Shown: positions 1-64,000 of the stretch, one piece after another
Numbering within the stretch: the stretch's first letter is position 1
Layout of the letters: every line of letters starts with the position of its first letter
DNA from: Bacteroidota bacterium
Lineage (GTDB): Bacteria; Bacteroidota; Bacteroidia; Chitinophagales; UBA10324
DNA length: 64,000 bases
Direction: 5' to 3'
Assembly: GCA_014190575.1 (NCBI GenBank)
Contig: BJGQ01000006.1
Span: 1-64,000 of the forward strand
Notes under the pieces: generated by a model
Seen by the model: only the letters and a program-made list of their open reading frames with translations
Told to the model about the DNA's origin: nothing
The model's database searches: none
Program-made: the position numbers and the translations under genes

Positions 1-153
1 CTCGTGGAGTTTGTAAAACAACACGAGCAAGATGAACCCAAGCACCTCATAGATGAACTCACCGATTACCTCGTATCATTCAAAGGCCAGAAAAAAATGT
101 TCAGTGACGATATAAGCATCTTAGTTTGCCGTTTCTTTGCCAACAAAAAATGA
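1..153 (+). CDS. C-terminal end of a probable SpoIIE/RsbU-type serine phosphatase (partial)
   Basis: Only the last 50 codons lie in the window; the reading frame enters from the left edge and stops at 151-153. The tail contains FSDDISILVCRF. This matches the conserved end of PP2C-like SpoIIE phosphatases, where a metal-binding Asp pair (DDxTLL-like) sits in the last beta strand. Members of this family dephosphorylate anti-anti-sigma factors or act as the output domain of signalling proteins. The N-terminal sensory part is outside the window, so the identification rests on one motif and is moderate at best. Confidence 0.55.
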   Translation, partial: LVEFVKQHEQDEPKHLIDELTDYLVSFKGQKKMFSDDISILVCRFFANKK

Positions 154-192
154 TAAAAAATTTGTATTGATATTTCTAATCACTTACCATAA

Positions 193-200
193 TATATTTG
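193..200 (+). promoter_or_regulatory. -7 promoter box TATATTTG upstream of the VWA-like gene
   Basis: TATATTTG matches the Bacteroidota -7 consensus TAnnTTTG. Its last G is only 7 nt before the GTG start at 208. A TTG lies 23 nt upstream (167-169), at the edge of the accepted spacing. The transcript would have almost no leader. Confidence 0.55.
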
Positions 201-207
201 ACCGCTC

Positions 208-2337
208 GTGTCAGGCTTAACTTTTCAATTCTCTCCTTATTGGTTATTGGTGTGTGTGCTCACCGGAGTGCTGTATGCATTCGTGTTGTACTACCGCGAA
301 ACACATTTTACCGAAGCCGGTCAAAAACCAAAGTGGTGGTTGTATGCATTGGCAGTGGTGCGCGCCGTTGTGGTTTTTTTCATTGCCGCATTACTGCTTT
401 CACCATTATTGAAATTAGTGAATCACGAAACCGAGAAGCCCATTGTTTTATTGGCGCAGGATAATTCAGCAAGCATACGCATGCACTTCAAACAACAGGA
501 TTCTGCTGCATACACCAATAACTTCAATAAACTGCACGATGCTTTATCAAAAAATTACGAAGTAAAAACTTACCTCATTGGTAGTAAAGTTCGTGAAGGC
601 GCGCTGGCAGATTATAAAGACGGCAGCACCAACCTCTCCGATTTTTTTGAGCAGGTACAGAATTTATATTCCAATCAAAATCTTGGTGCCATCATTCTCG
701 CATCCGATGGAGTTTACAACGAAGGAAGCAATCCTGTTTATTCCACCGGAGAAAAAATGGCTCCTGTTTATACCATCGCGTTGGGAGATACAACAGTGAA
801 AAGAGATTTGCTGATTTCGAAAATGTATTTTAATCCGGTTGCGTATCTCGGAAATAATTTCAGTGTGCGTGCCGATGTGCAGGCGCAGAATTGCAAGGGC
901 GAAGCAATCAAGTTGCAGGTGTTTCGTGTGGAAGAAAACACCAATCGTTTGTTGCAGGAACAAAGTTTTACTACCGAATCAGATTACTTTGTAAAGCCCG
1001 CCGAGTTCACTTTCGCTGCCGATAAACCCGGCATTATTCATTATCGTTTTGTGTTGAACCAACTGAGTGATGAAGTCACTTTCGCCAATAACACCACCGA
1101 TGTTTTTGTGGAAGTGCTGGAAGTAAAAGAAAAAGTTTTGCTGCTCGCCAATGCGCCGCATCCTGATATCGCCGCATTGAAGCAAGCCATTGAATCAAAT
1201 AAAAATTATGAGTGCGACATTGTGTATGCCCAGGGAAATAATGCTGATGTAAAAGATTACAGCTTAATAATTTTTCATCAGTTGCCAAGTAGTGGACAAA
1301 CTGCACAAGGAATTATTGCTGCTGCTCAGGCGCAAAAAAAATCAATGCTGTTTATCACGGGAGCGCAAACAAGTATTTCACTTTTCAATGGAGCGCAGGA
1401 TGCTTTAAAAATTAATGGCGGCAATAATTCAATGGGTGAAGCCACTGCCGCTCCTGAAAATGATTTCACTTTATTTAATCTTTCAACAAACGCAATGCAA
1501 GCATTGCAGGTATTTCCTCCACTGAAAGTTCCGTTCGGCGATTATCGTCCGGCGCCTTCAACGGTGGTTCTTGCTTATCAGAAAATCGGAAATGTTTCAA
1601 CCAAGTATCCACTCATTTCTTTTTATCAGTCACTCGATTCTAAAATCGGAGTCATCAGCGGCGAAGGAATATGGCGCTGGCGCAATTATGATTTTCTGCA
1701 ACACAAAACCGGTGATGTGTTCAATGAAATAATAACTCGCACTGTTCAGTACCTGTCAGTAAAGCCCGATAAAAAACAATTTCGTGTGACACCCGAAAAC
1801 CGAAGCCGCAGTGGCAACGAACGAATGTTCAGCGAAAGCGAAGCAGTAATTTTCAATGCAGAATTATACAACGACACTTACGAACCCGTGAACCAACCCG
1901 ATGTGAAACTGGTGGTGAGCGACGAGAAAGGAAAAGAATTTAATTATGTAATGAACCGCAACGGAACCGGATATACTTTGAATGCAGGAAGCTTTGCTTC
2001 CGGAAATTATTCGTACACCGCTTCAGTCATTTTTAACAATAAAAGTTTTACTGAGAAAGGAGAATTCATGGTGAGTCCGTTGCAATTAGAAAATTCACAA
2101 ACACGAGCCGACCATCAGTTACTGAATTTACTCAGCACAAAAAGTGGCGGCAAACTTTTTTATCCGAATCAGATAGATGAATTAATAAAAACAATTCAAA
2201 CGCAGGAAAGCATTAAGCCGGTAATCTACACCACACAAAAAACCGAATCGGTCATCAACCTCAAATGGATTTTCTTTTTACTCGCCGGACTTTTATCTGT
2301 TGAGTGGTTTGTAAGGAAGTATAATGGTGGGTATTGA
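208..2337 (+). CDS. membrane-anchored VWA-like protein (BatA-like organisation)
   Basis: This is a 709-residue membrane protein of a type widespread in Bacteroidota. Two transmembrane segments are visible near the N-terminus (about residues 11-28 and 43-66), with a third at about 683-703. The long region between them should be periplasmic. Just after the second segment comes LLAQDNSASI, resembling a von Willebrand A MIDAS motif (DxSxS). GAIILASDGVYNEG follows in the position of the next VWA strand. The middle part looks like the glutamine-amidotransferase-like or beta-rich modules of large VWA membrane proteins. The GTG start at 208 is chosen because it puts the first membrane segment at the N-terminus. 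The gene is richer in GC than the AT-rich gene after it. The function is unknown; relatives are linked to aerotolerance or envelope assembly. Confidence 0.6.
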   Translation: MSGLTFQFSPYWLLVCVLTGVLYAFVLYYRETHFTEAGQKPKWWLYALAVVRAVVVFFIAALLLSPLLKLVNHETEKPIVLLAQDNSASIRMHFKQQDSAAYTNNFNKLHDALSKNYEVKTYLIGSKVREGALADYKDGSTNLSDFFEQVQNLYSNQNLGAIILASDGVYNEGSNPVYSTGEKMAPVYTIALGDTTVKRDLLISKMYFNPVAYLGNNFSVRADVQAQNCKGEAIKLQVFRVEENTNRLLQEQSFTTESDYFVKPAEFTFAADKPGIIHYRFVLNQLSDEVTFANNTTDVFVEVLEVKEKVLLLANAPHPDIAALKQAIESNKNYECDIVYAQGNNADVKDYSLIIFHQLPSSGQTAQGIIAAAQAQKKSMLFITGAQTSISLFNGAQDALKINGGNNSMGEATAAPENDFTLFNLSTNAMQALQVFPPLKVPFGDYRPAPSTVVLAYQKIGNVSTKYPLISFYQSLDSKIGVISGEGIWRWRNYDFLQHKTGDVFNEIITRTVQYLSVKPDKKQFRVTPENRSRSGNERMFSESEAVIFNAELYNDTYEPVNQPDVKLVVSDEKGKEFNYVMNRNGTGYTLNAGSFASGNYSYTASVIFNNKSFTEKGEFMVSPLQLENSQTRADHQLLNLLSTKSGGKLFYPNQIDELIKTIQTQESIKPVIYTTQKTESVINLKWIFFLLAGLLSVEWFVRKYNGGY

Positions 2338-2461
2338 TTGTAGGAGCGATCTTTTTTTATTTTGTTTTATAATTAGTTGACTTGTTTCAATTAAATATTT
2401 TATGGCCGATCTTTTAATTATGTTTGACATTCATCTTGGATTTTTTTTTACTTCTTAAAAA

Positions 2462-4054
2462 ATGAAATCAATAACATTCACAATTTTATTATTGTTAAGT
2501 ATCATTTCATTTTCACAAGCACAATTTCCTGCGTACACATTTTCAAATACAGGAATTGACAAAGGGTATTTTTTATTTACTCCAACTGATCAAAATGGAA
2601 TGGCTCCAAGCAGCCATTACTTCGCAATCATGGATTATACCGGTCATCTGATTTATTATTTTAATGGCTACTCTCAGGCAACAAGTTCAATAATTAATTT
2701 CAGTTTATTCAAAAATCATTTATTCAGTTTTTACAGAGGAGGTAAATTCTTTTTAGCCGATAGTAATTTTAATGTTGTTGATACCATTACTGCTACATCC
2801 GGATATTATAATGATCCGCACGATATTCAGTTGCTTTCAAATGGCAACTACATCATTCTTGCAAAAGAATTAGTGACGATGGATTTAAGTGGGTTCAATT
2901 TATTCACGCATACTTATAGTCCTGGGGATAGCAGCGCATTGGTTACATGCGGAGTCTTGCAGGAATTTAATCCTGCAGGCCAGTTAGTGTGGCAATGGAA
3001 AACACAGGATCATTTTACATTTGATGAGGCTCATCCATTCTGGCTTTTTGCACCTGATACACTTGACTGGTCGCACTTAAATGCAGTGGAAGAAGATTTA
3101 GATGGAAATATTTTAGTAAGCAGTCGATTTTTTAATGAGATATTTAAAGTTAATCATACAACCGGAAATATTATGTGGCGACTTGGGGGCTCTCACAACC
3201 AATTTACTTTTATAGGTGATTCAATTCCTTTTAAAGGGCAACATGATATAAGAGTTCATCCGGATGGTTCATACACCTTGTTTGACAATGGGTTTTTCTA
3301 TCCAAGCCATAAAGCAAAAGCAGAACAATTTTTACTTGACACAGTTGCATACACTGCTACTTTTATTCGAAAAGTGTATGCCGCCAATTTTGGATTTAGT
3401 GGTTCCAGAGGAAATGCCCAGTTTTTCAATAATGGAAATGTAATGATTGATTGGGGAGGAATGAGCAACGACAATCTTGTTTTTTCAATCGTTGATTCTT
3501 CCAATTCAGAAATTTGCAGACTATCTTTTGACGATTCATTGACTTCTTACAGATCTTATTATTATCCCGAATTGCCTTTCCAAATTAATCAGCCTGAAAT
3601 TTCATGTTTCGATTCATTGGGATATACTTTATTGCGTGCACCGGAGGGTTATGCTAAATATATGTGGTCGAATGGAAGCACCACTTCTTCAATTGTTGTT
3701 CAGGCCCCCGATACTGTTTGGGTTTATGTGCAATCAGGCACAATGGAAGGAATGCTTTCGTCAAAAAAATTTATTGTAGATGGGAATACTCAATGTGAAA
3801 ATTTTATTCCGAATTACAATAGTGGATTGTTAAAAATATTTCCAAATCCAACGACTGATATTGTTTTTGTCTCGGGGAAAATGGTTTCATTAATTGAGAT
3901 AGAAAATTTACTTGGGCAGAAAGTTTTTAATGAAACTTATTCTGATAGTTTAATGACTCGTGTTATTTCAATAAATAATTTTTCTCCATCTATTTATTTT
4001 ATAAAAATAAAAACAGAAGAAAGCGACTTCATTTATAAAATTGAAAAATTTTAG
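2462..4054 (+). CDS. secreted arylsulfotransferase-like protein with T9SS sorting domain
   Basis: This 530-residue protein has a signal peptide (about residues 1-20, ending SFSQAQ). The body resembles the arylsulfotransferase (ASST, Arylsulfotran_2) beta-propeller. Repeated blade motifs are visible (GHLIYYF, VWQWKT, GNIMWRLGG). Conserved histidines occur in DPHDIQL (about residue 120), DWSHLNAV (about 204) and GQHDIRV (about 261). In studied ASST enzymes, histidines in such positions form the active site that transfers sulfate between phenolic compounds. The last 75 or so residues form a type A T9SS sorting domain, starting LKIFPNPTTD and ending in a basic, aromatic tail. The protein is therefore predicted to cross the outer membrane and be surface-bound or released. 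It stands alone and is convergent with gpsA (9-nt gap). Substrate and true sulfotransferase activity are not proven. Confidence 0.72.
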   Translation: MKSITFTILLLLSIISFSQAQFPAYTFSNTGIDKGYFLFTPTDQNGMAPSSHYFAIMDYTGHLIYYFNGYSQATSSIINFSLFKNHLFSFYRGGKFFLADSNFNVVDTITATSGYYNDPHDIQLLSNGNYIILAKELVTMDLSGFNLFTHTYSPGDSSALVTCGVLQEFNPAGQLVWQWKTQDHFTFDEAHPFWLFAPDTLDWSHLNAVEEDLDGNILVSSRFFNEIFKVNHTTGNIMWRLGGSHNQFTFIGDSIPFKGQHDIRVHPDGSYTLFDNGFFYPSHKAKAEQFLLDTVAYTATFIRKVYAANFGFSGSRGNAQFFNNGNVMIDWGGMSNDNLVFSIVDSSNSEICRLSFDDSLTSYRSYYYPELPFQINQPEISCFDSLGYTLLRAPEGYAKYMWSNGSTTSSIVVQAPDTVWVYVQSGTMEGMLSSKKFIVDGNTQCENFIPNYNSGLLKIFPNPTTDIVFVSGKMVSLIEIENLLGQKVFNETYSDSLMTRVISINNFSPSIYFIKIKTEESDFIYKIEKF

Positions 4055-4063
4055 AATTTATTT

Positions 4064-5065
4064 TTATTTCAAACGCTCTGTCAACAATCGAATTTCCAAC
4101 ACGGGTGAAAATTTCTGATAAAGAATATTATAAGTCGCATTTGCAATGGGCATATCAACTTTGTATTTTTTATTCACCTCATTAATGCATGCAGTTGCAT
4201 AATATCCTTCGGCAACCATATTCATTTCTAACTGAGCGCTTTTTACTGAATATCCTTTTCCAACCATGTTTCCAAATGTGCGATTGCGACTGAATTGAGA
4301 ATATGCAGTTACCAATAAATCGCCTAAGTAAGCCGAATCTTTAATATCGCGGGTAATTGGATGAACTGCTTTTACAAACCGCTCAATCTCTTCAATGGCA
4401 TTGCTGATAAGTACTGCCTGAAAATTATCGCCATAAGCCAATCCATTACAAATACCCGATGTTATTGCATATACATTTTTTAGAACAGCAGAATATTCTG
4501 TTCCGTAAATATCATCACTTGTATTTGTTTTCATGTATCGGCAATGAAGCATTGCAGCGACCTTTTGCGCCAGCTGCTGATCTGAGCTTGCAATTGTTAA
4601 GTACGATAGTTTTTCGAGCGCAACTTCTTCAGCATGACACGGACCGCTGATGACCACAAAATTATTTAAGGGCAAATTATATTGTTGATGAAAAAAATCG
4701 GCCATCACCAGATTATCTCCAGGAATCATTCCTTTCACAGCTGAAACTATAAATTTATTTTTTAAATCCTGTGTATGAAGAATACTTAATGTTTCTTTTA
4801 CAAATGCAGAAGGAATAGCCAGAAAAATAATATCGGCTTTACGAATTGTATCAATCAGATCATCTTGAATTTGAACGAACTCTTTTTCAAAAAATACAGA
4901 ACTGATGTATCTTGAATTATTTCCGTGTTCTTTCAGCGACTTACGAATATCTGCATTTCGAATCCACCAATTTACAAGGTGTTTGTTTTCTGTAAGAACT
5001 TTTACAAGAGCAGTTGCCCAGCTTCCGCCACCAATCATTGCCACTTTAGGATTGCTGTTCATCAT
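4064..5065 (-). CDS. gpsA: glycerol-3-phosphate dehydrogenase [NAD(P)+]
   Basis: GpsA reduces dihydroxyacetone phosphate to sn-glycerol 3-phosphate, the backbone of phospholipids, in the cytoplasm. The 333-residue length is normal. The N-terminal Rossmann motif IGGGSWATAL is intact (about residues 11-20). AIPSAFVKETL and SAVKGM follow in the usual order. The catalytic lysine region EYSAVLKNVYAI and a helix with GDNFQAVLISNA are also present. The gene begins with two Met codons; either fits. The region upstream contains a weak TAATTTTA box but no clear -33 element. Confidence 0.93.
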   Translation of the reverse strand: MMNSNPKVAMIGGGSWATALVKVLTENKHLVNWWIRNADIRKSLKEHGNNSRYISSVFFEKEFVQIQDDLIDTIRKADIIFLAIPSAFVKETLSILHTQDLKNKFIVSAVKGMIPGDNLVMADFFHQQYNLPLNNFVVISGPCHAEEVALEKLSYLTIASSDQQLAQKVAAMLHCRYMKTNTSDDIYGTEYSAVLKNVYAITSGICNGLAYGDNFQAVLISNAIEEIERFVKAVHPITRDIKDSAYLGDLLVTAYSQFSRNRTFGNMVGKGYSVKSAQLEMNMVAEGYYATACINEVNKKYKVDMPIANATYNILYQKFSPVLEIRLLTERLK

Positions 5066-5226
5066 GATTATTAAAATTACAGAGCGAACTTAAGCAAAAA
5101 CCCAAATGAAAGTATGCGGATAAGAGTATGAAGAATAAAAACAATAATTTTTTTCTGAAATATTGATTAACGAATTGATATGTTCATTAATAATTTTTAA
5201 AATACCAATAATAATTTTTTACAAAA

Positions 5227-5844
5227 CTAAGGTTTGGTATAAATAATCTGCCGCACATATAAATTTTTTCCGACATGAATTTTTACAAGATATGCTCCTG
5301 ATGGAACTGAACTATCGAGTGTAAATACTTCATTGATAATTCCGCTTTGTGTTTGCGGTGTTCGTGTTTCAATCACTTCACCTTCTCGATTTACAATTTC
5401 CAAATTGGTGGCTCCTGATTGATTTAATGGTATTTCGAAGTTCACCTCGAATACACCGGTTGTTAATTTTGGTGAAATGGAAATCAAATCGTGAAATTCC
5501 ATGCTTCTTCCCCCACCGTTTGCCACTTTTTTTTTAGATTTCTTAACAGTTAAATCTTTATCGGTTAACAGATGGCTGTTGTCTTCAGAATGAATTCCAT
5601 TTTGACTTGAATTATTGTTTACGAGACTATCACCTCGGTCAATATTTGGCGCATTTAAAAGAGTATCGGTTTTTATTGTTATTCCTGCTTTTACAATATC
5701 ACTTTGTGTCACATTTTGTGTGAAAAAGAATATGCCTACAATAAATGCAGCTATTCCAAATCCTCTTGAAGAAAGTTGGAGCGTTCTTTTAAGAGTAATT
5801 ACCCTTTTTACTTTTACAGTTGTTGTAAAACTTAGTCTTCCCAT
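5227..5844 (-). CDS. single-pass membrane protein with a T9SS-like C-terminal domain
   Basis: I do not recognise a named family for this 205-residue protein. A basic N-terminus of about 27 residues is followed by one hydrophobic segment (about 28-42) that lacks a signal-peptidase site. Next is a Ser/Asn/Asp-rich linker. The last 80 residues resemble a type A T9SS sorting domain: ISISPKLTTGVFEVNFEI aligns with the usual IYPNPTTGxFxVxF start, and the end reads SGAYLVKIHVGKNLYVRQIIY. The usual PNP is altered to SPK. The topology would place the domain in the periplasm on an uncleaved anchor, unlike normal T9SS cargo. It may be a periplasmic structural protein that borrowed this fold. Confidence 0.6.
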   Translation of the reverse strand: MGRLSFTTTVKVKRVITLKRTLQLSSRGFGIAAFIVGIFFFTQNVTQSDIVKAGITIKTDTLLNAPNIDRGDSLVNNNSSQNGIHSEDNSHLLTDKDLTVKKSKKKVANGGGRSMEFHDLISISPKLTTGVFEVNFEIPLNQSGATNLEIVNREGEVIETRTPQTQSGIINEVFTLDSSVPSGAYLVKIHVGKNLYVRQIIYTKP

Positions 5845-5949
5845 GTTTTATAGAATAACAAGCGCTTTTACTAACTCAAATTAAAAAAGTTGTATACTAA
5901 TTTTGGGATAAATAAATATTTGATTAGAGAATAAGGACAATAGAAAATG

Positions 5950-6438
5950 TTATCTCTTTTTTATTTTTTCTTCGATTGAAGTAGTACTGAATCCGATTAA
6001 TAACGGAACTACCTGCACACTACCACCTGCTGTAATCACTTCTTTTGAACCAACTATTTGTTCAACGGAATAATCTCCGCCTTTTACCAGCACATCAGGA
6101 TGAATATATTTTATCATTTCCAGCGGGGTTTCTTCATCAAATAATATAATTGCATCTACACAACTCAATGCTGCAAGTACAAGTGCGCGTGAATCCTGAT
6201 TTTGAAGCGGACGACCTGGTTTTAGTTTTGAAACAGATGCATCAGTATTCAATCCAACAATTAATCTGTTGCCGAAGTCAGCTGCGGTTGTTAAAGTATG
6301 AATATGCCCTGAGTGCACAATATCAAAGCAACCATTTGTAAATACAATTTTTTGTGAGAGCAATTGCCATATATGAATGAGTTTTCCTAACTCATCCTTT
6401 GTAACAATTTTTTTTTGAATGATTTCAAGCCTGCTCAT
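5950..6438 (-). CDS. rfaE2: D-glycero-beta-D-manno-heptose 1-phosphate adenylyltransferase
   Basis: This enzyme transfers AMP from ATP to heptose 1-phosphate to give ADP-heptose, used in lipopolysaccharide core synthesis. The protein has 162 residues, the length of the stand-alone adenylyltransferase rather than of the bifunctional HldE. It carries the nucleotidyltransferase motifs FTNGCFDIVHSGHIHTL (HxGH-type) and VGLNTDASVSKLKP, then VLVKGGDY near the C-terminus. The gene overlaps the upstream YbhN-like gene by 14 nt, so the two are probably cotranscribed with panD. The kinase half (rfaE1) is not in the window. Confidence 0.9.
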   Translation of the reverse strand: MSRLEIIQKKIVTKDELGKLIHIWQLLSQKIVFTNGCFDIVHSGHIHTLTTAADFGNRLIVGLNTDASVSKLKPGRPLQNQDSRALVLAALSCVDAIILFDEETPLEMIKYIHPDVLVKGGDYSVEQIVGSKEVITAGGSVQVVPLLIGFSTTSIEEKIKKR

Positions 6439-7450
6439 TCGCTATTGGTTTTGAAACACGATTGTAAAATGGAAGCGCAAAAAAAGAAAGAGCACCAAAA
6501 ATAATTACTGCCATTGTTTGTAGCCCATGACACAAAGTTGCATACGATAATCCATCCATTTGACTTAAACCGTACACCATCATGGTTTGAGTTACGATGT
6601 AGTGATAGGCGCCAATTCCGCCCTGCACTGGAACAACAAAACCCAATCCGCCAAAAATCATAATTGTAATTCCTTGCATTGCATTCATGTGCGATGAAAA
6701 ATCAAAACAGAAAAAACAGAAGTAAGCCATTAATGTATAACAACTCCAAAGTATAATTGTGTGGGCCACAAACCAGCCCTTGCTTTTCAAACGGCGAATA
6801 GTATTTAAACCCTCCATAAATCCTTTCAATACTCCCAATAATTTCCGATAAAAATTTGTGGTTTTAAAATGAATAAGAAAACGCCAGATAATAAATACTA
6901 CCACAGCCACAATTGCGAATGTGATAGCATAAAAAACAATTCCTTTACTCATATACCCGATTATTTTATCGGCAAACGGAGTAAGAAAATTATTCATCAC
7001 AAAAGTTGATAGTAATTCAAATTGGGCGAGCACTACAAATATTAATACTAGAAATAGTGAAAGAACATCTACTACCCGCTCCGCAACTACAGTTCCAAGT
7101 AGCGATTGAACTGGAATTTTTTCATAACGATTGAGCACCGTGCATCTTGTAATTTCTCCAAGCCTTGGAACAGCAAGATTTGCAAGATATCCGGTCATGA
7201 CTGCTGCAAAAGTGTTTGCCAATTTTGGTCGGTAACCAATAGGATGAATGAGCATATTCCACCTTATTGCTCTTGATATATTACTTACCATGGCAAAAAA
7301 TAAAGCAGGTAATAACCACCAGTAATTTGCTTTTGCCAGCGTATTTTTTATTGCATTAAAATCCTGGCCGCGAAATGCCAACCAGAAAAAAAAAATACCA
7401 ATTACAAGAAATAAAATGAGTTTTAGAGAGGAAAGAATCTGTGATTTCAT
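6425..7450 (-). CDS. YbhN/LPG-synthase-TM-like integral membrane protein
   Basis: This 341-residue polytopic membrane protein has about seven or eight hydrophobic segments. It belongs to the UPF0104/YbhN group (lysylphosphatidylglycerol synthase transmembrane fold). The family signature is visible: LAVPRLGEITRCTVLNRYEKIP followed by VVAERVVDVLSLF. Members are thought to move or bind lipids or lipid-linked sugars, but this one lacks the tRNA-dependent synthase domain of MprF. Its ATG overlaps the panD stop by one base (TGATG), and its end overlaps rfaE2, giving an operon panD-ybhN-rfaE2. Confidence 0.8.
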   Translation of the reverse strand: MKSQILSSLKLILFLVIGIFFFWLAFRGQDFNAIKNTLAKANYWWLLPALFFAMVSNISRAIRWNMLIHPIGYRPKLANTFAAVMTGYLANLAVPRLGEITRCTVLNRYEKIPVQSLLGTVVAERVVDVLSLFLVLIFVVLAQFELLSTFVMNNFLTPFADKIIGYMSKGIVFYAITFAIVAVVVFIIWRFLIHFKTTNFYRKLLGVLKGFMEGLNTIRRLKSKGWFVAHTIILWSCYTLMAYFCFFCFDFSSHMNAMQGITIMIFGGLGFVVPVQGGIGAYHYIVTQTMMVYGLSQMDGLSYATLCHGLQTMAVIIFGALSFFALPFYNRVSKPIANEQA

Positions 7451-7800
7451 CAGTTCTTCAATCTGTTATTATCATCCGGAAAGACCAAAGCAGGTTTAAA
7501 AGATTTTGCTTCTTCCTTATCTAAAAGTCCGTATGATATTACAATCACGATATCACCCACTACAGCTTTTCGCGCTGCTGGCCCGTTCAAACAAATAACA
7601 CCCGAACCACGCTTACCTTTTATAACATAAGTTTCAATACGCTCACCGTTGTTAATGTTTACGATTTGAACTTTTTCATTTTCTATCAAATCGGCGGCAT
7701 TCATTAAATCTTCGTCAATGGTAATGCTGCCAACATAATTAATGTCAGCTTCTGTCACCTTCACACGGTGAATCTTCGACTTTACTACTTGTATCATCAT
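7450..7800 (-). CDS. panD: aspartate 1-decarboxylase proenzyme
   Basis: PanD converts aspartate to beta-alanine for pantothenate and coenzyme A synthesis. It self-cleaves at a Gly-Ser bond to form a pyruvoyl cofactor. From the chosen start the sequence reads [20 protein letters not shown], and the cleavage pair falls at G24-S25 in YVGSITID, exactly as in characterised enzymes. The length of 116 residues is normal. A TTG at 7809 extends the frame, but it lies inside the -7 promoter box TACATTTG and cannot be the start. panC, the next enzyme of the pathway, lies just upstream on the same strand but has its own box. Confidence 0.94.
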
Positions 7801-7806
7801 TGTGCG

Positions 7807-7814
7807 CAAATGTA
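7807..7814 (-). promoter_or_regulatory. -7 promoter box TACATTTG of panD
   Basis: Read on the minus strand, TACATTTG is followed by CGCACA and then ATG at 7800. Six bases separate the box from the start codon, so the mRNA is predicted to be leaderless or nearly so. No clear TTTG lies 19 nt upstream. Confidence 0.6.
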
Positions 7815-7911
7815 AAATTTCTGGTCATATCATCGTTATATAACCGAAGTGCCCAAATGACGCAGAAATTTTTTTAATAAATTAAGCTTATTTCTCACAG
7901 CCGATGAGACA

Positions 7912-8775
7912 CTATGTTAATTTATTTTCAATCAGAATATTATCAATCAACCGCACTCCATTAATCCAGATCGCAGTTAAAATAATTGTTAGTTTTCCTT
8001 TTACAATAATTTCAACAGGACGCAAAGTTTCGGCATCGCAAATTTCTAAATACTCAACAATGGAGTCAGGAATTTTTTTTAGTCTTTTTATTCCTTCCTC
8101 TCTCAATGCTTTAACGGAACTGAACTCATTTCTCTTTTCCTTTAAAAAAAATAAAGTTTGTGATATTACTGCCGCATTATTCCATGCTTCTTCATTCAAT
8201 CTAACATTTCGAGAACTCATAGCAAGTCCACTTAGTTCTCTTACAATTTCACACACTTCAATTTTTGTTTGAAAATTTTCCAACTCAATCATCTTTCTAA
8301 TTACCTGAATTTGCTGGAAATCTTTTTGACCGAGATATAAAACAGCAGGATTTACTTTTTTCATTAAACGGTATACTACATTGGCCACTCCTTGAAAATG
8401 CCCGGGACGAAAAGCAGCTTCCAGTACTTTGTCATAGTACCCTAAATCATAATTTTTTAATTCAGGTTTTCCTTCCGGATAAATTTCTTGTGAAGCAGGT
8501 AAATACAATACAGAACAATCTGCCTTCAAAAGCATTTCCATATCGTGCTCAATGGTTCGTGGATATTTTTCTAAATCTTTTGCATTGTTAAACTGGGTTG
8601 GGTTTACAAAAATGCTGCAGACCACAATTTCACATTCATCTTTTGCCTTTTCTATTAGTGATATATGACCCCTATGAAGTGCACCCATCGTAGGAACAAA
8701 TCCTATTTTCTTTCCTTCTATTCTTTTCTTTTTAAGAAAAGGGGCTAAATGTTTTTCTGATTTAAACAGATACAA
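7912..8775 (-). CDS. panC: pantothenate synthetase (pantoate-beta-alanine ligase)
   Basis: PanC joins pantoate and beta-alanine using ATP to make pantothenate. Family motifs are clear: GFVPTMGALHRGH (HxGH nucleotide-binding motif), VVCSIFVNPTQFN, RPGHFQGVANVVYRLM, YLGQKDFQQ and LAMSSRNVRLN (KMSKS-like). The start is uncertain. The frame is open back to a TTG at 8793, but that codon lies within a TAGGTTTG box. I place the start at the TTG at 8775, giving MYLFKSEKHLAPFL, which aligns with the usual PanC N-terminus; an ATT at 8781 is another option. The gene is divergent from the starch synthase-like gene at 8911. Confidence 0.9.
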   Translation of the reverse strand: MYLFKSEKHLAPFLKKKRIEGKKIGFVPTMGALHRGHISLIEKAKDECEIVVCSIFVNPTQFNNAKDLEKYPRTIEHDMEMLLKADCSVLYLPASQEIYPEGKPELKNYDLGYYDKVLEAAFRPGHFQGVANVVYRLMKKVNPAVLYLGQKDFQQIQVIRKMIELENFQTKIEVCEIVRELSGLAMSSRNVRLNEEAWNNAAVISQTLFFLKEKRNEFSSVKALREEGIKRLKKIPDSIVEYLEICDAETLRPVEIIVKGKLTIILTAIWINGVRLIDNILIENKLT

Positions 8776-8790
8776 ATGAATGGTTTTGGA

Positions 8791-8798
8791 CAAACCTA
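8791..8798 (-). promoter_or_regulatory. possible -7 promoter box TAGGTTTG of panC
   Basis: TAGGTTTG on the minus strand fits TAnnTTTG and lies 15 nt before the proposed TTG start at 8775. There is no TTG at the ideal upstream distance, so this is tentative. Confidence 0.4.
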
Positions 8799-8876
8799 AA
8801 CCGATTTATTGAAATGAAATTTCAATTTAAATAAATCAATCTTCAGTCTATTTCATTTCCACCGATTTTTTTTTAT

Positions 8877-8884
8877 TATCTTTG
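8877..8884 (+). promoter_or_regulatory. -7 promoter box TATCTTTG of the starch synthase-like/DUF4270/glmS operon
   Basis: TATCTTTG is followed by CGCACC. The ATG at 8911 lies 26 nt downstream of the box, which leaves a short leader of about 20 nt. It would drive the three-gene operon 8911-12897. Confidence 0.6.
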
Positions 8885-8910
8885 CGCACCTTTTTAAAAA
8901 CCACGGCTTA

Positions 8911-9729
8911 ATGACTAAGAAACGAGTGTTGATTGTAGCGCATGAAATGAAGCCTTACAATATACTTACTGAAGCTGCTACTTTCGTTAATCGATTACCA
9001 GTTTACTTGCAAGAACAAGGAATGGAAATTCGTGTATTGATGCCTCGATTTGGTACTATTAATGAGCGCCGTCACCGTTTGCACGAAGTTGTTCGACTTT
9101 CAGGAATGAATATTATTATTGATGATGATGATAATCCATTAATAATTAAAGTAGCTTCATTACCAGGGGCTCGATTGCAAGTGTATTTTTTAGATAATGA
9201 AGATTACTTCCGCCGCAAACATGTATTTACTGATGCTGACGGGAAATTTTATGAAGATACTCATGAACGGATGGCATTCTTCTGCAAAGGAGTTATGGAG
9301 ACGATAAAAAAATTCGGATGGCCGCCGGATATTATCCATTGTCATGATTGGATGAGTTCGTTAATTCCAATGTACTTGAAAACCGTTTATAAAAAGGATC
9401 CTGTGTTTCACAATGCAAAATCAATTTACTCGGTTTATGATAATACTTTTAAAGAAACGCTGCATAAAGATTTTTCAAAAAAGGCAATTATCAGTAAAGA
9501 ATTAATAAAGGATGCAGATTTTGCCCCATATAAAAAAGCAAATAATACCGCATTTAATGTTGGTGCTATTACCCACGCTGATGGAGTTATTAAAGCAGGA
9601 AAAAATTTAGACCCTGCTGTAAAAACTGCTTTGAAAGCAATGAAGAAAAAACCTATACTTGAACACGACCCTGAAAATTACCTTGCAACCTATGTGGAAT
9701 TTTATAGGTCTTTGATGAACGAAAAGTGA
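8911..9729 (+). CDS. glycogen/starch synthase N-terminal (GT5) domain protein, half length
   Basis: This 272-residue protein corresponds to the N-terminal Rossmann domain of GT5 glycogen/starch synthases. It opens with KKRVLIVAHEMKPY, then has RVLMPRFGTINERR, a YFLDNEDYF segment, and PDIIHCHDWMSSLIPMYLK, which matches the synthase motif HCHDW. Full synthases are about 470 residues and bind ADP-glucose through a C-terminal GT-B domain; that half is absent, and the next gene follows with a 4-nt GTGA overlap. The loss looks fixed and not a recent frameshift, because the C-terminal tail is in frame and ends cleanly. Its association with panC and glmS suggests a conserved role other than glycogen synthesis, perhaps regulatory or sugar-binding. 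This is inference. Confidence 0.75.
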   Translation: MTKKRVLIVAHEMKPYNILTEAATFVNRLPVYLQEQGMEIRVLMPRFGTINERRHRLHEVVRLSGMNIIIDDDDNPLIIKVASLPGARLQVYFLDNEDYFRRKHVFTDADGKFYEDTHERMAFFCKGVMETIKKFGWPPDIIHCHDWMSSLIPMYLKTVYKKDPVFHNAKSIYSVYDNTFKETLHKDFSKKAIISKELIKDADFAPYKKANNTAFNVGAITHADGVIKAGKNLDPAVKTALKAMKKKPILEHDPENYLATYVEFYRSLMNEK

Positions 9730-11054
9730 AAATAAATACGCACCCCTTTCTCCTCCTTCTTTTGGCCTTTATTGTTTTTGCAAATTTAGGCTGCAAAAAA
9801 TCCACGCTCATTGGAAATGATTTGCTTCCAAATGCAGATGATTTGAATGGAATATATACTGATACATTGATACTGCATTCAAAAACAGTAACTGAATTTC
9901 CATTAAAGACTTCTACCAATTCCAATTTTTTACTTGGAACTATTAACGATCCAATTTTCGGGAAATCATCCGCTTCAATTTACACTCAGGTGCAGATTGG
10001 CGGCTTGGTTGATTTAGGAAATCCTGATTCGCTGTTTGTTGATTCATTGGTTTTGAATATGGAATACGATGGACATTATGGAAAATTTGATGGTTCGCAA
10101 ACCATTAAAGTCTTTCAGGTAACCCAGAATATGTATAAGGATAGTGCTTATTATTCTGATAAAAATTTTAGTTTTTTTCAGAATGAAGTGGGTCAAAAAT
10201 TAAATTTCATTCCTGATTTTACTTCTTCATTATATATTGCTGGAGATACCATTGCTCCATCGATGCGAATCAGATTAAGTGATCATTTAGGACAGGATTT
10301 ATTGAATCAGTCAAAGGGATCAAACTTTGCAAGCAATACTGCTTTTCAAGATTATTTTAAAGGATTATTAATATCCACAGATACTTTTCAAAATGGGAAA
10401 GGCGTGATGTATTTTAAAATGCTTTCGTCAGTTTCAGCTTCAAAGCTCACAGTATATTATCATAAACCAGATGCCTCAGCTTTAAAATTTGATTTTATAA
10501 TCGGAACTGATTGTTCTGTGTTTAATCATTACACTCACAACTTTATTTCAACTGAAATTGAAAATGTAATTCAATCAACCTCAATAAGTGACAGCATCGT
10601 TTATGTTCAATCCATGTCAGGAGCGAAAACAAGAATTACAATTCCAAACTTAAAAAATTTAGGAAATATTTTAGTAAATAAAGCTGAATTGGAAATTACA
10701 GTTCCCACTTGGAAAATAGATCCTGATTCTGTTTATACATGCCCTTTAAGAATGCTTTGTTTATTGGCTGATTCAGCAGGAAAAAATGCAATAATTCCTG
10801 ATCAGATTTCAACGCACTTATCATATGGCGGTTTTAAGGAAACCGCATACATCAATGGGCAAAAAGTTTATAAATATAAATTCAGCATAACTGAACACAT
10901 ACAGGATTTAGTTAGTAGTTCAGTATCTGACTATGGATTATTTCTTATCACTTATCCAAGCACTGAAATTGCGGACAGAATAATATTGGCCGGAGGTAAT
11001 CGAAATGATGACTTTCGCATGAAAATAAATCTCATCTACACAAAACTCCCATAA
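9726..11054 (+). CDS. DUF4270 family lipoprotein
   Basis: This 442-residue exported protein starts at a GTG that overlaps the previous stop. It has a hydrophobic leader with a lipobox ending FANLGC (cysteine about residue 22), followed by KKSTLIGNDLLPN. This N-terminal region, with LIGNDLLP and a TDT segment shortly after, is characteristic of the DUF4270 family of Bacteroidota. The rest appears beta-rich. The mature protein should be lipid-anchored in the outer membrane or periplasm. It sits between the half-length starch synthase and glmS (4-nt gap to glmS), so the three genes form one operon. The function is unknown. Confidence 0.78.
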   Translation: MKINTHPFLLLLLAFIVFANLGCKKSTLIGNDLLPNADDLNGIYTDTLILHSKTVTEFPLKTSTNSNFLLGTINDPIFGKSSASIYTQVQIGGLVDLGNPDSLFVDSLVLNMEYDGHYGKFDGSQTIKVFQVTQNMYKDSAYYSDKNFSFFQNEVGQKLNFIPDFTSSLYIAGDTIAPSMRIRLSDHLGQDLLNQSKGSNFASNTAFQDYFKGLLISTDTFQNGKGVMYFKMLSSVSASKLTVYYHKPDASALKFDFIIGTDCSVFNHYTHNFISTEIENVIQSTSISDSIVYVQSMSGAKTRITIPNLKNLGNILVNKAELEITVPTWKIDPDSVYTCPLRMLCLLADSAGKNAIIPDQISTHLSYGGFKETAYINGQKVYKYKFSITEHIQDLVSSSVSDYGLFLITYPSTEIADRIILAGGNRNDDFRMKINLIYTKLP

Positions 11055-11058
11055 ACTT

Positions 11059-12897
11059 ATGTGTGGTATTGTTGGTTACTTAGGTTCAAAACAAGCATAC
11101 CCGATTCTGATAAAAGGTTTGCAGCGGTTGGAATATCGTGGATACGACAGTGCGGGTGTAGCGCTGTTGAATGGTAAATTAAATATTTATAAAAAGGCTG
11201 GAAAAGTTGCTGAGCTAATAGGTTTTGCCAATGATAAAAATATAGAAGGCACAATTGGTATTGGTCATACGAGATGGGCTACTCATGGGGAACCGAACGA
11301 TAGAAATGCGCATCCTCATTTTTCAAATTCGCAAAATCTAGCTATTATTCACAATGGAATTATTGAGAATTATGCAACAATAAAAGAAGAATTAAAATCT
11401 CGAGGATATAAATTTCATTCTGATACTGATACTGAAGTTTTAATCAACCTGATTGAAGATATTCAAAAAAATGAAAATGTAGATGAAGAAGAAGCTATTC
11501 GTTTAGCGTTGAATGAAGTGGTTGGTGCATATGCAATTGTTATTATTTCAAAAAATAATCCAGATAAACTTTTTGCAGCAAGAAAAGGAAGTCCGCTTGT
11601 ATTAGGAATTGGAGATAAAGAATTTTTTATTGCCTCTGATGCAACACCAATTGTTGAACACACAAAAAATGTAGTTTACCTGAATGACGAGGAGATTGCG
11701 GTATTAAATCGCAATGGAGAATTTACTATTAAGACTATTGGCAATAAACAAACAACACCATATATACAGGAATTGGAGTTGAAATTAGAGGCATTGGAGA
11801 AAGGTGGTTACGACCATTTTATGTTGAAAGAAATATACGAACAACCGAACTCAATTAACGATAGTATGCGTGGCCGGCTAAATACCAAAACCGGTACAAT
11901 TGCGCTTGGGGGATTATTGGAATACAAACAGAAAATTAAAAACGCTAATCGTTTAACTATTGCGGCATGTGGTACCAGTTGGCATGCGGGCATTGTAGGT
12001 GAATATTTATTAGAGGATTTAGCAAGGTTACCTGTTGAAGTTGAATACGCTTCTGAATTTCGTTATCGCAATCCGATAATAACTGCTGAAGATATTTTAT
12101 TTGCTATTAGTCAAAGTGGAGAAACTGCGGATACTCTTGCTGCAATTGAACAGGCAAAATCAAAGGGCGCAACAGTATTTGGTGTTTGCAATGTGGTGGG
12201 TTCGTCCATTGCTCGCGCAACCCACGCCGGGAGTTTTACGCATGCGGGTCCGGAGATTGGAGTTGCATCAACAAAAGCCTTTACTGCTCAGGTTACAGTA
12301 CTAACACTTGTTGCTCTTTACTTAGCAAAAGAACGAGGAACCATACAAGAGTCGCGTTACCAGCAAATTATAAATGAGTTGGAAAATATTCCTGCAAAAG
12401 TTAAAAAGGTACTTGATGCGAACGAAAAAATTAAATACATCGCTGATATTTTTAAAGACGCAAATAACTTCTTGTATCTCGGCCGAGGTTATAATTTCCC
12501 TGTTGCATTAGAAGGTGCTTTAAAACTGAAAGAAATTTCTTACATACACGCCGAAGGTTATCCTGCAGCAGAAATGAAGCATGGCCCAATCGCATTGATT
12601 GATGAAGAAATGCCAGTTGTAGTTTTAGCAACTAATCAAAGTGCTTACGATAAAATTATAAGCAACATTCAAGAGGTGAAAGCACGCAAAGGTCGCATCA
12701 TTGCAATAGTTGAAGAAGGCGATACTATTATAAAAGATTTAGCAGAGTTTGTAATTGAAATTCCTGCGACAGAAGAACCTCTCACTCCTTTGCTATCCGT
12801 TGTACCTTTACAATTACTTGCTTATCATATTGCAGTTATGCGCGGATGTAATGTTGATCAACCACGGAATCTTGCAAAGAGTGTGACAGTAGAATAA
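11059..12897 (+). CDS. glmS: glutamine-fructose-6-phosphate aminotransferase (isomerizing)
   Basis: GlmS makes glucosamine 6-phosphate from fructose 6-phosphate and glutamine, the first step toward UDP-GlcNAc for peptidoglycan and lipid A. The 612-residue length is normal. Cys2 in MCGIVGYLG is the glutaminase nucleophile. GIGHTRWATHG and a gap-free glutaminase domain occupy about residues 1-220. Two SIS domains follow, with AACGTSWHAG, SQSGETADTL and the C-terminal end LAKSVTVE that completes the sugar site. It is the last gene of the operon starting at 8911. I see no glmS ribozyme upstream; only 4 nt separate it from the previous gene. Confidence 0.97.
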   Translation: MCGIVGYLGSKQAYPILIKGLQRLEYRGYDSAGVALLNGKLNIYKKAGKVAELIGFANDKNIEGTIGIGHTRWATHGEPNDRNAHPHFSNSQNLAIIHNGIIENYATIKEELKSRGYKFHSDTDTEVLINLIEDIQKNENVDEEEAIRLALNEVVGAYAIVIISKNNPDKLFAARKGSPLVLGIGDKEFFIASDATPIVEHTKNVVYLNDEEIAVLNRNGEFTIKTIGNKQTTPYIQELELKLEALEKGGYDHFMLKEIYEQPNSINDSMRGRLNTKTGTIALGGLLEYKQKIKNANRLTIAACGTSWHAGIVGEYLLEDLARLPVEVEYASEFRYRNPIITAEDILFAISQSGETADTLAAIEQAKSKGATVFGVCNVVGSSIARATHAGSFTHAGPEIGVASTKAFTAQVTVLTLVALYLAKERGTIQESRYQQIINELENIPAKVKKVLDANEKIKYIADIFKDANNFLYLGRGYNFPVALEGALKLKEISYIHAEGYPAAEMKHGPIALIDEEMPVVVLATNQSAYDKIISNIQEVKARKGRIIAIVEEGDTIIKDLAEFVIEIPATEEPLTPLLSVVPLQLLAYHIAVMRGCNVDQPRNLAKSVTVE

Positions 12898-12923
12898 TTG
12901 AACTATTTACTGAATTCGATAAA

Positions 12924-13625
12924 TTAAACTTTATTAAATCTGCGAGTGATTATAGAACCATTTGCTAATTTCATTCTTAGAAAATAAACCCCATCCATCA
13001 GAGAACTAATATCAACTGAAAAAAGGTTGTCACCCTCTTTAAAAACTGAAGAGTAAACTTGTCCTCCCAAAACATTAAATACTTCAATTGAAGTAGGCAT
13101 CAACTGAGATGTTGCAGCAATCATTAATTTATTTTCTGCTGGATTTGGAAAAAGTTTAATATCAGTTAACTGTTCAATAGTAGCTATATTATTTCCAGCA
13201 TCAACCGTACCTATAAATATACCCTCGTCAAAATCAGAAGCGGTGCCATTTTTAAAAAATTTCAAGTCAACAACTCCATAACCTGAAGTTTGGTGAGGAT
13301 ATAAATCAACTCGAACTGCAGCGGTTATGCCAGGAAAAAAGTTAAAATTAGAACTCGCTAATCCAGCGCTGTGACACAATTCTGGATCACAAACACTTTC
13401 GGTCCAACCTGGCGTTAAATATTGAACTGTTCTAATCCAAGATGAAGGTACCGTATCATTGGTGTTATTAGTTAATGAAGCATCTAGGCTTAAAATATAA
13501 TATTGATCATTTTGAACTAACGAAAAAGGCACTGTAATATTTACAGAATCAACACTTAAATTATATGTTTGGGCAATTGCAACATTGGCAACAAGAAAAA
13601 GAAAAATTGAAAAGATTGTTTTCAT
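12924..13625 (-). CDS. exported T9SS cargo protein of unknown function
   Basis: This 233-residue protein has a signal peptide (about 1-18, ending AIAQ), one beta-rich domain and a C-terminal type A T9SS sorting domain starting DIKLFPNPAENKL. The N-terminal domain contains SSWIRTVQYLTPGWTESVCDPELCH, followed by FFPGITAAVRVDLYP and a GYGVVDLKFF strand. A similar pattern (W...CD...C...PG...YP...G) recurs in secreted proteins of Bacteroidota and looks like an Ig-like sandwich with a disulfide or metal-site cysteine pair. No enzyme signature is visible. It lies directly downstream of an Omp28-like T9SS protein on the same strand but after a terminator, and has its own -7 box. Confidence 0.7.
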   Translation of the reverse strand: MKTIFSIFLFLVANVAIAQTYNLSVDSVNITVPFSLVQNDQYYILSLDASLTNNTNDTVPSSWIRTVQYLTPGWTESVCDPELCHSAGLASSNFNFFPGITAAVRVDLYPHQTSGYGVVDLKFFKNGTASDFDEGIFIGTVDAGNNIATIEQLTDIKLFPNPAENKLMIAATSQLMPTSIEVFNVLGGQVYSSVFKEGDNLFSVDISSLMDGVYFLRMKLANGSIITRRFNKV

Positions 13626-13649
13626 GTTTTTTTATTTTTAAAATTTTAT

Positions 13650-13657
13650 CAAATATA
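13650..13657 (-). promoter_or_regulatory. -7 promoter box TATATTTG upstream of the 233-aa T9SS protein
   Basis: On the minus strand TATATTTG lies 24 nt before the ATG at 13625. It follows the terminator of the preceding gene, which is where a new promoter is needed. Confidence 0.5.
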
Positions 13658-13701
13658 GTTGAAGTTGGGAGCTAAAAAAATATTTTGTAAAAGAGTGAAA
13701 T

Positions 13702-13733
13702 AAAAAAGCGGGTGGAAAGAAAAACCACCCGCT
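13702..13733 (-). terminator. Rho-independent terminator after the Omp28-like gene
   Basis: On the minus strand a 9-bp GC-rich stem (AGCGGGTGG paired with CCACCCGCT) with a 9-nt loop is followed by a T run. It lies 31 nt after the stop at 13764. Confidence 0.85.
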
Positions 13734-13763
13734 ATAAAATTTTTAATAAATCAGATTTTTTAA

Positions 13764-15728
13764 TTATCTAACAACAGATAGCTTTTGTGTTTGAACATTA
13801 TTTCCTGAGTACAATGAAACTTTATAAACTGTAGCCGGAAGTTGATTTAGATTTATCGAAGTTTCAAATTGACCGGGAGCGTAGTTACCAAGTTCCTTTT
13901 CCATAACTATCTGACCAAGTAAATTTGTTACAACTAACTTTAAATTTGAAGTTTCATTTAATCCAAATTTAACTGTTGCATTATCAGTAGCTGGATTTGG
14001 ATAAATTCCTAAGTCAAGAATATTCTCTACCTCATTTACTCCAACACTTGAATTAAGATTAATATCATCAACATATAAATTATTTCCGTTTCCAGAAGTT
14101 GCCTCAAATTTAATCATGACATCTGCTGTGTTATTAAATTGAGAAAGACTTGTATAAATTGATTTCCAATCAGCTGAATGCGGATAATATGCACTTGTGG
14201 TAGCAGGAACTGTTGCAAGAGCAGAACCTGTTTGGTCCCAAATGGTAGTCCAGGTAGTTCCACAATCGGTAGATGCAGCAACTTTTAGCTCATCATTTTC
14301 AGTTCCGCTATATAAAGCATCTGCATAAGAAAAAACTAAACCGACATTCGTTTTTCCTGTTAAATTAATTTTTTCAAAAATTAAAGAATATGTTCCAGAT
14401 CCAATTGTGAAAAATCTCCATCTGTAAGATTTATTAGAGTTTTCGAAAGCACCCAGATTCCAAGTAACGCTTGAATTTACAGTTTTGTCAACTACCCAAA
14501 CACCTGGGTTTGTAGCAACTGATTCAGCTAATATTGTGTGCAATGGTTGACCACCAACAGCATCTGATTCAAATCCTTCTACAATTTTGGTATCAAAAGG
14601 AGTTGAAGGAATAGTGGCAAAAGTTACAGCCGAAGTTGTGTTATTCATGGTGTTAAAATCAGCTGCTGTCCCTCCATTAATATTGGTGATTGAACCAATT
14701 ACTGAATTGTTACCGGCAGCAGCAATTGCTGAAGGAAATGTAACAATCGCAGTTTGCCCTTGAGATAAGTTGCCTGTCCAAGGTTGAGTAACTGGAGTTC
14801 CGCCATTTAAAGTATATCCAACAGTAGCACTTGTAATTCCTGTGCTGAAATTATTGGAAATTTGAACAGTAGGGATAAAATTAACATCACATAATCCACC
14901 TACTGGTGAATTGGTTTGATTTACTACTCCTGCATCAGAAAAATTATTGTTTGCAGGAATTGACTGAGGCAAACTAATGCCGGCCTGCTGAATAAATTTT
15001 GTTGAATTATCCTGAACAAAAGCTACAACACCAATTTGGCCATAATTATAAATATAAGTAGGTAATGTTACATTAAAATCAAAATTAACAGAAGCACCCG
15101 AATTAATTGAAGTCATTGAAGTGCCATCTGCATTGGGCAACATTTTTCGCATAACATTATAAAATTCCGTTTCACCATTTGTACCAGGTTCAGTAGAGAA
15201 ATTGATTTGTTCTTCTGTAATGGCAACTTGAAGTTTCCAATTTGCTGCGGTTAATGCTGATGCTGTTGCATTAGTAATTGAAATATGAATATAAATAGAA
15301 TCCAGATCAGGCGAAATAGTATGTGTAATAGTCATTACAATTGGAGATAGAATTCCATAAGCGGCATCAATTTTAGGCTGATCCAAACAAGCTGGTGCAC
15401 CAACATATGCACTACAGGTATTTGGAATATTTACACCATCAAGTGAACCATTTGGTACACCTGTAATACCATAATAAGTAACTCTAGTTTGAACATCAGT
15501 TGGGTTTTGTAAATTCATAGGATCATAACCTGGCCAAGAAGTTTGATATTTCAAGCTAACACATTTTGTAGTATTTGCCTGCAACAGCGTGTTAAATGCT
15601 GGATTCTGTGCAGCACATGGGGGGCATGATGCTTGTGTAAATTCTTCAACACAAACAAGTCTAGGTGCTTGAGCAAAACCAACATAATAGAAGGTAAGCA
15701 AGAAAAGAGAAGTAATTATTTTTTTCAT
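13764..15728 (-). CDS. Omp28-related thioredoxin-fold T9SS cargo protein
   Basis: The start is set at the ATG at 15728 (MKKIITSLF...), which gives a clean signal peptide ending VGFAQ; an upstream in-frame codon at 15770 lies before the promoter box. The protein has about 654 residues. After the leader comes LVCVEEFTQASCPPCAAQNPAFN, the Omp28 family hallmark with a CPPC thioredoxin-like active site. Middle repeats look like CARDB/Ig-type beta domains. A MAM-like or cleaved-adhesin-like jelly roll follows (from about IVEGFESDAVGGQPLH to NLYVDDINL). The end is a type A sorting domain (LGIYPNPATDN). It is expected at the cell surface; the CPPC may form or read disulfides or be structural. Confidence 0.8.
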   Translation of the reverse strand: MKKIITSLFLLTFYYVGFAQAPRLVCVEEFTQASCPPCAAQNPAFNTLLQANTTKCVSLKYQTSWPGYDPMNLQNPTDVQTRVTYYGITGVPNGSLDGVNIPNTCSAYVGAPACLDQPKIDAAYGILSPIVMTITHTISPDLDSIYIHISITNATASALTAANWKLQVAITEEQINFSTEPGTNGETEFYNVMRKMLPNADGTSMTSINSGASVNFDFNVTLPTYIYNYGQIGVVAFVQDNSTKFIQQAGISLPQSIPANNNFSDAGVVNQTNSPVGGLCDVNFIPTVQISNNFSTGITSATVGYTLNGGTPVTQPWTGNLSQGQTAIVTFPSAIAAAGNNSVIGSITNINGGTAADFNTMNNTTSAVTFATIPSTPFDTKIVEGFESDAVGGQPLHTILAESVATNPGVWVVDKTVNSSVTWNLGAFENSNKSYRWRFFTIGSGTYSLIFEKINLTGKTNVGLVFSYADALYSGTENDELKVAASTDCGTTWTTIWDQTGSALATVPATTSAYYPHSADWKSIYTSLSQFNNTADVMIKFEATSGNGNNLYVDDINLNSSVGVNEVENILDLGIYPNPATDNATVKFGLNETSNLKLVVTNLLGQIVMEKELGNYAPGQFETSINLNQLPATVYKVSLYSGNNVQTQKLSVVR

Positions 15729-15748
15729 TTTTGTTTTTTTTATTGCAT

Positions 15749-15756
15749 CAAAATTA
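15749..15756 (-). promoter_or_regulatory. -7 promoter box TAATTTTG of the Omp28-like gene
   Basis: On the minus strand TAATTTTG lies 20 nt before the ATG at 15728. It supports that start over the upstream in-frame codon at 15770. Confidence 0.5.
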
Positions 15757-15810
15757 TTTAAAAAAATCAATAATTATAATTTTAGAATTAATATATATTT
15801 TTATTTCTGC

Positions 15811-15843
15811 AAAAAAAAAGCTGTCTCAAAATTTTGAGACAGC
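15811..15843 (-). terminator. Rho-independent terminator after the TlpA-like T9SS gene
   Basis: The perfect 24-nt palindrome at 15820-15843 (GCTGTCTCAAAA and its complement) is followed on the minus strand by a run of nine T. It lies 23 nt downstream of the stop at 15867. Confidence 0.85.
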
Positions 15844-15866
15844 CTTTGAATTATTTTAAAAAATAT

Positions 15867-17324
15867 TTATTTAATAACAGTAAATTTCTTGCTTACAGAT
15901 GTTCCATTCGATTGAATGGAAACTTGATAAACACCAGCGGAAAATTTTGAAAGATCTAAATCATATGACTGATAACCTGAATCTAATTTACCAACTTTTT
16001 CTACAAACATAATTTTGCCAATCATATCAGTAACAGTAATAAATGTTTCTGAAGCATGAAGCAAATTGAAAGAAATGGTAGCAGTATTATTTGCCGGATT
16101 CGGGAAAATACTAAATGCATCACCTGCTCCTGCAAAATCATTTATACCAGAAATACTTGTTACTTTCATAGGTCTGGTTTCCATATTTGTAAATTCTGAT
16201 CCAGAACCATACAAAACTCCAGTCGCATCCTTAACTTCATATGTTCCATTTCCATATGAACAACACATACCGTCGCCAAATGCATCATTGATTTCAAAAT
16301 AATAACATCCAAATGAAGGCACTATTACAGTAGAAAATCCTTGATCGCTTTCGCCATTTGCACTCATTGTATTGTACGGACCACCTGTTCCAAAAACTTG
16401 ATTTGCATCATTCTTAATCTTCCAAGTAGTTTCATCACCATATCTGTCAGTAACGATATGAACAACAATTTGACTGTTTCCAATTGGTGCGAAATTAACA
16501 AGTTTTGATGCAGTTCCATTTGATGAATTTGCATCACCAGTTGTTGTCACAGTAAAATCTATTGTCGAATTAGAAGTGATAGAAGTAGTTCCAACTGTAA
16601 CCTCCTGTAAATCATAGGTAGCTAAATTACCGGTCCAAGCTAATGTTCCAACTGTTGTTGCTCCAATTTTTGCAGTAATATTTGCAGAAGTTAAAGGATC
16701 TGTACCCATATTTTGAATTTTAAGCTTCATAGAAACATCAGAACAAGTAGCAATTGTTCCAGTATAATCTAAACATGAAACATCCTTTGGATAAGTAGCA
16801 ACAGGACACTGATATGCCATTGCTTGCATTTGAGCAGTGGTTGGTGTTTGACCTATTTCAGTAATGATTCTATTTGGACAAATTTTATAAATAGTTGGGA
16901 AATAACTAATTTGATAACTTGTTGCAATTCCTGCATTATCTAAAATTGGAAAATCAGTGGTAGATACCCAATCACCCTGAGTGTTAGAACCAGTTCCATT
17001 TAAATCGGCATTTGTTGTCGCAGCATCGCCTTCAACAAAAAATACCATAACTTCATCAGTACCAGCAGGACCACATGTGTTATACAAATCATCCAGTTTT
17101 CCTGTATTGTGATATGCCCAACATGGACTACACCATGTAGCTGAGATATCAATGTAAACTGTTTTACCTTGATTTAAAACATCATAAAGATGCCATGAAG
17201 TACCATTAAGGTCAGTTGCCGTAAAATCAGGTGCAACACTTCCATCAGCAAGTTGTGCGTAAGAACTGAGAGTAAGACTTAAGCTTATCGTCAGTAAAAA
17301 TAATGAGCGAAAAATTTTTTTCAT
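15867..17324 (-). CDS. TlpA/thioredoxin-like T9SS cargo protein with a GDGMCC domain
   Basis: The start is placed at the ATG at 17324 (MKKIFRSLF...), giving a signal peptide ending LSSYAQ; the protein then has 485 residues. A redoxin domain follows (APDFTATDLNG, then DISATWCSPCWAYHNTG with a CSPC active site). A beta-rich linker comes next, then a domain with CYYFEINDAFGDGMCCSYGNG and a closing GSGSEFTNMETR. This type of cysteine pair and Gly-rich motif recurs in secreted proteins of Bacteroidota and some algae. The C-terminus is a type A T9SS sorting domain (FSIFPNPANNT to KKFTVIK). The protein should be exported to the surface. Confidence 0.82.
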   Translation of the reverse strand: MKKIFRSLFLLTISLSLTLSSYAQLADGSVAPDFTATDLNGTSWHLYDVLNQGKTVYIDISATWCSPCWAYHNTGKLDDLYNTCGPAGTDEVMVFFVEGDAATTNADLNGTGSNTQGDWVSTTDFPILDNAGIATSYQISYFPTIYKICPNRIITEIGQTPTTAQMQAMAYQCPVATYPKDVSCLDYTGTIATCSDVSMKLKIQNMGTDPLTSANITAKIGATTVGTLAWTGNLATYDLQEVTVGTTSITSNSTIDFTVTTTGDANSSNGTASKLVNFAPIGNSQIVVHIVTDRYGDETTWKIKNDANQVFGTGGPYNTMSANGESDQGFSTVIVPSFGCYYFEINDAFGDGMCCSYGNGTYEVKDATGVLYGSGSEFTNMETRPMKVTSISGINDFAGAGDAFSIFPNPANNTATISFNLLHASETFITVTDMIGKIMFVEKVGKLDSGYQSYDLDLSKFSAGVYQVSIQSNGTSVSKKFTVIK

Positions 17325-17347
17325 TTTGAGTTTTGTTTTTGGACTGT

Positions 17348-17355
17348 CAAATGTA
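17348..17355 (-). promoter_or_regulatory. -7 promoter box TACATTTG of the TlpA-like T9SS gene
   Basis: On the minus strand TACATTTG lies 23 nt before the ATG at 17324. It shows that the in-frame codon at 17369 is not the start. Confidence 0.55.
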
Positions 17356-17537
17356 TTTAAAAAACTCATTCATAAAACAGTTTTTATTTTATTTTACAAT
17401 TCTCGGTATTACCTAATTAAAACTCGCTTCCTGAACAAATTTTGTATGCTAGCGTAAAGTCGTCGAATAAATAATTTATAATAAGAATGTTTGGTTTATT
17501 TTTATCGTCCTCGAAAAAGATTAATGGTTAATTGACA

Positions 17538-20500
17538 ATGGAGAAGCAGTTGGCTTTTAGAGTTTTTATTAATGATAAAGTCGGACAAAATATCCGATCG
17601 TGGTTTGAGTGGTTTGCTGATAATATCAGTGAACAAACTCCTTATGATGCATTTGAATTCTATTCTATTGATTCATACTCAAATTCTTTAAGCCTCAAGT
17701 ATTTTTCAGGAAATAAAACTTTCTTTTCGACAGAAGGAATTTCTCTCCAGATTGCATTGAAAGTTTTTCAATCGGGAAACGAATATATTTTCCCGCATAC
17801 TGATTTAGCTTTTGACCCTTTTGCACAAAATAAAGTTTTAGATAATTTGCCAAAATGGAAGATGGTGCTTCCAATTTTTTTTAATGCTGAATGTGTTGGT
17901 GTATTGTCAATTTTATCAGAACAACCGTTCCGACAAAAGGAGAAATTTGAAAATCGCTGTCGTGATTGGGTAAAACAATCTGCATTAATAATTAAGAATA
18001 ATTTTCTTGAAAAAAATAGAACTACCACGCCGGATTCATTATCTCTTGCTTTAGAATCCGTACAGGATTTGGTTTTTGAATTGAATGAAAATTTTGAAAT
18101 AACATTTTCAAACGATTCATTTAAAAATTTCCTTAAAAATTTCTCGGGTAAAAACTTTGCTCCCTCCAATAAAAACCTAAAATCAATACTGGGAAATGAA
18201 TTCAATGAAATTATTTCAGGAATTCAAAAAGCATTGGAAGGGATAAGAAATTTTTGCACGAAGAAAATCCTTATCAGTGGCGAGGAGAAAAATTTCCACT
18301 TCACTTTTTCTCCTGTTTTCGGAATTGAAAAAAAATGTTTCTGTTTTGCAACTGAGATTTCAATTGCAGTAAAAACAAATTCTGATTCTACAATAAGAAA
18401 TTCAAGATTAAGTGAATCGCTTATTCAGTTGATTCCTGATATTGTTTGGGTAGTGGATGAAAGAGGAACCATCAAATTTGTGAATTCTTCATTCGAAAGA
18501 ATAACCGGATTTTCATCCGATGAAGTTATTGGCCGTTCGTCATTTGAATTTTTCAGCAAGGAAGAATTACCTAATCACCTGCAACAAATGTTGTTGTATT
18601 TATCAGGTAAAAACAAAAGGAGCGATGATTATTTTGAATTCAAATTCGTAGATAAGCAAGGAAAAAATATTGTTCTTGAATCTGTCGCAATCAATCAACT
18701 TGAGCACAGCGAAATAAAAGGAATAGTAGTTAGTGCGCGCAATGTTACCAGACAGGCATCAGAGCGTCGTGAGTTGGAAGACAAGGAAGAACTTTATCAT
18801 TCGTTGTTTGAAAGTCTATCAGAGGCAATTTTAATTACCGATAAAAATCATTTTCTGGTTTATTGCAATTCACTGCTTTCAAATCTTACAGGATACACAA
18901 TGCAAGAATTGGGTTCGATGCCAATGTATCAGTTAATTGTTGCGGAAGAATACTGGCAAGTGGTTTTGAATGGAATTAATAATCGCTTCAATGGAAACTC
19001 CGAACAATACGAAGTTGAATTGGTCAGGAAAGATGGAAACAGAATTTGGGCATCAATTACTGCAGCTCCATATAAAGATAAGAGTGGTGAAATTGTTGGA
19101 AGCGTTGGTACCATCACTGATATCACTCAACGAAAAAAAGTTGAAGATGAGATTAGGTGGCTGGCAAAATTTCCGGAAGAAAATCCTTCACCTATTATTC
19201 GCATTGCTGATTCCGGAAAAATTCTCTACTTCAATAAATCTTCGCAATCAATAATTAATCACATCAGCATTGATGGTATTTTAAATTCTGAATGGCAAAA
19301 TATTATTTCGAAACAATTTCAAACCAATAGCATCAGTAAAATTGATATTGAGGTGGAAGGTCGGTATTACAACCTCACAATCACACCTCTTATCAATAAC
19401 AGTTACTGCAATATTTACGCAATTGATATAACTGACAGAATTGTTTTTCAGAAGCAGTTACTTGAAAGCGAACAGCGGCTTCAGTTTTTGATGAACTCGA
19501 CTACCGAGGGAATTTTAGTTTACGATAATGGAATAATCATTGATCTGAATCAAGCGGTGGCGCGAATGATTGGTTACAGCGAAGAAGAAATACTTGGGAA
19601 AAGTATTTTGTTTTTTACCAATGAAAGTAACCGTGAATTGTTCAGAGAGAATTCAAAAAAAGATTTAACACTTCCTTATGAAACATCTCTTGCTCACAAA
19701 GACGGGAATGAAATAAAAGTTGAAATCACTGGTCGGTCTCATTTTTATAAAGGAAGAAAAGTTAAAGTGGTAGCCATTCGCGATATCAGTCTGCGCAAAA
19801 AAGCTGAACAACATTTAAAGGAAAACGAAGAACGGTTAAAATATTTTTTCAGCATTACGAGCGAAGGAATTTTGTTAATAGACAATGAAAAAATCATTGA
19901 TGTCAATACTGCATTTTTAAAACTCACAGGTTTTTCACAAGAAGAAGTGCTTAATAAAAATATTTCGGAATTGAATAATGAAACGATGAAAGAAAAACTT
20001 TCGTCGTTGCTGGTTTCACAAAATAATATTGATACAGAATTTGCACTCAAAACAAAGGACGGAAAAGAATTTTTTGTTGAAGTGAATTCGCAAATGCAGG
20101 AATACCTTGGTCAATTAATTCGCGTGGTGGTTATTCGCGATATCACCCAGTTGAAAAAAGACGAAGAAGAAATTCTCGGAGCAAAAAAAGTAGCCGAGGA
20201 TGCGCAACATGCCGAAGAACAATTCTTAGCTAAAATGAGTCATGAAATCCGAACGCCTATGAATGGTATTATTGGGTTGACTGATATTTTACTAAAAGAA
20301 CCAACATCGCATGAACAGGAAGAATATTTAAGATTGATAAAACAATCAGCAGATAATTTGCTTGTGATTATCAATGATATTTTAGACTTATCAAAAATCC
20401 GAAGTGGAAAAATTCAATTTGAAATTATTGATATCAGTTTGCGCGAAATGATGCGCGCCATTTTTATGGCCACCAATATTAAAGCAGTAGAAAAAAATCT

Positions 20501-21731
20501 GGATTATAATTTTTCTGTTGATGTTCGCATCCCTGAAATTATTCGCGGCGACAGAATCAGACTGAATCAAATTTTACTCAATCTGATTTCAAATGCGATA
20601 AAATTTACAGAGAAAGGCAGGGTTCATTTCAGCGCAGAATTTATTAAAAAGGAAATAGGGAAAGTATATATCCAATTTAAAGTGGAAGACAGTGGGATAG
20701 GCATTCCTGAAAAAGAACAGACGAAAATATTTGAATCATACAGGCAGGCTAGTGCTGACACAACACGAAAGTTCGGCGGAACCGGATTGGGGTTGCCTAT
20801 TGTAAAGCAGTTGGTGGAATTGCAAGGTGGGGAAATTCATATCAACAGTAAATCTGGAGAAGGAAGTACTTTTTATTTTACTCTTCCATTTGAAGTGAGT
20901 GAAATAGCGGATGAGAAAATTACTGAAACAGTTTCACCTAAAAAGAAAAATCAACCGGAAATTGAAACCGAGAAAAACGGAATTAATATTTTATTAGTTG
21001 ATGATAATTTTATTAATCGCCTTTTAGTAATTCATTTATTGGACGACAAAGGATACACCGTTATTGAAGCCGAAAATGGTTATGGTGCAATAGAAAAATT
21101 AAAAGAAGAAGACATTGATTTAGTGTTGATGGATATATCAATGCCCGACCTGGATGGATTGGAAGCAACAAGAATAATTCGTAAAATGGATGAAGCTTAC
21201 TTACACAAAGTACCAATCATTGCAATGACAGCTCATGCGTTTCAGCAACAAATTCAGGAAGCGCTTGATTCAGGAATGAATGATTACCTGAGTAAGCCTT
21301 TTAAGCCTGAAGAACTGTTTCAGAAAATTAACAACCAATTAAATCCTGTTGTTAATGATATTTTGGAGAAAGATAAAGTTGAAGTTGTAGATGAAAAATT
21401 TTATGACCTCTCTTTCTTGACTCAGTATTATGATAATGAACAAGAGTTCATCAACAGCATTTTAGCATTATATGTAAAAGAAACTCCTTCGAGCATTCAT
21501 CAGATTGAAGATGCTGTAAATAAAAAAGACTGGACTGCATTTAAATCTCTGTCACATAAAATTAAAACCAACATTATGATGATGGGAATAAAAAGGGCGG
21601 AACCCTTTCTTCATATTGCCGCTGCCATTGATATTAATAATGTGGATGTAGAAAAAATAAAAACTTCGTTCGCTGAATTCAAAAAGTATTCTCTGAAAGC
21701 AATTGAGCAAATTGCAAAAGAGTGCTTGTAA
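17538..21731 (+). CDS. hybrid sensor histidine kinase (GAF, six PAS, HisKA, HATPase, REC, Hpt)
   Basis: This 1397-residue phosphorelay protein has no transmembrane segment, so it senses an internal signal. An N-terminal GAF-like region (about 1-165) is followed by six PAS-type units, starting at about 170, 290, 420, 545, 655 and 778; several have the typical NxxF..xTGxxxxEVxG pattern. The HisKA phospho-acceptor is H902 in MSHEIRTPMNG. The HATPase has the N box NLISNAIKF and FGGTGLGLPI. A receiver domain carries phospho-acceptor D1199 in LMDISMPDLDG, and a C-terminal Hpt has H1340 in SLSHKIKTN. All four relay stations are thus present in one chain. A TTG at 17532 could extend it by two residues. 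No cognate regulator lies beside it; it is flanked by T9SS cargo genes on the other strand. Confidence 0.93.
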   Translation: MEKQLAFRVFINDKVGQNIRSWFEWFADNISEQTPYDAFEFYSIDSYSNSLSLKYFSGNKTFFSTEGISLQIALKVFQSGNEYIFPHTDLAFDPFAQNKVLDNLPKWKMVLPIFFNAECVGVLSILSEQPFRQKEKFENRCRDWVKQSALIIKNNFLEKNRTTTPDSLSLALESVQDLVFELNENFEITFSNDSFKNFLKNFSGKNFAPSNKNLKSILGNEFNEIISGIQKALEGIRNFCTKKILISGEEKNFHFTFSPVFGIEKKCFCFATEISIAVKTNSDSTIRNSRLSESLIQLIPDIVWVVDERGTIKFVNSSFERITGFSSDEVIGRSSFEFFSKEELPNHLQQMLLYLSGKNKRSDDYFEFKFVDKQGKNIVLESVAINQLEHSEIKGIVVSARNVTRQASERRELEDKEELYHSLFESLSEAILITDKNHFLVYCNSLLSNLTGYTMQELGSMPMYQLIVAEEYWQVVLNGINNRFNGNSEQYEVELVRKDGNRIWASITAAPYKDKSGEIVGSVGTITDITQRKKVEDEIRWLAKFPEENPSPIIRIADSGKILYFNKSSQSIINHISIDGILNSEWQNIISKQFQTNSISKIDIEVEGRYYNLTITPLINNSYCNIYAIDITDRIVFQKQLLESEQRLQFLMNSTTEGILVYDNGIIIDLNQAVARMIGYSEEEILGKSILFFTNESNRELFRENSKKDLTLPYETSLAHKDGNEIKVEITGRSHFYKGRKVKVVAIRDISLRKKAEQHLKENEERLKYFFSITSEGILLIDNEKIIDVNTAFLKLTGFSQEEVLNKNISELNNETMKEKLSSLLVSQNNIDTEFALKTKDGKEFFVEVNSQMQEYLGQLIRVVVIRDITQLKKDEEEILGAKKVAEDAQHAEEQFLAKMSHEIRTPMNGIIGLTDILLKEPTSHEQEEYLRLIKQSADNLLVIINDILDLSKIRSGKIQFEIIDISLREMMRAIFMATNIKAVEKNLDYNFSVDVRIPEIIRGDRIRLNQILLNLISNAIKFTEKGRVHFSAEFIKKEIGKVYIQFKVEDSGIGIPEKEQTKIFESYRQASADTTRKFGGTGLGLPIVKQLVELQGGEIHINSKSGEGSTFYFTLPFEVSEIADEKITETVSPKKKNQPEIETEKNGINILLVDDNFINRLLVIHLLDDKGYTVIEAENGYGAIEKLKEEDIDLVLMDISMPDLDGLEATRIIRKMDEAYLHKVPIIAMTAHAFQQQIQEALDSGMNDYLSKPFKPEELFQKINNQLNPVVNDILEKDKVEVVDEKFYDLSFLTQYYDNEQEFINSILALYVKETPSSIHQIEDAVNKKDWTAFKSLSHKIKTNIMMMGIKRAEPFLHIAAAIDINNVDVEKIKTSFAEFKKYSLKAIEQIAKECL

Positions 21732-21736
21732 TTCGG

Positions 21737-23002
21737 TTACATTTTCACAAACATTCCAGTTTGAAAATTATTTCCAGAAGAAATTTTTATAAAATAAATT
21801 CCGTTTATAAATCCGGATATATCCATTCTGATTTGTGAATTAGTATTTATTGGTTGAATAAAATCCTGTTTGATTTTTTTTCCTGCGCCATCGAAAATTT
21901 CAATATCAAAATTGTTTTGGTTTTCAGTTGAAGCAATATTGAAATTAACATAATCAGTGGAAGGATTGGGATAGATTTTCAGAGAAGGATTTAAATTAAT
22001 AGTTGAATTTTCAATTGACAGATATAAGAAAGGTTCATCAAACCGAACAACCCCCTTGTTGGTTGTAGCTAACCAAATTACACCGGTAGTGTCAATTAGA
22101 ATATCATTGATAGAACTGTCGGGCATTCCAACTGTTGAATCATTAAACACCTGCCAATAAATACTTCCTAGATAACGAACCAATCCACCATCAAATGTTC
22201 CGCACAAAATTTTTCCGTCTTTATCTATTTCCAGAGAATTAACAGTGTAACTCGGCATATCAGAATTTGCCGGACTAAATTCAACATAAGGAGGAGAATT
22301 ATAAATGAACGAAGCAAGCCCATGAGCTGCGCAGCCTAACCACTTGAATCCATTTGTTCCGATTGCAATATCCTGAATGGTATTGTCAGGCACACCACCA
22401 TTGAGAATAGTGTAAGTAATTAAGGAAGTATCAACTACTCTCGTAAGCCCACCATTAACAGTTCCAATCCACATGGTATCATTTGTTGCAGGAACAATGC
22501 AATCAATATTATCAGACATCAACGCTGATGAAAACTGCTGGTAAATAGTCCAGGTTGTATCCATATCCCATACTGCAATTCCACCAGTGGTTCCAATCCA
22601 CATTTTATTTTGTGAATCAATGGTAATTGCTTTTACGATGTTTGATGGAAGTTGCGAATTTGCCACCGTGTAGATGTTCCAGTTAGTTCCGTCAAACTTT
22701 CCCAATCCTCCCCCGGCAGTTCCTATCCATTTATTTCCGATCGCATCAACTGTAATTGCAAAAATATTGTTGAGATAAGAAGTTGTTTGATTATTAAATA
22801 AGAAATAATTCCAATTCACGCCATCAAATGAAGTGAAACCGTATTCGCTTCCTGCCCATAAAATATTTCCTTCTCGGGCAAGGCAATTGATTTTATTTAC
22901 AATGAGAGGAGTATTGGTTGTATCGTAAACTGTAAATACCTGTTGTGCATTTATTGCATAAAATGAAAACAGAAAAAGAAGAATTGAAAAAAATAATTTC
23001 AT
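21737..23002 (-). CDS. Reg_prop beta-propeller T9SS cargo protein
   Basis: This 421-residue protein has a signal peptide (about 1-19, ending AINAQQ). Repeats of about 40-45 residues follow with the two-component-regulator-propeller pattern: NKWIGTAGGGLGKFDG, NKMWIGTTGGIAVWD, TMWIGTVNGGLTRV, FKWLGCAAHGLASF, KILCGTFDGGLVRY and VIWLATTNKGVVRFDE. The C-terminal 85 residues are a type A sorting domain (LKIYPNPSTDY). Such propellers form the periplasmic sensor of hybrid regulators in Bacteroidota, but here the propeller is a free, exported protein without kinase domains. The gene starts 15 nt after the pseudouridine synthase gene and is likely cotranscribed with it. Confidence 0.8.
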   Translation of the reverse strand: MKLFFSILLFLFSFYAINAQQVFTVYDTTNTPLIVNKINCLAREGNILWAGSEYGFTSFDGVNWNYFLFNNQTTSYLNNIFAITVDAIGNKWIGTAGGGLGKFDGTNWNIYTVANSQLPSNIVKAITIDSQNKMWIGTTGGIAVWDMDTTWTIYQQFSSALMSDNIDCIVPATNDTMWIGTVNGGLTRVVDTSLITYTILNGGVPDNTIQDIAIGTNGFKWLGCAAHGLASFIYNSPPYVEFSPANSDMPSYTVNSLEIDKDGKILCGTFDGGLVRYLGSIYWQVFNDSTVGMPDSSINDILIDTTGVIWLATTNKGVVRFDEPFLYLSIENSTINLNPSLKIYPNPSTDYVNFNIASTENQNNFDIEIFDGAGKKIKQDFIQPINTNSQIRMDISGFINGIYFIKISSGNNFQTGMFVKM

Positions 23003-23017
23003 AAAATATTTAATTAT

Positions 23018-23794
23018 TTATCTCATCAGCATTCCTATTTCTCTGTCATTTAAATGTTTCCATTTTCCCCTTGGTAAATCTTTTTTTGTTAATCCGGCAA
23101 ACATTACGCGGTCTAATTTTTCAACTGTGTAACCTAGGGCTTCAAACATGCGGCGCACCACCCGGTTTTTTCCTGAATGAATTTGAATGCCGATTATACT
23201 TTTATCATGATCATCAGCATAAGCAACTTCATCGGCGTTGGCTTCGCCATCATCCAACTTCACTCCCGAAGCTAATTGTTCAAGATGTGCCAATGTTACA
23301 TTCTTGTCTAACTTAACCATGTACAATTTTTTAACTTCTTTACTTGGATGCGAAAGTTTTTGTGCAAGGTCACCATCGTTCGTTAATAGAATTAATCCTG
23401 TCGTGTTTCTATCTAAACGACCAACAGGATACAATCTTTCAGTTGAAGCGCCCTTTACTAAATCCATCACTGTTTTTCTATCCTTCTCATCACTTGTAGT
23501 TGTGATAAAATTTTTCGGCTTATTCAATAGCACATAAACTTTTTTCTGAAAAGATTTTACAAGTTTACCATCATACTTTACTTCCTGAGTAGGCATTACC
23601 CTGTAACCCATTTCGGTAACAACTTTCCCATCAACAGTAACTTTTCCTGCTTTTATATAGTCATCTGCTTTTCGCCGTGCGCAAACTCCGGCATTACTCA
23701 AATACTTATTCAGGCGAGTGCCTTTGCCATCATCAGTTTTTTCTTTCTCAAAAAACTTTTCATTCTTTTGTTTTATCGGAATCCTGTTTCTCAT
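23018..23794 (-). CDS. 23S/16S rRNA pseudouridine synthase, RluB/RsuA family
   Basis: The enzyme isomerises a specific uridine in rRNA to pseudouridine. The 258 residues comprise a basic N-terminus, an S4 RNA-binding domain (RLNKYLSNAGVCARRKADDYIKAG, about 28-85) and the catalytic domain. The catalytic motif is VGRLDRNTTGLILLTNDG, with the essential Asp in GRLD. The C-terminal signature GKNRVVRRMFEALGY is also present. The sequence is closer to RluB than RsuA in length, but target specificity cannot be settled here. The ATG lies 7 nt after a -7 promoter box. Confidence 0.9.
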   Translation of the reverse strand: MRNRIPIKQKNEKFFEKEKTDDGKGTRLNKYLSNAGVCARRKADDYIKAGKVTVDGKVVTEMGYRVMPTQEVKYDGKLVKSFQKKVYVLLNKPKNFITTTSDEKDRKTVMDLVKGASTERLYPVGRLDRNTTGLILLTNDGDLAQKLSHPSKEVKKLYMVKLDKNVTLAHLEQLASGVKLDDGEANADEVAYADDHDKSIIGIQIHSGKNRVVRRMFEALGYTVEKLDRVMFAGLTKKDLPRGKWKHLNDREIGMLMR

Positions 23795-23801
23795 ACATGT
23801 G

Positions 23802-23809
23802 CAAAAGTA
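23802..23809 (-). promoter_or_regulatory. -7 promoter box TACTTTTG of the pseudouridine synthase gene
   Basis: On the minus strand TACTTTTG is followed by CACATGT and then the ATG at 23794, a gap of 7 nt. The transcript is predicted to be leaderless or nearly so. Confidence 0.6.
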
Positions 23810-23881
23810 ATGTGAACATAATTGAAACCATTACGATATAATCTTTTCAAATTTGTTCATTCAAAAAAAAAATTCAAACTC

Positions 23882-25117
23882 ATGAAAAGATTTCTCTTAC
23901 TCTCATTTTTGTTTTCATCATTGGCATTTGGTTCAAAAGCTCAATCGCTTGGTTGCGTGGAAAATTCTGTAATCAATATGTCACAATTTTGTCCAGCCGT
24001 TGTTGATTCCGTATGGGGATGCGATGGCAATTGCTACCTAAATCCATGCGAAGCATTGTTTCATTCTGGTGTTACACACTTTACACACGACCAATGCCTA
24101 GCTTCTCAACAATGTCATGCTGATTTTACATACTCAGATTTTGGTGGTGTAGCAAATTTTATTGATTCATCGTTTGGTTCAGGAGTAGGTACAGTAAGCT
24201 ATGTTTATGAGTTTGGTGATGGCGATACATCGCATAACGGTAACCCTTCGCATACTTATGCTACGGCTGGTTATTATTTAGTTTGTTTAACAATTAGCGA
24301 TCCTGTTTGTACCAGTACTTCTTGCAGATATATTTTAGCACCTGGCGGTGGTCCTTGCACACCTATGTTTACTGCTTCAACCTATTGTGGGTTAACAACT
24401 TTTACTGATTTATCAACTCCAGCTAATTATTCATTTGCAGATTGGGATTTTGGAGATTTATCAACAACAACAGCTCCCCCTGGAAATATAACACATCAAT
24501 ATGATACCGCAGGAACTTATTTAGTGATTTTTACAATGCACGATACAATTAACAATTGCACAACTGGTTATTCTGCAACAATTACAGTAACGCTTCCTGA
24601 AGTATCTGCAGGGTTTACTTATACTTCAACCGGATTGCCTGATAATATTGTAACTTTTGCAAATACAAGTACTGGTGCAGAAACTTATAATTGGGACTTT
24701 GGAGATGGAGCAACTGATTCTGTAGAAAACCCTACACACGATTATGCTGCAAATTGTAATTATACTGTTGTGTTGACTGCTTTTGATTCTGCTGGTTGCA
24801 CTTCAATAATAACAGCGCAAATTGATGCATGCAATACTGGTATTCCAACCTACTCATCTGTTTTAAATTCATTGTCAGTTTATCCGAATCCTGCTAAAGA
24901 AAATATCAATGTAGTTTTGAATAGCAGAATGGCGAGCGATGTTGTATTAACTGTAAAAGATGTGACAGGCAGAAATGTTGTTGAATCCACTCCAATTCAT
25001 ATTAATGCCGGAAAAAATAATTACAATCTTAAATTGCCAGCACTTTCTGCAGGCGTTTACATGATTCATATTAGCGATGATTATGGAATGATGAACACTC
25101 GCGTATTAATTAAATAA
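23882..25117 (+). CDS. PKD-repeat T9SS cargo protein with a Kazal-like N-terminal domain
   Basis: The start is set at the ATG at 23882 (MKRFLLLSF...), which gives a signal peptide ending FGSKAQ; the upstream in-frame codon at 23822 would bury it. The protein then has 411 residues. A cysteine-rich segment of about 50 residues follows (GCVENS..FCPAVVDSVWGCDGNCYLNPCEAL..GVTHFT..QC), resembling a degenerate Kazal-type inhibitor fold. Three PKD domains come next, each with a W/Y-x-FGDG-like core (YEFGDGDTS, DWDFGDLST, NWDFGDGAT). A type A sorting domain (LSVYPNPAKEN) ends it. PKD modules are usually adhesive or spacer domains on surface proteins. A strong terminator follows. Confidence 0.82.
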   Translation: MKRFLLLSFLFSSLAFGSKAQSLGCVENSVINMSQFCPAVVDSVWGCDGNCYLNPCEALFHSGVTHFTHDQCLASQQCHADFTYSDFGGVANFIDSSFGSGVGTVSYVYEFGDGDTSHNGNPSHTYATAGYYLVCLTISDPVCTSTSCRYILAPGGGPCTPMFTASTYCGLTTFTDLSTPANYSFADWDFGDLSTTTAPPGNITHQYDTAGTYLVIFTMHDTINNCTTGYSATITVTLPEVSAGFTYTSTGLPDNIVTFANTSTGAETYNWDFGDGATDSVENPTHDYAANCNYTVVLTAFDSAGCTSIITAQIDACNTGIPTYSSVLNSLSVYPNPAKENINVVLNSRMASDVVLTVKDVTGRNVVESTPIHINAGKNNYNLKLPALSAGVYMIHISDDYGMMNTRVLIK

Positions 25118-25142
25118 AGCTAAATCTCTTATTAAAATTAGT

Positions 25143-25176
25143 AGAGGCTGTCGTAAAATGACAGCCTCTTTTTTTT
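25143..25176 (+). terminator. Rho-independent terminator after the PKD T9SS gene
   Basis: A 10-bp stem (AGAGGCTGTC with GACAGCCTCT) and a 7-nt loop are followed by eight T. It lies 26 nt past the stop at 25117. Confidence 0.9.
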
Positions 25177-25222
25177 CAATAATTATTTCACAATAATTAC
25201 TTCAAAGATTTTATTTGTGAGG

Positions 25223-25253
25223 TTTGGTTCATTTGCGGATAAGAATATATTTG
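25223..25253 (+). promoter_or_regulatory. full Bacteroidota promoter of tRNA-Asn (TTTG-19-TATATTTG)
   Basis: TTTG at 25223-25226 and TATATTTG at 25246-25253 are separated by exactly 19 nt. This is the textbook -33/-7 arrangement for the primary sigma factor of Bacteroidota. It lies 28 nt before the tRNA. Confidence 0.85.
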
Positions 25254-25281
25254 CACTCCCGAAATAAAAATCGGTTTAAAT

Positions 25282-25355
25282 TCCTCCTTAGCTCAGTTGG
25301 TTAGAGCATCTGACTGTTAATCAGAGGGTCTCTGGTTCAAGTCCAGAAGGGGGAG
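25282..25355 (+). tRNA. tRNA-Asn (anticodon GTT)
   Basis: The 74-nt sequence folds into a full cloverleaf. The acceptor stem is TCCTCCT with AGGGGGA (one T-G wobble) and discriminator G. The D arm carries AGCTCAGTTGGTTAGAGC. The anticodon stem CTGA/TCAG encloses loop CTGTTAA with anticodon GTT. The T arm is TCTGG-TTCAAGT-CCAGA. CCA is not encoded. A full promoter precedes it and a terminator follows, so it is a single-gene transcription unit between the PKD gene and comM. Confidence 0.97.
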
Positions 25356-25365
25356 CAAAAAAGTG

Positions 25366-25398
25366 AGGCTGCTGGAAAAAACCCTGCAGCCTTTTTTT
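25366..25398 (+). terminator. Rho-independent terminator after tRNA-Asn
   Basis: AGGCTGC pairs with GCAGCCT around a 13-nt loop and is followed by seven T. It begins 10 nt after the tRNA. Confidence 0.85.
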
Positions 25399-25444
25399 AT
25401 TATAGATTTCTCTTTATCAATTTCAATTTTACTTTTATTGAATT

Positions 25445-26986
25445 ATGCTGGTAAAAACTTATGGCTCTGCTGTATTCGGAATTGATGCGCAAACCATTAC
25501 AATCGAAACTTATTATGGAAGTGGTCAACTGAATTATGTGGTCGTTGGTTTACCCGATGGTGCTGTTCGCGAGAGCTTGTATCGAATAGAAGCAGCATTT
25601 AAAACTTGTGATTTAAAAATGCCGCGTCAACGGTTGGTAGTCAATCTTGCTCCTGCCGATATTAAAAAGGAAGGTTCAGCTTATGATTTACCAATGGCAA
25701 TTGGAATACTTGGTGTATCAGAACAAATCAATCTCGATTTATTAAATCAATATATAATCATGGGCGAACTTTCTCTTGATGGAAGTTTACGACCAATAAA
25801 AGGCGCTTTACCAATTGCCATTCAAGCACGAAAGGAGGAATACAAGGGATTTATTCTTCCGAAAGAAAATGCAAGGGAGGCTGCAATAGTCAGCAAGATT
25901 GATGTGTATGGAATGAGTCACATCAATGAAGTAATAGATTTTCTCAATGGGAAATCAAAACCAGAACCAATTTTTGTTGATACACGAAAGGAATTTGCAG
26001 AATCGCAGAACAGTATTGATTTTGATTTTTCAGAAGTTAAAGGTCAGGAAAATATTAAGCGCGCTATGGAAATTTCTGCAGCTGGGGGTCACAATGTTAT
26101 TTTAATTGGTCCACCCGGGGCAGGAAAAACCATGCTTGCGAAAAGATTGCCAACCATTCTTCCGCCACTTTCACTTTCAGAAGCTTTGGAGACAACAAAG
26201 ATTCATTCAGTTGCTGGAAAATTACCTGCAGATACTGCTCTTGTTTCATTGCGTCCATTTCGTTCACCGCATCATACGATTAGCGATGTGGCATTAGTTG
26301 GAGGGGGAAATAATCCGCAACCAGGAGAAATTTCTCTTGCACACAATGGCGTTTTATTTTTAGATGAGTTGCCGGAGTTTAAAAGAACAGTGTTGGAAGT
26401 TTTGCGTCAACCAATGGAGGAGCGCAAAGTCACAATATCACGAGCGCGATTTTCAGTTGATTACCCATCTAGTTTTATGTTGATAGCTTCTATGAATCCA
26501 TGTCCATGCGGGTATTACAATCATCCTGAAAAAGAATGTGTATGTGCCCCGGGAGTTGTTCAGAAATACTTGAATAAAATTTCAGGACCATTACTCGACC
26601 GGATTGATTTGCATGTTGAAGTAACTCCTGTTCCATTTTCAGAATTATCATCTAAATCACTTTCCGAAAAAAGTGAATCAATTCGCGAGCGTGTAGTGAA
26701 AGCAAGAAACATTCAAATAGAAAGATTTAAAGAAAAGAAAAACATACACAGCAATGCGCAAATGGAAAGCAAGCAGGTGCGCGAAATATGCAAGCTCACT
26801 TCGGCAGGCGAAACACTATTAAAAACTGCAATGGAACGATTGAATTTATCGGCGCGTGCATACGACAGAATATTAAAAGTTGCAAGAACAATTGCCGACC
26901 TTTCTGATAGCGAGGATATAAAAACCGAACATCTTGCTGAAGCAATTCACTACCGAAGTTTGGACAAGGAAAACTGGGCTGGATAA
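25445..26986 (+). CDS. comM: YifB/ComM-family AAA+ ATPase (Mg-chelatase-like)
   Basis: This 513-residue protein has the three-part ComM layout. An N-terminal Lon-protease-like S5 domain (about 1-170, with VVGLPDGAVRES and KEGSAYDLPMAIGIL) is followed by an AAA+ ATPase with Walker A GPPGAGKTMLAKRLP, GEISLAHNGVLFLDELPEF (Walker B) and SMNPCPCGYYNHP. The C-terminal lid domain contains LNLSARAYDRILKVARTIADL. ComM is a hexameric helicase that drives branch migration during natural transformation in some bacteria. It is often misnamed magnesium chelatase; no chelatase partner genes are present here. Confidence 0.93.
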   Translation: MLVKTYGSAVFGIDAQTITIETYYGSGQLNYVVVGLPDGAVRESLYRIEAAFKTCDLKMPRQRLVVNLAPADIKKEGSAYDLPMAIGILGVSEQINLDLLNQYIIMGELSLDGSLRPIKGALPIAIQARKEEYKGFILPKENAREAAIVSKIDVYGMSHINEVIDFLNGKSKPEPIFVDTRKEFAESQNSIDFDFSEVKGQENIKRAMEISAAGGHNVILIGPPGAGKTMLAKRLPTILPPLSLSEALETTKIHSVAGKLPADTALVSLRPFRSPHHTISDVALVGGGNNPQPGEISLAHNGVLFLDELPEFKRTVLEVLRQPMEERKVTISRARFSVDYPSSFMLIASMNPCPCGYYNHPEKECVCAPGVVQKYLNKISGPLLDRIDLHVEVTPVPFSELSSKSLSEKSESIRERVVKARNIQIERFKEKKNIHSNAQMESKQVREICKLTSAGETLLKTAMERLNLSARAYDRILKVARTIADLSDSEDIKTEHLAEAIHYRSLDKENWAG

Positions 26987-27050
26987 ATTAAATTGTTGAG
27001 ATTAAATTCTAAAATAATTTGATATAAAATTTATTACTGAGTGATTCATC

Positions 27051-28529
27051 GTGCACAATCGATTATTTTTTTTTTTCCGAAGCAACAATCCGATTTTGAA
27101 TCTGGTATTAATAATTGCGCTTCTTTACCAGATAATTCTGCATTTCTGTATTCCTGTTTTGCCTCACTACCTCAACGATCCTGCTTGGTACTTTATGTAC
27201 CTACATTACTTTACTACCGGGGAATGGATTCAGGAAGAATTATATCCATCGTTTCATCAACCGGTTTTGTATTACAGTTCTCTTGGATATTCGGTTGCAC
27301 ATTACATAACATATCTATTCAGCAGAATCCTGGAACTGCCATCAGCAACATTGCTTTCACATTTACAATTTATACTTTATCTTACCACTGCGCGGATGGT
27401 TTTTCTTTTAACCAGACGACAAGCTGGCCAGCAGACAGGATTAATTGTGTCATTAGCGTTCTTCTGGTTTATACCATTTTTTAATTATGCGCATCTTGCT
27501 ATGTCAGAAACATGGTTCATTGCTGGTTTTTTATTTGTTATTTTTTTGTTCGACCAATCAATTCAATATAAGAGTAAATATTTTATTGCAGCAACTTTTA
27601 CAATGGCAGGTTATATATTTCTGGTTCGACCTATAGCTGGTGTATTATTCCCAATATTGATATTTCTTTTTTTATTTTTTGCTCAATCAGAATTCAAACT
27701 GAAAACAATATTATTATCCAGCGTTTTATTTTTTTGTTTTCCGGTTACCCAATCAGTTTTTAACAAAATTGAATTCAATACCTGGAATTTACGAGAAGGC
27801 TTTGGCTGGAATTTATGGAACCGAGTAATATTTACAGATAATCATTTTCCTGAACACTCGACAGCCACAATTGCATTAGCAAAGAAATTGAACTTACCAG
27901 ATTTTGTCCCTTCAAAAGGGCATTGGTGGGAAGTAACAAGTCAACTTTCAAACTTAGGTTTACAGCCACACGAAATACAAGATTTTTGTTTGAAAGTTGA
28001 CCTCGAAGGAATTAATGAATATTCATTGCAATACACTTTAAATACTTTGAAGTTTGGCATTTTGGAATTACCCTTTGATCCTCAGGATGCTGAAGGTGTT
28101 TTTCCTGAAATTGAAAACTATAAAAGTTATATAATCAATTATAGAAGCAAGCATCACATGCCGTTGGTTATTGAATTAGAAAAACAAAATTTTAATTTTT
28201 CAGCATTCAGAAACGCAATGCTTTCTTCCTACAACAGTTGGAACAATATTTATAGTTTGATTTCTAAAAAGTTATTGTACTATTTTTTAAATACTTCCTT
28301 GTGGATTGGCTTGATACTTCAATGTGTAAAAAAATATAAAGGTCAATTCATTAACCCAACATTTCTATTAATGCTTGTACTTCCATTTGCAATTTCAATT
28401 GGGTCATGCGCTTTTGAGGTTTTACACGACAGATATTTTTTACCTGGAATTTTATTAGAGTTAATGGCAACAGGAATTTTAATTTCATCTGGAGTTAAGT
28501 TTTTGATAAAAAGTAAAATAGTGAGATGA
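27051..28529 (+). CDS. polytopic membrane protein, possible GT-C-type glycosyltransferase
   Basis: This 492-residue protein has roughly nine to ten hydrophobic segments spread over its length, with a soluble stretch at about residues 255-370. The layout (an early loop NDPAWYFMYLHYFTTGEW, later a membrane-edge AMSETWFIAG) resembles GT-C mannosyltransferase-like proteins that use lipid-linked sugars. No firm family signature is seen, so the assignment is weak. The start is a GTG at 27051. The next gene overlaps its end by 4 nt (ATGA), so they are cotranscribed. Confidence 0.5.
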   Translation: MHNRLFFFFRSNNPILNLVLIIALLYQIILHFCIPVLPHYLNDPAWYFMYLHYFTTGEWIQEELYPSFHQPVLYYSSLGYSVAHYITYLFSRILELPSATLLSHLQFILYLTTARMVFLLTRRQAGQQTGLIVSLAFFWFIPFFNYAHLAMSETWFIAGFLFVIFLFDQSIQYKSKYFIAATFTMAGYIFLVRPIAGVLFPILIFLFLFFAQSEFKLKTILLSSVLFFCFPVTQSVFNKIEFNTWNLREGFGWNLWNRVIFTDNHFPEHSTATIALAKKLNLPDFVPSKGHWWEVTSQLSNLGLQPHEIQDFCLKVDLEGINEYSLQYTLNTLKFGILELPFDPQDAEGVFPEIENYKSYIINYRSKHHMPLVIELEKQNFNFSAFRNAMLSSYNSWNNIYSLISKKLLYYFLNTSLWIGLILQCVKKYKGQFINPTFLLMLVLPFAISIGSCAFEVLHDRYFLPGILLELMATGILISSGVKFLIKSKIVR

Positions 28530-29428
28530 AAACAGTTCTCATAACCGGTGCTTCAGGATTAATCGGAAAACGATTGACTGAAATCTTATTGGAGAAAGGA
28601 TTTATTGTTCGGCATCTCTCCAGAAAAAATGGCGATGGAATTATTCCGACTTTTATCTGGAACATTGAAAACATGGTAATTGATGTAAAAGCATTTGAAA
28701 ATGTGGATGCAATTATTCATTTAGCAGGTATAAATGTTGGCGATAAAAGATGGACTGCTTCGTATAAAAATGAAATTCTTAATAGCAGAATTATTAGTTC
28801 TGATTTATTGGTGAAGTCTCTAAAAGAAACCTCTAACCTAATAAAGACAATTGTCAGTGCATCCGCAATCGGTTATTATGGAAACCGTTCAAATGAAATT
28901 TTGAATGAAAATACAAAACCGGCTAAAGATTTTTTTGGCAAAACATGCATAGCTTGGGAAGAAACTGTTCGCAAAGCAGAAGAAATAAATATTCGGACAG
29001 TTCAATTAAGAACCGGAATTGTATTATCAAAAAATGGAGGTGCATTAACAGAATTAATCAAGCCACTACAATTTTTTATAAAGCCAATATTTTACCCAGG
29101 AACTCAGATTTATAGCTGGATACACATTGATGATTTGTGCAACGCATATATTCATGCCATTGAAAATGAAAACATGAATGGAGCATACAACGCAGTTGCA
29201 CCGAACACAATTTCATATTCTGTTATAATGAATGAAATTGCCTTGATAAAGAAACGGAAAGTATTCCCTTTTCAGGTATTCAACTGGATGCTTAGAATTA
29301 TAATAGGAGAATTTGCCGATTCACTTTATCAAAACATAAATTGTTCAAGTAAAAGGCTGGAGGCCACAGGATTTCAATTTCAATTTCCAGAAATTAAAAT
29401 GGCACTCGAAAATTTATTTAGAAAATAA
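28526..29428 (+). CDS. TIGR01777/YfcH-family NAD-dependent epimerase (atypical SDR)
   Basis: This 300-residue Rossmann protein starts with the NAD(P)-binding motif ITGASGLIGKRLTEILL. It has the family features HLSRKNGD, IHLAGINVGDKRWTASYKNEI, SASAIGYYG (active-site Tyr region) and a C-terminal DUF1731-like end (FPFQVFNWMLRIIIGEFADS). SDR39U1/YfcH proteins are conserved, but their substrate is not established. Translationally coupled to the preceding membrane protein gene. Confidence 0.88.
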   Translation: MKTVLITGASGLIGKRLTEILLEKGFIVRHLSRKNGDGIIPTFIWNIENMVIDVKAFENVDAIIHLAGINVGDKRWTASYKNEILNSRIISSDLLVKSLKETSNLIKTIVSASAIGYYGNRSNEILNENTKPAKDFFGKTCIAWEETVRKAEEINIRTVQLRTGIVLSKNGGALTELIKPLQFFIKPIFYPGTQIYSWIHIDDLCNAYIHAIENENMNGAYNAVAPNTISYSVIMNEIALIKKRKVFPFQVFNWMLRIIIGEFADSLYQNINCSSKRLEATGFQFQFPEIKMALENLFRK

Positions 29429-29496
29429 AAATTTTTATAAATGTCAAATGAGAATAAAAAATATTTTCAAAAAAAACAAAAAACTGATAACTAAAA

Positions 29497-30270
29497 ATGA
29501 GAAAGTATTTTCGCCACATGCGAAAACTCAGCCTACTGTTTTGTTTGCTCTCTCTAAATTCCGTTGCTCAAAAAAAAACCAACATCAAAGACACTTTGGT
29601 TAATGCGCGAATCATCAGTGCGGCTTATACTTACCAGGTTCCTGCGGCTGATATGGCAAAAAGATTTGGAGTCGGAAGCGCGATTGAAGGAAGTTTTCTA
29701 TTCAAATTCGGGAAGAACTGGTTGATTGGGGCAACAGGAAGCTTTTTGTTCAGTGCCAATGTTCGTGAAGACACCATTCTTGATGCATTAAAAACATCGT
29801 CGGGAAATTTTATAAATAACAGTGGCATTTATTCTTCCATTGTTTTAAACGAACGAGGATATTTAATACAAGGAAAATTCGGAAAAATTATCCCAGCTTT
29901 TCATATCAATCCTAATTCAGGAATTATGGCCACTATTGGTGTGGGATTCATTCAACACAAAATAAGAATTCAGGAAATCGGAAATGACCTTCCGCAATTT
30001 GCAGGTGATTATGTGAAAGGGTACGACCGGTTAACTAATGGAATTTGCACCAGCCAGTTTTTAGGATTTGCTCATTTTGACCCTAGAAAATTATTGAATT
30101 TTTATACCGGAATTGAAGTAACAGAAGGTTTCACACAAAATCGGCGCGATTGGAATTTTGATTCTTATGCTCGCGATGATTCGAAGCGATTGGATATTTT
30201 AATTGGATTAAAACTCGCATGGTTTCTTCCACTTTATGGGCGCACTTACCAGGAATTTTATACGCATTAA
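29497..30270 (+). CDS. exported protein of unknown function, probable outer-membrane beta-barrel
   Basis: This 257-residue protein has an N-terminal leader (SLLFCLLSLNSVAQ). The start may be the ATG at 29497 or the one at 29518; the second gives a more normal signal peptide. The mature part has alternating hydrophobic strands rich in Gly and aromatic residues and ends with a hydrophobic strand (KLAWFLPLYG), as in small outer-membrane barrels. I do not recognise a named domain. Its stop overlaps the waaA start by one base (TAATG), which links it to lipopolysaccharide assembly by context. Confidence 0.6.
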   Translation: MRKYFRHMRKLSLLFCLLSLNSVAQKKTNIKDTLVNARIISAAYTYQVPAADMAKRFGVGSAIEGSFLFKFGKNWLIGATGSFLFSANVREDTILDALKTSSGNFINNSGIYSSIVLNERGYLIQGKFGKIIPAFHINPNSGIMATIGVGFIQHKIRIQEIGNDLPQFAGDYVKGYDRLTNGICTSQFLGFAHFDPRKLLNFYTGIEVTEGFTQNRRDWNFDSYARDDSKRLDILIGLKLAWFLPLYGRTYQEFYTH

Positions 30271-31526
30271 TGGATTCGGCTTTTGTTTTTATTTATGATT
30301 TAGCCATTCAATTTTATTTACTAGCCATTCGTGTTTCTTCTTCGTTCAATCCAAAAGCCAAACAGTTTATAAATGGAAGAAAAAATTTATTAAATGAAAT
30401 AAAAGATGCAATTCATAAAAATGAATATATCGTTTGGATGCATTGTGCTTCGGTTGGAGAATACGAGCAAGGCCGACCGGTCATTGAAAAACTGAAAGCT
30501 GAAAACAATAACATAAAAGTGTTACTCACTTTTTTTTCTCCAAGTGGTTATTTGCAACGAAAAAATAGTTCTGAAGCTGATTATATTTTCTACTTACCAA
30601 TTGATACAAAAAAAAATGCTGAAAATTTTATCAGGATAATAAACCCACAGTTCGTCATTTTTGTGAAATACGAATTCTGGTTTCATCATTTGATCGAACT
30701 GAAGAAAAAGAATATTCCTACCATTCTCATATCCGGAATTTTCAGAAGAGAGCAATTGTTTTTCCGATGGTTTGGGAAACCTTTTCTAGCAGTAATTAAA
30801 TCATTTAATAAAATATTTGTTCAGGATAAAAATTCATTTGCACTATTAAATGAATTTGCATTGACAAATGCAGTTCTTTCTTCCGATACCAGATTTGATC
30901 GGGTTCTTCAGGTAAAAAACAATTCAAAGCAATTTCCGGAAATAGAAAAATTCTGTTTCGATAATAAAGTAATAATTGCAGGAAGCACCTGGCCTGAAGA
31001 TGAAAAATTACTTATTCAATTTATTACGCAACAAAAAAAATCAGGGTTGAAATGGATAATTGCGCCGCATGAAATCTCTGAAAAACATATTGGTTCCTTA
31101 ATTAATCAACTTGGAGAAAAAACAATTCGGTTTTCACAAATTCAAAACGCAAGCAACGACAAACAATTTTTAGTGATAGATAATATCGGAATGCTGAGTA
31201 GCATTTATCAATATGGAACAATAGCTTATGTTGGAGGAGGATTTGGAAAAGGAATTCATAATATTTTAGAAGCCTCAGTTTATGGTGTTCCTGTTTTGTT
31301 CGGACCGAATTATAAAAAATTTCGTGAAGCAAATGATTTGATTCAAACTGAAAGTTGTTTCTCTATTCAAAATGAAAATGAATTTGATTTCAAAATCAAT
31401 CAATTGCTGAATGATAAAAAATTATATTCCGAATGTTCAATTGGTTGTTACGATTATGTAAAAAATAATTCTGGCGCAACTGATCAAATAGTCCAATACA
31501 TCAAAAAAGAAATTTTTAAAAAATAA
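30270..31526 (+). CDS. waaA: 3-deoxy-D-manno-octulosonic acid (Kdo) transferase
   Basis: WaaA adds Kdo from CMP-Kdo to lipid IVA at the inner membrane. The chosen ATG at 30270 overlaps the upstream stop and gives MDSAFVFIYDLAIQFY, the usual hydrophobic N-terminal anchor; the total is 418 residues. The GT30 signature is clear: WMHCASVGEYEQGRPVIEKL with the catalytic Glu, FVKYEFWFHHLIELKKKNIPT, AGSTWPEDEKLL, and YVGGGFGKGIHNILEASVYGVPVLFGPNY. It is a partner to the lpx genes at 58455-61773. Confidence 0.95.
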   Translation: MDSAFVFIYDLAIQFYLLAIRVSSSFNPKAKQFINGRKNLLNEIKDAIHKNEYIVWMHCASVGEYEQGRPVIEKLKAENNNIKVLLTFFSPSGYLQRKNSSEADYIFYLPIDTKKNAENFIRIINPQFVIFVKYEFWFHHLIELKKKNIPTILISGIFRREQLFFRWFGKPFLAVIKSFNKIFVQDKNSFALLNEFALTNAVLSSDTRFDRVLQVKNNSKQFPEIEKFCFDNKVIIAGSTWPEDEKLLIQFITQQKKSGLKWIIAPHEISEKHIGSLINQLGEKTIRFSQIQNASNDKQFLVIDNIGMLSSIYQYGTIAYVGGGFGKGIHNILEASVYGVPVLFGPNYKKFREANDLIQTESCFSIQNENEFDFKINQLLNDKKLYSECSIGCYDYVKNNSGATDQIVQYIKKEIFKK

Positions 31527-31527
31527 T

Positions 31528-32361
31528 TCAGACTAAAAATCTGCGCTCTACAATATTGTAGAATTCAGCAACCATTTCATCCTGAGTGTTCCAGTGAAGG
31601 CGGTTGCGCAATGAATTTTCGATATAATCCATCGCTTCATCATAATTACTGCTGTTGTTAATTTTTTCTATCGATTCATCATACAGCCTCGCATCGTTAT
31701 TGAATAAAAAGTTGATGTATGAAAATCGCTTGTTCAAACCAATAAAAGTTTTCAAATCTTTAATCGGTGCCTTCCTCAATTTATCATTCAACTCAGTGTG
31801 CGGCTGATTCAGTTTTTCATTTACCGTTGGTTTTGATCCCTGTGCTGAATAAATATCCGAAACAGTTTTTTGCGTTCCCTTTCCAGAATACGATTGATTC
31901 AATGATTGTCCGGGATTACTTTTCAATATTGCATCATCGTTGTTTGAATATCGCGCACCATTGCTGTTTGTACCATTACCATTACCATTTCCATTTTGTG
32001 CACCATTAGTTAATGGAACGGTTGGAATTTGTTGCTGAGGCTTTGGCGATTCTACTGGCGGTGGAGCAGGTTGTTGAAGAGGAGGAATATATTGTTGTGG
32101 TGGAGGAGCAGAAGGTTGCTGATAATATTGTTGTGGTTGCTGCGGTTGCTGATACTGTGGTGGAAATTGTTGAGTCATGCTTGACTGCGGATGGTCAACT
32201 GGCAATGAGAGTGTAAGTTCATACAATTCACGAACATAATTGAGCAATAAATCTTTATCAATTTTATTTATTACTCCATTATTAAACTGAATAGACTGAA
32301 ACAGGTAGTTGACTTTTTCAATCAATACCGAAATTTTCGTTTCTGTTTTTATATCAGCCAT
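31528..32361 (-). CDS. conserved protein with Gln/Pro-rich linker, unknown function
   Basis: This 277-residue protein has no signal peptide or membrane segment. It has three parts: an N-terminal helical region (about 1-57), a low-complexity linker rich in Gln, Pro and then Gly-Asn repeats (about 60-140), and a C-terminal helical domain (about 190-277). The last part contains IKDLKTFIGLNKRFSYINFLF, then YDEAMDYIENSL and a C-terminal EFYNIVERRF. I recall such proteins beside waaA in Bacteroidota, but no function is known. It converges on waaA with one base between them. The helical ends joined by a flexible linker suggest a scaffold or adaptor (inference). Confidence 0.65.
   Translation of the reverse strand: MADIKTETKISVLIEKVNYLFQSIQFNNGVINKIDKDLLLNYVRELYELTLSLPVDHPQSSMTQQFPPQYQQPQQPQQYYQQPSAPPPQQYIPPLQQPAPPPVESPKPQQQIPTVPLTNGAQNGNGNGNGTNSNGARYSNNDDAILKSNPGQSLNQSYSGKGTQKTVSDIYSAQGSKPTVNEKLNQPHTELNDKLRKAPIKDLKTFIGLNKRFSYINFLFNNDARLYDESIEKINNSSNYDEAMDYIENSLRNRLHWNTQDEMVAEFYNIVERRFLV
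31972..31995. repeat. 6-bp tandem repeat (ACCATT, four imperfect units)
   Basis: Three exact ACCATT units and one TCCATT encode the Asn-Gly run of the linker in the Gln/Pro-rich protein. In-frame length variation would not disrupt the gene. Confidence 0.7.
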
Positions 32362-32542
32362 TTCTTTTTCAGGGGGTGTAAAGTTATGCTTTCAAATCCT
32401 GTTTTTGAATTTTAAATTTAAGACTCTTACATTTTCCTTTTTAACGCAGTTTCCAACCAAATGATTTATGTTTCCAAAACATTCTGTTCATTATTGGAAA
32501 AGATTTGTGAATTTTCGCATCCCGAATTTTAAAACTCATTAC

Positions 32543-33118
32543 ATGTTTATTGAACCTCACATACGACAACAACAAACAGGTTGGATTGAAGTGATTTGCG
32601 GCTGTATGTTTTCCGGTAAAACTGAAGAACTCATTCGCCGTTTGAAGCGTGCAAGAATTGCCAACCAGAAAGTGGAGATTTTTAAGCCACAGATTGATAC
32701 CCGTTATCACAGCAGCAACATTGTGTCGCATGACGAAAATTATATTTCATCTACTCCGGTTTCAAACTCCCAAAATATTTTGTTGCTTGCAAACGAAATT
32801 GAAGTGATTGGAATTGATGAAGCACAATTTTTTGATGGAGAACTACCAATGGTTTGCGATAAGTTAGCAGCAAAAGGTGCGAGAGTAATTATTGCTGGTT
32901 TGGATATGGATTTTACAGGAAAACCTTTTGGACCAATGCCGCAACTTTTAGCAAGAGCAGAATACATTACAAAGGTACATGCAATTTGTATGATTTGCGG
33001 AAACTTAGCTTCCTATTCTTTTCGAAAATCAAAATACGATGCTACTGTTTTGCTCGGCGAAAAGGACCATTACGAACCACGATGCCGTCATTGTTTTGAT
33101 AAAGGAATGAAGAACTAA
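32543..33118 (+). CDS. tdk: thymidine kinase (type II)
   Basis: Thymidine kinase phosphorylates thymidine to dTMP in nucleotide salvage. The ATG at 32543 ([20 protein letters not shown]) is preferred over the upstream ATG at 32468, whose extra 25 residues are not family-like; this gives 191 residues. Motifs: P-loop [19 protein letters not shown], the Walker B region [13 protein letters not shown], the lasso region [23 protein letters not shown], and the zinc ribbon with CMIC and CRHC pairs. Confidence 0.94.
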
Positions 33119-33191
33119 TTTGATGATTTGATGATGAAATAACTTTTGAAAAACACTTGGATAATTCACTATTTACAATTAACTATTCACA

Positions 33192-33695
33192 ATGAAAAAA
33201 CTATTTCTAATTCGCCATGCAAAATCAAGTCATGATGATTTAAAAATGAAGGACATTGACCGCATACTTAACCAACGGGGGAAAGAAGATGCGCCGATGA
33301 TGGGGAAAATTTTGAAAGAAAAGGGTGTGACGCCCGATTTGATTTTCAGTAGTCCTGCGGCGCGCGCGATGGAAACAGCGAAATTATTTTCGAAAGAATT
33401 AAACTTTCCTGTTGATTCAATTTTAATTGATTCGGTTTTGTATTCATTCAATCAGAGTTTGATTTTATCGTTCATCATGTCAATTGATTCATCAGCTGAA
33501 ACTGTTTTGTTGTTCAGTCACAATCCTACTTTTCATGAACTGGCAAATTATTTTACTCGAAATAAAGTTCCATCAATGCCTACTTGTTGCATTGTTGGAA
33601 TTGAATTTCTCACTGACAAATGGGATGAAATTGAAGAAAGCGAAAAGCACTTGGTACTTTATGAATATCCCAAAAAATATAAAGGAGATGAATAA
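33192..33695 (+). CDS. sixA: SixA-like histidine phosphatase
   Basis: This 167-residue protein has the RHxK phosphatase motif FLIRHAKSSHDD (catalytic His9) and SSPAARAMETAKLF. The second active-site histidine is in VLLFSHNPTFHEL. The length matches SixA, which removes phosphate from Hpt-domain histidines. A hybrid kinase with an Hpt domain occurs at 17538, but a link is only a guess. It lies 12 nt upstream of ppk and is probably cotranscribed with it. Confidence 0.88.
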   Translation: MKKLFLIRHAKSSHDDLKMKDIDRILNQRGKEDAPMMGKILKEKGVTPDLIFSSPAARAMETAKLFSKELNFPVDSILIDSVLYSFNQSLILSFIMSIDSSAETVLLFSHNPTFHELANYFTRNKVPSMPTCCIVGIEFLTDKWDEIEESEKHLVLYEYPKKYKGDE

Positions 33696-33707
33696 ATTTT
33701 CAGCAAT

Positions 33708-35678
33708 ATGAAATTATTCGATCGCGATTTCAGCTGGCTTTCCTACAACAGCCGTGTGATGCAGGAAGCTGCAGATGAAAATAATGTGGAGGCGGAGCGA
33801 TTGAAATTTATTTCCATTGCCGACAGCAATCTGAAAGTATTTATTCGTGAACGGTTTTTTGCTTTGCTGAATACTTCTGAAAAAAATTCAGAGGAAAAAA
33901 TATATAAACTGAATAAAAAAATATCGAAGCAATTTTCAGAATGTGGTGAAATCCTTAATGGCATTTTTACTTCATTAAAAAATTCAGAAGCTGAAATATT
34001 TTCAATTGAAGAGCTGGATGAAATGCAACTGAAATTTTTGAATGAATGGTTTCGGTTAAAAATGAAACCTGATCTTCACCCGAAATTTTTAACAATTGAA
34101 AATGAAGTTACAGCATTTGAAATCGGACGGCTTTATCTTTTCGTTCAGTTAATATTTCATGATGAAAAAGGTCAGGCGCTCATTGAAATTCCGTTAAGTA
34201 AAAGCGAACGGTTTGTAGAAATCCCTTCTTTAAATGAGAAATTAATTTTTGTTTTAGCAGAAACAGTGATTAGATATTTCTTGCCTGAAATTTTTCCGGG
34301 GCATGAAATTCCGGATAACTATCTTTTTGAAATGATTGCGGGTAATGAATTTTATTCTGCCGATGAAGAGCCCGCACTTTCGAAGAAATTGGAAAACGAA
34401 AATCAGGCAATCGGAAATTATTTTCTGTTTGAAAAAAACACACCGAAAGAAATTATAAAAACACTCTTGCAAAAAACAAAAGGCAGTAAGAATGCAGTTG
34501 CTAAAAAGAATTCCATTTTAGCATTGAACGACTTCATCGATTTGGGAAAATTGCTTCCTTTGAAAATGAAAGAGCCACCAATCACTGTTGCGAATCATCC
34601 CTTAGAAAATATTCCTTCTATTCTCGAAGCAGTTAGTTTAAATGAACAGTTGCTTTACTTTCCATATCATTCTTTTTCTACAATAATTAATTTATTAAAA
34701 CAAGCAGCAACAAGCAGTAGTGTAAAAAACATTTTCATCACATTGTATCGAACAGCTCCATATTCATTGTTGGCTGAAAATTTATTGTTTGCTGCAGCAA
34801 ATGGAAAAAATGTTTTTGCCTACTTAGAAATTAAAGCAAGCGAAAGCGAAGAGGAAAATATAATGCTCGCCAATAAATTAGAAGAAGGCGGAGTAAAGGT
34901 TTCACGCAATTTTCCCGGATTAAAAATTCACGCAAAAACTATTTTGATTGAAGAAGAAACAGATGGAGCTTTAAAAAGAACAGCCTTGCTAAACACCGGA
35001 AACTTCAATGAAAAAACTGCTGACAAGTACACTGATATTGCAATTCTTTCTTCCAATAAAATTATCACGCAAGATGTTTCCGATTTTTTTGAAGCGATTC
35101 AAATACGATCGATAAAAAATTTTCATCCAAAAACAATTTCATTTTCTCCCAACAATTACCGTCAAACATTTTCATCTGAAATTCAAAAGTGCATTGAAGC
35201 AGCAAAGCAAAATATTTCAGCACGGATTATTCTGAAAGTAAATAATCTGGAAGACGAAAAAATTATTCCTGAATTATATGAAGCTGCTGATGCAGGAGTA
35301 AAAATTGAAATTATTGTGCGCAGTATTTGCTGCATGAAACCAAAAGACAATATTGAAATCATCAGTATTGTTGACCGATTTCTGGAACACGCACGAATAT
35401 TTTCTTTCCGTTATGGCGAAGAAGAAACCATGTACACCACGAGCGCCGATTTGATGACGCGCAACTTAGACCGACGAATGGAATTTCTGTTGCCAATTAA
35501 AAATCAGGTTCATCGCAAACAACTTTCTGAAATTCTGCAATTGCAATTGCGCGACAATGTGAAAGCAAGAATTATTGACAAAAAACAGAAGAATAAATTT
35601 TTGAAAGCAGAAAATGGCGAAGCTGAAATAAGGTCTCAGGATGTGTTGTCTGAATATTTTTCTCCTCCTGTAAATTAA
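33708..35678 (+). CDS. ppk: polyphosphate kinase 1
   Basis: PPK1 polymerises ATP gamma-phosphate into inorganic polyphosphate. The 656-residue protein opens with the N-terminal signature FDRDFSWLSYNSRVMQEA. A middle domain has LYFPYHSFSTIINLLKQAA, then FITLYRTAPYS. The first catalytic histidine is in FPGLKIHAKTILIEE, followed by LNTGNFNEKTADKYTDIAI. The second histidine region is FLEHARIFSF, with TRNLDRRMEFLLPI near the end. It is slightly shorter than the usual 690 or so residues, mainly in the N-terminal half. Confidence 0.93.
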   Translation: MKLFDRDFSWLSYNSRVMQEAADENNVEAERLKFISIADSNLKVFIRERFFALLNTSEKNSEEKIYKLNKKISKQFSECGEILNGIFTSLKNSEAEIFSIEELDEMQLKFLNEWFRLKMKPDLHPKFLTIENEVTAFEIGRLYLFVQLIFHDEKGQALIEIPLSKSERFVEIPSLNEKLIFVLAETVIRYFLPEIFPGHEIPDNYLFEMIAGNEFYSADEEPALSKKLENENQAIGNYFLFEKNTPKEIIKTLLQKTKGSKNAVAKKNSILALNDFIDLGKLLPLKMKEPPITVANHPLENIPSILEAVSLNEQLLYFPYHSFSTIINLLKQAATSSSVKNIFITLYRTAPYSLLAENLLFAAANGKNVFAYLEIKASESEEENIMLANKLEEGGVKVSRNFPGLKIHAKTILIEEETDGALKRTALLNTGNFNEKTADKYTDIAILSSNKIITQDVSDFFEAIQIRSIKNFHPKTISFSPNNYRQTFSSEIQKCIEAAKQNISARIILKVNNLEDEKIIPELYEAADAGVKIEIIVRSICCMKPKDNIEIISIVDRFLEHARIFSFRYGEEETMYTTSADLMTRNLDRRMEFLLPIKNQVHRKQLSEILQLQLRDNVKARIIDKKQKNKFLKAENGEAEIRSQDVLSEYFSPPVN

Positions 35679-35756
35679 TTGTTCATTCAATTTCAATTTC
35701 TGTATTTGCGAAATTGATGCTTGGGTTTAATTTCATTCCCGATAAATAATTTCTGA

Positions 35757-38099
35757 ATGAAAAAATCACTTACACTTTTTTTTCTCTTTGTATCAGCAAA
35801 TCTTTTTGCTCAAACCGGAAGCATTCGCGGAACAATAACTGATGAATCATCTGACGAAGCATTAATTGGTGTGACCGTTTCTTCAGGGGCAAATGGTGTT
35901 GTGAGCGATGATGCAGGCAATTATATTTTCTCTCTTCCATCAGGAACACAAACAATAAAATTTTCATTTGTCGGATATGAGACTTTAGAAAAACAAGTGA
36001 TAATACAAGCTGGCGACACTATAAAATTAAATATTGAACTGGTGACCAATGCAAAAGAATTAGGAACCATAGTAGTGAGTTCGAGCCGCTATGAAAAAAA
36101 GATTTCGGAAGAAACAGTGAGCATGGAAGTAATAAAACCTTCATTCATTGAAAACACAAATTCCATTGACATGAAAGAAGCAATTAATAAAGCGCCAGGT
36201 GTAAATATTATAGATGGCCAGGCAAATATTCGTGGAGGAAGCGGTTATAGTTATGGAGCTGGTAGTCGTGTGTTGGTGTTGGTTGATGATGTGCCGCAAT
36301 TAGCTGCAGATGCAGGTGATGTGAAATGGGATTTTTTACCCCTTGAAAATTTAGACCAGGTGGAAATTATTAAAGGTGCTGCTTCAAGTTTGTATGGATC
36401 ATCTGCATTGAATGGAGTAATAAATATTCGCACCAACTATCCAACATCAGTTCCTAAAACTCAAATCAATTTTTATCAGGGCATTTATCAAAACCCGAAA
36501 CGAAAAGAAATAATCTGGTGGGGAAATAAGCAACCGTATTATTCAGGGGGATATTTTACACATAGTCAAAAGTTCGGTCAGTTTGATTTATGTTTTGGCG
36601 GAAATGTTTTTAATGAATCTGGTTTTCGTGAAGGAGAATATACTGAGCGCGGCCGTGTGAATGTAAGCACCCGTTACCGATTCAAAAAAATTGATGGGCT
36701 TGCAATCGGACTAAATGTGAATGCATTTGTATCACACACAGGAACATTTTTTATCTGGCAGGATGATACAACAGGAGCTTACCGTCCACAAGGCGGAATG
36801 GATTCTGCCACCACTTCTTTAGCTGAGAATAACAACACACGATTAAGTATTGATCCGTACCTTACTTATTTTAACAAGAATGGAAACCGGCATTCATTTC
36901 ATGGGCGATATTATTTAACCAATGCAAACGCAAAGGATAATAAAAGCACAAACGCTCAACTTTATTATGGCGAATATCAGTACCAGCATTTTTTCAAGTT
37001 CGGGTTGAATTTAACAACAGGTATTGCTGCAAATGCATCACAAATTACCGCTGATTTATACGGCAATCATTATGCTGATAACGAAGCATTGTTTTTGCAA
37101 CTCGATCAGAAAAAAGGAAGATTGAATATTGTTGGAGGTGTTCGATACGAAATGTTTCGGGTTGATACTATCACGAGTCAATCACCAATTCTCATTCGTG
37201 CAGGAGCAAATTTCAGAGTGATGAAGGCAAGTTATTTCCGTGCATCATTTGGTCAGGGGTATCGCTTCCCGACTATAGCTGAAAAATTTGTTGCCACTCA
37301 AGTTGGTCCTTTAAAAATATTTCCTAATCCTACAGTTAACCCTGAAACCGGATGGTCATCAGAGATAGGAGTGAAGCAGGGATTTAAAGTAAGCAGTTGG
37401 TTAGGTTATCTTGACTTGTGTGCATTTATGAGTGAGTACAAAGATTTTATGGAATTTACTTTTGGCTTTCACCCCCCATATGCATGGAAGCCCGGGGACC
37501 CCATAAATTTTACTGACTTTGCAAAGTACCTAGGATTTAAAACAATAAATATTACTAACGCAAAAATAAGCGGAGGTGAATTTTCAGTTATAGGTCAAGG
37601 TAAATTATTCGGACTGCCAACAAATTTGCTTGCCGGTGTTACTTACATAATTCCAATTGATATAAATAAAGTTTCGCTTGTTGATAGCTTGCTTAAAGAA
37701 AATGCCGGAGCTACAAAACAAATTCTCGATTCTATTTCGAAAATAAAAATTCTTAACTACAGATATCAATGGACTGCCAAAGCCGAGTTTGATATTTCGT
37801 ATCATTCATTCTCCACAGGTTTCAGTTTTCGGTACAATAGTTTTATGGATAACATTGATCCGATATTTAATGGAACTGATCCACTAGTTCCCATTCAAGT
37901 AGTTGCCGGAATAGTGCCTTATCGCCAATTGCATCACACAGGAGATTATGTAATTGATTATCGCATATCAATGAAGGTGAATAAATATGTAAAGGTTTCG
38001 CTCATCATTAAAAATTTAATGAATCGCGAATACACTGAACGACCTGCATTGATAGAACAGCCAAGAAATTTTTCGTTGCAGGTTAGTGCGAAGTTTTAA
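35757..38099 (+). CDS. TonB-dependent outer-membrane receptor with CarboxypepD_reg-like domain
   Basis: This 780-residue protein has a signal peptide (ending NLFAQ). A carboxypeptidase-regulatory-like domain follows (about 20-105, GSIRGTITDESSDEALIGV and SFVGYETLEKQV). The plug domain carries NKAPGVNIIDGQANIRGGSGYSYG and LENLDQVEIIKGAASSLYGS. The remaining 550 or so residues form the 22-strand barrel and end in the outer-membrane insertion strand NFSLQVSAKF. Such receptors import siderophores, vitamins or oligosaccharides using TonB energy. There is no SusD partner next to it, which argues for a metal or vitamin substrate over a glycan; this is inference. Confidence 0.9.
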   Translation: MKKSLTLFFLFVSANLFAQTGSIRGTITDESSDEALIGVTVSSGANGVVSDDAGNYIFSLPSGTQTIKFSFVGYETLEKQVIIQAGDTIKLNIELVTNAKELGTIVVSSSRYEKKISEETVSMEVIKPSFIENTNSIDMKEAINKAPGVNIIDGQANIRGGSGYSYGAGSRVLVLVDDVPQLAADAGDVKWDFLPLENLDQVEIIKGAASSLYGSSALNGVINIRTNYPTSVPKTQINFYQGIYQNPKRKEIIWWGNKQPYYSGGYFTHSQKFGQFDLCFGGNVFNESGFREGEYTERGRVNVSTRYRFKKIDGLAIGLNVNAFVSHTGTFFIWQDDTTGAYRPQGGMDSATTSLAENNNTRLSIDPYLTYFNKNGNRHSFHGRYYLTNANAKDNKSTNAQLYYGEYQYQHFFKFGLNLTTGIAANASQITADLYGNHYADNEALFLQLDQKKGRLNIVGGVRYEMFRVDTITSQSPILIRAGANFRVMKASYFRASFGQGYRFPTIAEKFVATQVGPLKIFPNPTVNPETGWSSEIGVKQGFKVSSWLGYLDLCAFMSEYKDFMEFTFGFHPPYAWKPGDPINFTDFAKYLGFKTINITNAKISGGEFSVIGQGKLFGLPTNLLAGVTYIIPIDINKVSLVDSLLKENAGATKQILDSISKIKILNYRYQWTAKAEFDISYHSFSTGFSFRYNSFMDNIDPIFNGTDPLVPIQVVAGIVPYRQLHHTGDYVIDYRISMKVNKYVKVSLIIKNLMNREYTERPALIEQPRNFSLQVSAKF

Positions 38100-38138
38100 T
38101 TAGAAAATATTTATTGATTGGGAATTATTAATAAACAA

Positions 38139-38591
38139 TTATCTGCGTTTTCTGAAAAACTCTTTCACCATCATTGATGATTCTTCAGCAATCACACCGC
38201 TCTTTACTTCACACTTCGGATGCAAAACTTTTTTGCTGATTAATGTGAAACCTTTTTTCTCGTCAGGTGCTCCATAAACCAATCTCGAAATTTGCGCCCA
38301 GCCAATGGCGGTTGCGCACATCAAACAAGGTTCAAGAGTTACATACAAAGTGCAATCGATTAAATATTTACTTCCGAAATGATTTTCTGCGGCAGTGATG
38401 GCAATCATTTCAGCATGTGCGGTTACATCTTTCAGCATCTCTACCTGATTATGTCCACGAGCAATGATTTTGTTGTTGCTGACGACAACAGCACCAATCG
38501 GCACTTCATCTTTTGCCAATGCATACTTGGCTTCCTTCAATGCTTCGCGCATAAAATGTTCGTCGGGCAATAGTTGAGTTGGGGCGTTCAT
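38139..38591 (-). CDS. tadA: tRNA adenosine deaminase
   Basis: TadA converts A34 of tRNA-Arg to inosine. The 150-residue protein has the deaminase zinc motifs: HAEMIAI (zinc His and catalytic Glu) and TLEPCLMCATAI (two zinc Cys), plus KDEVPIGAVVV near the start. It ends in a basic tail (FFRKRR). It converges on the TonB receptor gene and diverges from tolC. Confidence 0.93.
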   Translation of the reverse strand: MNAPTQLLPDEHFMREALKEAKYALAKDEVPIGAVVVSNNKIIARGHNQVEMLKDVTAHAEMIAITAAENHFGSKYLIDCTLYVTLEPCLMCATAIGWAQISRLVYGAPDEKKGFTLISKKVLHPKCEVKSGVIAEESSMMVKEFFRKRR

Positions 38592-38687
38592 TCGAAATAT
38601 GTAGTTGGCAAAAATGAATCTGAACTTTCAGAAAACACAAGCATATTTTCATTTTCATTTCGTCTGTGTGGTTTCAAAGGAAAACTT

Positions 38688-38695
38688 TAGGTTTG
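38688..38695 (+). promoter_or_regulatory. -7 promoter box TAGGTTTG of the TolC/MacA operon
   Basis: TAGGTTTG followed by GCGC lies 23 nt before the TTG start at 38719. No good -33 element is seen. Confidence 0.45.
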
Positions 38696-38718
38696 GCGCT
38701 TCTTAATTCAATCAGTTC

Positions 38719-40149
38719 TTGTTACACATTATTATCCGCTTCTCTCTCTCATTAGCTTGTATCAGTTGCATTACTTTTTCGCAAGCACAAGAATCGTGGT
38801 CGCTTGAACAGTGCATCACATTCGCTCAACAAAATAATATTCAACTCAAGCAATCAGCATTGAGTACTGAGTTGAGTCAGGAATCTTACCTGCAATCGAA
38901 ATTGGGATTACTTCCGAATCTGAATGCATCATCGAGTTATGGAATAAATACGGGAAAAAATATTGACCCGACAAGCAATTTGTTTGTTGATCAATCCATT
39001 CGTTCTGGAAATTTTTCTTTGTCAAGTAACCTAACTGTTTTTAGCGGTTTTAGTAAAGTGAATGAAATGCGAAAAGCGTATTTCGATTTCATGGCATCGA
39101 AATACAGCACTGCTCAATTAGTAAATGATATTTCGTTGAGTGTGGCAACTGCTTACCTGCAAATACTTTTTGCGCAGGAACAATTTGCCATTGCTGATTC
39201 ACAGGAAAAAGTAATGCAGGAACAGGTTGATCGTACCAAGCAATTAGTAGATGCCGGAGTTTTGGCTCAAGGTTCACTGCTGCAAATTCAATCGCAACAG
39301 GCATTGGAAGAATTAAATACCGTAAATGCAAAAAATCAATTGTCGCTGGCGAAATTAAATCTGCAACAATTATTGAACATGGATCACACGGTTGATATTG
39401 TTATTCCAACATTGAAAATTCCGGTGGGTATGGCTTTCCAGGAAATGAATGCAGGAATAATTTATGAAACCGCATTAACACTTCAGCCCGGAATTAAAAG
39501 TGCGGAGTTAAAATTGAAAGGGGCTGAAAAAGGATTGTCTGCGGCAAGAGGTGCTTACTCACCTTCACTTTCACTCTTCGGAAGTTTATCATCACAATAT
39601 TCCAACGCAGTGAAAAGAATAAAAGATGGATCAATAACTTATGATACAACACTAATTGGATTTGATGGATTTACAACTGCACCGGTTTATACTTTTTCTC
39701 CCAACTATCAATTTGAAAATACTCCGCTTGGCAATCAGATAAAAGATAATTTCGGAAAGGGGGTTGGTGTTTCATTGAACTTCCCGATTTTTAATGGATG
39801 GGCCACTCATACCAATGTGAGCCGCAGTAAAATAAATTTATTGAATGAGCAATACAATCTGGAATTGCAAAAACAACAATTGAAAAAAAGTGTCGAGACT
39901 GCATTTAATGATGCAGTAGCAGGTAAGGACCGATATGAAGCTGCATTAAAAAGTGAATCGTCAGCTGAATTAAGTTTCAATTACACTAAACTAAAATTTG
40001 ATGCAGGTTTGCTTACTTCATTTGATTATGTAACGGCGCAAAACAGTTTGAGCAAAGCGAGAAGCGAAACCCTGCAAGCTAAATTTGAATACATCTTTAA
40101 ATTAAAAGTGCTCGATTATTATCAAGGCAAACCTTTAAACCTTCAGTAG
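38719..40149 (+). CDS. TolC-family outer-membrane efflux protein
   Basis: This 476-residue protein begins at a TTG and has a signal peptide (ending ITFSQAQ). The body is the long alpha-helical barrel plus beta-barrel repeat of TolC: SLEQCITFAQQNNIQLKQS at the start of the first repeat, then helices ending EEYN- or QLK-like heptads. The second repeat starts at about YETALTLQPGIKSAELKLKGAEKGL. It forms the outer-membrane exit duct of a tripartite pump. The periplasmic adaptor gene starts on the base after its stop. Confidence 0.9.
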   Translation: MLHIIIRFSLSLACISCITFSQAQESWSLEQCITFAQQNNIQLKQSALSTELSQESYLQSKLGLLPNLNASSSYGINTGKNIDPTSNLFVDQSIRSGNFSLSSNLTVFSGFSKVNEMRKAYFDFMASKYSTAQLVNDISLSVATAYLQILFAQEQFAIADSQEKVMQEQVDRTKQLVDAGVLAQGSLLQIQSQQALEELNTVNAKNQLSLAKLNLQQLLNMDHTVDIVIPTLKIPVGMAFQEMNAGIIYETALTLQPGIKSAELKLKGAEKGLSAARGAYSPSLSLFGSLSSQYSNAVKRIKDGSITYDTTLIGFDGFTTAPVYTFSPNYQFENTPLGNQIKDNFGKGVGVSLNFPIFNGWATHTNVSRSKINLLNEQYNLELQKQQLKKSVETAFNDAVAGKDRYEAALKSESSAELSFNYTKLKFDAGLLTSFDYVTAQNSLSKARSETLQAKFEYIFKLKVLDYYQGKPLNLQ

Positions 40150-41499
40150 ATGACTAAGAAATTAATGATATGGTTGGGAGTGGCCGTTGGCGTGCTACTT
40201 TTATTTGTAATCATTGGAAAAAAAGCCGGATGGATTTCTAATGACAATGCTGAAAAGGTTAGTACAGAAAAAGTAAGCAAGCGCGATATTGTTGAAAAAG
40301 TTTCTGCATCAGGAAAAATTTATCCTGTTACTGAAGTTAAAATTAGTCCTGATGTTTCAGGGGAAATTATTGATTTGCCCATTGAAGAAGGTGATAGCGT
40401 GATACAAGGTCAGTTACTCGCTAAAATAAAACCTGATATTTATGTTGCACAGGTTGACCGCTCAGTTGCTGCAGTAAATAATGCAAAAGCAAATTACTTG
40501 AATGCGCAATCTCAGCTCACCCAAATTGTGGTTCAATTTGAAAAATCAGAAAAAGATTACAACCGCAATAAAGATTTGTTTGATAAAAAAGTAATCAGCC
40601 AATCGGAGTTTGATATTTATGATGCTGCATACAAATCAGCGCGTGCAAGTAAGGAAGGAACGCAGCAGGCAGTGGATGCTGCAAAGTTTATGGTGAACAG
40701 TGCTGAAGCTTCATTGAAGGAAGCCAATGATCAGTTGTATAAAACTTCCATCTATGCCCCCATGAGCGGAATTGTTTCCGCTTTAAATGTTGAGAAAGGT
40801 GAGCGCGTGGTTGGTACTTCACAATTTGCCGGAACTGAAATAATGCGCATCGCAAATCTTTATGCAATGGAAGCTCGGGTCGATGTGAGTGAAAACGATG
40901 TGCTGAAAGTTTCTGTTGGTGATACCTGTGAAATAGAAGTGGATGCATATCCTGATAAAACTTTTAAAGGAGTGGTTTACCAGGTTGCCAATTCAGCAAG
41001 TTCATCAAGCACTTTAGTAAGTACTGAAAGTGTAACCAATTTTACTGTGAAAATTTTATTGGATCAAAGTTCATTCGTTGATATGATTGATGTTCAGAAA
41101 AAGAAATTTCCATTTCTTCCGGGAATGACTGCCTCTGTGAATATTCTTACGAACCATGTGTATGGAATCAATACTGTTCCGATTCAATCGGTAACTACAA
41201 GAGAAGATTCAACTGATAAAAACGAATCGCAAAAGAAAAAAGCCGCGAAGGATAAGTTGAAAGAAATTGTTTTTGTTTATGAAAATGGCGAAGCAAAAAA
41301 AGTTTTGGTGACAACCGGAATTCAGGATGATGAATACATAGAAATAAAATCAGGACTGAAAGGTGATGAAGAAATTATAACTGCTCCATATAGTGCAATT
41401 AGTCGCCGACTGAAAGATAAAATGAAAGTGACCAAGGTTGATAAGAAGGAATTGTATAAAGATAAAAACGGAAGCGATAAATCGGCCTCTGATAATTGA
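40150..41499 (+). CDS. HlyD/MacA-type periplasmic adaptor protein
   Basis: This 449-residue protein has one N-terminal membrane anchor (about 4-24). A biotinyl-lipoyl-like hairpin follows (VKISPDVSGEIIDLPIEEGDSV), then a coiled coil (about 100-190) and the second half-lipoyl motif TSIYAPMSGIVSALNVEKGERV. The beta-barrel and membrane-proximal domains end with a charged, Lys-rich tail. It should bridge TolC and an inner-membrane ABC transporter of MacB type. That transporter is not present: the next gene is on the other strand with 2 nt between them. Confidence 0.9.
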   Translation: MTKKLMIWLGVAVGVLLLFVIIGKKAGWISNDNAEKVSTEKVSKRDIVEKVSASGKIYPVTEVKISPDVSGEIIDLPIEEGDSVIQGQLLAKIKPDIYVAQVDRSVAAVNNAKANYLNAQSQLTQIVVQFEKSEKDYNRNKDLFDKKVISQSEFDIYDAAYKSARASKEGTQQAVDAAKFMVNSAEASLKEANDQLYKTSIYAPMSGIVSALNVEKGERVVGTSQFAGTEIMRIANLYAMEARVDVSENDVLKVSVGDTCEIEVDAYPDKTFKGVVYQVANSASSSSTLVSTESVTNFTVKILLDQSSFVDMIDVQKKKFPFLPGMTASVNILTNHVYGINTVPIQSVTTREDSTDKNESQKKKAAKDKLKEIVFVYENGEAKKVLVTTGIQDDEYIEIKSGLKGDEEIITAPYSAISRRLKDKMKVTKVDKKELYKDKNGSDKSASDN

Positions 41500-41501
41500 T
41501 A

Positions 41502-42254
41502 TTAATTCTTTCGGAAGAAAAGCAAGACTGAAACCCCAACCGGCAACCCTATTTTTTGTTTCAAGAAAATATTTTCACTGCGCATTAATCTGTAAAATAA
41601 CTTTTGTGTAAAGCCTGGCTGATAAATACTAAAATCAGAACCGGCTTCATTTTTATTACGCATAAAATTTTTCGGAACCAGTTTTGAAAACAACCGGAAT
41701 GCGGCAATTGGAATAAACAAAAAAGAATTGAAGTAGGAACTGAAAACAATATTGCCTCCGCTCTTAAATAGTTTTTTCAGATTTGATTTAGTGTAACGGC
41801 GGTAATGGTGATTAACATCGTCATGATGACTCCATAAAAATTTATAGGCAGGCACTGTTACAGCAATGTATCCGCCTGATTTGCACACCCGTAACATTTC
41901 ACTCACTGCCTTGGCATCATCTTCTACATGTTCTATCACATCAAAGGCGCATACTAAATCGTATGAATTATCAGCATAAGGTAATTCAAGAATAGACCCC
42001 TGCTCAATATCGAGTTCCGGTAATTTTAGTTTTACAAATTCAAAACAGGTTTGATCATATTCCGAACTTTTTACTTTTCCGAATTCTGCCAGCATGACGG
42101 ATGTTGCACCGGTTGCAATTCCGATATTCAGAATCTTTGAGTCACATGAAAGTTTTAATTCGGCAACCTGCGAACGAAGAATATCCAACCGTGCTTTGAA
42201 CCACCAATGATTTCGTTCGAGTGTATAATACTCAATGTAGTAGTTACTATCCAC
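41502..42254 (-). CDS. SAM-dependent methyltransferase (class I)
   Basis: This 250-residue protein has the Rossmann SAM-binding motif ILNIGIATGATSVML (about 41-55). The acidic strand-2 end is SSEYD, motif IV is YDLVCAFDVIEHVEDD, and MLRVCKSGGYIAVTVPAYKFLWSHHDDVNHHYRRY follows; this last block is typical of methyltransferases in glycan clusters. A hydrophobic C-terminal part could associate with membrane. The gene overlaps the GT2 gene by 8 nt, so its substrate is probably a lipid-linked or surface sugar (inference). Confidence 0.82.
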   Translation of the reverse strand: MDSNYYIEYYTLERNHWWFKARLDILRSQVAELKLSCDSKILNIGIATGATSVMLAEFGKVKSSEYDQTCFEFVKLKLPELDIEQGSILELPYADNSYDLVCAFDVIEHVEDDAKAVSEMLRVCKSGGYIAVTVPAYKFLWSHHDDVNHHYRRYTKSNLKKLFKSGGNIVFSSYFNSFLFIPIAAFRLFSKLVPKNFMRNKNEAGSDFSIYQPGFTQKLFYRLMRSENIFLKQKIGLPVGVSVLLFFRKN

Positions 42255-43206
42255 GCTTCTGCAATTCTTTATTTTTAATCACCTTGTCAACTATAAACAA
42301 TGGTCGTGCGCGCACTTGGTCGTAAATGCGCAATACATATTCACCAATCAATCCGAGTGCTAACAACTGGACTCCGCTAAATATTGAAATGGCTAAAAAC
42401 AATGAAGCATAACCAGGAGGAACACCGCCCATCCAGTACATTTTAATCAACACATAAATGAAAAATAAAAATGCTCCAATCATTGTAAGCATTCCTAATC
42501 GTGTAATGAACTTGATCGGAAATTCGCTGAAGTTGAAGATGCCGTTGTATGCCAGATTGAAAAGCATTTTGAAAGTATATTTCGCTTCGCCGGCTGAGCG
42601 CGCATCGCGTTCGTATTCCAAACCAGTTTGCCGGAAACCAATCCATGTGCGCATGCCGCGAATGAATCGACTGCGCTCGGGCATTGCATTCAGATGATCC
42701 ACAACTCTGCGGCTTAACAAAGCGAAGTCGCCACTGTCGAGCGGAATTTCAATACTTGAAATATTTTTAAGCAGTCGGTAATAAAACCAGTAGGCGGATT
42801 TTTTTACTGCACCCTCCTTGCGTTTTCTTCTGATACCGTAAATCACTTCGTAACCTTCTTTATATTTTTCATAAAACCGTCCGAGTAATTCAGGCGGATC
42901 CTGTAAATCGCCATCAATAACAAAAACGGCGTCACTGCAATTTACATAAGTCAATCCCGCAGTAAGTGCCAACTGATGCCCGTGATTGCGCGCAAGAAAA
43001 ACACTTTGATAATGTGAATCGGTGAGCGCGAGTTCGTTCATCAGCAGCGGAGTTTTATCGCGGCTGCCATCGTTCACTAAAATAACTTCAATTGTGTAAG
43101 CAGAATTTTTTATCAGTTGATTCAGCCGGTCAATTAATAAAGCAAAACCTGCTTCTTCGTTGTAAAGCGGAATAACAATACTGATTTGTGGTTGCTTATC
43201 GGACAT
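42247..43206 (-). CDS. GT2 family glycosyltransferase with C-terminal membrane segments (ArnC/DPM1-like)
   Basis: From the ATG at 43206 the protein starts MSDKQPQISIVIPLYNEEAG and has 319 residues. GT-A motifs are ILVNDGSRDKTP (nucleotide-binding DxSxD-like) and VFVIDGDLQDPPEL (metal-binding DGDLQDPP). The C-terminal third has two membrane helices (about 228-255 and 265-290). This is the architecture of polyprenyl-phosphate sugar transferases such as ArnC and GtrB, which make undecaprenyl-phosphate-linked donor sugars. A TTG at 43227 extends the frame but lies within the promoter box and is rejected. Confidence 0.88.
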   Translation of the reverse strand: MSDKQPQISIVIPLYNEEAGFALLIDRLNQLIKNSAYTIEVILVNDGSRDKTPLLMNELALTDSHYQSVFLARNHGHQLALTAGLTYVNCSDAVFVIDGDLQDPPELLGRFYEKYKEGYEVIYGIRRKRKEGAVKKSAYWFYYRLLKNISSIEIPLDSGDFALLSRRVVDHLNAMPERSRFIRGMRTWIGFRQTGLEYERDARSAGEAKYTFKMLFNLAYNGIFNFSEFPIKFITRLGMLTMIGAFLFFIYVLIKMYWMGGVPPGYASLFLAISIFSGVQLLALGLIGEYVLRIYDQVRARPLFIVDKVIKNKELQKRG

Positions 43207-43224
43207 GGATGAATTGAATAGCTG

Positions 43225-43232
43225 CAAATGTA
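43225..43232 (-). promoter_or_regulatory. -7 promoter box TACATTTG of the GT2/methyltransferase pair
   Basis: On the minus strand TACATTTG lies 18 nt before the ATG at 43206, in the 33-nt gap after asnB. It allows the last two genes of the glycan cluster to be expressed separately. Confidence 0.5.
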
Positions 43233-43239
43233 AAAGACT

Positions 43240-45090
43240 TCAATTGTGTTTTTCCTTTTCGAGCCACTGCTGCAAAATGATTAAAGTCCATATGCGGTTG
43301 TAGAGGTATTCTTCGCCTGCATTAAACCGCTGTAACAGTTTTTTTACTTCCGGAAAATTTATCACAGCATGTTGCTCCACCATTTCTTTCGATAAATAAA
43401 AATCAACTAAGTGTTTCAATTCTTTTTTCAGCCAGTGTTTTAAAGGAATTGCAAATCCCTGTTTTGGTCGGTCGAAATATTCGCGGGGCACATAATCGTA
43501 CAGTACTTCCTTGAGTAAATATTTTGCTGTTCCGTTTTTCAGTTTCAGATTTTCGTTGAGGTTCAATGCAAATTCCACCACCCGATAATCTAAAAATGGT
43601 GTGCGTGTTTCCAATGAATACTTCATGCTTGCCTGATCTACTTTCACGAGCAAATCATCTTTCAGATAATAATTCAAATCGAACAATGCCTGTGCTTCTT
43701 TCACTGATAAATTTCTTTTCAGTGAAGAAATATTCTGAGCAATTCTGTATTCGTCATTCGGTTTGTTTACCAAAATATTTTCAATTTCGTCAGCAGAAAA
43801 AAAGTATTGCTCTTGCGAAAAAATATGCGAAGGCAGAAATTGTTTGTCGGAATAATTCAGCAGTGCTGCAACTCTTTTATATTTTGAAGGAAGCATAGTT
43901 AGCATTCCGCTTAACGGTTTTCGGAAAGTTTGCAACAAAGGATTCTGCAATCGCTCCGCCCACTTGTATGCACCGTATCCCATAAATAATTCGTCGCCCC
44001 CATCGCCGCTCAAAGTCATGGTTACATGTTGTCGCGCCAATTTCGAAACCAACATGGTTGGTATGGCTGATGAATCGGCATATGGTTCATCATACTGATC
44101 AATAATTTTATCAGCGAGTTCAATGGCTTCGTTGTAGGTGACTATAAATTCGTAGTGTTCTGTATGCAAGTGCCGCGAAATTTTTTTGGCGTATTCACTC
44201 TCGTTAAATCCTGCATCGTTAAATCCAATTGAAAAAGTTTTTACAGGTTCGGCAGAAACAGATTGCGCAATGGCTGTTACCAGACTTGAATCAATTCCTC
44301 CACTCAAAAAAGTTCCGAAGGGGACATCGCTGATCATGCGAAGTTGCACACTGCTGCGCATCAGATTGTTCAATTGATTTTTAGCAGTTGCAAAATCATT
44401 GACTGTTACAGATTCAATTTTTTCTTCTGCTTTCCAGTAGGTTGAAAATTTTATTCCGGTTGCACCAATCTTTGCATACGAGCCGGAAGGAAATTTATAA
44501 ATGCCTTCGTAAATCGTATCTGGTTCGGCGATGTACCCGATGTTCAGATATTGCGCAATTGCTTTCTGATTTTTCTTCAGGTTGTTTTTAAAATCCGGGA
44601 ACTGTAACAGTGCTTTTAATTCAGATGCAAAAACAAATTTTCCATTTTGAAAAGAATAATAAATCGGTTTCACTCCCAAGCGATCGCGGAAAACAGTAAG
44701 TGATTTTTCCTGTTTATCGTAAAGCGCAATAGTGAACATGCCGTTGAACAAGTTCACTGCTTCCGCTCCTTTTTGTGAAAGTAATTCGAGAATCACTTCA
44801 CTATCCGAATGTGTTTTTAAATCAGTTGTTACCTGCGAAGCAATTTCCTGAAAGTTGAAAATCTCTCCGTTGAAAACCATTACATAACGCGAGTTGTGCG
44901 AATACATGGGTTGGTTTGCCGCACTCGACAAATCAATAATGCTCAACCGACGATGACCAAGACCACAATGTTCATCAAAGAAAAATCCATCAGAATCAGG
45001 CCCACGATGCGCAATAGCATCGGTCATTTTTTTCAGCGCGACTTCATCGCTGAATGGTTGAATGGAATAATATCCTGCAATGCCGCACAT
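43240..45090 (-). CDS. asnB: asparagine synthase (glutamine-hydrolysing)
   Basis: This 616-residue AsnB has the Cys2 glutaminase nucleophile in MCGIAGYYS and the motifs IAHRGPDSDGF and GHRRLSIIDLS. The synthetase domain has the ATP pyrophosphatase loop GTFLSGGIDSSLVTAIA and LSGDGGDELFMGYGAYKW. It abuts the GT4 gene upstream (adjacent bases) and precedes GT2. AsnB-type enzymes in glycan clusters often amidate sugar acids or act on other substrates, so the physiological substrate may not be aspartate. Confidence 0.92.
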   Translation of the reverse strand: MCGIAGYYSIQPFSDEVALKKMTDAIAHRGPDSDGFFFDEHCGLGHRRLSIIDLSSAANQPMYSHNSRYVMVFNGEIFNFQEIASQVTTDLKTHSDSEVILELLSQKGAEAVNLFNGMFTIALYDKQEKSLTVFRDRLGVKPIYYSFQNGKFVFASELKALLQFPDFKNNLKKNQKAIAQYLNIGYIAEPDTIYEGIYKFPSGSYAKIGATGIKFSTYWKAEEKIESVTVNDFATAKNQLNNLMRSSVQLRMISDVPFGTFLSGGIDSSLVTAIAQSVSAEPVKTFSIGFNDAGFNESEYAKKISRHLHTEHYEFIVTYNEAIELADKIIDQYDEPYADSSAIPTMLVSKLARQHVTMTLSGDGGDELFMGYGAYKWAERLQNPLLQTFRKPLSGMLTMLPSKYKRVAALLNYSDKQFLPSHIFSQEQYFFSADEIENILVNKPNDEYRIAQNISSLKRNLSVKEAQALFDLNYYLKDDLLVKVDQASMKYSLETRTPFLDYRVVEFALNLNENLKLKNGTAKYLLKEVLYDYVPREYFDRPKQGFAIPLKHWLKKELKHLVDFYLSKEMVEQHAVINFPEVKKLLQRFNAGEEYLYNRIWTLIILQQWLEKEKHN

Positions 45091-46386
45091 TTACCTTTTC
45101 TGATTTTCTTTTAGAAATTTAACCAATTGTTCAGCTTGTTTTTTTCGGGTATAAGACAACACCTTTTCATTATCCGGAGAAATTGTAAAAAGATTTTTCC
45201 CAGATTTCTTTTCCTGTAATTGTTCTAACAAAAATTTTTTCAGTGCTTCAATAGTTTGAAATGTTAATCCTGATTTTGTCTCGTTAATTAATTCACTCAG
45301 CAAACCATTGTCATTGGGTAAAACTAAAATGGGTTTTTTAGCAGCGAGGTAATCATATACTTTGGCGAAAATTGCCTGATAGTTTTTTTCTGAAAATGCA
45401 ATTAAAAAATCTGATTCGACATTGTGCTTTAAAGCTTCGTGCCGGGCTATTCTTGGAGTGGTTTTTAAGTAAGAATTAAGTGTGTTACTGAAATTTTTCA
45501 CCCTTGAATATTGAGTGGGATAGTATTCGAGTCCAATAAAATTCAATTGAATTTCAGCGGATGATATCTTTTTTTCATTGTGTAATTCGAGTAATGCCTG
45601 TAGCAAAAATTCAACCTGCTGACCGGCAGTTAGCGTACCATTATGCGTAAGGGTTAAGGTGGCAGATTGATCAGGCAAATCTAGATTTAAAAATTCTTCA
45701 AAGCCATTATATACTACTTTGAAATTTTTTTTATGCAATTTGCCAAGGGCAGTTCCAAGGTATGGATCGGGCGCAGTAATAAAACTGCAATTTCTTAAAT
45801 ATTTTTTTTCGAAATGAAATTCCCACGATTGCAAAAAACGATTGAGCATATCGCGGTTGTGTCGGGTAACATGATTTAATTTCCATCCATCGCGGAAATC
45901 AGCAACCCATGGAATCCCGAATTCTTTGTGCAATAAATATCCGTACTTGAATAAAATAAATGGCTCTCCTGTAATTAAAATGAAATCCGGTTTTTCGTGT
46001 TGCAAATATTTTCTTGCTTCAAAATACAGTCGCTTGTGTTTATCAAATGAAAATGAAACAAACGAAAACATTTTATAAAACAGTGAAAGCATTTTTCGCC
46101 AAATCCTTTTTTTATCTGCTCCGAATTTCAACAATATTTTTTCTGGAAGCACTAATTCTATTGGAACTCGAATGACTGTGCCTTTTTCTGATTTATCAAT
46201 GATTATTTTTTCTGATGAGGCATTTTTTAAAACATCTTCTGCCCGTTCAATTTTTGCAGTCCATTGCTTAGTTATAACAGTCGGTTCAATTCCATACTCA
46301 TTAAAATAATTAAACCAGCTATAAGGTCGCTGTGCCCCGACAGAATTTAATGGTGGAAAATCATTGCAGATGATGAGTACGCGCAC
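45091..46386 (-). CDS. GT4-family glycosyltransferase
   Basis: From the GTG at 46386 the protein starts MRVLIICNDFPPLNSVGAQRPYSWF and has 431 residues. This is the normal N-terminus of a GT4 enzyme. Other family features are PDFILITGEPFILFKYGYLLHKEFGIPWVADFRDGWKLN and a second Rossmann half with VYDYLAAKKPILVLPNDNG. The frame continues upstream to a TTG at 46425, but that part precedes a -7 promoter box. It is the first gene of the minus-strand glycan cluster. Donor and acceptor are unknown. Confidence 0.85.
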   Translation of the reverse strand: MRVLIICNDFPPLNSVGAQRPYSWFNYFNEYGIEPTVITKQWTAKIERAEDVLKNASSEKIIIDKSEKGTVIRVPIELVLPEKILLKFGADKKRIWRKMLSLFYKMFSFVSFSFDKHKRLYFEARKYLQHEKPDFILITGEPFILFKYGYLLHKEFGIPWVADFRDGWKLNHVTRHNRDMLNRFLQSWEFHFEKKYLRNCSFITAPDPYLGTALGKLHKKNFKVVYNGFEEFLNLDLPDQSATLTLTHNGTLTAGQQVEFLLQALLELHNEKKISSAEIQLNFIGLEYYPTQYSRVKNFSNTLNSYLKTTPRIARHEALKHNVESDFLIAFSEKNYQAIFAKVYDYLAAKKPILVLPNDNGLLSELINETKSGLTFQTIEALKKFLLEQLQEKKSGKNLFTISPDNEKVLSYTRKKQAEQLVKFLKENQKR

Positions 46387-46403
46387 AGAGAAGTTGAGTA
46401 GCG

Positions 46404-46411
46404 CAAAATTA
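46404..46411 (-). promoter_or_regulatory. -7 promoter box TAATTTTG of the GT4/asnB genes
   Basis: On the minus strand TAATTTTG followed by CGC lies 17 nt before the GTG at 46386. It confirms the shorter start. Confidence 0.5.
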
Positions 46412-46463
46412 ATTTTAAAACCCAAAAAGAAATTCTACATTTCGGAATCAAAATTTCTCTGTT

Positions 46464-46922
46464 ATGAAAAAAATATTTTCTCTTTTGCTGGTTTTGAGTA
46501 TTGCGCAATTTGTATTTGCGGACAGCTATCCGGTTTTGAAAGTAGTGCTGAAGGGCGGCATCTCTGGTCGGGTGGAATCAGTTGTGACAGATTTGAAAAA
46601 CAGACCAGGAGCAGGTAGCTGGTGTTTTGATTATGTGCAGCAGACTTTGGGAAATACTGATTTTGAAAATGTGGAGTTTGGTTCTGTTACAAAATTAGAT
46701 GTAACAGATTATCGCATCAGCAATGAACTGCTCGAATATGCGCAGGAGCAAATTAGCGTGAATCACCTTGAAGGAACTTACACTCGCGAAGTGCCGGATG
46801 CAGTTACAGGTTGCAAGAGAGTTTATATGCTTACCTGGAAATCGAAAAATAAATTCGGCGATAAAGGAAGTATTAATGTAATTAAATTAGATTCTCCTTC
46901 CTGTTTGCAATCACTTGTATAA
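46464..46922 (+). CDS. small exported protein of unknown function
   Basis: This 152-residue protein has a clear signal peptide (MKKIFSLLLVLSIAQFVFA, cleaved near residue 19). The mature part has three cysteines (in GSWCFDYV, TGCKRVYM and SPSCLQSL) and a mixed alpha/beta pattern. It has no membrane segment, lipobox or T9SS sorting domain, so it is probably periplasmic. I recognise no family. It is divergent from the glycan cluster. A degenerate box TACATTTC at 46436-46443 may be its promoter. Confidence 0.6.
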   Translation: MKKIFSLLLVLSIAQFVFADSYPVLKVVLKGGISGRVESVVTDLKNRPGAGSWCFDYVQQTLGNTDFENVEFGSVTKLDVTDYRISNELLEYAQEQISVNHLEGTYTREVPDAVTGCKRVYMLTWKSKNKFGDKGSINVIKLDSPSCLQSLV

Positions 46923-47010
46923 TGAATTTTGGTATATTCAAACTGCCTAGATTTATTGAAACTTAACAATCAAAAAACTTTGTATTTTGAATTCTTCTTA
47001 TTAAGAAAAT

Positions 47011-49857
47011 CTAACTAGCAACTTCTTCCATGTAACTTTCAACTGGCGGACAAACACAAATTAAATTTCGGTCGCCATGGGTATCGTTAATGCGTGATAC
47101 TGAAGCCCAAAATTTATTTTTCATAACATAAGGCAATGGAAATGCAGCGCGTGAGCGGGAGTAAGGATGATTCCATTCATCTGCAATTACTACAGCAGTC
47201 GTGTGCGGTGCATTGTGCAATAAATTATCGTCTTTGTCTGCAGTGCCATCTGCAATTTCCATAATTTCTTTTTTGATAGAAATTAATGCGTGACAGAAAC
47301 GGTCGAGTTCTTCTTTGTCTTCGCTCTCTGTTGGTTCAATCATCAAAGTGCCGGCAACAGGGAACGAAACAGTTGGTGCATGAAAACTATAATCCATTAA
47401 TCGCTTGGCAATATCTCCAACTTCAATTCCGTATTTTTTAAACTCACGCATGTCTACAATCATTTCGTGTGCGCATCTGCCATTAGAACCTTGAAATAAA
47501 ATATTGAATTCTTTTTCGAGAATGCTCTTCATGTAATTTGCATTCAGGATTGCATATCGTGTTGCATCAGCACAACCATCAGCACCTAATAATCTGATAT
47601 ATCCATAGGAAATTAATAGAATTGAAGCGCTTCCCCATGGTGCAGAACTCACAGAATGAATTGCTTTTTCACCACCTGTTTTTACGACAGGGTGCCCAGG
47701 TAAGTAAGGAGCTAATTTTTTATTTACACAAATAGGGCCCATTCCCGGGCCACCACCACCATGTGGAATTGCAAAAGTTTTATGCAGGTTAATGTGATTT
47801 ACATCGGCACCAATTGCAGAAGGAGAAGTTAGCCCAACCTGTGCATTCATGTTCGCACCATCCATGTAAACCAATCCACCATTTGCATGAGTGATTGCAC
47901 AAATTTCATTTATGCTTTCTTCAAACACACCGTGCGTTGAAGGATAAGTTACCATCAGACAAGCCAAATCATTTTTATGTTCTTCAGCTTTTTGTTTTAA
48001 ATCGGCAACATCAATGTTTCCTTTCTCATCGCACTTGGTTACAATAACTTTCATTCCGGCCATCACAGCACTGGCAGGATTTGTTCCGTGAGCTGAAGAT
48101 GGAATAAGCGCAACATTCCGATGACTTTCATTTCTGTCTTTGTGATAGGCCATGATTACAAGCAGACCTGCATACTCGCCTTGCGCCCCTGAATTCGGTT
48201 GCAATGAACAGGCATCGAAACCGGTGATTGCACATAAATAATTTTCGAGTTGCGAAATAATTTCAGTGTATCCTTTTGTTTGTTCTGCAGGGGCGAATGG
48301 ATGAATGGAAGAAAATTCAGGCCAACTCAATGGCATCATTTCAGTTGCTGCATTCAGTTTCATTGTACAACTTCCCAATGAAATCATAGAAGTGTTTAGC
48401 GAAAGGTCTTTGTTCTCCAATTGTTTTAAGTAACGCATCATCTGCGATTCAGAATGATGGCGGTTGAAAACAGGATGTGTTAAATAAGTTGAATCTCTTT
48501 TTAGTGAAGCAGGAATATTTTTTAATTCCGAAGAAATATTTATTTCAGTTGATGAAGAAAAAACTTTCAGAATATCCTGAACATCTTTTTCAGTGGTTGT
48601 TTCATCCAAAGAAATTCCAATGTGAGTCGCATCAATAATTCTGAAATTGATTTCGTTTTTTGATGCTGCAGCTTTTATTGAATTTGAGTCTGAAACTTCA
48701 ACATAAACAGTATCGAAGAAATTTTTATTCAGAATTTTTACTCCGGAAATTTTTGAAAGAGAATTAGAAAGCGATTGTGTTAGAGTAGAAATTTTAGTTG
48801 CAATATTTTTCAATCCGTCAGTACCATGATATATAGCATAAGCAGCAGCCATGTTTGCAAGCAAGGCTTGTGCAGTACAAATGTTTGAAGTTGCTTTTTC
48901 TCTTCTGATGTGTTGCTCTCGTGTTTGCAAACTCATACGAAAAGCAGGTTGGCCTTGAGCATCGATTGAAACCCCGATTATGCGTCCCGGCATTAATCGT
49001 TTGTATTCATCTTTAGCAGCAAAGAAAGCTGCATGTGGGCCACCAAATCCGAGGGGTACACCAAATCGTTGTGCTGAACCAATAGCAATATCAGCCCCTA
49101 ATTCTCCTGGAGATTTTAATAAAGTTAATGCAAGCAAGTCGGTCGCCATTACCACTTTCACTCCGCATTTATTGGCTTCTTCTATCAATGAAGAATAATC
49201 ATTTACCCCACCAAATGAATCCGGGTACTGAACAATGCACCCAAAAACTTTTTCGTTGAAATTAAATTTATCGGGGGATGAAATCACCAATTCAATATCT
49301 AACGGAAGTGCTCGTGTTTTTAAAATATCTATTGTTTGAGGGAAACAATTATCAGCAACGAGAAAAACATTTTTTGTTTCTTCTTTTCCATTTGAATGAT
49401 ATACCAAAGTCATTGCTTCACTAGCAGCAGTTCCTTCATCCAACAATGATGCATTACTAACCGGTAAGCCAGTTAAATCGCAGACCATGGTTTGGTAATT
49501 CAACAACATTTCTAATCTGCCTTGTGCAATCTCAGCCTGATAGGGTGTATACTGCGTGTACCATCCGGGATTTTCAAAAATATTCCTAAGGATTACTGAA
49601 GGAGTGATTGTATTATAATATCCCATTCCAATAAAAGAACGAAACACTTTATTTTCTGAAGCAAATATTTTCATCATCTTCAAATACTCAAATTCACTAA
49701 GCGCTTCAGGAAGTTTTAATTTTTTATCAGTAAGAATTGAAGCAGGAATTGTTTCCTTTATCAGTTGGTTGAGTGAGGAAACACCAATTGCATGAAGCAT
49801 TTCCGTGGTTTCATTTTTATTTGGCCCAATATGACGGTGGAAAAAAGAACTTGACAT
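47011..49857 (-). CDS. gcvP: glycine dehydrogenase (decarboxylating), P protein
   Basis: GcvP decarboxylates glycine and passes the aminomethyl group to the H protein of the glycine cleavage system. The 948 residues correspond to the fused single-chain form. The N-terminal half has FFHRHIGP and [16 protein letters not shown]. The C-terminal half has the pyridoxal phosphate lysine in [19 protein letters not shown] (about residue 692) preceded by the glycine-rich GAQGEYAGL. The genes gcvT and gcvH are not adjacent. The upstream region has a good -7 box. Confidence 0.96.
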
Positions 49858-49905
49858 TTTTATAATTAGATTTTAGTATGATTTAACTTGGTTTTTCAAG
49901 AGACG

Positions 49906-49913
49906 CAAATGTA
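49906..49913 (-). promoter_or_regulatory. -7 promoter box TACATTTG of gcvP
   Basis: On the minus strand TACATTTG followed by CGTC lies 48 nt before the ATG at 49857, leaving a leader of about 40 nt. I see no glycine riboswitch fold in this short leader. Confidence 0.55.
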
Positions 49914-50056
49914 ACGGACAAATGACAATTTTGAGGGCAATAAAAACATACGAATGCCGTTATTCACAACACTCTAACATACCGCTTGTTAAAAATTTAA
50001 AGAATTAGGGTTACTTTTAGTGCCGCTATAGTTACTTTTAAAAAAAATTAAAAATC

Positions 50057-50632
50057 ATGTTTTGTGACTACTGTAAAGTTTTAGGTGTAGAACACAATGC
50101 CAGCGACATGGAAATTAAGCTGGCATTTAGAAAACGGGCAAAGGATACTCACCCTGAATTTAATTCTGCATCAGATGCGGAACAACAATTCATAACTTTG
50201 AATGAAGCATATGACATTCTTATACATCATAAAACCCGTGAACTTTTTGAAGAAGATTTGAATACCTATCATAACCCTGAAGCTTATCCTCCATATAAAC
50301 ATTGGATTATTGTTGCTAGGGAAAGAGCTACAGTTCACTCAAGACTTCCATATAAAGAATTCACTCGAACTAAGTTTTATCAAGGTACTCATACATCTCC
50401 TTATCTTCTTTTTGTCGCTGAGTTTGTTGCTTCTATTGTATTAATTCTTGTCCCTTATGTTTTAATGGTAAGAGATGACAGCAGAATCCTTGGTGTTTTT
50501 TCACTTTTTATTGCTTTGCCAGCCGGAATTTTTATGTTGGTTCAGGCATTGTCAGGTTTTTCTGCAATGAAAAAATTTAAATCTACAGGAAAAATCAGTA
50601 AAAAGGGTGATACTAAAATTCAGAAAACCTGA
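50057..50632 (+). CDS. membrane-anchored J-domain protein with HPE in place of HPD
   Basis: The first 65 or so residues form a J domain: YCKVLGVEHNASDMEIKLAF (helices I-II), the loop THPEFN and then EQQFITLNEAYDIL (helix III). The invariant HPD tripeptide that activates DnaK is HPE here (H32-P33-E34). The C-terminal half has two membrane helices (about 115-140 and 147-170) and a basic tail. Type III J proteins recruit Hsp70 to particular sites, in this case the inner membrane. The Asp-to-Glu change suggests weakened or no DnaK stimulation. It is not next to dnaK or grpE. Confidence 0.8.
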   Translation: MFCDYCKVLGVEHNASDMEIKLAFRKRAKDTHPEFNSASDAEQQFITLNEAYDILIHHKTRELFEEDLNTYHNPEAYPPYKHWIIVARERATVHSRLPYKEFTRTKFYQGTHTSPYLLFVAEFVASIVLILVPYVLMVRDDSRILGVFSLFIALPAGIFMLVQALSGFSAMKKFKSTGKISKKGDTKIQKT

Positions 50633-50686
50633 GCAATATTTTTTTAATTTCTATTCAGATACATTTACCGCTGCATAATTTTTCTA

Positions 50687-51331
50687 ATGGCATTTAAAAG
50701 AGCATTGATACTCTTCCTCTTTGTTTTTCTATTTTTTTCTTTTTCATCGCGAGCTCAAAACAGAAAAGTAATTCAGTTTAGTGGAGTCATTTATTCAGCT
50801 GATACTGCGCATCGGTCAATACCATTTGCAACAGTATATGATTATACATTAGGAAATATTGCGATCAGCAACTTTACTGGTTTTTTTAGTTTGGTTGGAT
50901 ATGAAGGCGATACCATTTACTTTTCTACTGTCGGATTTAAAACCCAAGAGTTTATTATTCCGATTGGAAATGAAACAGAAAAATTTACAGCCAACTTTTT
51001 TTTAGCACCAACTTTTTACATGTTACCTGAAGCGATTGTTTATCCATGGGGTTCGCGCGATCAGTTTCCGTATGCATTTATTCATACTCCAATTCCGGAT
51101 GATGATTTGGAAAGGGCCAGAAAAAATCTTAATCCAGATTATTTGCGGTCACTTTCTTTAGCACAAGGCTCCGACCCGAATATTAATGCAAGAATGGTGA
51201 TGAATAATTATTCGCAGACTTTATATTATTACGGACAAGCTCATCCAATCAGTTTATTAAATGCCTTTGCCTGGAGTCAGTTTATCAGTGATTTGAAAAG
51301 CGGGAAGTATAAAAATCCGAATAAGAAATAG
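50687..51331 (+). CDS. exported protein with CarboxypepD_reg-like domain
   Basis: This 214-residue protein has a signal peptide (about 1-23, ending SSRAQ). It then has a carboxypeptidase-regulatory-like Ig domain: IQFSGVIYSADTAHRSIPFATV, then GNIAISNFTGFFSLV and YFSTVGFKTQEFII. This is the domain found at the N-terminus of TonB-dependent receptors, here without a barrel. A C-terminal region of about 90 residues has no known motif. Such small proteins are common in Bacteroidota and of unknown role in the periplasm or outer membrane. Confidence 0.75.
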   Translation: MAFKRALILFLFVFLFFSFSSRAQNRKVIQFSGVIYSADTAHRSIPFATVYDYTLGNIAISNFTGFFSLVGYEGDTIYFSTVGFKTQEFIIPIGNETEKFTANFFLAPTFYMLPEAIVYPWGSRDQFPYAFIHTPIPDDDLERARKNLNPDYLRSLSLAQGSDPNINARMVMNNYSQTLYYYGQAHPISLLNAFAWSQFISDLKSGKYKNPNKK

Positions 51332-51411
51332 TAGGTAGTTTTTTGGTGTCAGCAATTAATTATTTGCAATTTGAAAATTCAAATATTACAATCGGGGTTA
51401 AAATCTTTGGT

Positions 51412-52005
51412 TTATTTTTTAACCGGAAATTTCATTTTATAGTCCACCTTAACATCCCCTTTTGAAATTCGTTCGAGTTTATTCTTCAGCAATCTTTTTT
51501 TCAAAGGCTTTAATAAATCGGTAAATAATATTCCTTCGATGTGATCGTATTCATGTTGAATTACTCGACCTGTTAAACCGGAAAATATTTCGCGATGCTT
51601 TTTAAAATTAACATCCATGTATTCAATATCAATTTCGTCGGGCCGTAAAACATCTTCTCGAATGTTCGGAATGCTTAAACAACCTTCGGTGTAATACCAT
51701 TCTTCACCAACACGCGAATGAATTTTTGCATTGATAAAAACCTGTGTCACGCCTTTCTCACCAGCAAAATCATTTTCTGATTGATCTTCTTCCTCTTCCA
51801 TTTTTTTTAGAATAAAATCGCTGTCTACCAAAAAAAGACGAATCGGTAAATTTATTTGTGGCGCCGCCAATCCAATGCCGGAAGCATTGTACATGGTGTC
51901 CCACATGTTTGAAATGATCTCAGCAAGATTCGGGTAAAGTGCATCGATGTCTGAACTTCTTTTTCGTAAAACAGGATCGCCGTAAGCGGTTATCGGTAAA
52001 ATCAT
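51412..52005 (-). CDS. def: peptide deformylase
   Basis: Def removes the formyl group from the N-terminal Met of new proteins. All three family motifs are present in the 197 residues: GIGLAAPQI, EGCLSIP (metal-binding Cys) and QHEYDHIEG (HExxH metal-binding and catalytic Glu). An acidic insert (KMEEEEDQSEND) lies between motifs one and two. It is the last gene of the operon DUF1573-ubiA-yqgF-def, with a 4-nt overlap with yqgF. Confidence 0.96.
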   Translation of the reverse strand: MILPITAYGDPVLRKRSSDIDALYPNLAEIISNMWDTMYNASGIGLAAPQINLPIRLFLVDSDFILKKMEEEEDQSENDFAGEKGVTQVFINAKIHSRVGEEWYYTEGCLSIPNIREDVLRPDEIDIEYMDVNFKKHREIFSGLTGRVIQHEYDHIEGILFTDLLKPLKKRLLKNKLERISKGDVKVDYKMKFPVKK

Positions 52006-52418
52006 TTAGGGTAGGTGTCAAGAAAAGTTTGCAAAATAATAGCAGCACTCACTTTATCAACTAAGTTTTTATCCTGTCTCTTCATTTTTCCAATCCCACT
52101 ATTCAAAATTATTGCTGAAGCCATTTTCGAAGTAAATCGCTCATCAACTTTGTGAACTGGAATTAATGGAAATTCTTTTTGAAGAATCAGAATAAATGCA
52201 TTCACTTTTGGACTTAATTTATTGTCTTCGTTTCGTAAGGTCTTCGGATCGCCAATCACAAATACTTCTACCGGTTCTTTTCTGCAATAATCTTTTAAAA
52301 AATTTAATACCTCGTGAGTTGGAACAGTTGTGAGTGAAGAAGAAATAATTTTTGATAAATCAGTCACTGCAATACCAACTCTTTTTTCTCCGAAATCAAT
52401 TCCTAATAATCTCCCCAT
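52002..52418 (-). CDS. yqgF: YqgF/RuvX family RNase H-fold nuclease
   Basis: This 138-residue protein has the RNase H-like motifs LGIDFGEKRVGIAVTD (first catalytic Asp), FVIGDPKTLRNE, VDERFTSKMA (second acidic site) and a late Asp in KNLVDKVSAAIILQTFLD. The family is essential in many bacteria and acts in rRNA 5'-end processing, with a proposed Holliday junction role. It abuts ubiA and overlaps def. Confidence 0.92.
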   Translation of the reverse strand: MGRLLGIDFGEKRVGIAVTDLSKIISSSLTTVPTHEVLNFLKDYCRKEPVEVFVIGDPKTLRNEDNKLSPKVNAFILILQKEFPLIPVHKVDERFTSKMASAIILNSGIGKMKRQDKNLVDKVSAAIILQTFLDTYPK

Positions 52419-53270
52419 TTATTTCAGGTATAAATCTGTGAGTACAAAAATTGAAAATACAATGCTGGCAATTCCGTTGGTAGTAGCGAAAGCAATATTC
52501 ACTTTACTTAAATCTTCGGGCCTCACTAATTTTTGTTGATAAATTAGCAACATAATAAATATGAAAGCTCCGATCCAGTAACTGATTCCGAAATTTCCGG
52601 AGTATCCTGCAATTAACATTACAGATGCAGAAATTAAATGAAGGCATCGCGAAAATGTAAGGGCATTTTTTTTCCCTAACCAAACCGGAATGCTGAACAA
52701 TTTTTCTTTTCGGTCAAATTCTTCATCCTGCAAAGCATAAATAATATCGAAACCCGAAACCCAACTCATCACAACAAAAGAAAATAAAACCGGCAGTAAA
52801 CTGAATGTTCCTGTCACAGCGAGATATGCGCCTATAGGGGCAAGTGATAATCCAAGACCTAAAAACAAATGTGCAAGTGGGGTAAATCGCTTTGTGTAAC
52901 TATAACCAAGTACAACGATTAAGGCAATGGGAGATAAATAAAAACACAACGGATTAATAAACCAGGTGATAACAACAAAAAGAAATGAAAAGAATAGAAC
53001 AAACACAAATGCTGATGTTGAAGAAATTTTCCCCGCAGGAATTTCTCTGGTTGCCGTGCGAGGGTTTTTTGCATCAATCATTCTGTCTGCAAAACGATTG
53101 AACCCCATTGCCGCGCTTCGTGCACAAACCATACATGCAACAACAAGTAAAAAAATTTTCCAACTAAAAAAATATTCTTCCTTTGAAATTGCCAGAAAAT
53201 ATCCAATCACTGCAAAGGGTAATGCGAATACAGTATGGCTGAATTTTATAAACGAAAAATATTTTTTCAT
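52419..53270 (-). CDS. UbiA-family prenyltransferase (MqnP/UbiA-like)
   Basis: This 283-residue protein has about eight or nine membrane helices. It carries both aspartate-rich prenyl-diphosphate motifs: GFNRFADRMIDAKNPRTATREIPAG (NxxxDxxxD) and GFDIIYALQDEEFDRKE (DxxxD). The RTxxREIPAG context is typical of the UbiA-like subgroup linked to menaquinone made by the futalosine route (MqnP). It would attach an isoprenoid chain to an aromatic quinone precursor at the inner membrane. No other mqn or men genes are in the window. Confidence 0.85.
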   Translation of the reverse strand: MKKYFSFIKFSHTVFALPFAVIGYFLAISKEEYFFSWKIFLLVVACMVCARSAAMGFNRFADRMIDAKNPRTATREIPAGKISSTSAFVFVLFFSFLFVVITWFINPLCFYLSPIALIVVLGYSYTKRFTPLAHLFLGLGLSLAPIGAYLAVTGTFSLLPVLFSFVVMSWVSGFDIIYALQDEEFDRKEKLFSIPVWLGKKNALTFSRCLHLISASVMLIAGYSGNFGISYWIGAFIFIMLLIYQQKLVRPEDLSKVNIAFATTNGIASIVFSIFVLTDLYLK

Positions 53271-53273
53271 CTT

Positions 53274-53798
53274 TTATTTTTTCTTATCCAACACATTTGC
53301 AGTGAATTCAATCACGGTGAAATTCGGAATTGTATTAGCTGTAACATGAACTGCTTTGTGCTGTTTTCCACCTTTCCCTTCTGAATTAAAAACCACGCTG
53401 ATTATCCCTTCGTTGCCGGGCATAATCGGTTCTTTTGAGTATGAGGGGATTGTGCATCCACAAGAAGCTTTAGCGCTTCTGATTACCAAGGGATTTTTTC
53501 CTGTATTTTTTAATTTAAATTCATGAGTGACTATATCACCTTCATATATATCTCCGAAGTTGAAAATTTCCTCAGCGAACTCAATAGAAGTAAGAGTTGA
53601 ATCATTGAGCCGTTGATTGGCAATTGGATTTTGGCCCATCATATTTTGCATTGGACCGGCATTATTTTTATTTTCAATAAAGTTAGAAGGGAATTGTGGT
53701 TCTTTTGGTAATACAAGCCGCAATATTTCTACTACTGCAATTGCAAAAAAACTCAGTGCAATAACAATTAACGCAATCGTTTTTAAATTTTCTTTCAT
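53274..53798 (-). CDS. DUF1573 family exported or membrane-anchored protein
   Basis: From the ATG at 53798 the protein starts MKENLKTIALIVIALSFFAIA, a signal anchor, and has 174 residues. An extra 31 codons upstream overlap the promoter and are rejected. The C-terminal 105 residues are a DUF1573 domain, an ASPM/SPD-2/hydin-like Ig fold: FNFGDIYEGDIVTHEFKLKNTGKNPLVI, the signature ASCGCT, then GNEGIISVVFNSEGKGG. Function unknown. It is the first gene of a four-gene operon (gap of 3 nt to ubiA). Confidence 0.82.
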   Translation of the reverse strand: MKENLKTIALIVIALSFFAIAVVEILRLVLPKEPQFPSNFIENKNNAGPMQNMMGQNPIANQRLNDSTLTSIEFAEEIFNFGDIYEGDIVTHEFKLKNTGKNPLVIRSAKASCGCTIPSYSKEPIMPGNEGIISVVFNSEGKGGKQHKAVHVTANTIPNFTVIEFTANVLDKKK

Positions 53799-53804
53799 GC
53801 AGCG

Positions 53805-53812
53805 CAAATTTA
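53805..53812 (-). promoter_or_regulatory. -7 promoter box TAAATTTG of the DUF1573-ubiA-yqgF-def operon
   Basis: On the minus strand TAAATTTG is followed by CGCTGC and then ATG at 53798, a 6-nt gap. The box sits in the 22-nt space after the stop of the PolX-like gene. The operon mRNA should be leaderless or nearly so. Confidence 0.6.
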
Positions 53813-53820
53813 TATCAGCA

Positions 53821-55518
53821 TTATTGCTTTGCCGCCATGGAACCAATTTTTGATTTACGAATGGTAAAATATTCTTCCAGTTCATTAACATTTCTTGAAT
53901 TGAAAGTCATTTTTTGAGTGAGCATTCCTTTGCGTGCAGCCAGTGTTCCATAATAAATATCATGAATACCAGAAAGGTTATGAGCATCCGGATTAATACT
54001 TATTTCTACTCCTAAAGAAATTGCAAATTGTATCCATCGCCAATCTAAATCTAACCGCCATGGGTGTGCGTTAATTTCAATTACAACATTATTTTTTGCC
54101 GCAACTTCTATCACCGCTTTGTGATTAATCGGATACCCGATTCGCGAAAGAAGTAATCTTCCGGTAGGGTGACCAAGTATTGTTGTATATGGATTTTCAA
54201 TGGCACGAATCAATCGTTCTGTTGCTTTCTCTTCACTCATTTTAAAGTTTTGGTGAATGGATGCAATCACAAAATCAAATCGTGAAAGAATATCTTCATT
54301 ATAATCAAGCGAGCCGTCACCTAAAATGTCTGATTCAATTCCCTTGAAAATTTTAAAAGGCGAAAGCCTTTGATTCAACTTATTTATTTCACTATGTTGT
54401 TGCAAAACCTGTTCAGCTGAAAGACCACTTGCATATGTAGCAGATTTTGAATGGTCGCTTATGCATAAATATTCGTAACCCAATTTCATGCTGTAACGAG
54501 CCATTTCTTCAATCGTATTATTTCCATCGCTCCATTTGGAGTGAGCATGTACTACACCCTTTATTTCTTTCATTTCAATTAACTGAGGCAATTTATTTTC
54601 CGTAGCTAATTCAATTTCATTTATTCCTTCTCGCAGTTCAGGTAGAATGAAACTTAATCCTGCTGATTGGTAAATTTCTTCTTCACTTGAAAAATGTTTT
54701 GAATCAAAATCAGAAATTCTTTTTTTAACATCTTCCACATGAACTTCATTTCCGGTAGTGATGAAAAGGTTTTTATAGAAATTATTTTTTTCTGAAAATG
54801 AAATTTGAAACAAAGTTCCTTCAGTTGTTTTTGCATGAATGGTGTTTTCAATTTCTTGCAGCTGATCGAACTGAGATTCATTCAACATTTCCATCACTTC
54901 TTCCAATGGAGCAGAAGTCAGCAGATCAATTTTATCCAACACCTCATAATATCGACGAAACTCCCCAGTAAATGAAATTTCTTCATCAGTAAAATATTTT
55001 TTCAGCAATTGAAACATCAATAAACTTTCTTGCTCCACTTCGGCATAACGGAATTTATTTTTGTGCTTCTGATAAAACTGAATATTTTCTAAAACTGTTT
55101 TTTGTGTTTTCTCCCCGAAACCTTTCAGTAAACTCAATCTGTTTTCGAGGCAGGCATATTTCAATTCATCAATGGTTTCAATTTCCAGTTCTTTCCAAAT
55201 GGTTGAAACTTTTTTCGGACCAATGCCCTTTATGCTCATCATCTCTACAACACCTGAAGGAGTTTTTTCCAACAACTCATCCAATAGTTTTATGTGACCA
55301 GTTGAAAGAAGCGATTGAATTTTTTGTTTTATTGCTACACCGATAGAAGGAATTGTATCCATTTCTTCAGATGTCATTTCACTCAATTCACCATTTAATT
55401 TGCTGATATTATAAGAAGCGGATAAATATGATTTTGCCTTAAATGAATTTTCTCCATGCAATTCCATGAGCTTGCCAAGCAATTCAAAAGCAGATTCTAT
55501 TTCGGAATTTGTAACCAT
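53821..55518 (-). CDS. PolX-like protein: HhH, degenerate Pol beta palm and PHP domain
   Basis: This 565-residue protein has the bacterial PolX layout. An 8-kDa helix-hairpin-helix region (about 1-145, PSIGVAIKQKIQSL and IKGIGPKKVSTIW) is followed by a palm-like region and a C-terminal PHP phosphoesterase domain (about 335-565). The PHP motifs are GVVHAHSKWSDG, LCISDHSKSA, IFKGIESDIL, SIHQNF, LGHPTG and INPDAH, which look intact. In the palm region the expected GSxRR...GDID is TGEFRR...LDKID (185-198), so Ser and the first catalytic Asp are lost. The protein is probably a DNA-repair phosphoesterase or nuclease and not an active polymerase. Confidence 0.85.
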   Translation of the reverse strand: MVTNSEIESAFELLGKLMELHGENSFKAKSYLSASYNISKLNGELSEMTSEEMDTIPSIGVAIKQKIQSLLSTGHIKLLDELLEKTPSGVVEMMSIKGIGPKKVSTIWKELEIETIDELKYACLENRLSLLKGFGEKTQKTVLENIQFYQKHKNKFRYAEVEQESLLMFQLLKKYFTDEEISFTGEFRRYYEVLDKIDLLTSAPLEEVMEMLNESQFDQLQEIENTIHAKTTEGTLFQISFSEKNNFYKNLFITTGNEVHVEDVKKRISDFDSKHFSSEEEIYQSAGLSFILPELREGINEIELATENKLPQLIEMKEIKGVVHAHSKWSDGNNTIEEMARYSMKLGYEYLCISDHSKSATYASGLSAEQVLQQHSEINKLNQRLSPFKIFKGIESDILGDGSLDYNEDILSRFDFVIASIHQNFKMSEEKATERLIRAIENPYTTILGHPTGRLLLSRIGYPINHKAVIEVAAKNNVVIEINAHPWRLDLDWRWIQFAISLGVEISINPDAHNLSGIHDIYYGTLAARKGMLTQKMTFNSRNVNELEEYFTIRKSKIGSMAAKQ

Positions 55519-55533
55519 AAAATAATTTGGTTA

Positions 55534-55563
55534 CAAAAATAACATCACTTACTTCGAAGTCAA
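55534..55563 (-). promoter_or_regulatory. full promoter (TTG-19-TATTTTTG) of the PolX-like gene
   Basis: On the minus strand TTG (55561-55563) and TATTTTTG (55534-55541) are separated by exactly 19 nt. The -33 element overlaps the end of porX. The ATG at 55518 is 15 nt downstream of the box. Confidence 0.65.
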
Positions 55564-57105
55564 TCGCACAACAGGACAAATCATTTCTTCCATGCTTAAA
55601 CCACCATGCTGAAAAGTATTTCGGAAGTGATTGACATGATAATTATAGTTGTTCGGATAAACGAAAAATGTATCAGCTTTTGCAAATATGAAAGTACTGC
55701 TCACATGTGGCTTCGGTAATTTTGCTTCCAATGGATTGCGCACTTCAAAAACTTCACGCGGATTGTAATTTAAATTTCTACCGTGCTTGTAACGAAGGTT
55801 GGTTGTGGTTTCTCTGTCGCCAATAACTTTCACAGGTTCTTTCACTCGAATGCTTCCATGGTCTGTAGAGATAATAATGTTCACTTTTTTTTCTGCTAGC
55901 TTCATGAGTGCTTGATATAATGGTGAATGCTCAAACCAAGAAAGTGTAATGGAGCGATAAGAAGTTTCATCGTTCGCTAATTCTTTCAATACCTGCATTT
56001 CTGTTCGTGCATGCGATAACAAGTCAACGAAATTATAAACGATAACATTGAATGGGTTTTGCAACAAGTTGTGAATGTTGTCAACCATTTTTTGTCCGTC
56101 GGTAGAGTTGGTAATCTTAGTGTACGAAAATTTTATATCCTTCTTACTTCGTACAATCAGGTCGCCGAGAAAATCCTGTTCGTGCAAATTTTTTCCGCCT
56201 TCTTCTTCATCGTTCAACCAGTAATTCGGAAATTTCTTTTCAATGTCGAGCGGAGTCATACCTGCAAAAATTGCGTTTCGACTGTACTGTGTACTTGTTG
56301 GAAGAATGGAATAATAAAAGTCTTCGGTATTCACTCTGAAATTTTCGCTAAGCAATGGTTGAATAATTTTCCATTGGTCGAAACGAAGATTATCAATGAG
56401 AACAAAAAATGTAGGAGTTTCATCATTAATAAATGGTAAAACTTTTTCGCTCATTAAAGTATGAGAGAGTATCGGTGCTGTTTCATCGGGTTTGTTCAGC
56501 CACTTGATATAATTTTTCGAAACGAATTTGCAAAACTCACTGTTGGCTTCACTCTTCTGCATATTCAACACATCGCGCATGTCGTTACTTTTCGATTTAT
56601 CCAATTCCAATTCCCAGTAAATCAACTTGCGATATAAATCTCCCCACTCTTGCTGATTCAAACCATTGCTCATTTGCATCATGATTTGCTGAAACTCCTT
56701 CTGATAATCAGAAGTGGTTTTTGAACTGATGAGCTGTCGGCTGTCGAGAATTTTTTTTAGTGTCAGTAAAATCTGATTGCTCTTTACCGGCTTAATCAGG
56801 TAGTCACTTATTTGCGAACCGATTGCCTGCTCCATTAAATTCTCTTCTTCGTTTTTCGTAATCATCACAATGGGCAACGCGGGATGAAGTGCTTTTATTC
56901 GGGAAAGAGTTTCCAAGCCGCTCAGTCCGGGCATTTGTTCATCCAGAAAAACCACATCAATAATCTGGTCCTTGCATTTTTCAATGGCATCCACACCATT
57001 ACTGGCTTCAATGATATTGTATCCTTTTTCGCTAAGGAAAAGCAGGTGCGGTTTCAATAATTCAATTTCATCGTCGCACCAAAGTATTGTGGCTAGGCTA
57101 CTCAT
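55549..57105 (-). CDS. porX: PorX-type response regulator with PglZ domain (T9SS regulator)
   Basis: From the ATG at 57105 the protein starts MSSLATILWCDDE and has 518 residues. Residues 1-120 are a receiver domain with acidic pair D11-D12, phospho-acceptor D55 in VVFLDEQMPGLSG, and the Lys in LIKPVKS. A helical linker follows, then a PglZ alkaline-phosphatase-fold domain (about 220-518) with VLIDNLRFDQW, ILPTSTQYSRNAIFAGMTP (metal-site Thr region) and IIISTDHGSIRV. PorX is required for T9SS expression in Porphyromonas gingivalis and its PglZ domain hydrolyses oligonucleotides. The T9SS cargo genes in this window fit this identity. No porY kinase is visible nearby. Confidence 0.9.
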   Translation of the reverse strand: MSSLATILWCDDEIELLKPHLLFLSEKGYNIIEASNGVDAIEKCKDQIIDVVFLDEQMPGLSGLETLSRIKALHPALPIVMITKNEEENLMEQAIGSQISDYLIKPVKSNQILLTLKKILDSRQLISSKTTSDYQKEFQQIMMQMSNGLNQQEWGDLYRKLIYWELELDKSKSNDMRDVLNMQKSEANSEFCKFVSKNYIKWLNKPDETAPILSHTLMSEKVLPFINDETPTFFVLIDNLRFDQWKIIQPLLSENFRVNTEDFYYSILPTSTQYSRNAIFAGMTPLDIEKKFPNYWLNDEEEGGKNLHEQDFLGDLIVRSKKDIKFSYTKITNSTDGQKMVDNIHNLLQNPFNVIVYNFVDLLSHARTEMQVLKELANDETSYRSITLSWFEHSPLYQALMKLAEKKVNIIISTDHGSIRVKEPVKVIGDRETTTNLRYKHGRNLNYNPREVFEVRNPLEAKLPKPHVSSTFIFAKADTFFVYPNNYNYHVNHFRNTFQHGGLSMEEMICPVVRLTSK

Positions 57106-57125
57106 AGTATAATTACTTTTGCCTG

Positions 57126-57133
57126 CGAATTTA
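57126..57133 (-). promoter_or_regulatory. possible -7 box TAAATTCG of porX
   Basis: On the minus strand TAAATTCG differs from TAnnTTTG at one position and is followed by CAGGC; the porX ATG at 57105 is 20 nt downstream. It lies 29 nt from the divergent box of the HD gene. Confidence 0.35.
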
Positions 57134-57162
57134 GTTGTTACAGTTGCATCCTTCATTAACAT

Positions 57163-57170
57163 TATTTTTG
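57163..57170 (+). promoter_or_regulatory. -7 promoter box TATTTTTG of the HD/lipid A gene cluster
   Basis: TATTTTTG is followed by TTTC and then the GTG start at 57175, a gap of 4 nt. A TTG at 57144-57146 lies 16 nt upstream. The transcript should be leaderless. Confidence 0.55.
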
Positions 57171-57174
57171 TTTC

Positions 57175-58401
57175 GTGAATAAAAGAAAAATCATCAACGA
57201 CCCGGTTTACGGATTTATTACAATTCCTTCAGAAATAATTTTCGATATAATCGAACATCGTTGGTTTCAACGATTGAGAAGGATACAGCAATTGGGATTA
57301 ACAAGTTTGGTTTATCCGGGTGGAAATCATACTCGATTTCAGCATACAGTCGGAGCCATGCACCTGATGACACAAACATTGGAAGTGCTTCGTTCAAAAG
57401 GAATTTTAATTACTGAAGAAGAAGGAGAAGCAGTGGTGATTGCAATTTTAATGCACGACATTGGTCACGGACCATTCTCTCATACACTCGAAAAAACTAT
57501 TGTGCAGGGAGTAAGTCATGAAGAATTATCTGCGCTGTTTATGGAGCGGTTGAATAAAGAATTTAAAGGAAAACTTTCATTGGCCATAAAAATTTTTCAG
57601 GATAAATACAAAAAGAAATTTCTGCATCAGTTGGTAAGCGGCCAATTAGATATGGACAGATTGGATTACCTGAACCGCGATAGTTTTTTCACAGGAGTGG
57701 CAGAAGGTGTAATTGGTTACGATAGAATTATTAAAATGCTTTCGGTTCACAAAGGAGAATTGGTGGTGGAGGCAAAAGGAATTTATAGCATCGAAAAATT
57801 TATTGTATCGCGTCGATTGATGTACTGGCAAGTATACTTACATAAAACTGTTTTGGTGGCTGAACAAATGTTGGTTCGGATTTTACAAAGGGCAAGAGAA
57901 TTAAGTATAAACGGGTCTGAAATTTTCGGTTCACCCGCACTTCATTTCTTTATTTCAGGAAACATTACTACAAAAGATTTTTATCAAAGCGATAATGTGT
58001 TTGAACAGTTTGCATTGCTGGATGATACCGATGTAATGAATGCAATAAAAGTGTGGCAGACACATGACGATAAAGTGCTTTCGTACCTGAGTAAATGTTT
58101 AATCAACCGGAAATTATTTCACATTGAATTGCAGTCACAACCATTCACTCAAAATAAAATTGAATCACTGCAATGGAAAATCGCAAAGAAATTTGTGATA
58201 GAAAAAACAGACTTGCAATATTTATTAATTGAAGAATCAACGAGTAACAATGCTTACAGCCGTAAGGGCGATGCGATTAAAATTTTATTGAAAGATGGAA
58301 AAGTAAAAGACATTGCTGAGGCGTCAGACCAATTAAATATTTCTGTTTTGTCAGAACCGGTTGTTAAATATTACATGTGCTGGCCGAAGGAGATTAAATA
58401 G
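57175..58401 (+). CDS. HD-domain phosphohydrolase (dGTPase/SAMHD1-like)
   Basis: This 408-residue cytoplasmic protein has the conserved opening INDPVYGFITIP and QRLRRIQQLGLTSLVYPGGNHTRFQH. It carries the HD metal motif LMHDIGHGPFSHTLE and later GQLDMDRLDYLNRDS. Bacterial members of this SAMHD1-like group hydrolyse dNTPs or related phosphoesters, but the substrate here is unknown. The GTG start follows its promoter box by 4 nt. It precedes lpxD by 53 nt and may be the first gene of the lipid A operon. Confidence 0.88.
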   Translation: MNKRKIINDPVYGFITIPSEIIFDIIEHRWFQRLRRIQQLGLTSLVYPGGNHTRFQHTVGAMHLMTQTLEVLRSKGILITEEEGEAVVIAILMHDIGHGPFSHTLEKTIVQGVSHEELSALFMERLNKEFKGKLSLAIKIFQDKYKKKFLHQLVSGQLDMDRLDYLNRDSFFTGVAEGVIGYDRIIKMLSVHKGELVVEAKGIYSIEKFIVSRRLMYWQVYLHKTVLVAEQMLVRILQRARELSINGSEIFGSPALHFFISGNITTKDFYQSDNVFEQFALLDDTDVMNAIKVWQTHDDKVLSYLSKCLINRKLFHIELQSQPFTQNKIESLQWKIAKKFVIEKTDLQYLLIEESTSNNAYSRKGDAIKILLKDGKVKDIAEASDQLNISVLSEPVVKYYMCWPKEIK

Positions 58402-58454
58402 GATCGATTTTTACTCCTCTTTCATTTAGCCGTTTATAAATTATTTTAGCGCCC

Positions 58455-59507
58455 ATGAATTTTACAGCAGGCGAATTATGCCATTGGTTAAATGGTCGCC
58501 TTGAAGGAAATCCTGAAGTAGTAATCACTCATCCATCTGGTATTGAAGATGCGAATGAAGGGTCTGTATCATTCATTGCCAATCCGAAATATTTGGAACA
58601 CGCAGCAACCACTAAAGCATCTGTGTTGTTGCTTGCTGAGTCAGCACCGATTGGAAAAACAAAAGTGACATCAATCATTCGTGTGACTGAACCCTATATT
58701 GCTTTTGCTCGTGTGATGCAGAAATTCAGCACAGCATTGGCCGATAAAACAGGAATAGAACAACCAAGTTACATTTCACCAACAGCCAAAATCGGCTGTG
58801 ATGTATACATAGGTGCATTTGCACATATTGGTGATAACGCGATTATAGAAGATGGAGTAAAAATTTTTCCGAACACAACTATTGGTGACCGGTGCGAAAT
58901 AAAAAAAGGTACTATTATTTATGCAGGAGTAAAAATATATGCCGATATAAAAATCGGGGAGCGATGCATTGTTCATGCAGGAGTGGTAATTGGCAGTGAT
59001 GGGTTTGGGCACGCGCCTTTGCCCGATGGTTCGTACATGAAAATTCCTCAGTTGGGAAATGTGATTATAGAAGATGATGTGGAGATAGGTTCTAACTCAA
59101 CCATTGACCGCGCAACAATGGGAAGCACCATCATTCACAGCGGAGTGAAGATTGATAACCTCGTGCAGATTGCACACAATGTAGAAATAGGTGAGTATAC
59201 AGTAATAGCGGCGCAAACCGGAATATCAGGTTCCACAAAAATCGGAAAAAAATGTTTGATTGGTGGCCAGGTTGGTTTTGTTGGGCACATTATTATTGCC
59301 GACGGAACACGAATCAACGCGCAGAGTGGAGTATCAAAAAGCATTAAAGATCCCGGCAAAGCATTCACGGGTTCTCCTGCTTTTAATTATACTGAATCAT
59401 TGCGTTCGCAAGTTGTCTTTCGTCACTTACCTTCGCTGCGTTTAAAAATTGAACAGCTCGAAAAAGAATTGGAAAACTTAAAGAAGAACAGGTTAGCAGA
59501 AAAATGA
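58455..59507 (+). CDS. lpxD: UDP-3-O-(3-hydroxyacyl)glucosamine N-acyltransferase
   Basis: LpxD adds the second hydroxyacyl chain in lipid A synthesis. The 350-residue protein has an N-terminal uridine-binding domain (about 1-100, EGSVSFIANPKYL). A left-handed beta-helix of hexapeptide repeats follows (IGCDVYIGAFAHIGDNAIIEDGVKIF and so on), with the catalytic His in DNLVQIAHNVEIGE. The C-terminal helix (LPSLRLKIEQLEKELENLKK) is a coiled coil. A box-like TATTTTAGCGCCC just before the ATG may be a weak internal promoter. The next gene overlaps by 4 nt. Confidence 0.95.
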   Translation: MNFTAGELCHWLNGRLEGNPEVVITHPSGIEDANEGSVSFIANPKYLEHAATTKASVLLLAESAPIGKTKVTSIIRVTEPYIAFARVMQKFSTALADKTGIEQPSYISPTAKIGCDVYIGAFAHIGDNAIIEDGVKIFPNTTIGDRCEIKKGTIIYAGVKIYADIKIGERCIVHAGVVIGSDGFGHAPLPDGSYMKIPQLGNVIIEDDVEIGSNSTIDRATMGSTIIHSGVKIDNLVQIAHNVEIGEYTVIAAQTGISGSTKIGKKCLIGGQVGFVGHIIIADGTRINAQSGVSKSIKDPGKAFTGSPAFNYTESLRSQVVFRHLPSLRLKIEQLEKELENLKKNRLAEK

Positions 59508-60904
59508 TTATCAGGCAGCGCACCATCAATAAACCTGTTTCACTTTCCGGTAAAGGATTACACACCGGCATGCCTGCAACTATCACATTTAAACAAGCTC
59601 CACCCAATCATGGGTTTGTTTTTAAGCGTGTGGATTTGCCCGGAAACAATACGATTAAAGCAGATGTTGATTTTGTTGTGGACACTTCTCGTGGAACCAC
59701 CATTGAAAACAAAGGAGTAAAAGTTCATACCATAGAACATGTACTTGCCGCATTGGTTGGAGCTGAGTTAGATAATGTGTTGATTGAAATTAATGGTCCT
59801 GAAGTTCCGATTATGGATGGAAGTTCATCCGCTTTTATTGATGCATTTTATGAATCTGGAATTATTGAACAGGAAGCCATCCGACATTACATAAAGCTAT
59901 CTGGAGATATTTCGCATTACGATTCGGAGAAAAATGTGCACATGAATGCATCGCCTGCCGATAATTTTAAAGTGGATGTTACTATTGATTACGATTCAAA
60001 TGTTTTAGGTAAACAGGAAGCGAGCTTAGGAAATATTTCAGAATTCAATAAAGAAATTGGCCAAGCAAGAACTTTTTGTTTTCTTCACGAAATCGAAGGA
60101 CTGGTAAAAAAGAATTTAATAAAGGGAGGCGACCTCGACAATGCAATTGTGGTAGTGGAACAAAAACCCGATGCAGAAACACTCGCCAAGTTGAACAAGC
60201 TTTTTGACCGTGTGGATGTGAAGGTGAACAAAGAAGGATATTTAAACAATACTGAATTACGATACGATAATGAACCCGCAAGACACAAGTTGTTGGATGT
60301 AGTTGGCGACCTCGCACTCATTGGTTCTCCGGTTAGAGCGCACATTACAGGTTCGCGCCCGGGGCATTCAACAAATGTTGCTTTTGCAAAAAAAATAAAG
60401 TCAATGATTAAAGAAATGAAAAACGGAAAAATGGCTCCATTCTATGATCCTAACACTCCGCCCGTTTATGACATCAGGCAGATTGAAAGAATTCTACCTC
60501 ACCAATATCCATTTTTATTGGTTGATAAAATTATAGAAATCACTGATCACAGTGTGGTGGGAATAAAGAATGTGACCTTCAACGAAAATTATTTCCAAGG
60601 ACACTTCCCTGGAAATCCTGTAATGCCGGGTGTTTTGCAAATAGAAGCAATGGCTCAAACCGGAGGAATATTAGTTATGAGCACATTGGAAGACCCAGAA
60701 CATTGGGATACTTACTTTTTAAAAATCGATAATGCACGATTCAAAAATAAAGTAGTACCAGGTGATACATTGGTAATGAAATTAGAACTGCTCTCGCCAA
60801 TTCGCCGCGGTATTTGCGAAATGCATGGAAAAATTTATGTCGGAAATAAAATTGTAACTGAGGCTGACCTAGTTGCGCAAATTGTTCGCAAGCAGCCAAT
60901 CTAA
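59504..60904 (+). CDS. lpxC: bifunctional UDP-3-O-acyl-GlcNAc deacetylase / 3-hydroxyacyl-ACP dehydratase (LpxC-FabZ fusion)
   Basis: The first 310 or so residues are LpxC, the zinc deacetylase that commits precursors to lipid A: VHTIEHVLAALVG and HKLLDVVGDLALIG carry zinc ligands, and HITGSRPGHSTN the general base region. From about residue 318 the chain is FabZ, with LPHQYPFLLVDKI (catalytic His) and GHFPGNPVMPGVLQIEAMAQ (catalytic Glu helix). The LpxC-FabZ fusion is a marker of Bacteroidota. It links fatty-acid supply with lipid A synthesis in one protein of 466 residues. Confidence 0.97.
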   Translation: MIIRQRTINKPVSLSGKGLHTGMPATITFKQAPPNHGFVFKRVDLPGNNTIKADVDFVVDTSRGTTIENKGVKVHTIEHVLAALVGAELDNVLIEINGPEVPIMDGSSSAFIDAFYESGIIEQEAIRHYIKLSGDISHYDSEKNVHMNASPADNFKVDVTIDYDSNVLGKQEASLGNISEFNKEIGQARTFCFLHEIEGLVKKNLIKGGDLDNAIVVVEQKPDAETLAKLNKLFDRVDVKVNKEGYLNNTELRYDNEPARHKLLDVVGDLALIGSPVRAHITGSRPGHSTNVAFAKKIKSMIKEMKNGKMAPFYDPNTPPVYDIRQIERILPHQYPFLLVDKIIEITDHSVVGIKNVTFNENYFQGHFPGNPVMPGVLQIEAMAQTGGILVMSTLEDPEHWDTYFLKIDNARFKNKVVPGDTLVMKLELLSPIRRGICEMHGKIYVGNKIVTEADLVAQIVRKQPI

Positions 60905-60972
60905 TTGCAACCAAATTGATAACAACAAAGTCTGTCAACAAAAATCTAAATCCGGAAAAGCGAAAACCTACT

Positions 60973-61773
60973 ATGATATCAAACCTCGCTTCAATTCATA
61001 CAAGTGCTAAGATTGGAAACAATGTAACTATTGAGCCATTTGCTTTTATAGCTGCGAATGTTGAGATTGGTGAAGGAACATGGATTGGTCCTAATTCAAG
61101 CATTATGGATGGAGCTCGAATTGGAAATAATTGTAAAATATTTCCAGGTGCAGTCATCAGTGGTGAACCACAGGATTTAAAATTTGAAGGAGAAGAAACC
61201 ATAACAATTATAGGAGATAATACCATCATCCGCGAATGTGTAACAGTAAATCGCGGAACCAAGTGGAGTTATAAAACCGAAGTTGGAAACAATTGTTTGC
61301 TCATGGCTTACTCGCATGTGGCACATGATTGTGTGATTGGAAATAATGTTGTGCTTGCGAATAATGTGAACCTTGCCGGGCATATAATTATTGAAGACTT
61401 TGTAAATATCGGAGGGGTTTCTGCTGTTCAGCAATTTTTAAAAATCGGAACGCAATCATTTATAACTGGTGGAAGTTTGGTTAGGAAAGATGTTCCTCCA
61501 TTTATTAAAGCTGCACGAGAACCATTGTCCTATGCAGGAGTAAATTCAGTTGGTTTAAAGAGAAGAGGATACAGCGCTGAATCAATTGCTGAGATTCATA
61601 ATATTTACCGAATCATTTTTATTGAGCACGATAATGTAACTAAAGCGCTTGATGTTTTAGAAGAAAAATTTCAATCATCTCCTGAGCGCGATGCTATCTT
61701 AAAATTTATCCGTGGATCCGAAAAGGGAATTATCAAGGGTTATGATTCCATTGTAAATGAAGATAACTCTTAA
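60973..61773 (+). CDS. lpxA: acyl-ACP-UDP-N-acetylglucosamine O-acyltransferase
   Basis: LpxA catalyses the first step of lipid A synthesis. The ATG at 60973 (MISNLASIHTSAKIGNNVTIEPF) is the natural start, giving 266 residues; the upstream in-frame codon at 60916 adds a non-conserved 19-residue leader. The protein has a hexapeptide beta-helix, the catalytic His in LLMAYSHVAHDCVIGNNV, and GLKRRGYSAESIAEIHNIYR in the C-terminal helical domain. It overlaps the next gene by 17 nt. Confidence 0.95.
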   Translation: MISNLASIHTSAKIGNNVTIEPFAFIAANVEIGEGTWIGPNSSIMDGARIGNNCKIFPGAVISGEPQDLKFEGEETITIIGDNTIIRECVTVNRGTKWSYKTEVGNNCLLMAYSHVAHDCVIGNNVVLANNVNLAGHIIIEDFVNIGGVSAVQQFLKIGTQSFITGGSLVRKDVPPFIKAAREPLSYAGVNSVGLKRRGYSAESIAEIHNIYRIIFIEHDNVTKALDVLEEKFQSSPERDAILKFIRGSEKGIIKGYDSIVNEDNS

Positions 61774-62374
61774 GTCGATCGGCAAGCGATATAATTATGA
61801 GTGGATATTCCGGAATCTGAATTCCACTTTTCAATCCGAAAAATCATACGCAATACTTGGCCCGAACGGAAGTGGGAAATCAACTATGTTGCAGGTTATT
61901 GCAGGAAACATTATTCCATCAACCGGTGAAATTTTTTATTTCGAAAATGAAAATAAAATTGAACCTGAAAATTTTTACAAGTACATAAGTATCGCTGCAC
62001 CTTATCTTGAATTACCTGAAGAAATGACCTTGGAAGAACTGCTTCATTTCCATTCAGGATTTAAAAAATTCTACCAGAACCTTTCCATCCCCAATATTAT
62101 TCAGTTAAGTGGGTTTGAAAGATCTGTTTCACGCCAGATAAAACATTACTCATCAGGAATGAAGCAACGGGCGAAGCTACTATTGGCGATTTTTTCAGAA
62201 ACTTCTGTTTTGTTGCTAGATGAACCAACTACTAATCTTGATGAACAGGGTGTACTATGGTGGAAAAATTTAATGAATCAATTTACAAAAAACCGATTAG
62301 TGATTATTGCTTCCAACATCGAGAGGGAATATGAAGCGTGCGATGAAAAAATATTAATCGGCGATTATAAGTAA
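61757..62374 (+). CDS. ABC transporter ATP-binding protein, orphan
   Basis: This 205-residue ATPase has Walker A GPNGSGKSTMLQVIAG, the signature HYSSGMKQRAKLLLAIFSE and Walker B VLLLDEPTTNLDEQG. The D-loop and a switch-like HLoop position (VIIASNIEREYE) lack the usual His. No permease gene is adjacent, so the membrane partner must be elsewhere. The gene overlaps lpxA by 17 nt, which ties it to lipid A production by context. It is shorter than LptB. Confidence 0.85.
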   Translation: MKITLKSIGKRYNYEWIFRNLNSTFQSEKSYAILGPNGSGKSTMLQVIAGNIIPSTGEIFYFENENKIEPENFYKYISIAAPYLELPEEMTLEELLHFHSGFKKFYQNLSIPNIIQLSGFERSVSRQIKHYSSGMKQRAKLLLAIFSETSVLLLDEPTTNLDEQGVLWWKNLMNQFTKNRLVIIASNIEREYEACDEKILIGDYK

Positions 62375-62425
62375 CTGAACGAATCTATATTTTATAAGAA
62401 CAATACTTTTTTCATCTTTGACACA

Positions 62426-63673
62426 ATGCAGTGGCTTCTCGTGTTTTTTTATTCCGCTATTATTTGCTGGGGCATCAGCAGAATGAAATTCTTTAAAGAT
62501 TCGGGAGTAAAAATTCATTGGTGGATTGCCATCTTTCTGGTCAAAGTTTTAGTAGGAATTTTATATGGCTACATACATAGTTTTAGTTATGGCGGCGGCG
62601 ATACTTATTATGGATTTAAACAAGGGGTCAGAATTTATCATGCAATTTATAATAATGGATTATCGGTTTATTTGAAATTAGTTTTTCTCCCATGTCATTA
62701 TCCAGCCTACGAAGGACTTGAGAGATGGGCGCACAATTCAATACCGTATGGCGACGAAAGTTATTATTTGATTATACGCTTTCATGCATTGGTCGCTTTG
62801 ATTTCCGGTGGATATTATAATGTGCATGTCGTGTTTTTTAATATTCTTTCAATTACGGGAGTTGCCTTGCTTTATTCAGCTTTTAAGGATGAACTAAAAG
62901 AAAAAAAATTCCTGATTTTAGCCTCATTATTATTAATTCCTTCAGTAGTATTCTGGACTTCAGGTATTCATAAAGATGGTTTGTCGTTGCTCGGAATAGG
63001 GATGATTTTTTATTCAATCAAAAAAAGAATTAAATATTCCGGGGAAAATATCATTGCAGGCATTTTGGGAATCTTACTACTTTATATTGTTCGTTCGTAT
63101 ATTTTGTTAATCCTTTTTCCATTAGTGTTCGTGTATATAATTTTCGAAAAGAAAAAGAATAAATTAATCGTGTTTTATGGGTCAACTTTTATTGCCTTCA
63201 TTTTATTCATACTTCTTGTAAGTTCATTAACAACAACCGTTTCGCCATTTAGTAAATTAATCTGGTGGCAATCAGCATTCAAAGCAATACCTGCAACTGA
63301 GAACACTATTTCGCTTCCTTCACTTCAACCAAAAGCAGTTTCATTTTTTGAAATTATTCCAGTATCAATTAATCATTCCTTCCTTCAACCACTGCCTTGG
63401 AAAGCAATTAATTTTTATCAATTTGTAATAAGCATGCAGGAAATGATTTTATTCTTCTTGTTGGTTTTATTGATTTTTTATTCAATCATAAAAAGGCAAG
63501 TTTTTTCACACTTGTTTTATTTATCTCTTGGCTACACCATTTCACTGTATGTTTTATTGGGAATTATTGTTCCGAATCTCGGAGCCTTATCGCGCTACAA
63601 AAGCACCGGCACTTTCTTTCTTGCCCTTGCAATAATCTGTCTCCTTCCGTATGAGAAATTTAAAAATATTTAA
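62426..63673 (+). CDS. polytopic membrane protein, unknown, possible glycosyltransferase or polymerase
   Basis: This 415-residue protein has about nine or ten hydrophobic segments. A loop with SYGGGDTYYGFKQGVR follows the second segment, and VVFWTSGIHKDGLSLLGIGMIF appears in the middle; the SGxxKDxL pattern occurs in several membrane glycan polymerases and glycosyltransferases of surface polysaccharide systems. I cannot name a family. It follows the ABC ATPase by 51 nt on the same strand. Confidence 0.55.
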   Translation: MQWLLVFFYSAIICWGISRMKFFKDSGVKIHWWIAIFLVKVLVGILYGYIHSFSYGGGDTYYGFKQGVRIYHAIYNNGLSVYLKLVFLPCHYPAYEGLERWAHNSIPYGDESYYLIIRFHALVALISGGYYNVHVVFFNILSITGVALLYSAFKDELKEKKFLILASLLLIPSVVFWTSGIHKDGLSLLGIGMIFYSIKKRIKYSGENIIAGILGILLLYIVRSYILLILFPLVFVYIIFEKKKNKLIVFYGSTFIAFILFILLVSSLTTTVSPFSKLIWWQSAFKAIPATENTISLPSLQPKAVSFFEIIPVSINHSFLQPLPWKAINFYQFVISMQEMILFFLLVLLIFYSIIKRQVFSHLFYLSLGYTISLYVLLGIIVPNLGALSRYKSTGTFFLALAIICLLPYEKFKNI

Positions 63674-63859
63674 AATATAATTATTTAAACTATATGTTTA
63701 AACTATTTAGCTTAAGTTAATAAAACTAATATTTGGTTAATAAAATTGATAAAATATTTATAAAATTGCCAAAATTGTATAAAAAACTATAAAATAGTTG
63801 TAAAATATTTCGATTTATAGAAATGGATATTATTTTTGTCACATCAAAAAACAACTTCC
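63674..63859. other. AT-rich intergenic region before glutamine synthetase
   Basis: The 186-nt region is strongly AT-rich, with repeated short TAAAAT/TATAAAA runs. Apart from the promoter box at 63831 I see no hairpin terminator or RNA gene. Confidence 0.5.
63831..63838 (+). promoter_or_regulatory. -7 promoter box TATTTTTG of glutamine synthetase
   Basis: TATTTTTG lies 21 nt before the ATG at 63860. TTTC at 63808-63811 lies exactly 19 nt upstream and is one base from the -33 consensus TTTG. Confidence 0.55.
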
Positions 63860-64000
63860 ATGTCCAACACACGCTTTCAGGCTTTAAGTAAGGTTGCAGA
63901 TAATCATGTAACCGAAATTGAATCTCCGGGGAACAAAATTTCTGACTTTTATGCAATCAATGTTTTTACTGAAGACATTATGAAGAGCTATTTGCCAAAA
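63860..64000 (+). CDS. glnA: glutamine synthetase type III, N-terminal fragment (partial)
   Basis: The first 47 codons are in the window and run off the right edge. The sequence begins MSNTRFQALSKVADNHVTEI, followed by ESPGNKISDFYAINVFTEDI. This matches the N-terminus of type III glutamine synthetases (RFxAL, a VES/IES P-x-x-KxSD block and NVF). GSIII is a dodecamer of about 730-residue subunits found mainly in Bacteroidota and cyanobacteria. The catalytic domain lies outside the window. Confidence 0.8.
   Translation, partial: MSNTRFQALSKVADNHVTEIESPGNKISDFYAINVFTEDIMKSYLPK

Follow-up and report, generated by a model that had tools for sequence, protein, structure and literature searches.

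Cargo of the T9SS has been described as carrying a plain Sec signal and a C-terminal domain (CTD) (PMC10202324, excerpt), and a Q-rule has been formulated for the signal peptides of Bacteroidetes (PMC5837995, excerpt). A glycine was reported as needed in the CTD of RgpB (PMC11285876, excerpt). Two small CTD proteins, Fjoh_0547 (112 residues) and PorA (PGN_0123) of Porphyromonas gingivalis, were reported outside the cell without a full T9SS; of the two, PorA acts upstream of the ECF sigma path PorXY-SigP (PMC7712824, excerpt). In another setting, ESPR autotransporters combine an exceptionally long signal sequence with cargo that takes a second step at the outer membrane (PMC2805444, excerpt), and the extended signal peptide treated in PMC8125069 (excerpt) concerns type V proteins. 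CTD cargo, Sec signals, the Q-rule and long autotransporter signals are already known; in the literature searched, which was mostly open-access, no description was found of T9SS cargo that combines a conserved extended signal with an ECF-type promoter motif common to its genes.

The window analysed here, a stretch of 64,000 nucleotides from a Bacteroidota bacterium (GenBank assembly GCA_014190575.1, contig BJGQ01000006.1), contains the gene of a small CTD protein whose features are collected in Table 1. The reading that we favour, at a probability of roughly 0.6, is that of a minimal T9SS cargo exported by an extended cleavable signal as part of a small ECF-type regulon. An extended Sec signal (27-residue n-region, core, 11-residue spacer and V-K-A↓G, the arrow marking the cut) would carry the protein across the inner membrane and would be cut after residue 53, a signal peptidase I being the probable enzyme. 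This would set free a 65-residue disordered linker with a type A CTD, which would then be handled by the T9SS. Transcription would start from AAC-N17-GTA, 24 nt upstream, probably by an ECF sigma factor and together with a few other extended-signal genes. The sequences themselves show the CTD, the conserved start, the common class of N-termini with its invariant Ala, the common upstream motif and purifying selection, whereas cleavage, the peptidase, T9SS transport, the sigma factor and co-expression are inferred. A distinct extended signal linked to a distinct promoter motif would mean that some cargo is sorted and regulated separately ahead of CTD action.

Table 1. Features of the small CTD gene, with positions in the window.
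Feature	Position	Strand	Evidence
CDS, small CTD protein, 205 aa + stop	5227..5844	-	Orthologues, purifying selection
Extended basic n-region, residues 1-27	5764..5844	-	Conserved in orthologues, akin to n-regions of other exported proteins
Hydrophobic core, residues 28-42	5719..5763	-	Uncharged stretch; model helix 30-45, low confidence
Spacer with putative V-K-A↓G site for signal peptidase I (residues 43-53; predicted cut behind Ala53)	5686..5718	-	Invariant Ala
Mature linker, residues 54-118, conserved DSLVN, SED and KK stretches	5491..5685	-	Alignment, structure model, pN/pS
Type A T9SS sorting domain with seven modelled strands, residues 119-205	5230..5490	-	TIGR04183, structure model, fold matches
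ECF-sigma-type promoter-like motif AACTTT-N13-AGTA (AAC-N17-GTA), 24 nt before ATG	5869..5891	-	Shared upstream motif

The original prediction of a type A-like T9SS domain at the C-terminus was borne out by the profile search it had proposed, as TIGR04183 matched residues 136-201 over profile positions 11-70 of 72 with 24.1 bits against a cut-off of 23. PF18962 gave 20.4 bits on the same protein, under its gathering score of 27. A relative in another genus of the same family (genome G010) scored above both thresholds (TIGR04183, 32.4 bits; PF18962, 28.3), and the window CTD is therefore placed in the TIGR04183/PF18962 family; judged by these profiles, it is a real member of the T9SS type A CTD family. 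Our own CTD profile missed one orthologue (L006). The structure model, built from seven sequences, showed seven strands between residues 121 and 202 with a pLDDT of about 80. Its fold matches included the CTD of mirolase (8qb1; Z 9.4, rmsd 2.4, 75 aligned) and PorZ (5m11; Z 9.2, rmsd 2.6, 78 aligned), and generic Ig/FN3 domains equalled or exceeded the CTDs among them (Z up to 10.7), so that the fold alone decides little. The search for sequence relatives of the protein in the PDB gave one insignificant match only.

Like other T9SS type A cargo, the protein has a C-terminal domain, predicted to be a seven-strand beta-sandwich, in which a Gly between strands 3 and 4 is conserved (G155, aligned by eye with the needed Gly of RgpB), and comes from a cargo-rich genome; it differs by the SPK that occupies the usual PNP position, by a mature cargo of about 65 residues and by the lack of a short A↓Q signal. 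PNP was missing in 7 of the 72 CTD ORFs sampled from the same genome, the window protein counted, and is thus not strictly defining. The idea that PNP loss marks a dead CTD was rejected, since other CTDs of this genome also lack it. SprA and GldM were found over their cut-offs in the genome together with at least 150 places above the TIGR04183 cut-off; by these matches, the organism has a T9SS.

Full-length orthologues at 64-80% identity were present in all five other genomes of the genus, and the G010 relative is likewise full-length, with 53% identity. Among 298 genomes searched across the order, full-length relatives sharing the linker were found only in the seven known ones. Of the named records with orthologues, one is labelled Bacteroidetes bacterium and the others are metagenome-assembled genomes of Chitinophagaceae or Chitinophaga. 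A 27-residue match in a gammaproteobacterial contig (L042) was taken as chance. The N-terminus of 27 residues ahead of the hydrophobic segment proved real: the start position is aligned in 7/7 orthologues, and no ATG, GTG or TTG stands between codon 1 and codon 45, a GTG that itself lies past the hydrophobic core. A downstream start giving a cleavable signal peptide, named beforehand as the finding that would overturn the prediction, was rejected on this ground.

The gene is under purifying selection: over 15 pairs of orthologues from six genomes, pN/pS is 0.33 for the whole gene, 0.25 for the CTD, 0.33 for the n-region and 0.42 for the linker, and the protein length stays constant. The weak CTD score and the lost PNP would suit a functionless cargo gene, relict or in decay, whose CTD has degenerated; against this stand the constant length, the low pN/pS and the upstream motif, which is retained in front of 7/7 orthologues, and we regard such decay as very improbable.

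Conserved homologues beside gpsA or rfaE2, which the original prediction had suggested looking for, were found within the genus: gpsA is adjacent to the orthologue in 5/5 genus mates and an rfaE2-like gene in 4/5. The G010 relative lies outside that neighbourhood with neither gene beside it, and a functional tie to gpsA or rfaE2 was rejected on this account. The neighbours in the window were named with NCBIfam, where the rfaE2 model was missed by 0.4 bits. Two genes away, window positions 2462-4054 (+) encode an arylsulfotransferase-like protein that has a short signal of the A↓Q type and matches TIGR04183 in its CTD (30.9 bits).

Ordinary cargo was sampled from about 255 kb of the same genome plus the window, in regions picked to cover many CTD genes (the choice used 140 of the 150 TIGR04183 places listed and left out 10). 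This yielded 72 CTD ORFs, 62 of which, the window protein among them, have a signal-like N-terminus by our rule. The median n-region of the 62 is 3 residues, and the window protein alone has one of at least 20, in agreement with the earlier claim that it lacks an ordinary signal peptide. The further claim that its hydrophobic segment is uncleavable was not supported: the core measures only 15 residues up to the first charged or strongly polar residue, and residue 53 is the Ala of a [VA]-[KR]-Ala site conserved in 7/7 orthologues, followed at +1 by G, R, S or N and never by Gln. Residues 1-118 were modelled at pLDDT under 50 with a helix predicted at 30-45, and linker residues 54-118 are probably disordered, as far as the model goes.

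A profile of the seven orthologue N-termini retrieved other exported proteins of like design from the same genomes, and widened profiles retrieved more. The extended N-terminus, ending in a signal-peptidase-like site, was found also on proteins of 550-1180 residues with typical CTDs; members with PNP-type CTDs include FN3 proteins of 626-629 residues and proteins of 1009-1010 and of about 550 residues. Of the 36 class proteins listed, some of which run off their contigs, a CTD was matched in 24 (our profile, E 0.01) and three more end CTD-like by reading. Across the class, 39 N-termini showed n-regions of 16-28 residues and uncharged cores of 14-28, most commonly 20, and the spacer from the core to the Ala is 10-11 residues in the class. 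This Ala is the sole invariant column in 18/18 representatives (<60% identity), and while the column aided the profile retrieval of relatives, it is invariant also within the orthologues found by whole-protein identity. Position -3 is A, S, V, T or M and +1 is S, G, N or A, and the sequence diverges directly after the Ala.

Small residues at -3 and -1 are the signal peptidase I rule, a pattern that the invariant Ala fits by its sequence context. Q-rule signal peptides share with the class the Ala at -1 and Sec export and differ from it in having Q at +1, seen at the A-x-A↓Q-like sites of 50/62 sampled cargo and in none of the 18 extended-class representatives. In other families of the class, whose loci were retrieved afterwards (19 loci read, from 19 of 22 other genomes; 56 places listed, 51 of them outside the source genome), the Ala lies 10-11 residues past the core in 18/19, the remaining one being an ordinary signal. 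Our site rule sets the site of one protein (L054) two residues early.

From the hydrophobic end to the Ala, the class has a median of 11 residues against 4 in ordinary cargo, so the c-region is not the short one expected for signal peptidase I. Chiefly because this distance is unusual, readings with an anchor or a late release were kept. The segment might never be cut, holding the CTD in the periplasm, where it would compete for or sense T9SS components. A long basic n-region more conserved than a plain signal needs, the 10-11 residue spacer, a core mostly of transmembrane length (20 residues) in the class, the missing Q-rule site and hardly any cargo beyond the CTD are all consistent with this, and PorA is a precedent for a small CTD protein with an effect on T9SS regulation (PMC7712824, excerpt). 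However, a like N-terminus is borne by the 550-1180 residue proteins with typical CTDs, the Ala with its -3/-1 pattern is invariant with divergence directly after it, and the core of the window protein itself is merely 15 residues; an uncut anchor is accordingly considered unlikely, and the fixed anchor first proposed as a decoy, competitor or sensor of T9SS load is not favoured. The N-termini of the class resemble signal anchors, an annotation trap that is corrected here. Somewhat less likely still is a signal that inserts as an anchor and is later cut at the Ala by a dedicated peptidase, with cargo waiting at the inner membrane until needed, to which the combination of a transmembrane-length core, a fixed 10-11 residue spacer and an invariant Ala, as well as the common upstream motif, would lend itself.

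A signalling role of the small CTD protein is possible by analogy, because Fjoh_0547 and PorA reportedly leave the cell even when the T9SS is incomplete, and PorA acts on T9SS regulation. PorA is, like the window protein, a small CTD protein; its signal has 27 residues and its N-terminal domain is FimH-like, whereas the window protein has neither and shows, between the site and the CTD, 65 residues modelled at pLDDT under 50. A regulatory or tethered role may nevertheless apply to it. ESPR autotransporters resemble it in the exceptionally long signal on cargo with a second, outer-membrane step and differ from it in sequence, phylum and secretion system. Searches with Pfam, where ESPR is presumably PF13018, gave no ESPR match to the window protein at E up to 10 or to ten class proteins scanned at E 0.01.

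The extended signal is also borne by a family of 181-284 residues in which no CTD was detected (L087 on contig C8 of the source genome, L050, L052, L054 and L101, the last with an FN3 domain), and hence it is not tied to the T9SS alone. At one locus of another genome (L099, G005:C18:8500-13500), two paralogues, 626 and 629 residues long, lie side by side, and each bears the extended signal and a CTD. In the source genome (L086, C38:13500-18000), a class gene is broken in two: the extended signal stands on a frame of 463 residues, and a second frame of 609 residues, in another reading frame and overlapping the first by a few bases, ends in a CTD. As the relatives have a single frame of about 1010 residues, the break is likely to come from a frameshift or an error of assembly. 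Several candidates were rejected: the short CTD frames in G011:C20, G054:C33, G016:C56 and G013:C41 start without the extended N-terminus, profile matches L136-L138 and L207 are unlike the extended signal, and L139 contains stops.

Upstream of the extended-signal genes, AAC-N17-GTA was found in 36/39 regions, often as AACTTT-N13-[CA]GTA, with the AAC placed 43-61 nt before the ATG; the 39 regions include mutual orthologues and are not 39 independent events. Other AAC/GTA spacings between 10 and 25 occurred in at most 4 of the 39 regions each, Markov resampling of the regions averaged 1.07 and never exceeded 5 over 1000 rounds, and the ordinary-cargo control showed the motif in 1/61 genes (2/62 counting the window gene). 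The source genome has 17 exact AACTTT-N13-[AC]GTA sites, five of which precede its five class genes found (C5, C6, C8, C25 and C38). The reversed-pattern control gave 67 matches there, indicating that the pattern is not over-represented and that it is its placing that stands out.

AAC and CGTA at this spacing are the form of ECF-sigma promoters. AAC-N17-GTA resembles them in its letters, with AAC followed by GTA, 17 nt between and a position close to the ATG. A SigP promoter consensus of P. gingivalis was not found in the excerpted part of PMC8265659, and no autoregulating sigma gene was found among 13 PF08281 (sigma-region-4) loci, all of which lack the motif directly ahead of the sigma gene.

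In family f1, each gene family of the class includes one or more members with the motif, and another family of the order, f4, has it in 4/6 regions. Beyond these two families, it was present in 6/19 loci, mostly of one family, and the signal is thus more widespread than the motif. The extended signal and the promoter could have spread together by copying. A broader reading, tentative and rather doubtful, would be a second dedicated entry route for a small set of mostly T9SS-type exported proteins, with a class-specific extended signal (conserved RLQL.PK.KVK-like n-region, core of transmembrane length and fixed 10-residue spacer) cut at the Ala by its own peptidase and with expression as a unit by one ECF sigma factor; the window protein, hardly more than signal and CTD, would then be its smallest CTD-bearing member and may report the state of the route.

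Three more exact sites in the source genome (L172, C18:33524; L176, C41:9960; L164, C1:167037) lie 29-36 nt before exported-looking ORFs with short signals, one of which has an FN3-like stretch. By this placing, these ORFs are possible further members of the regulon.
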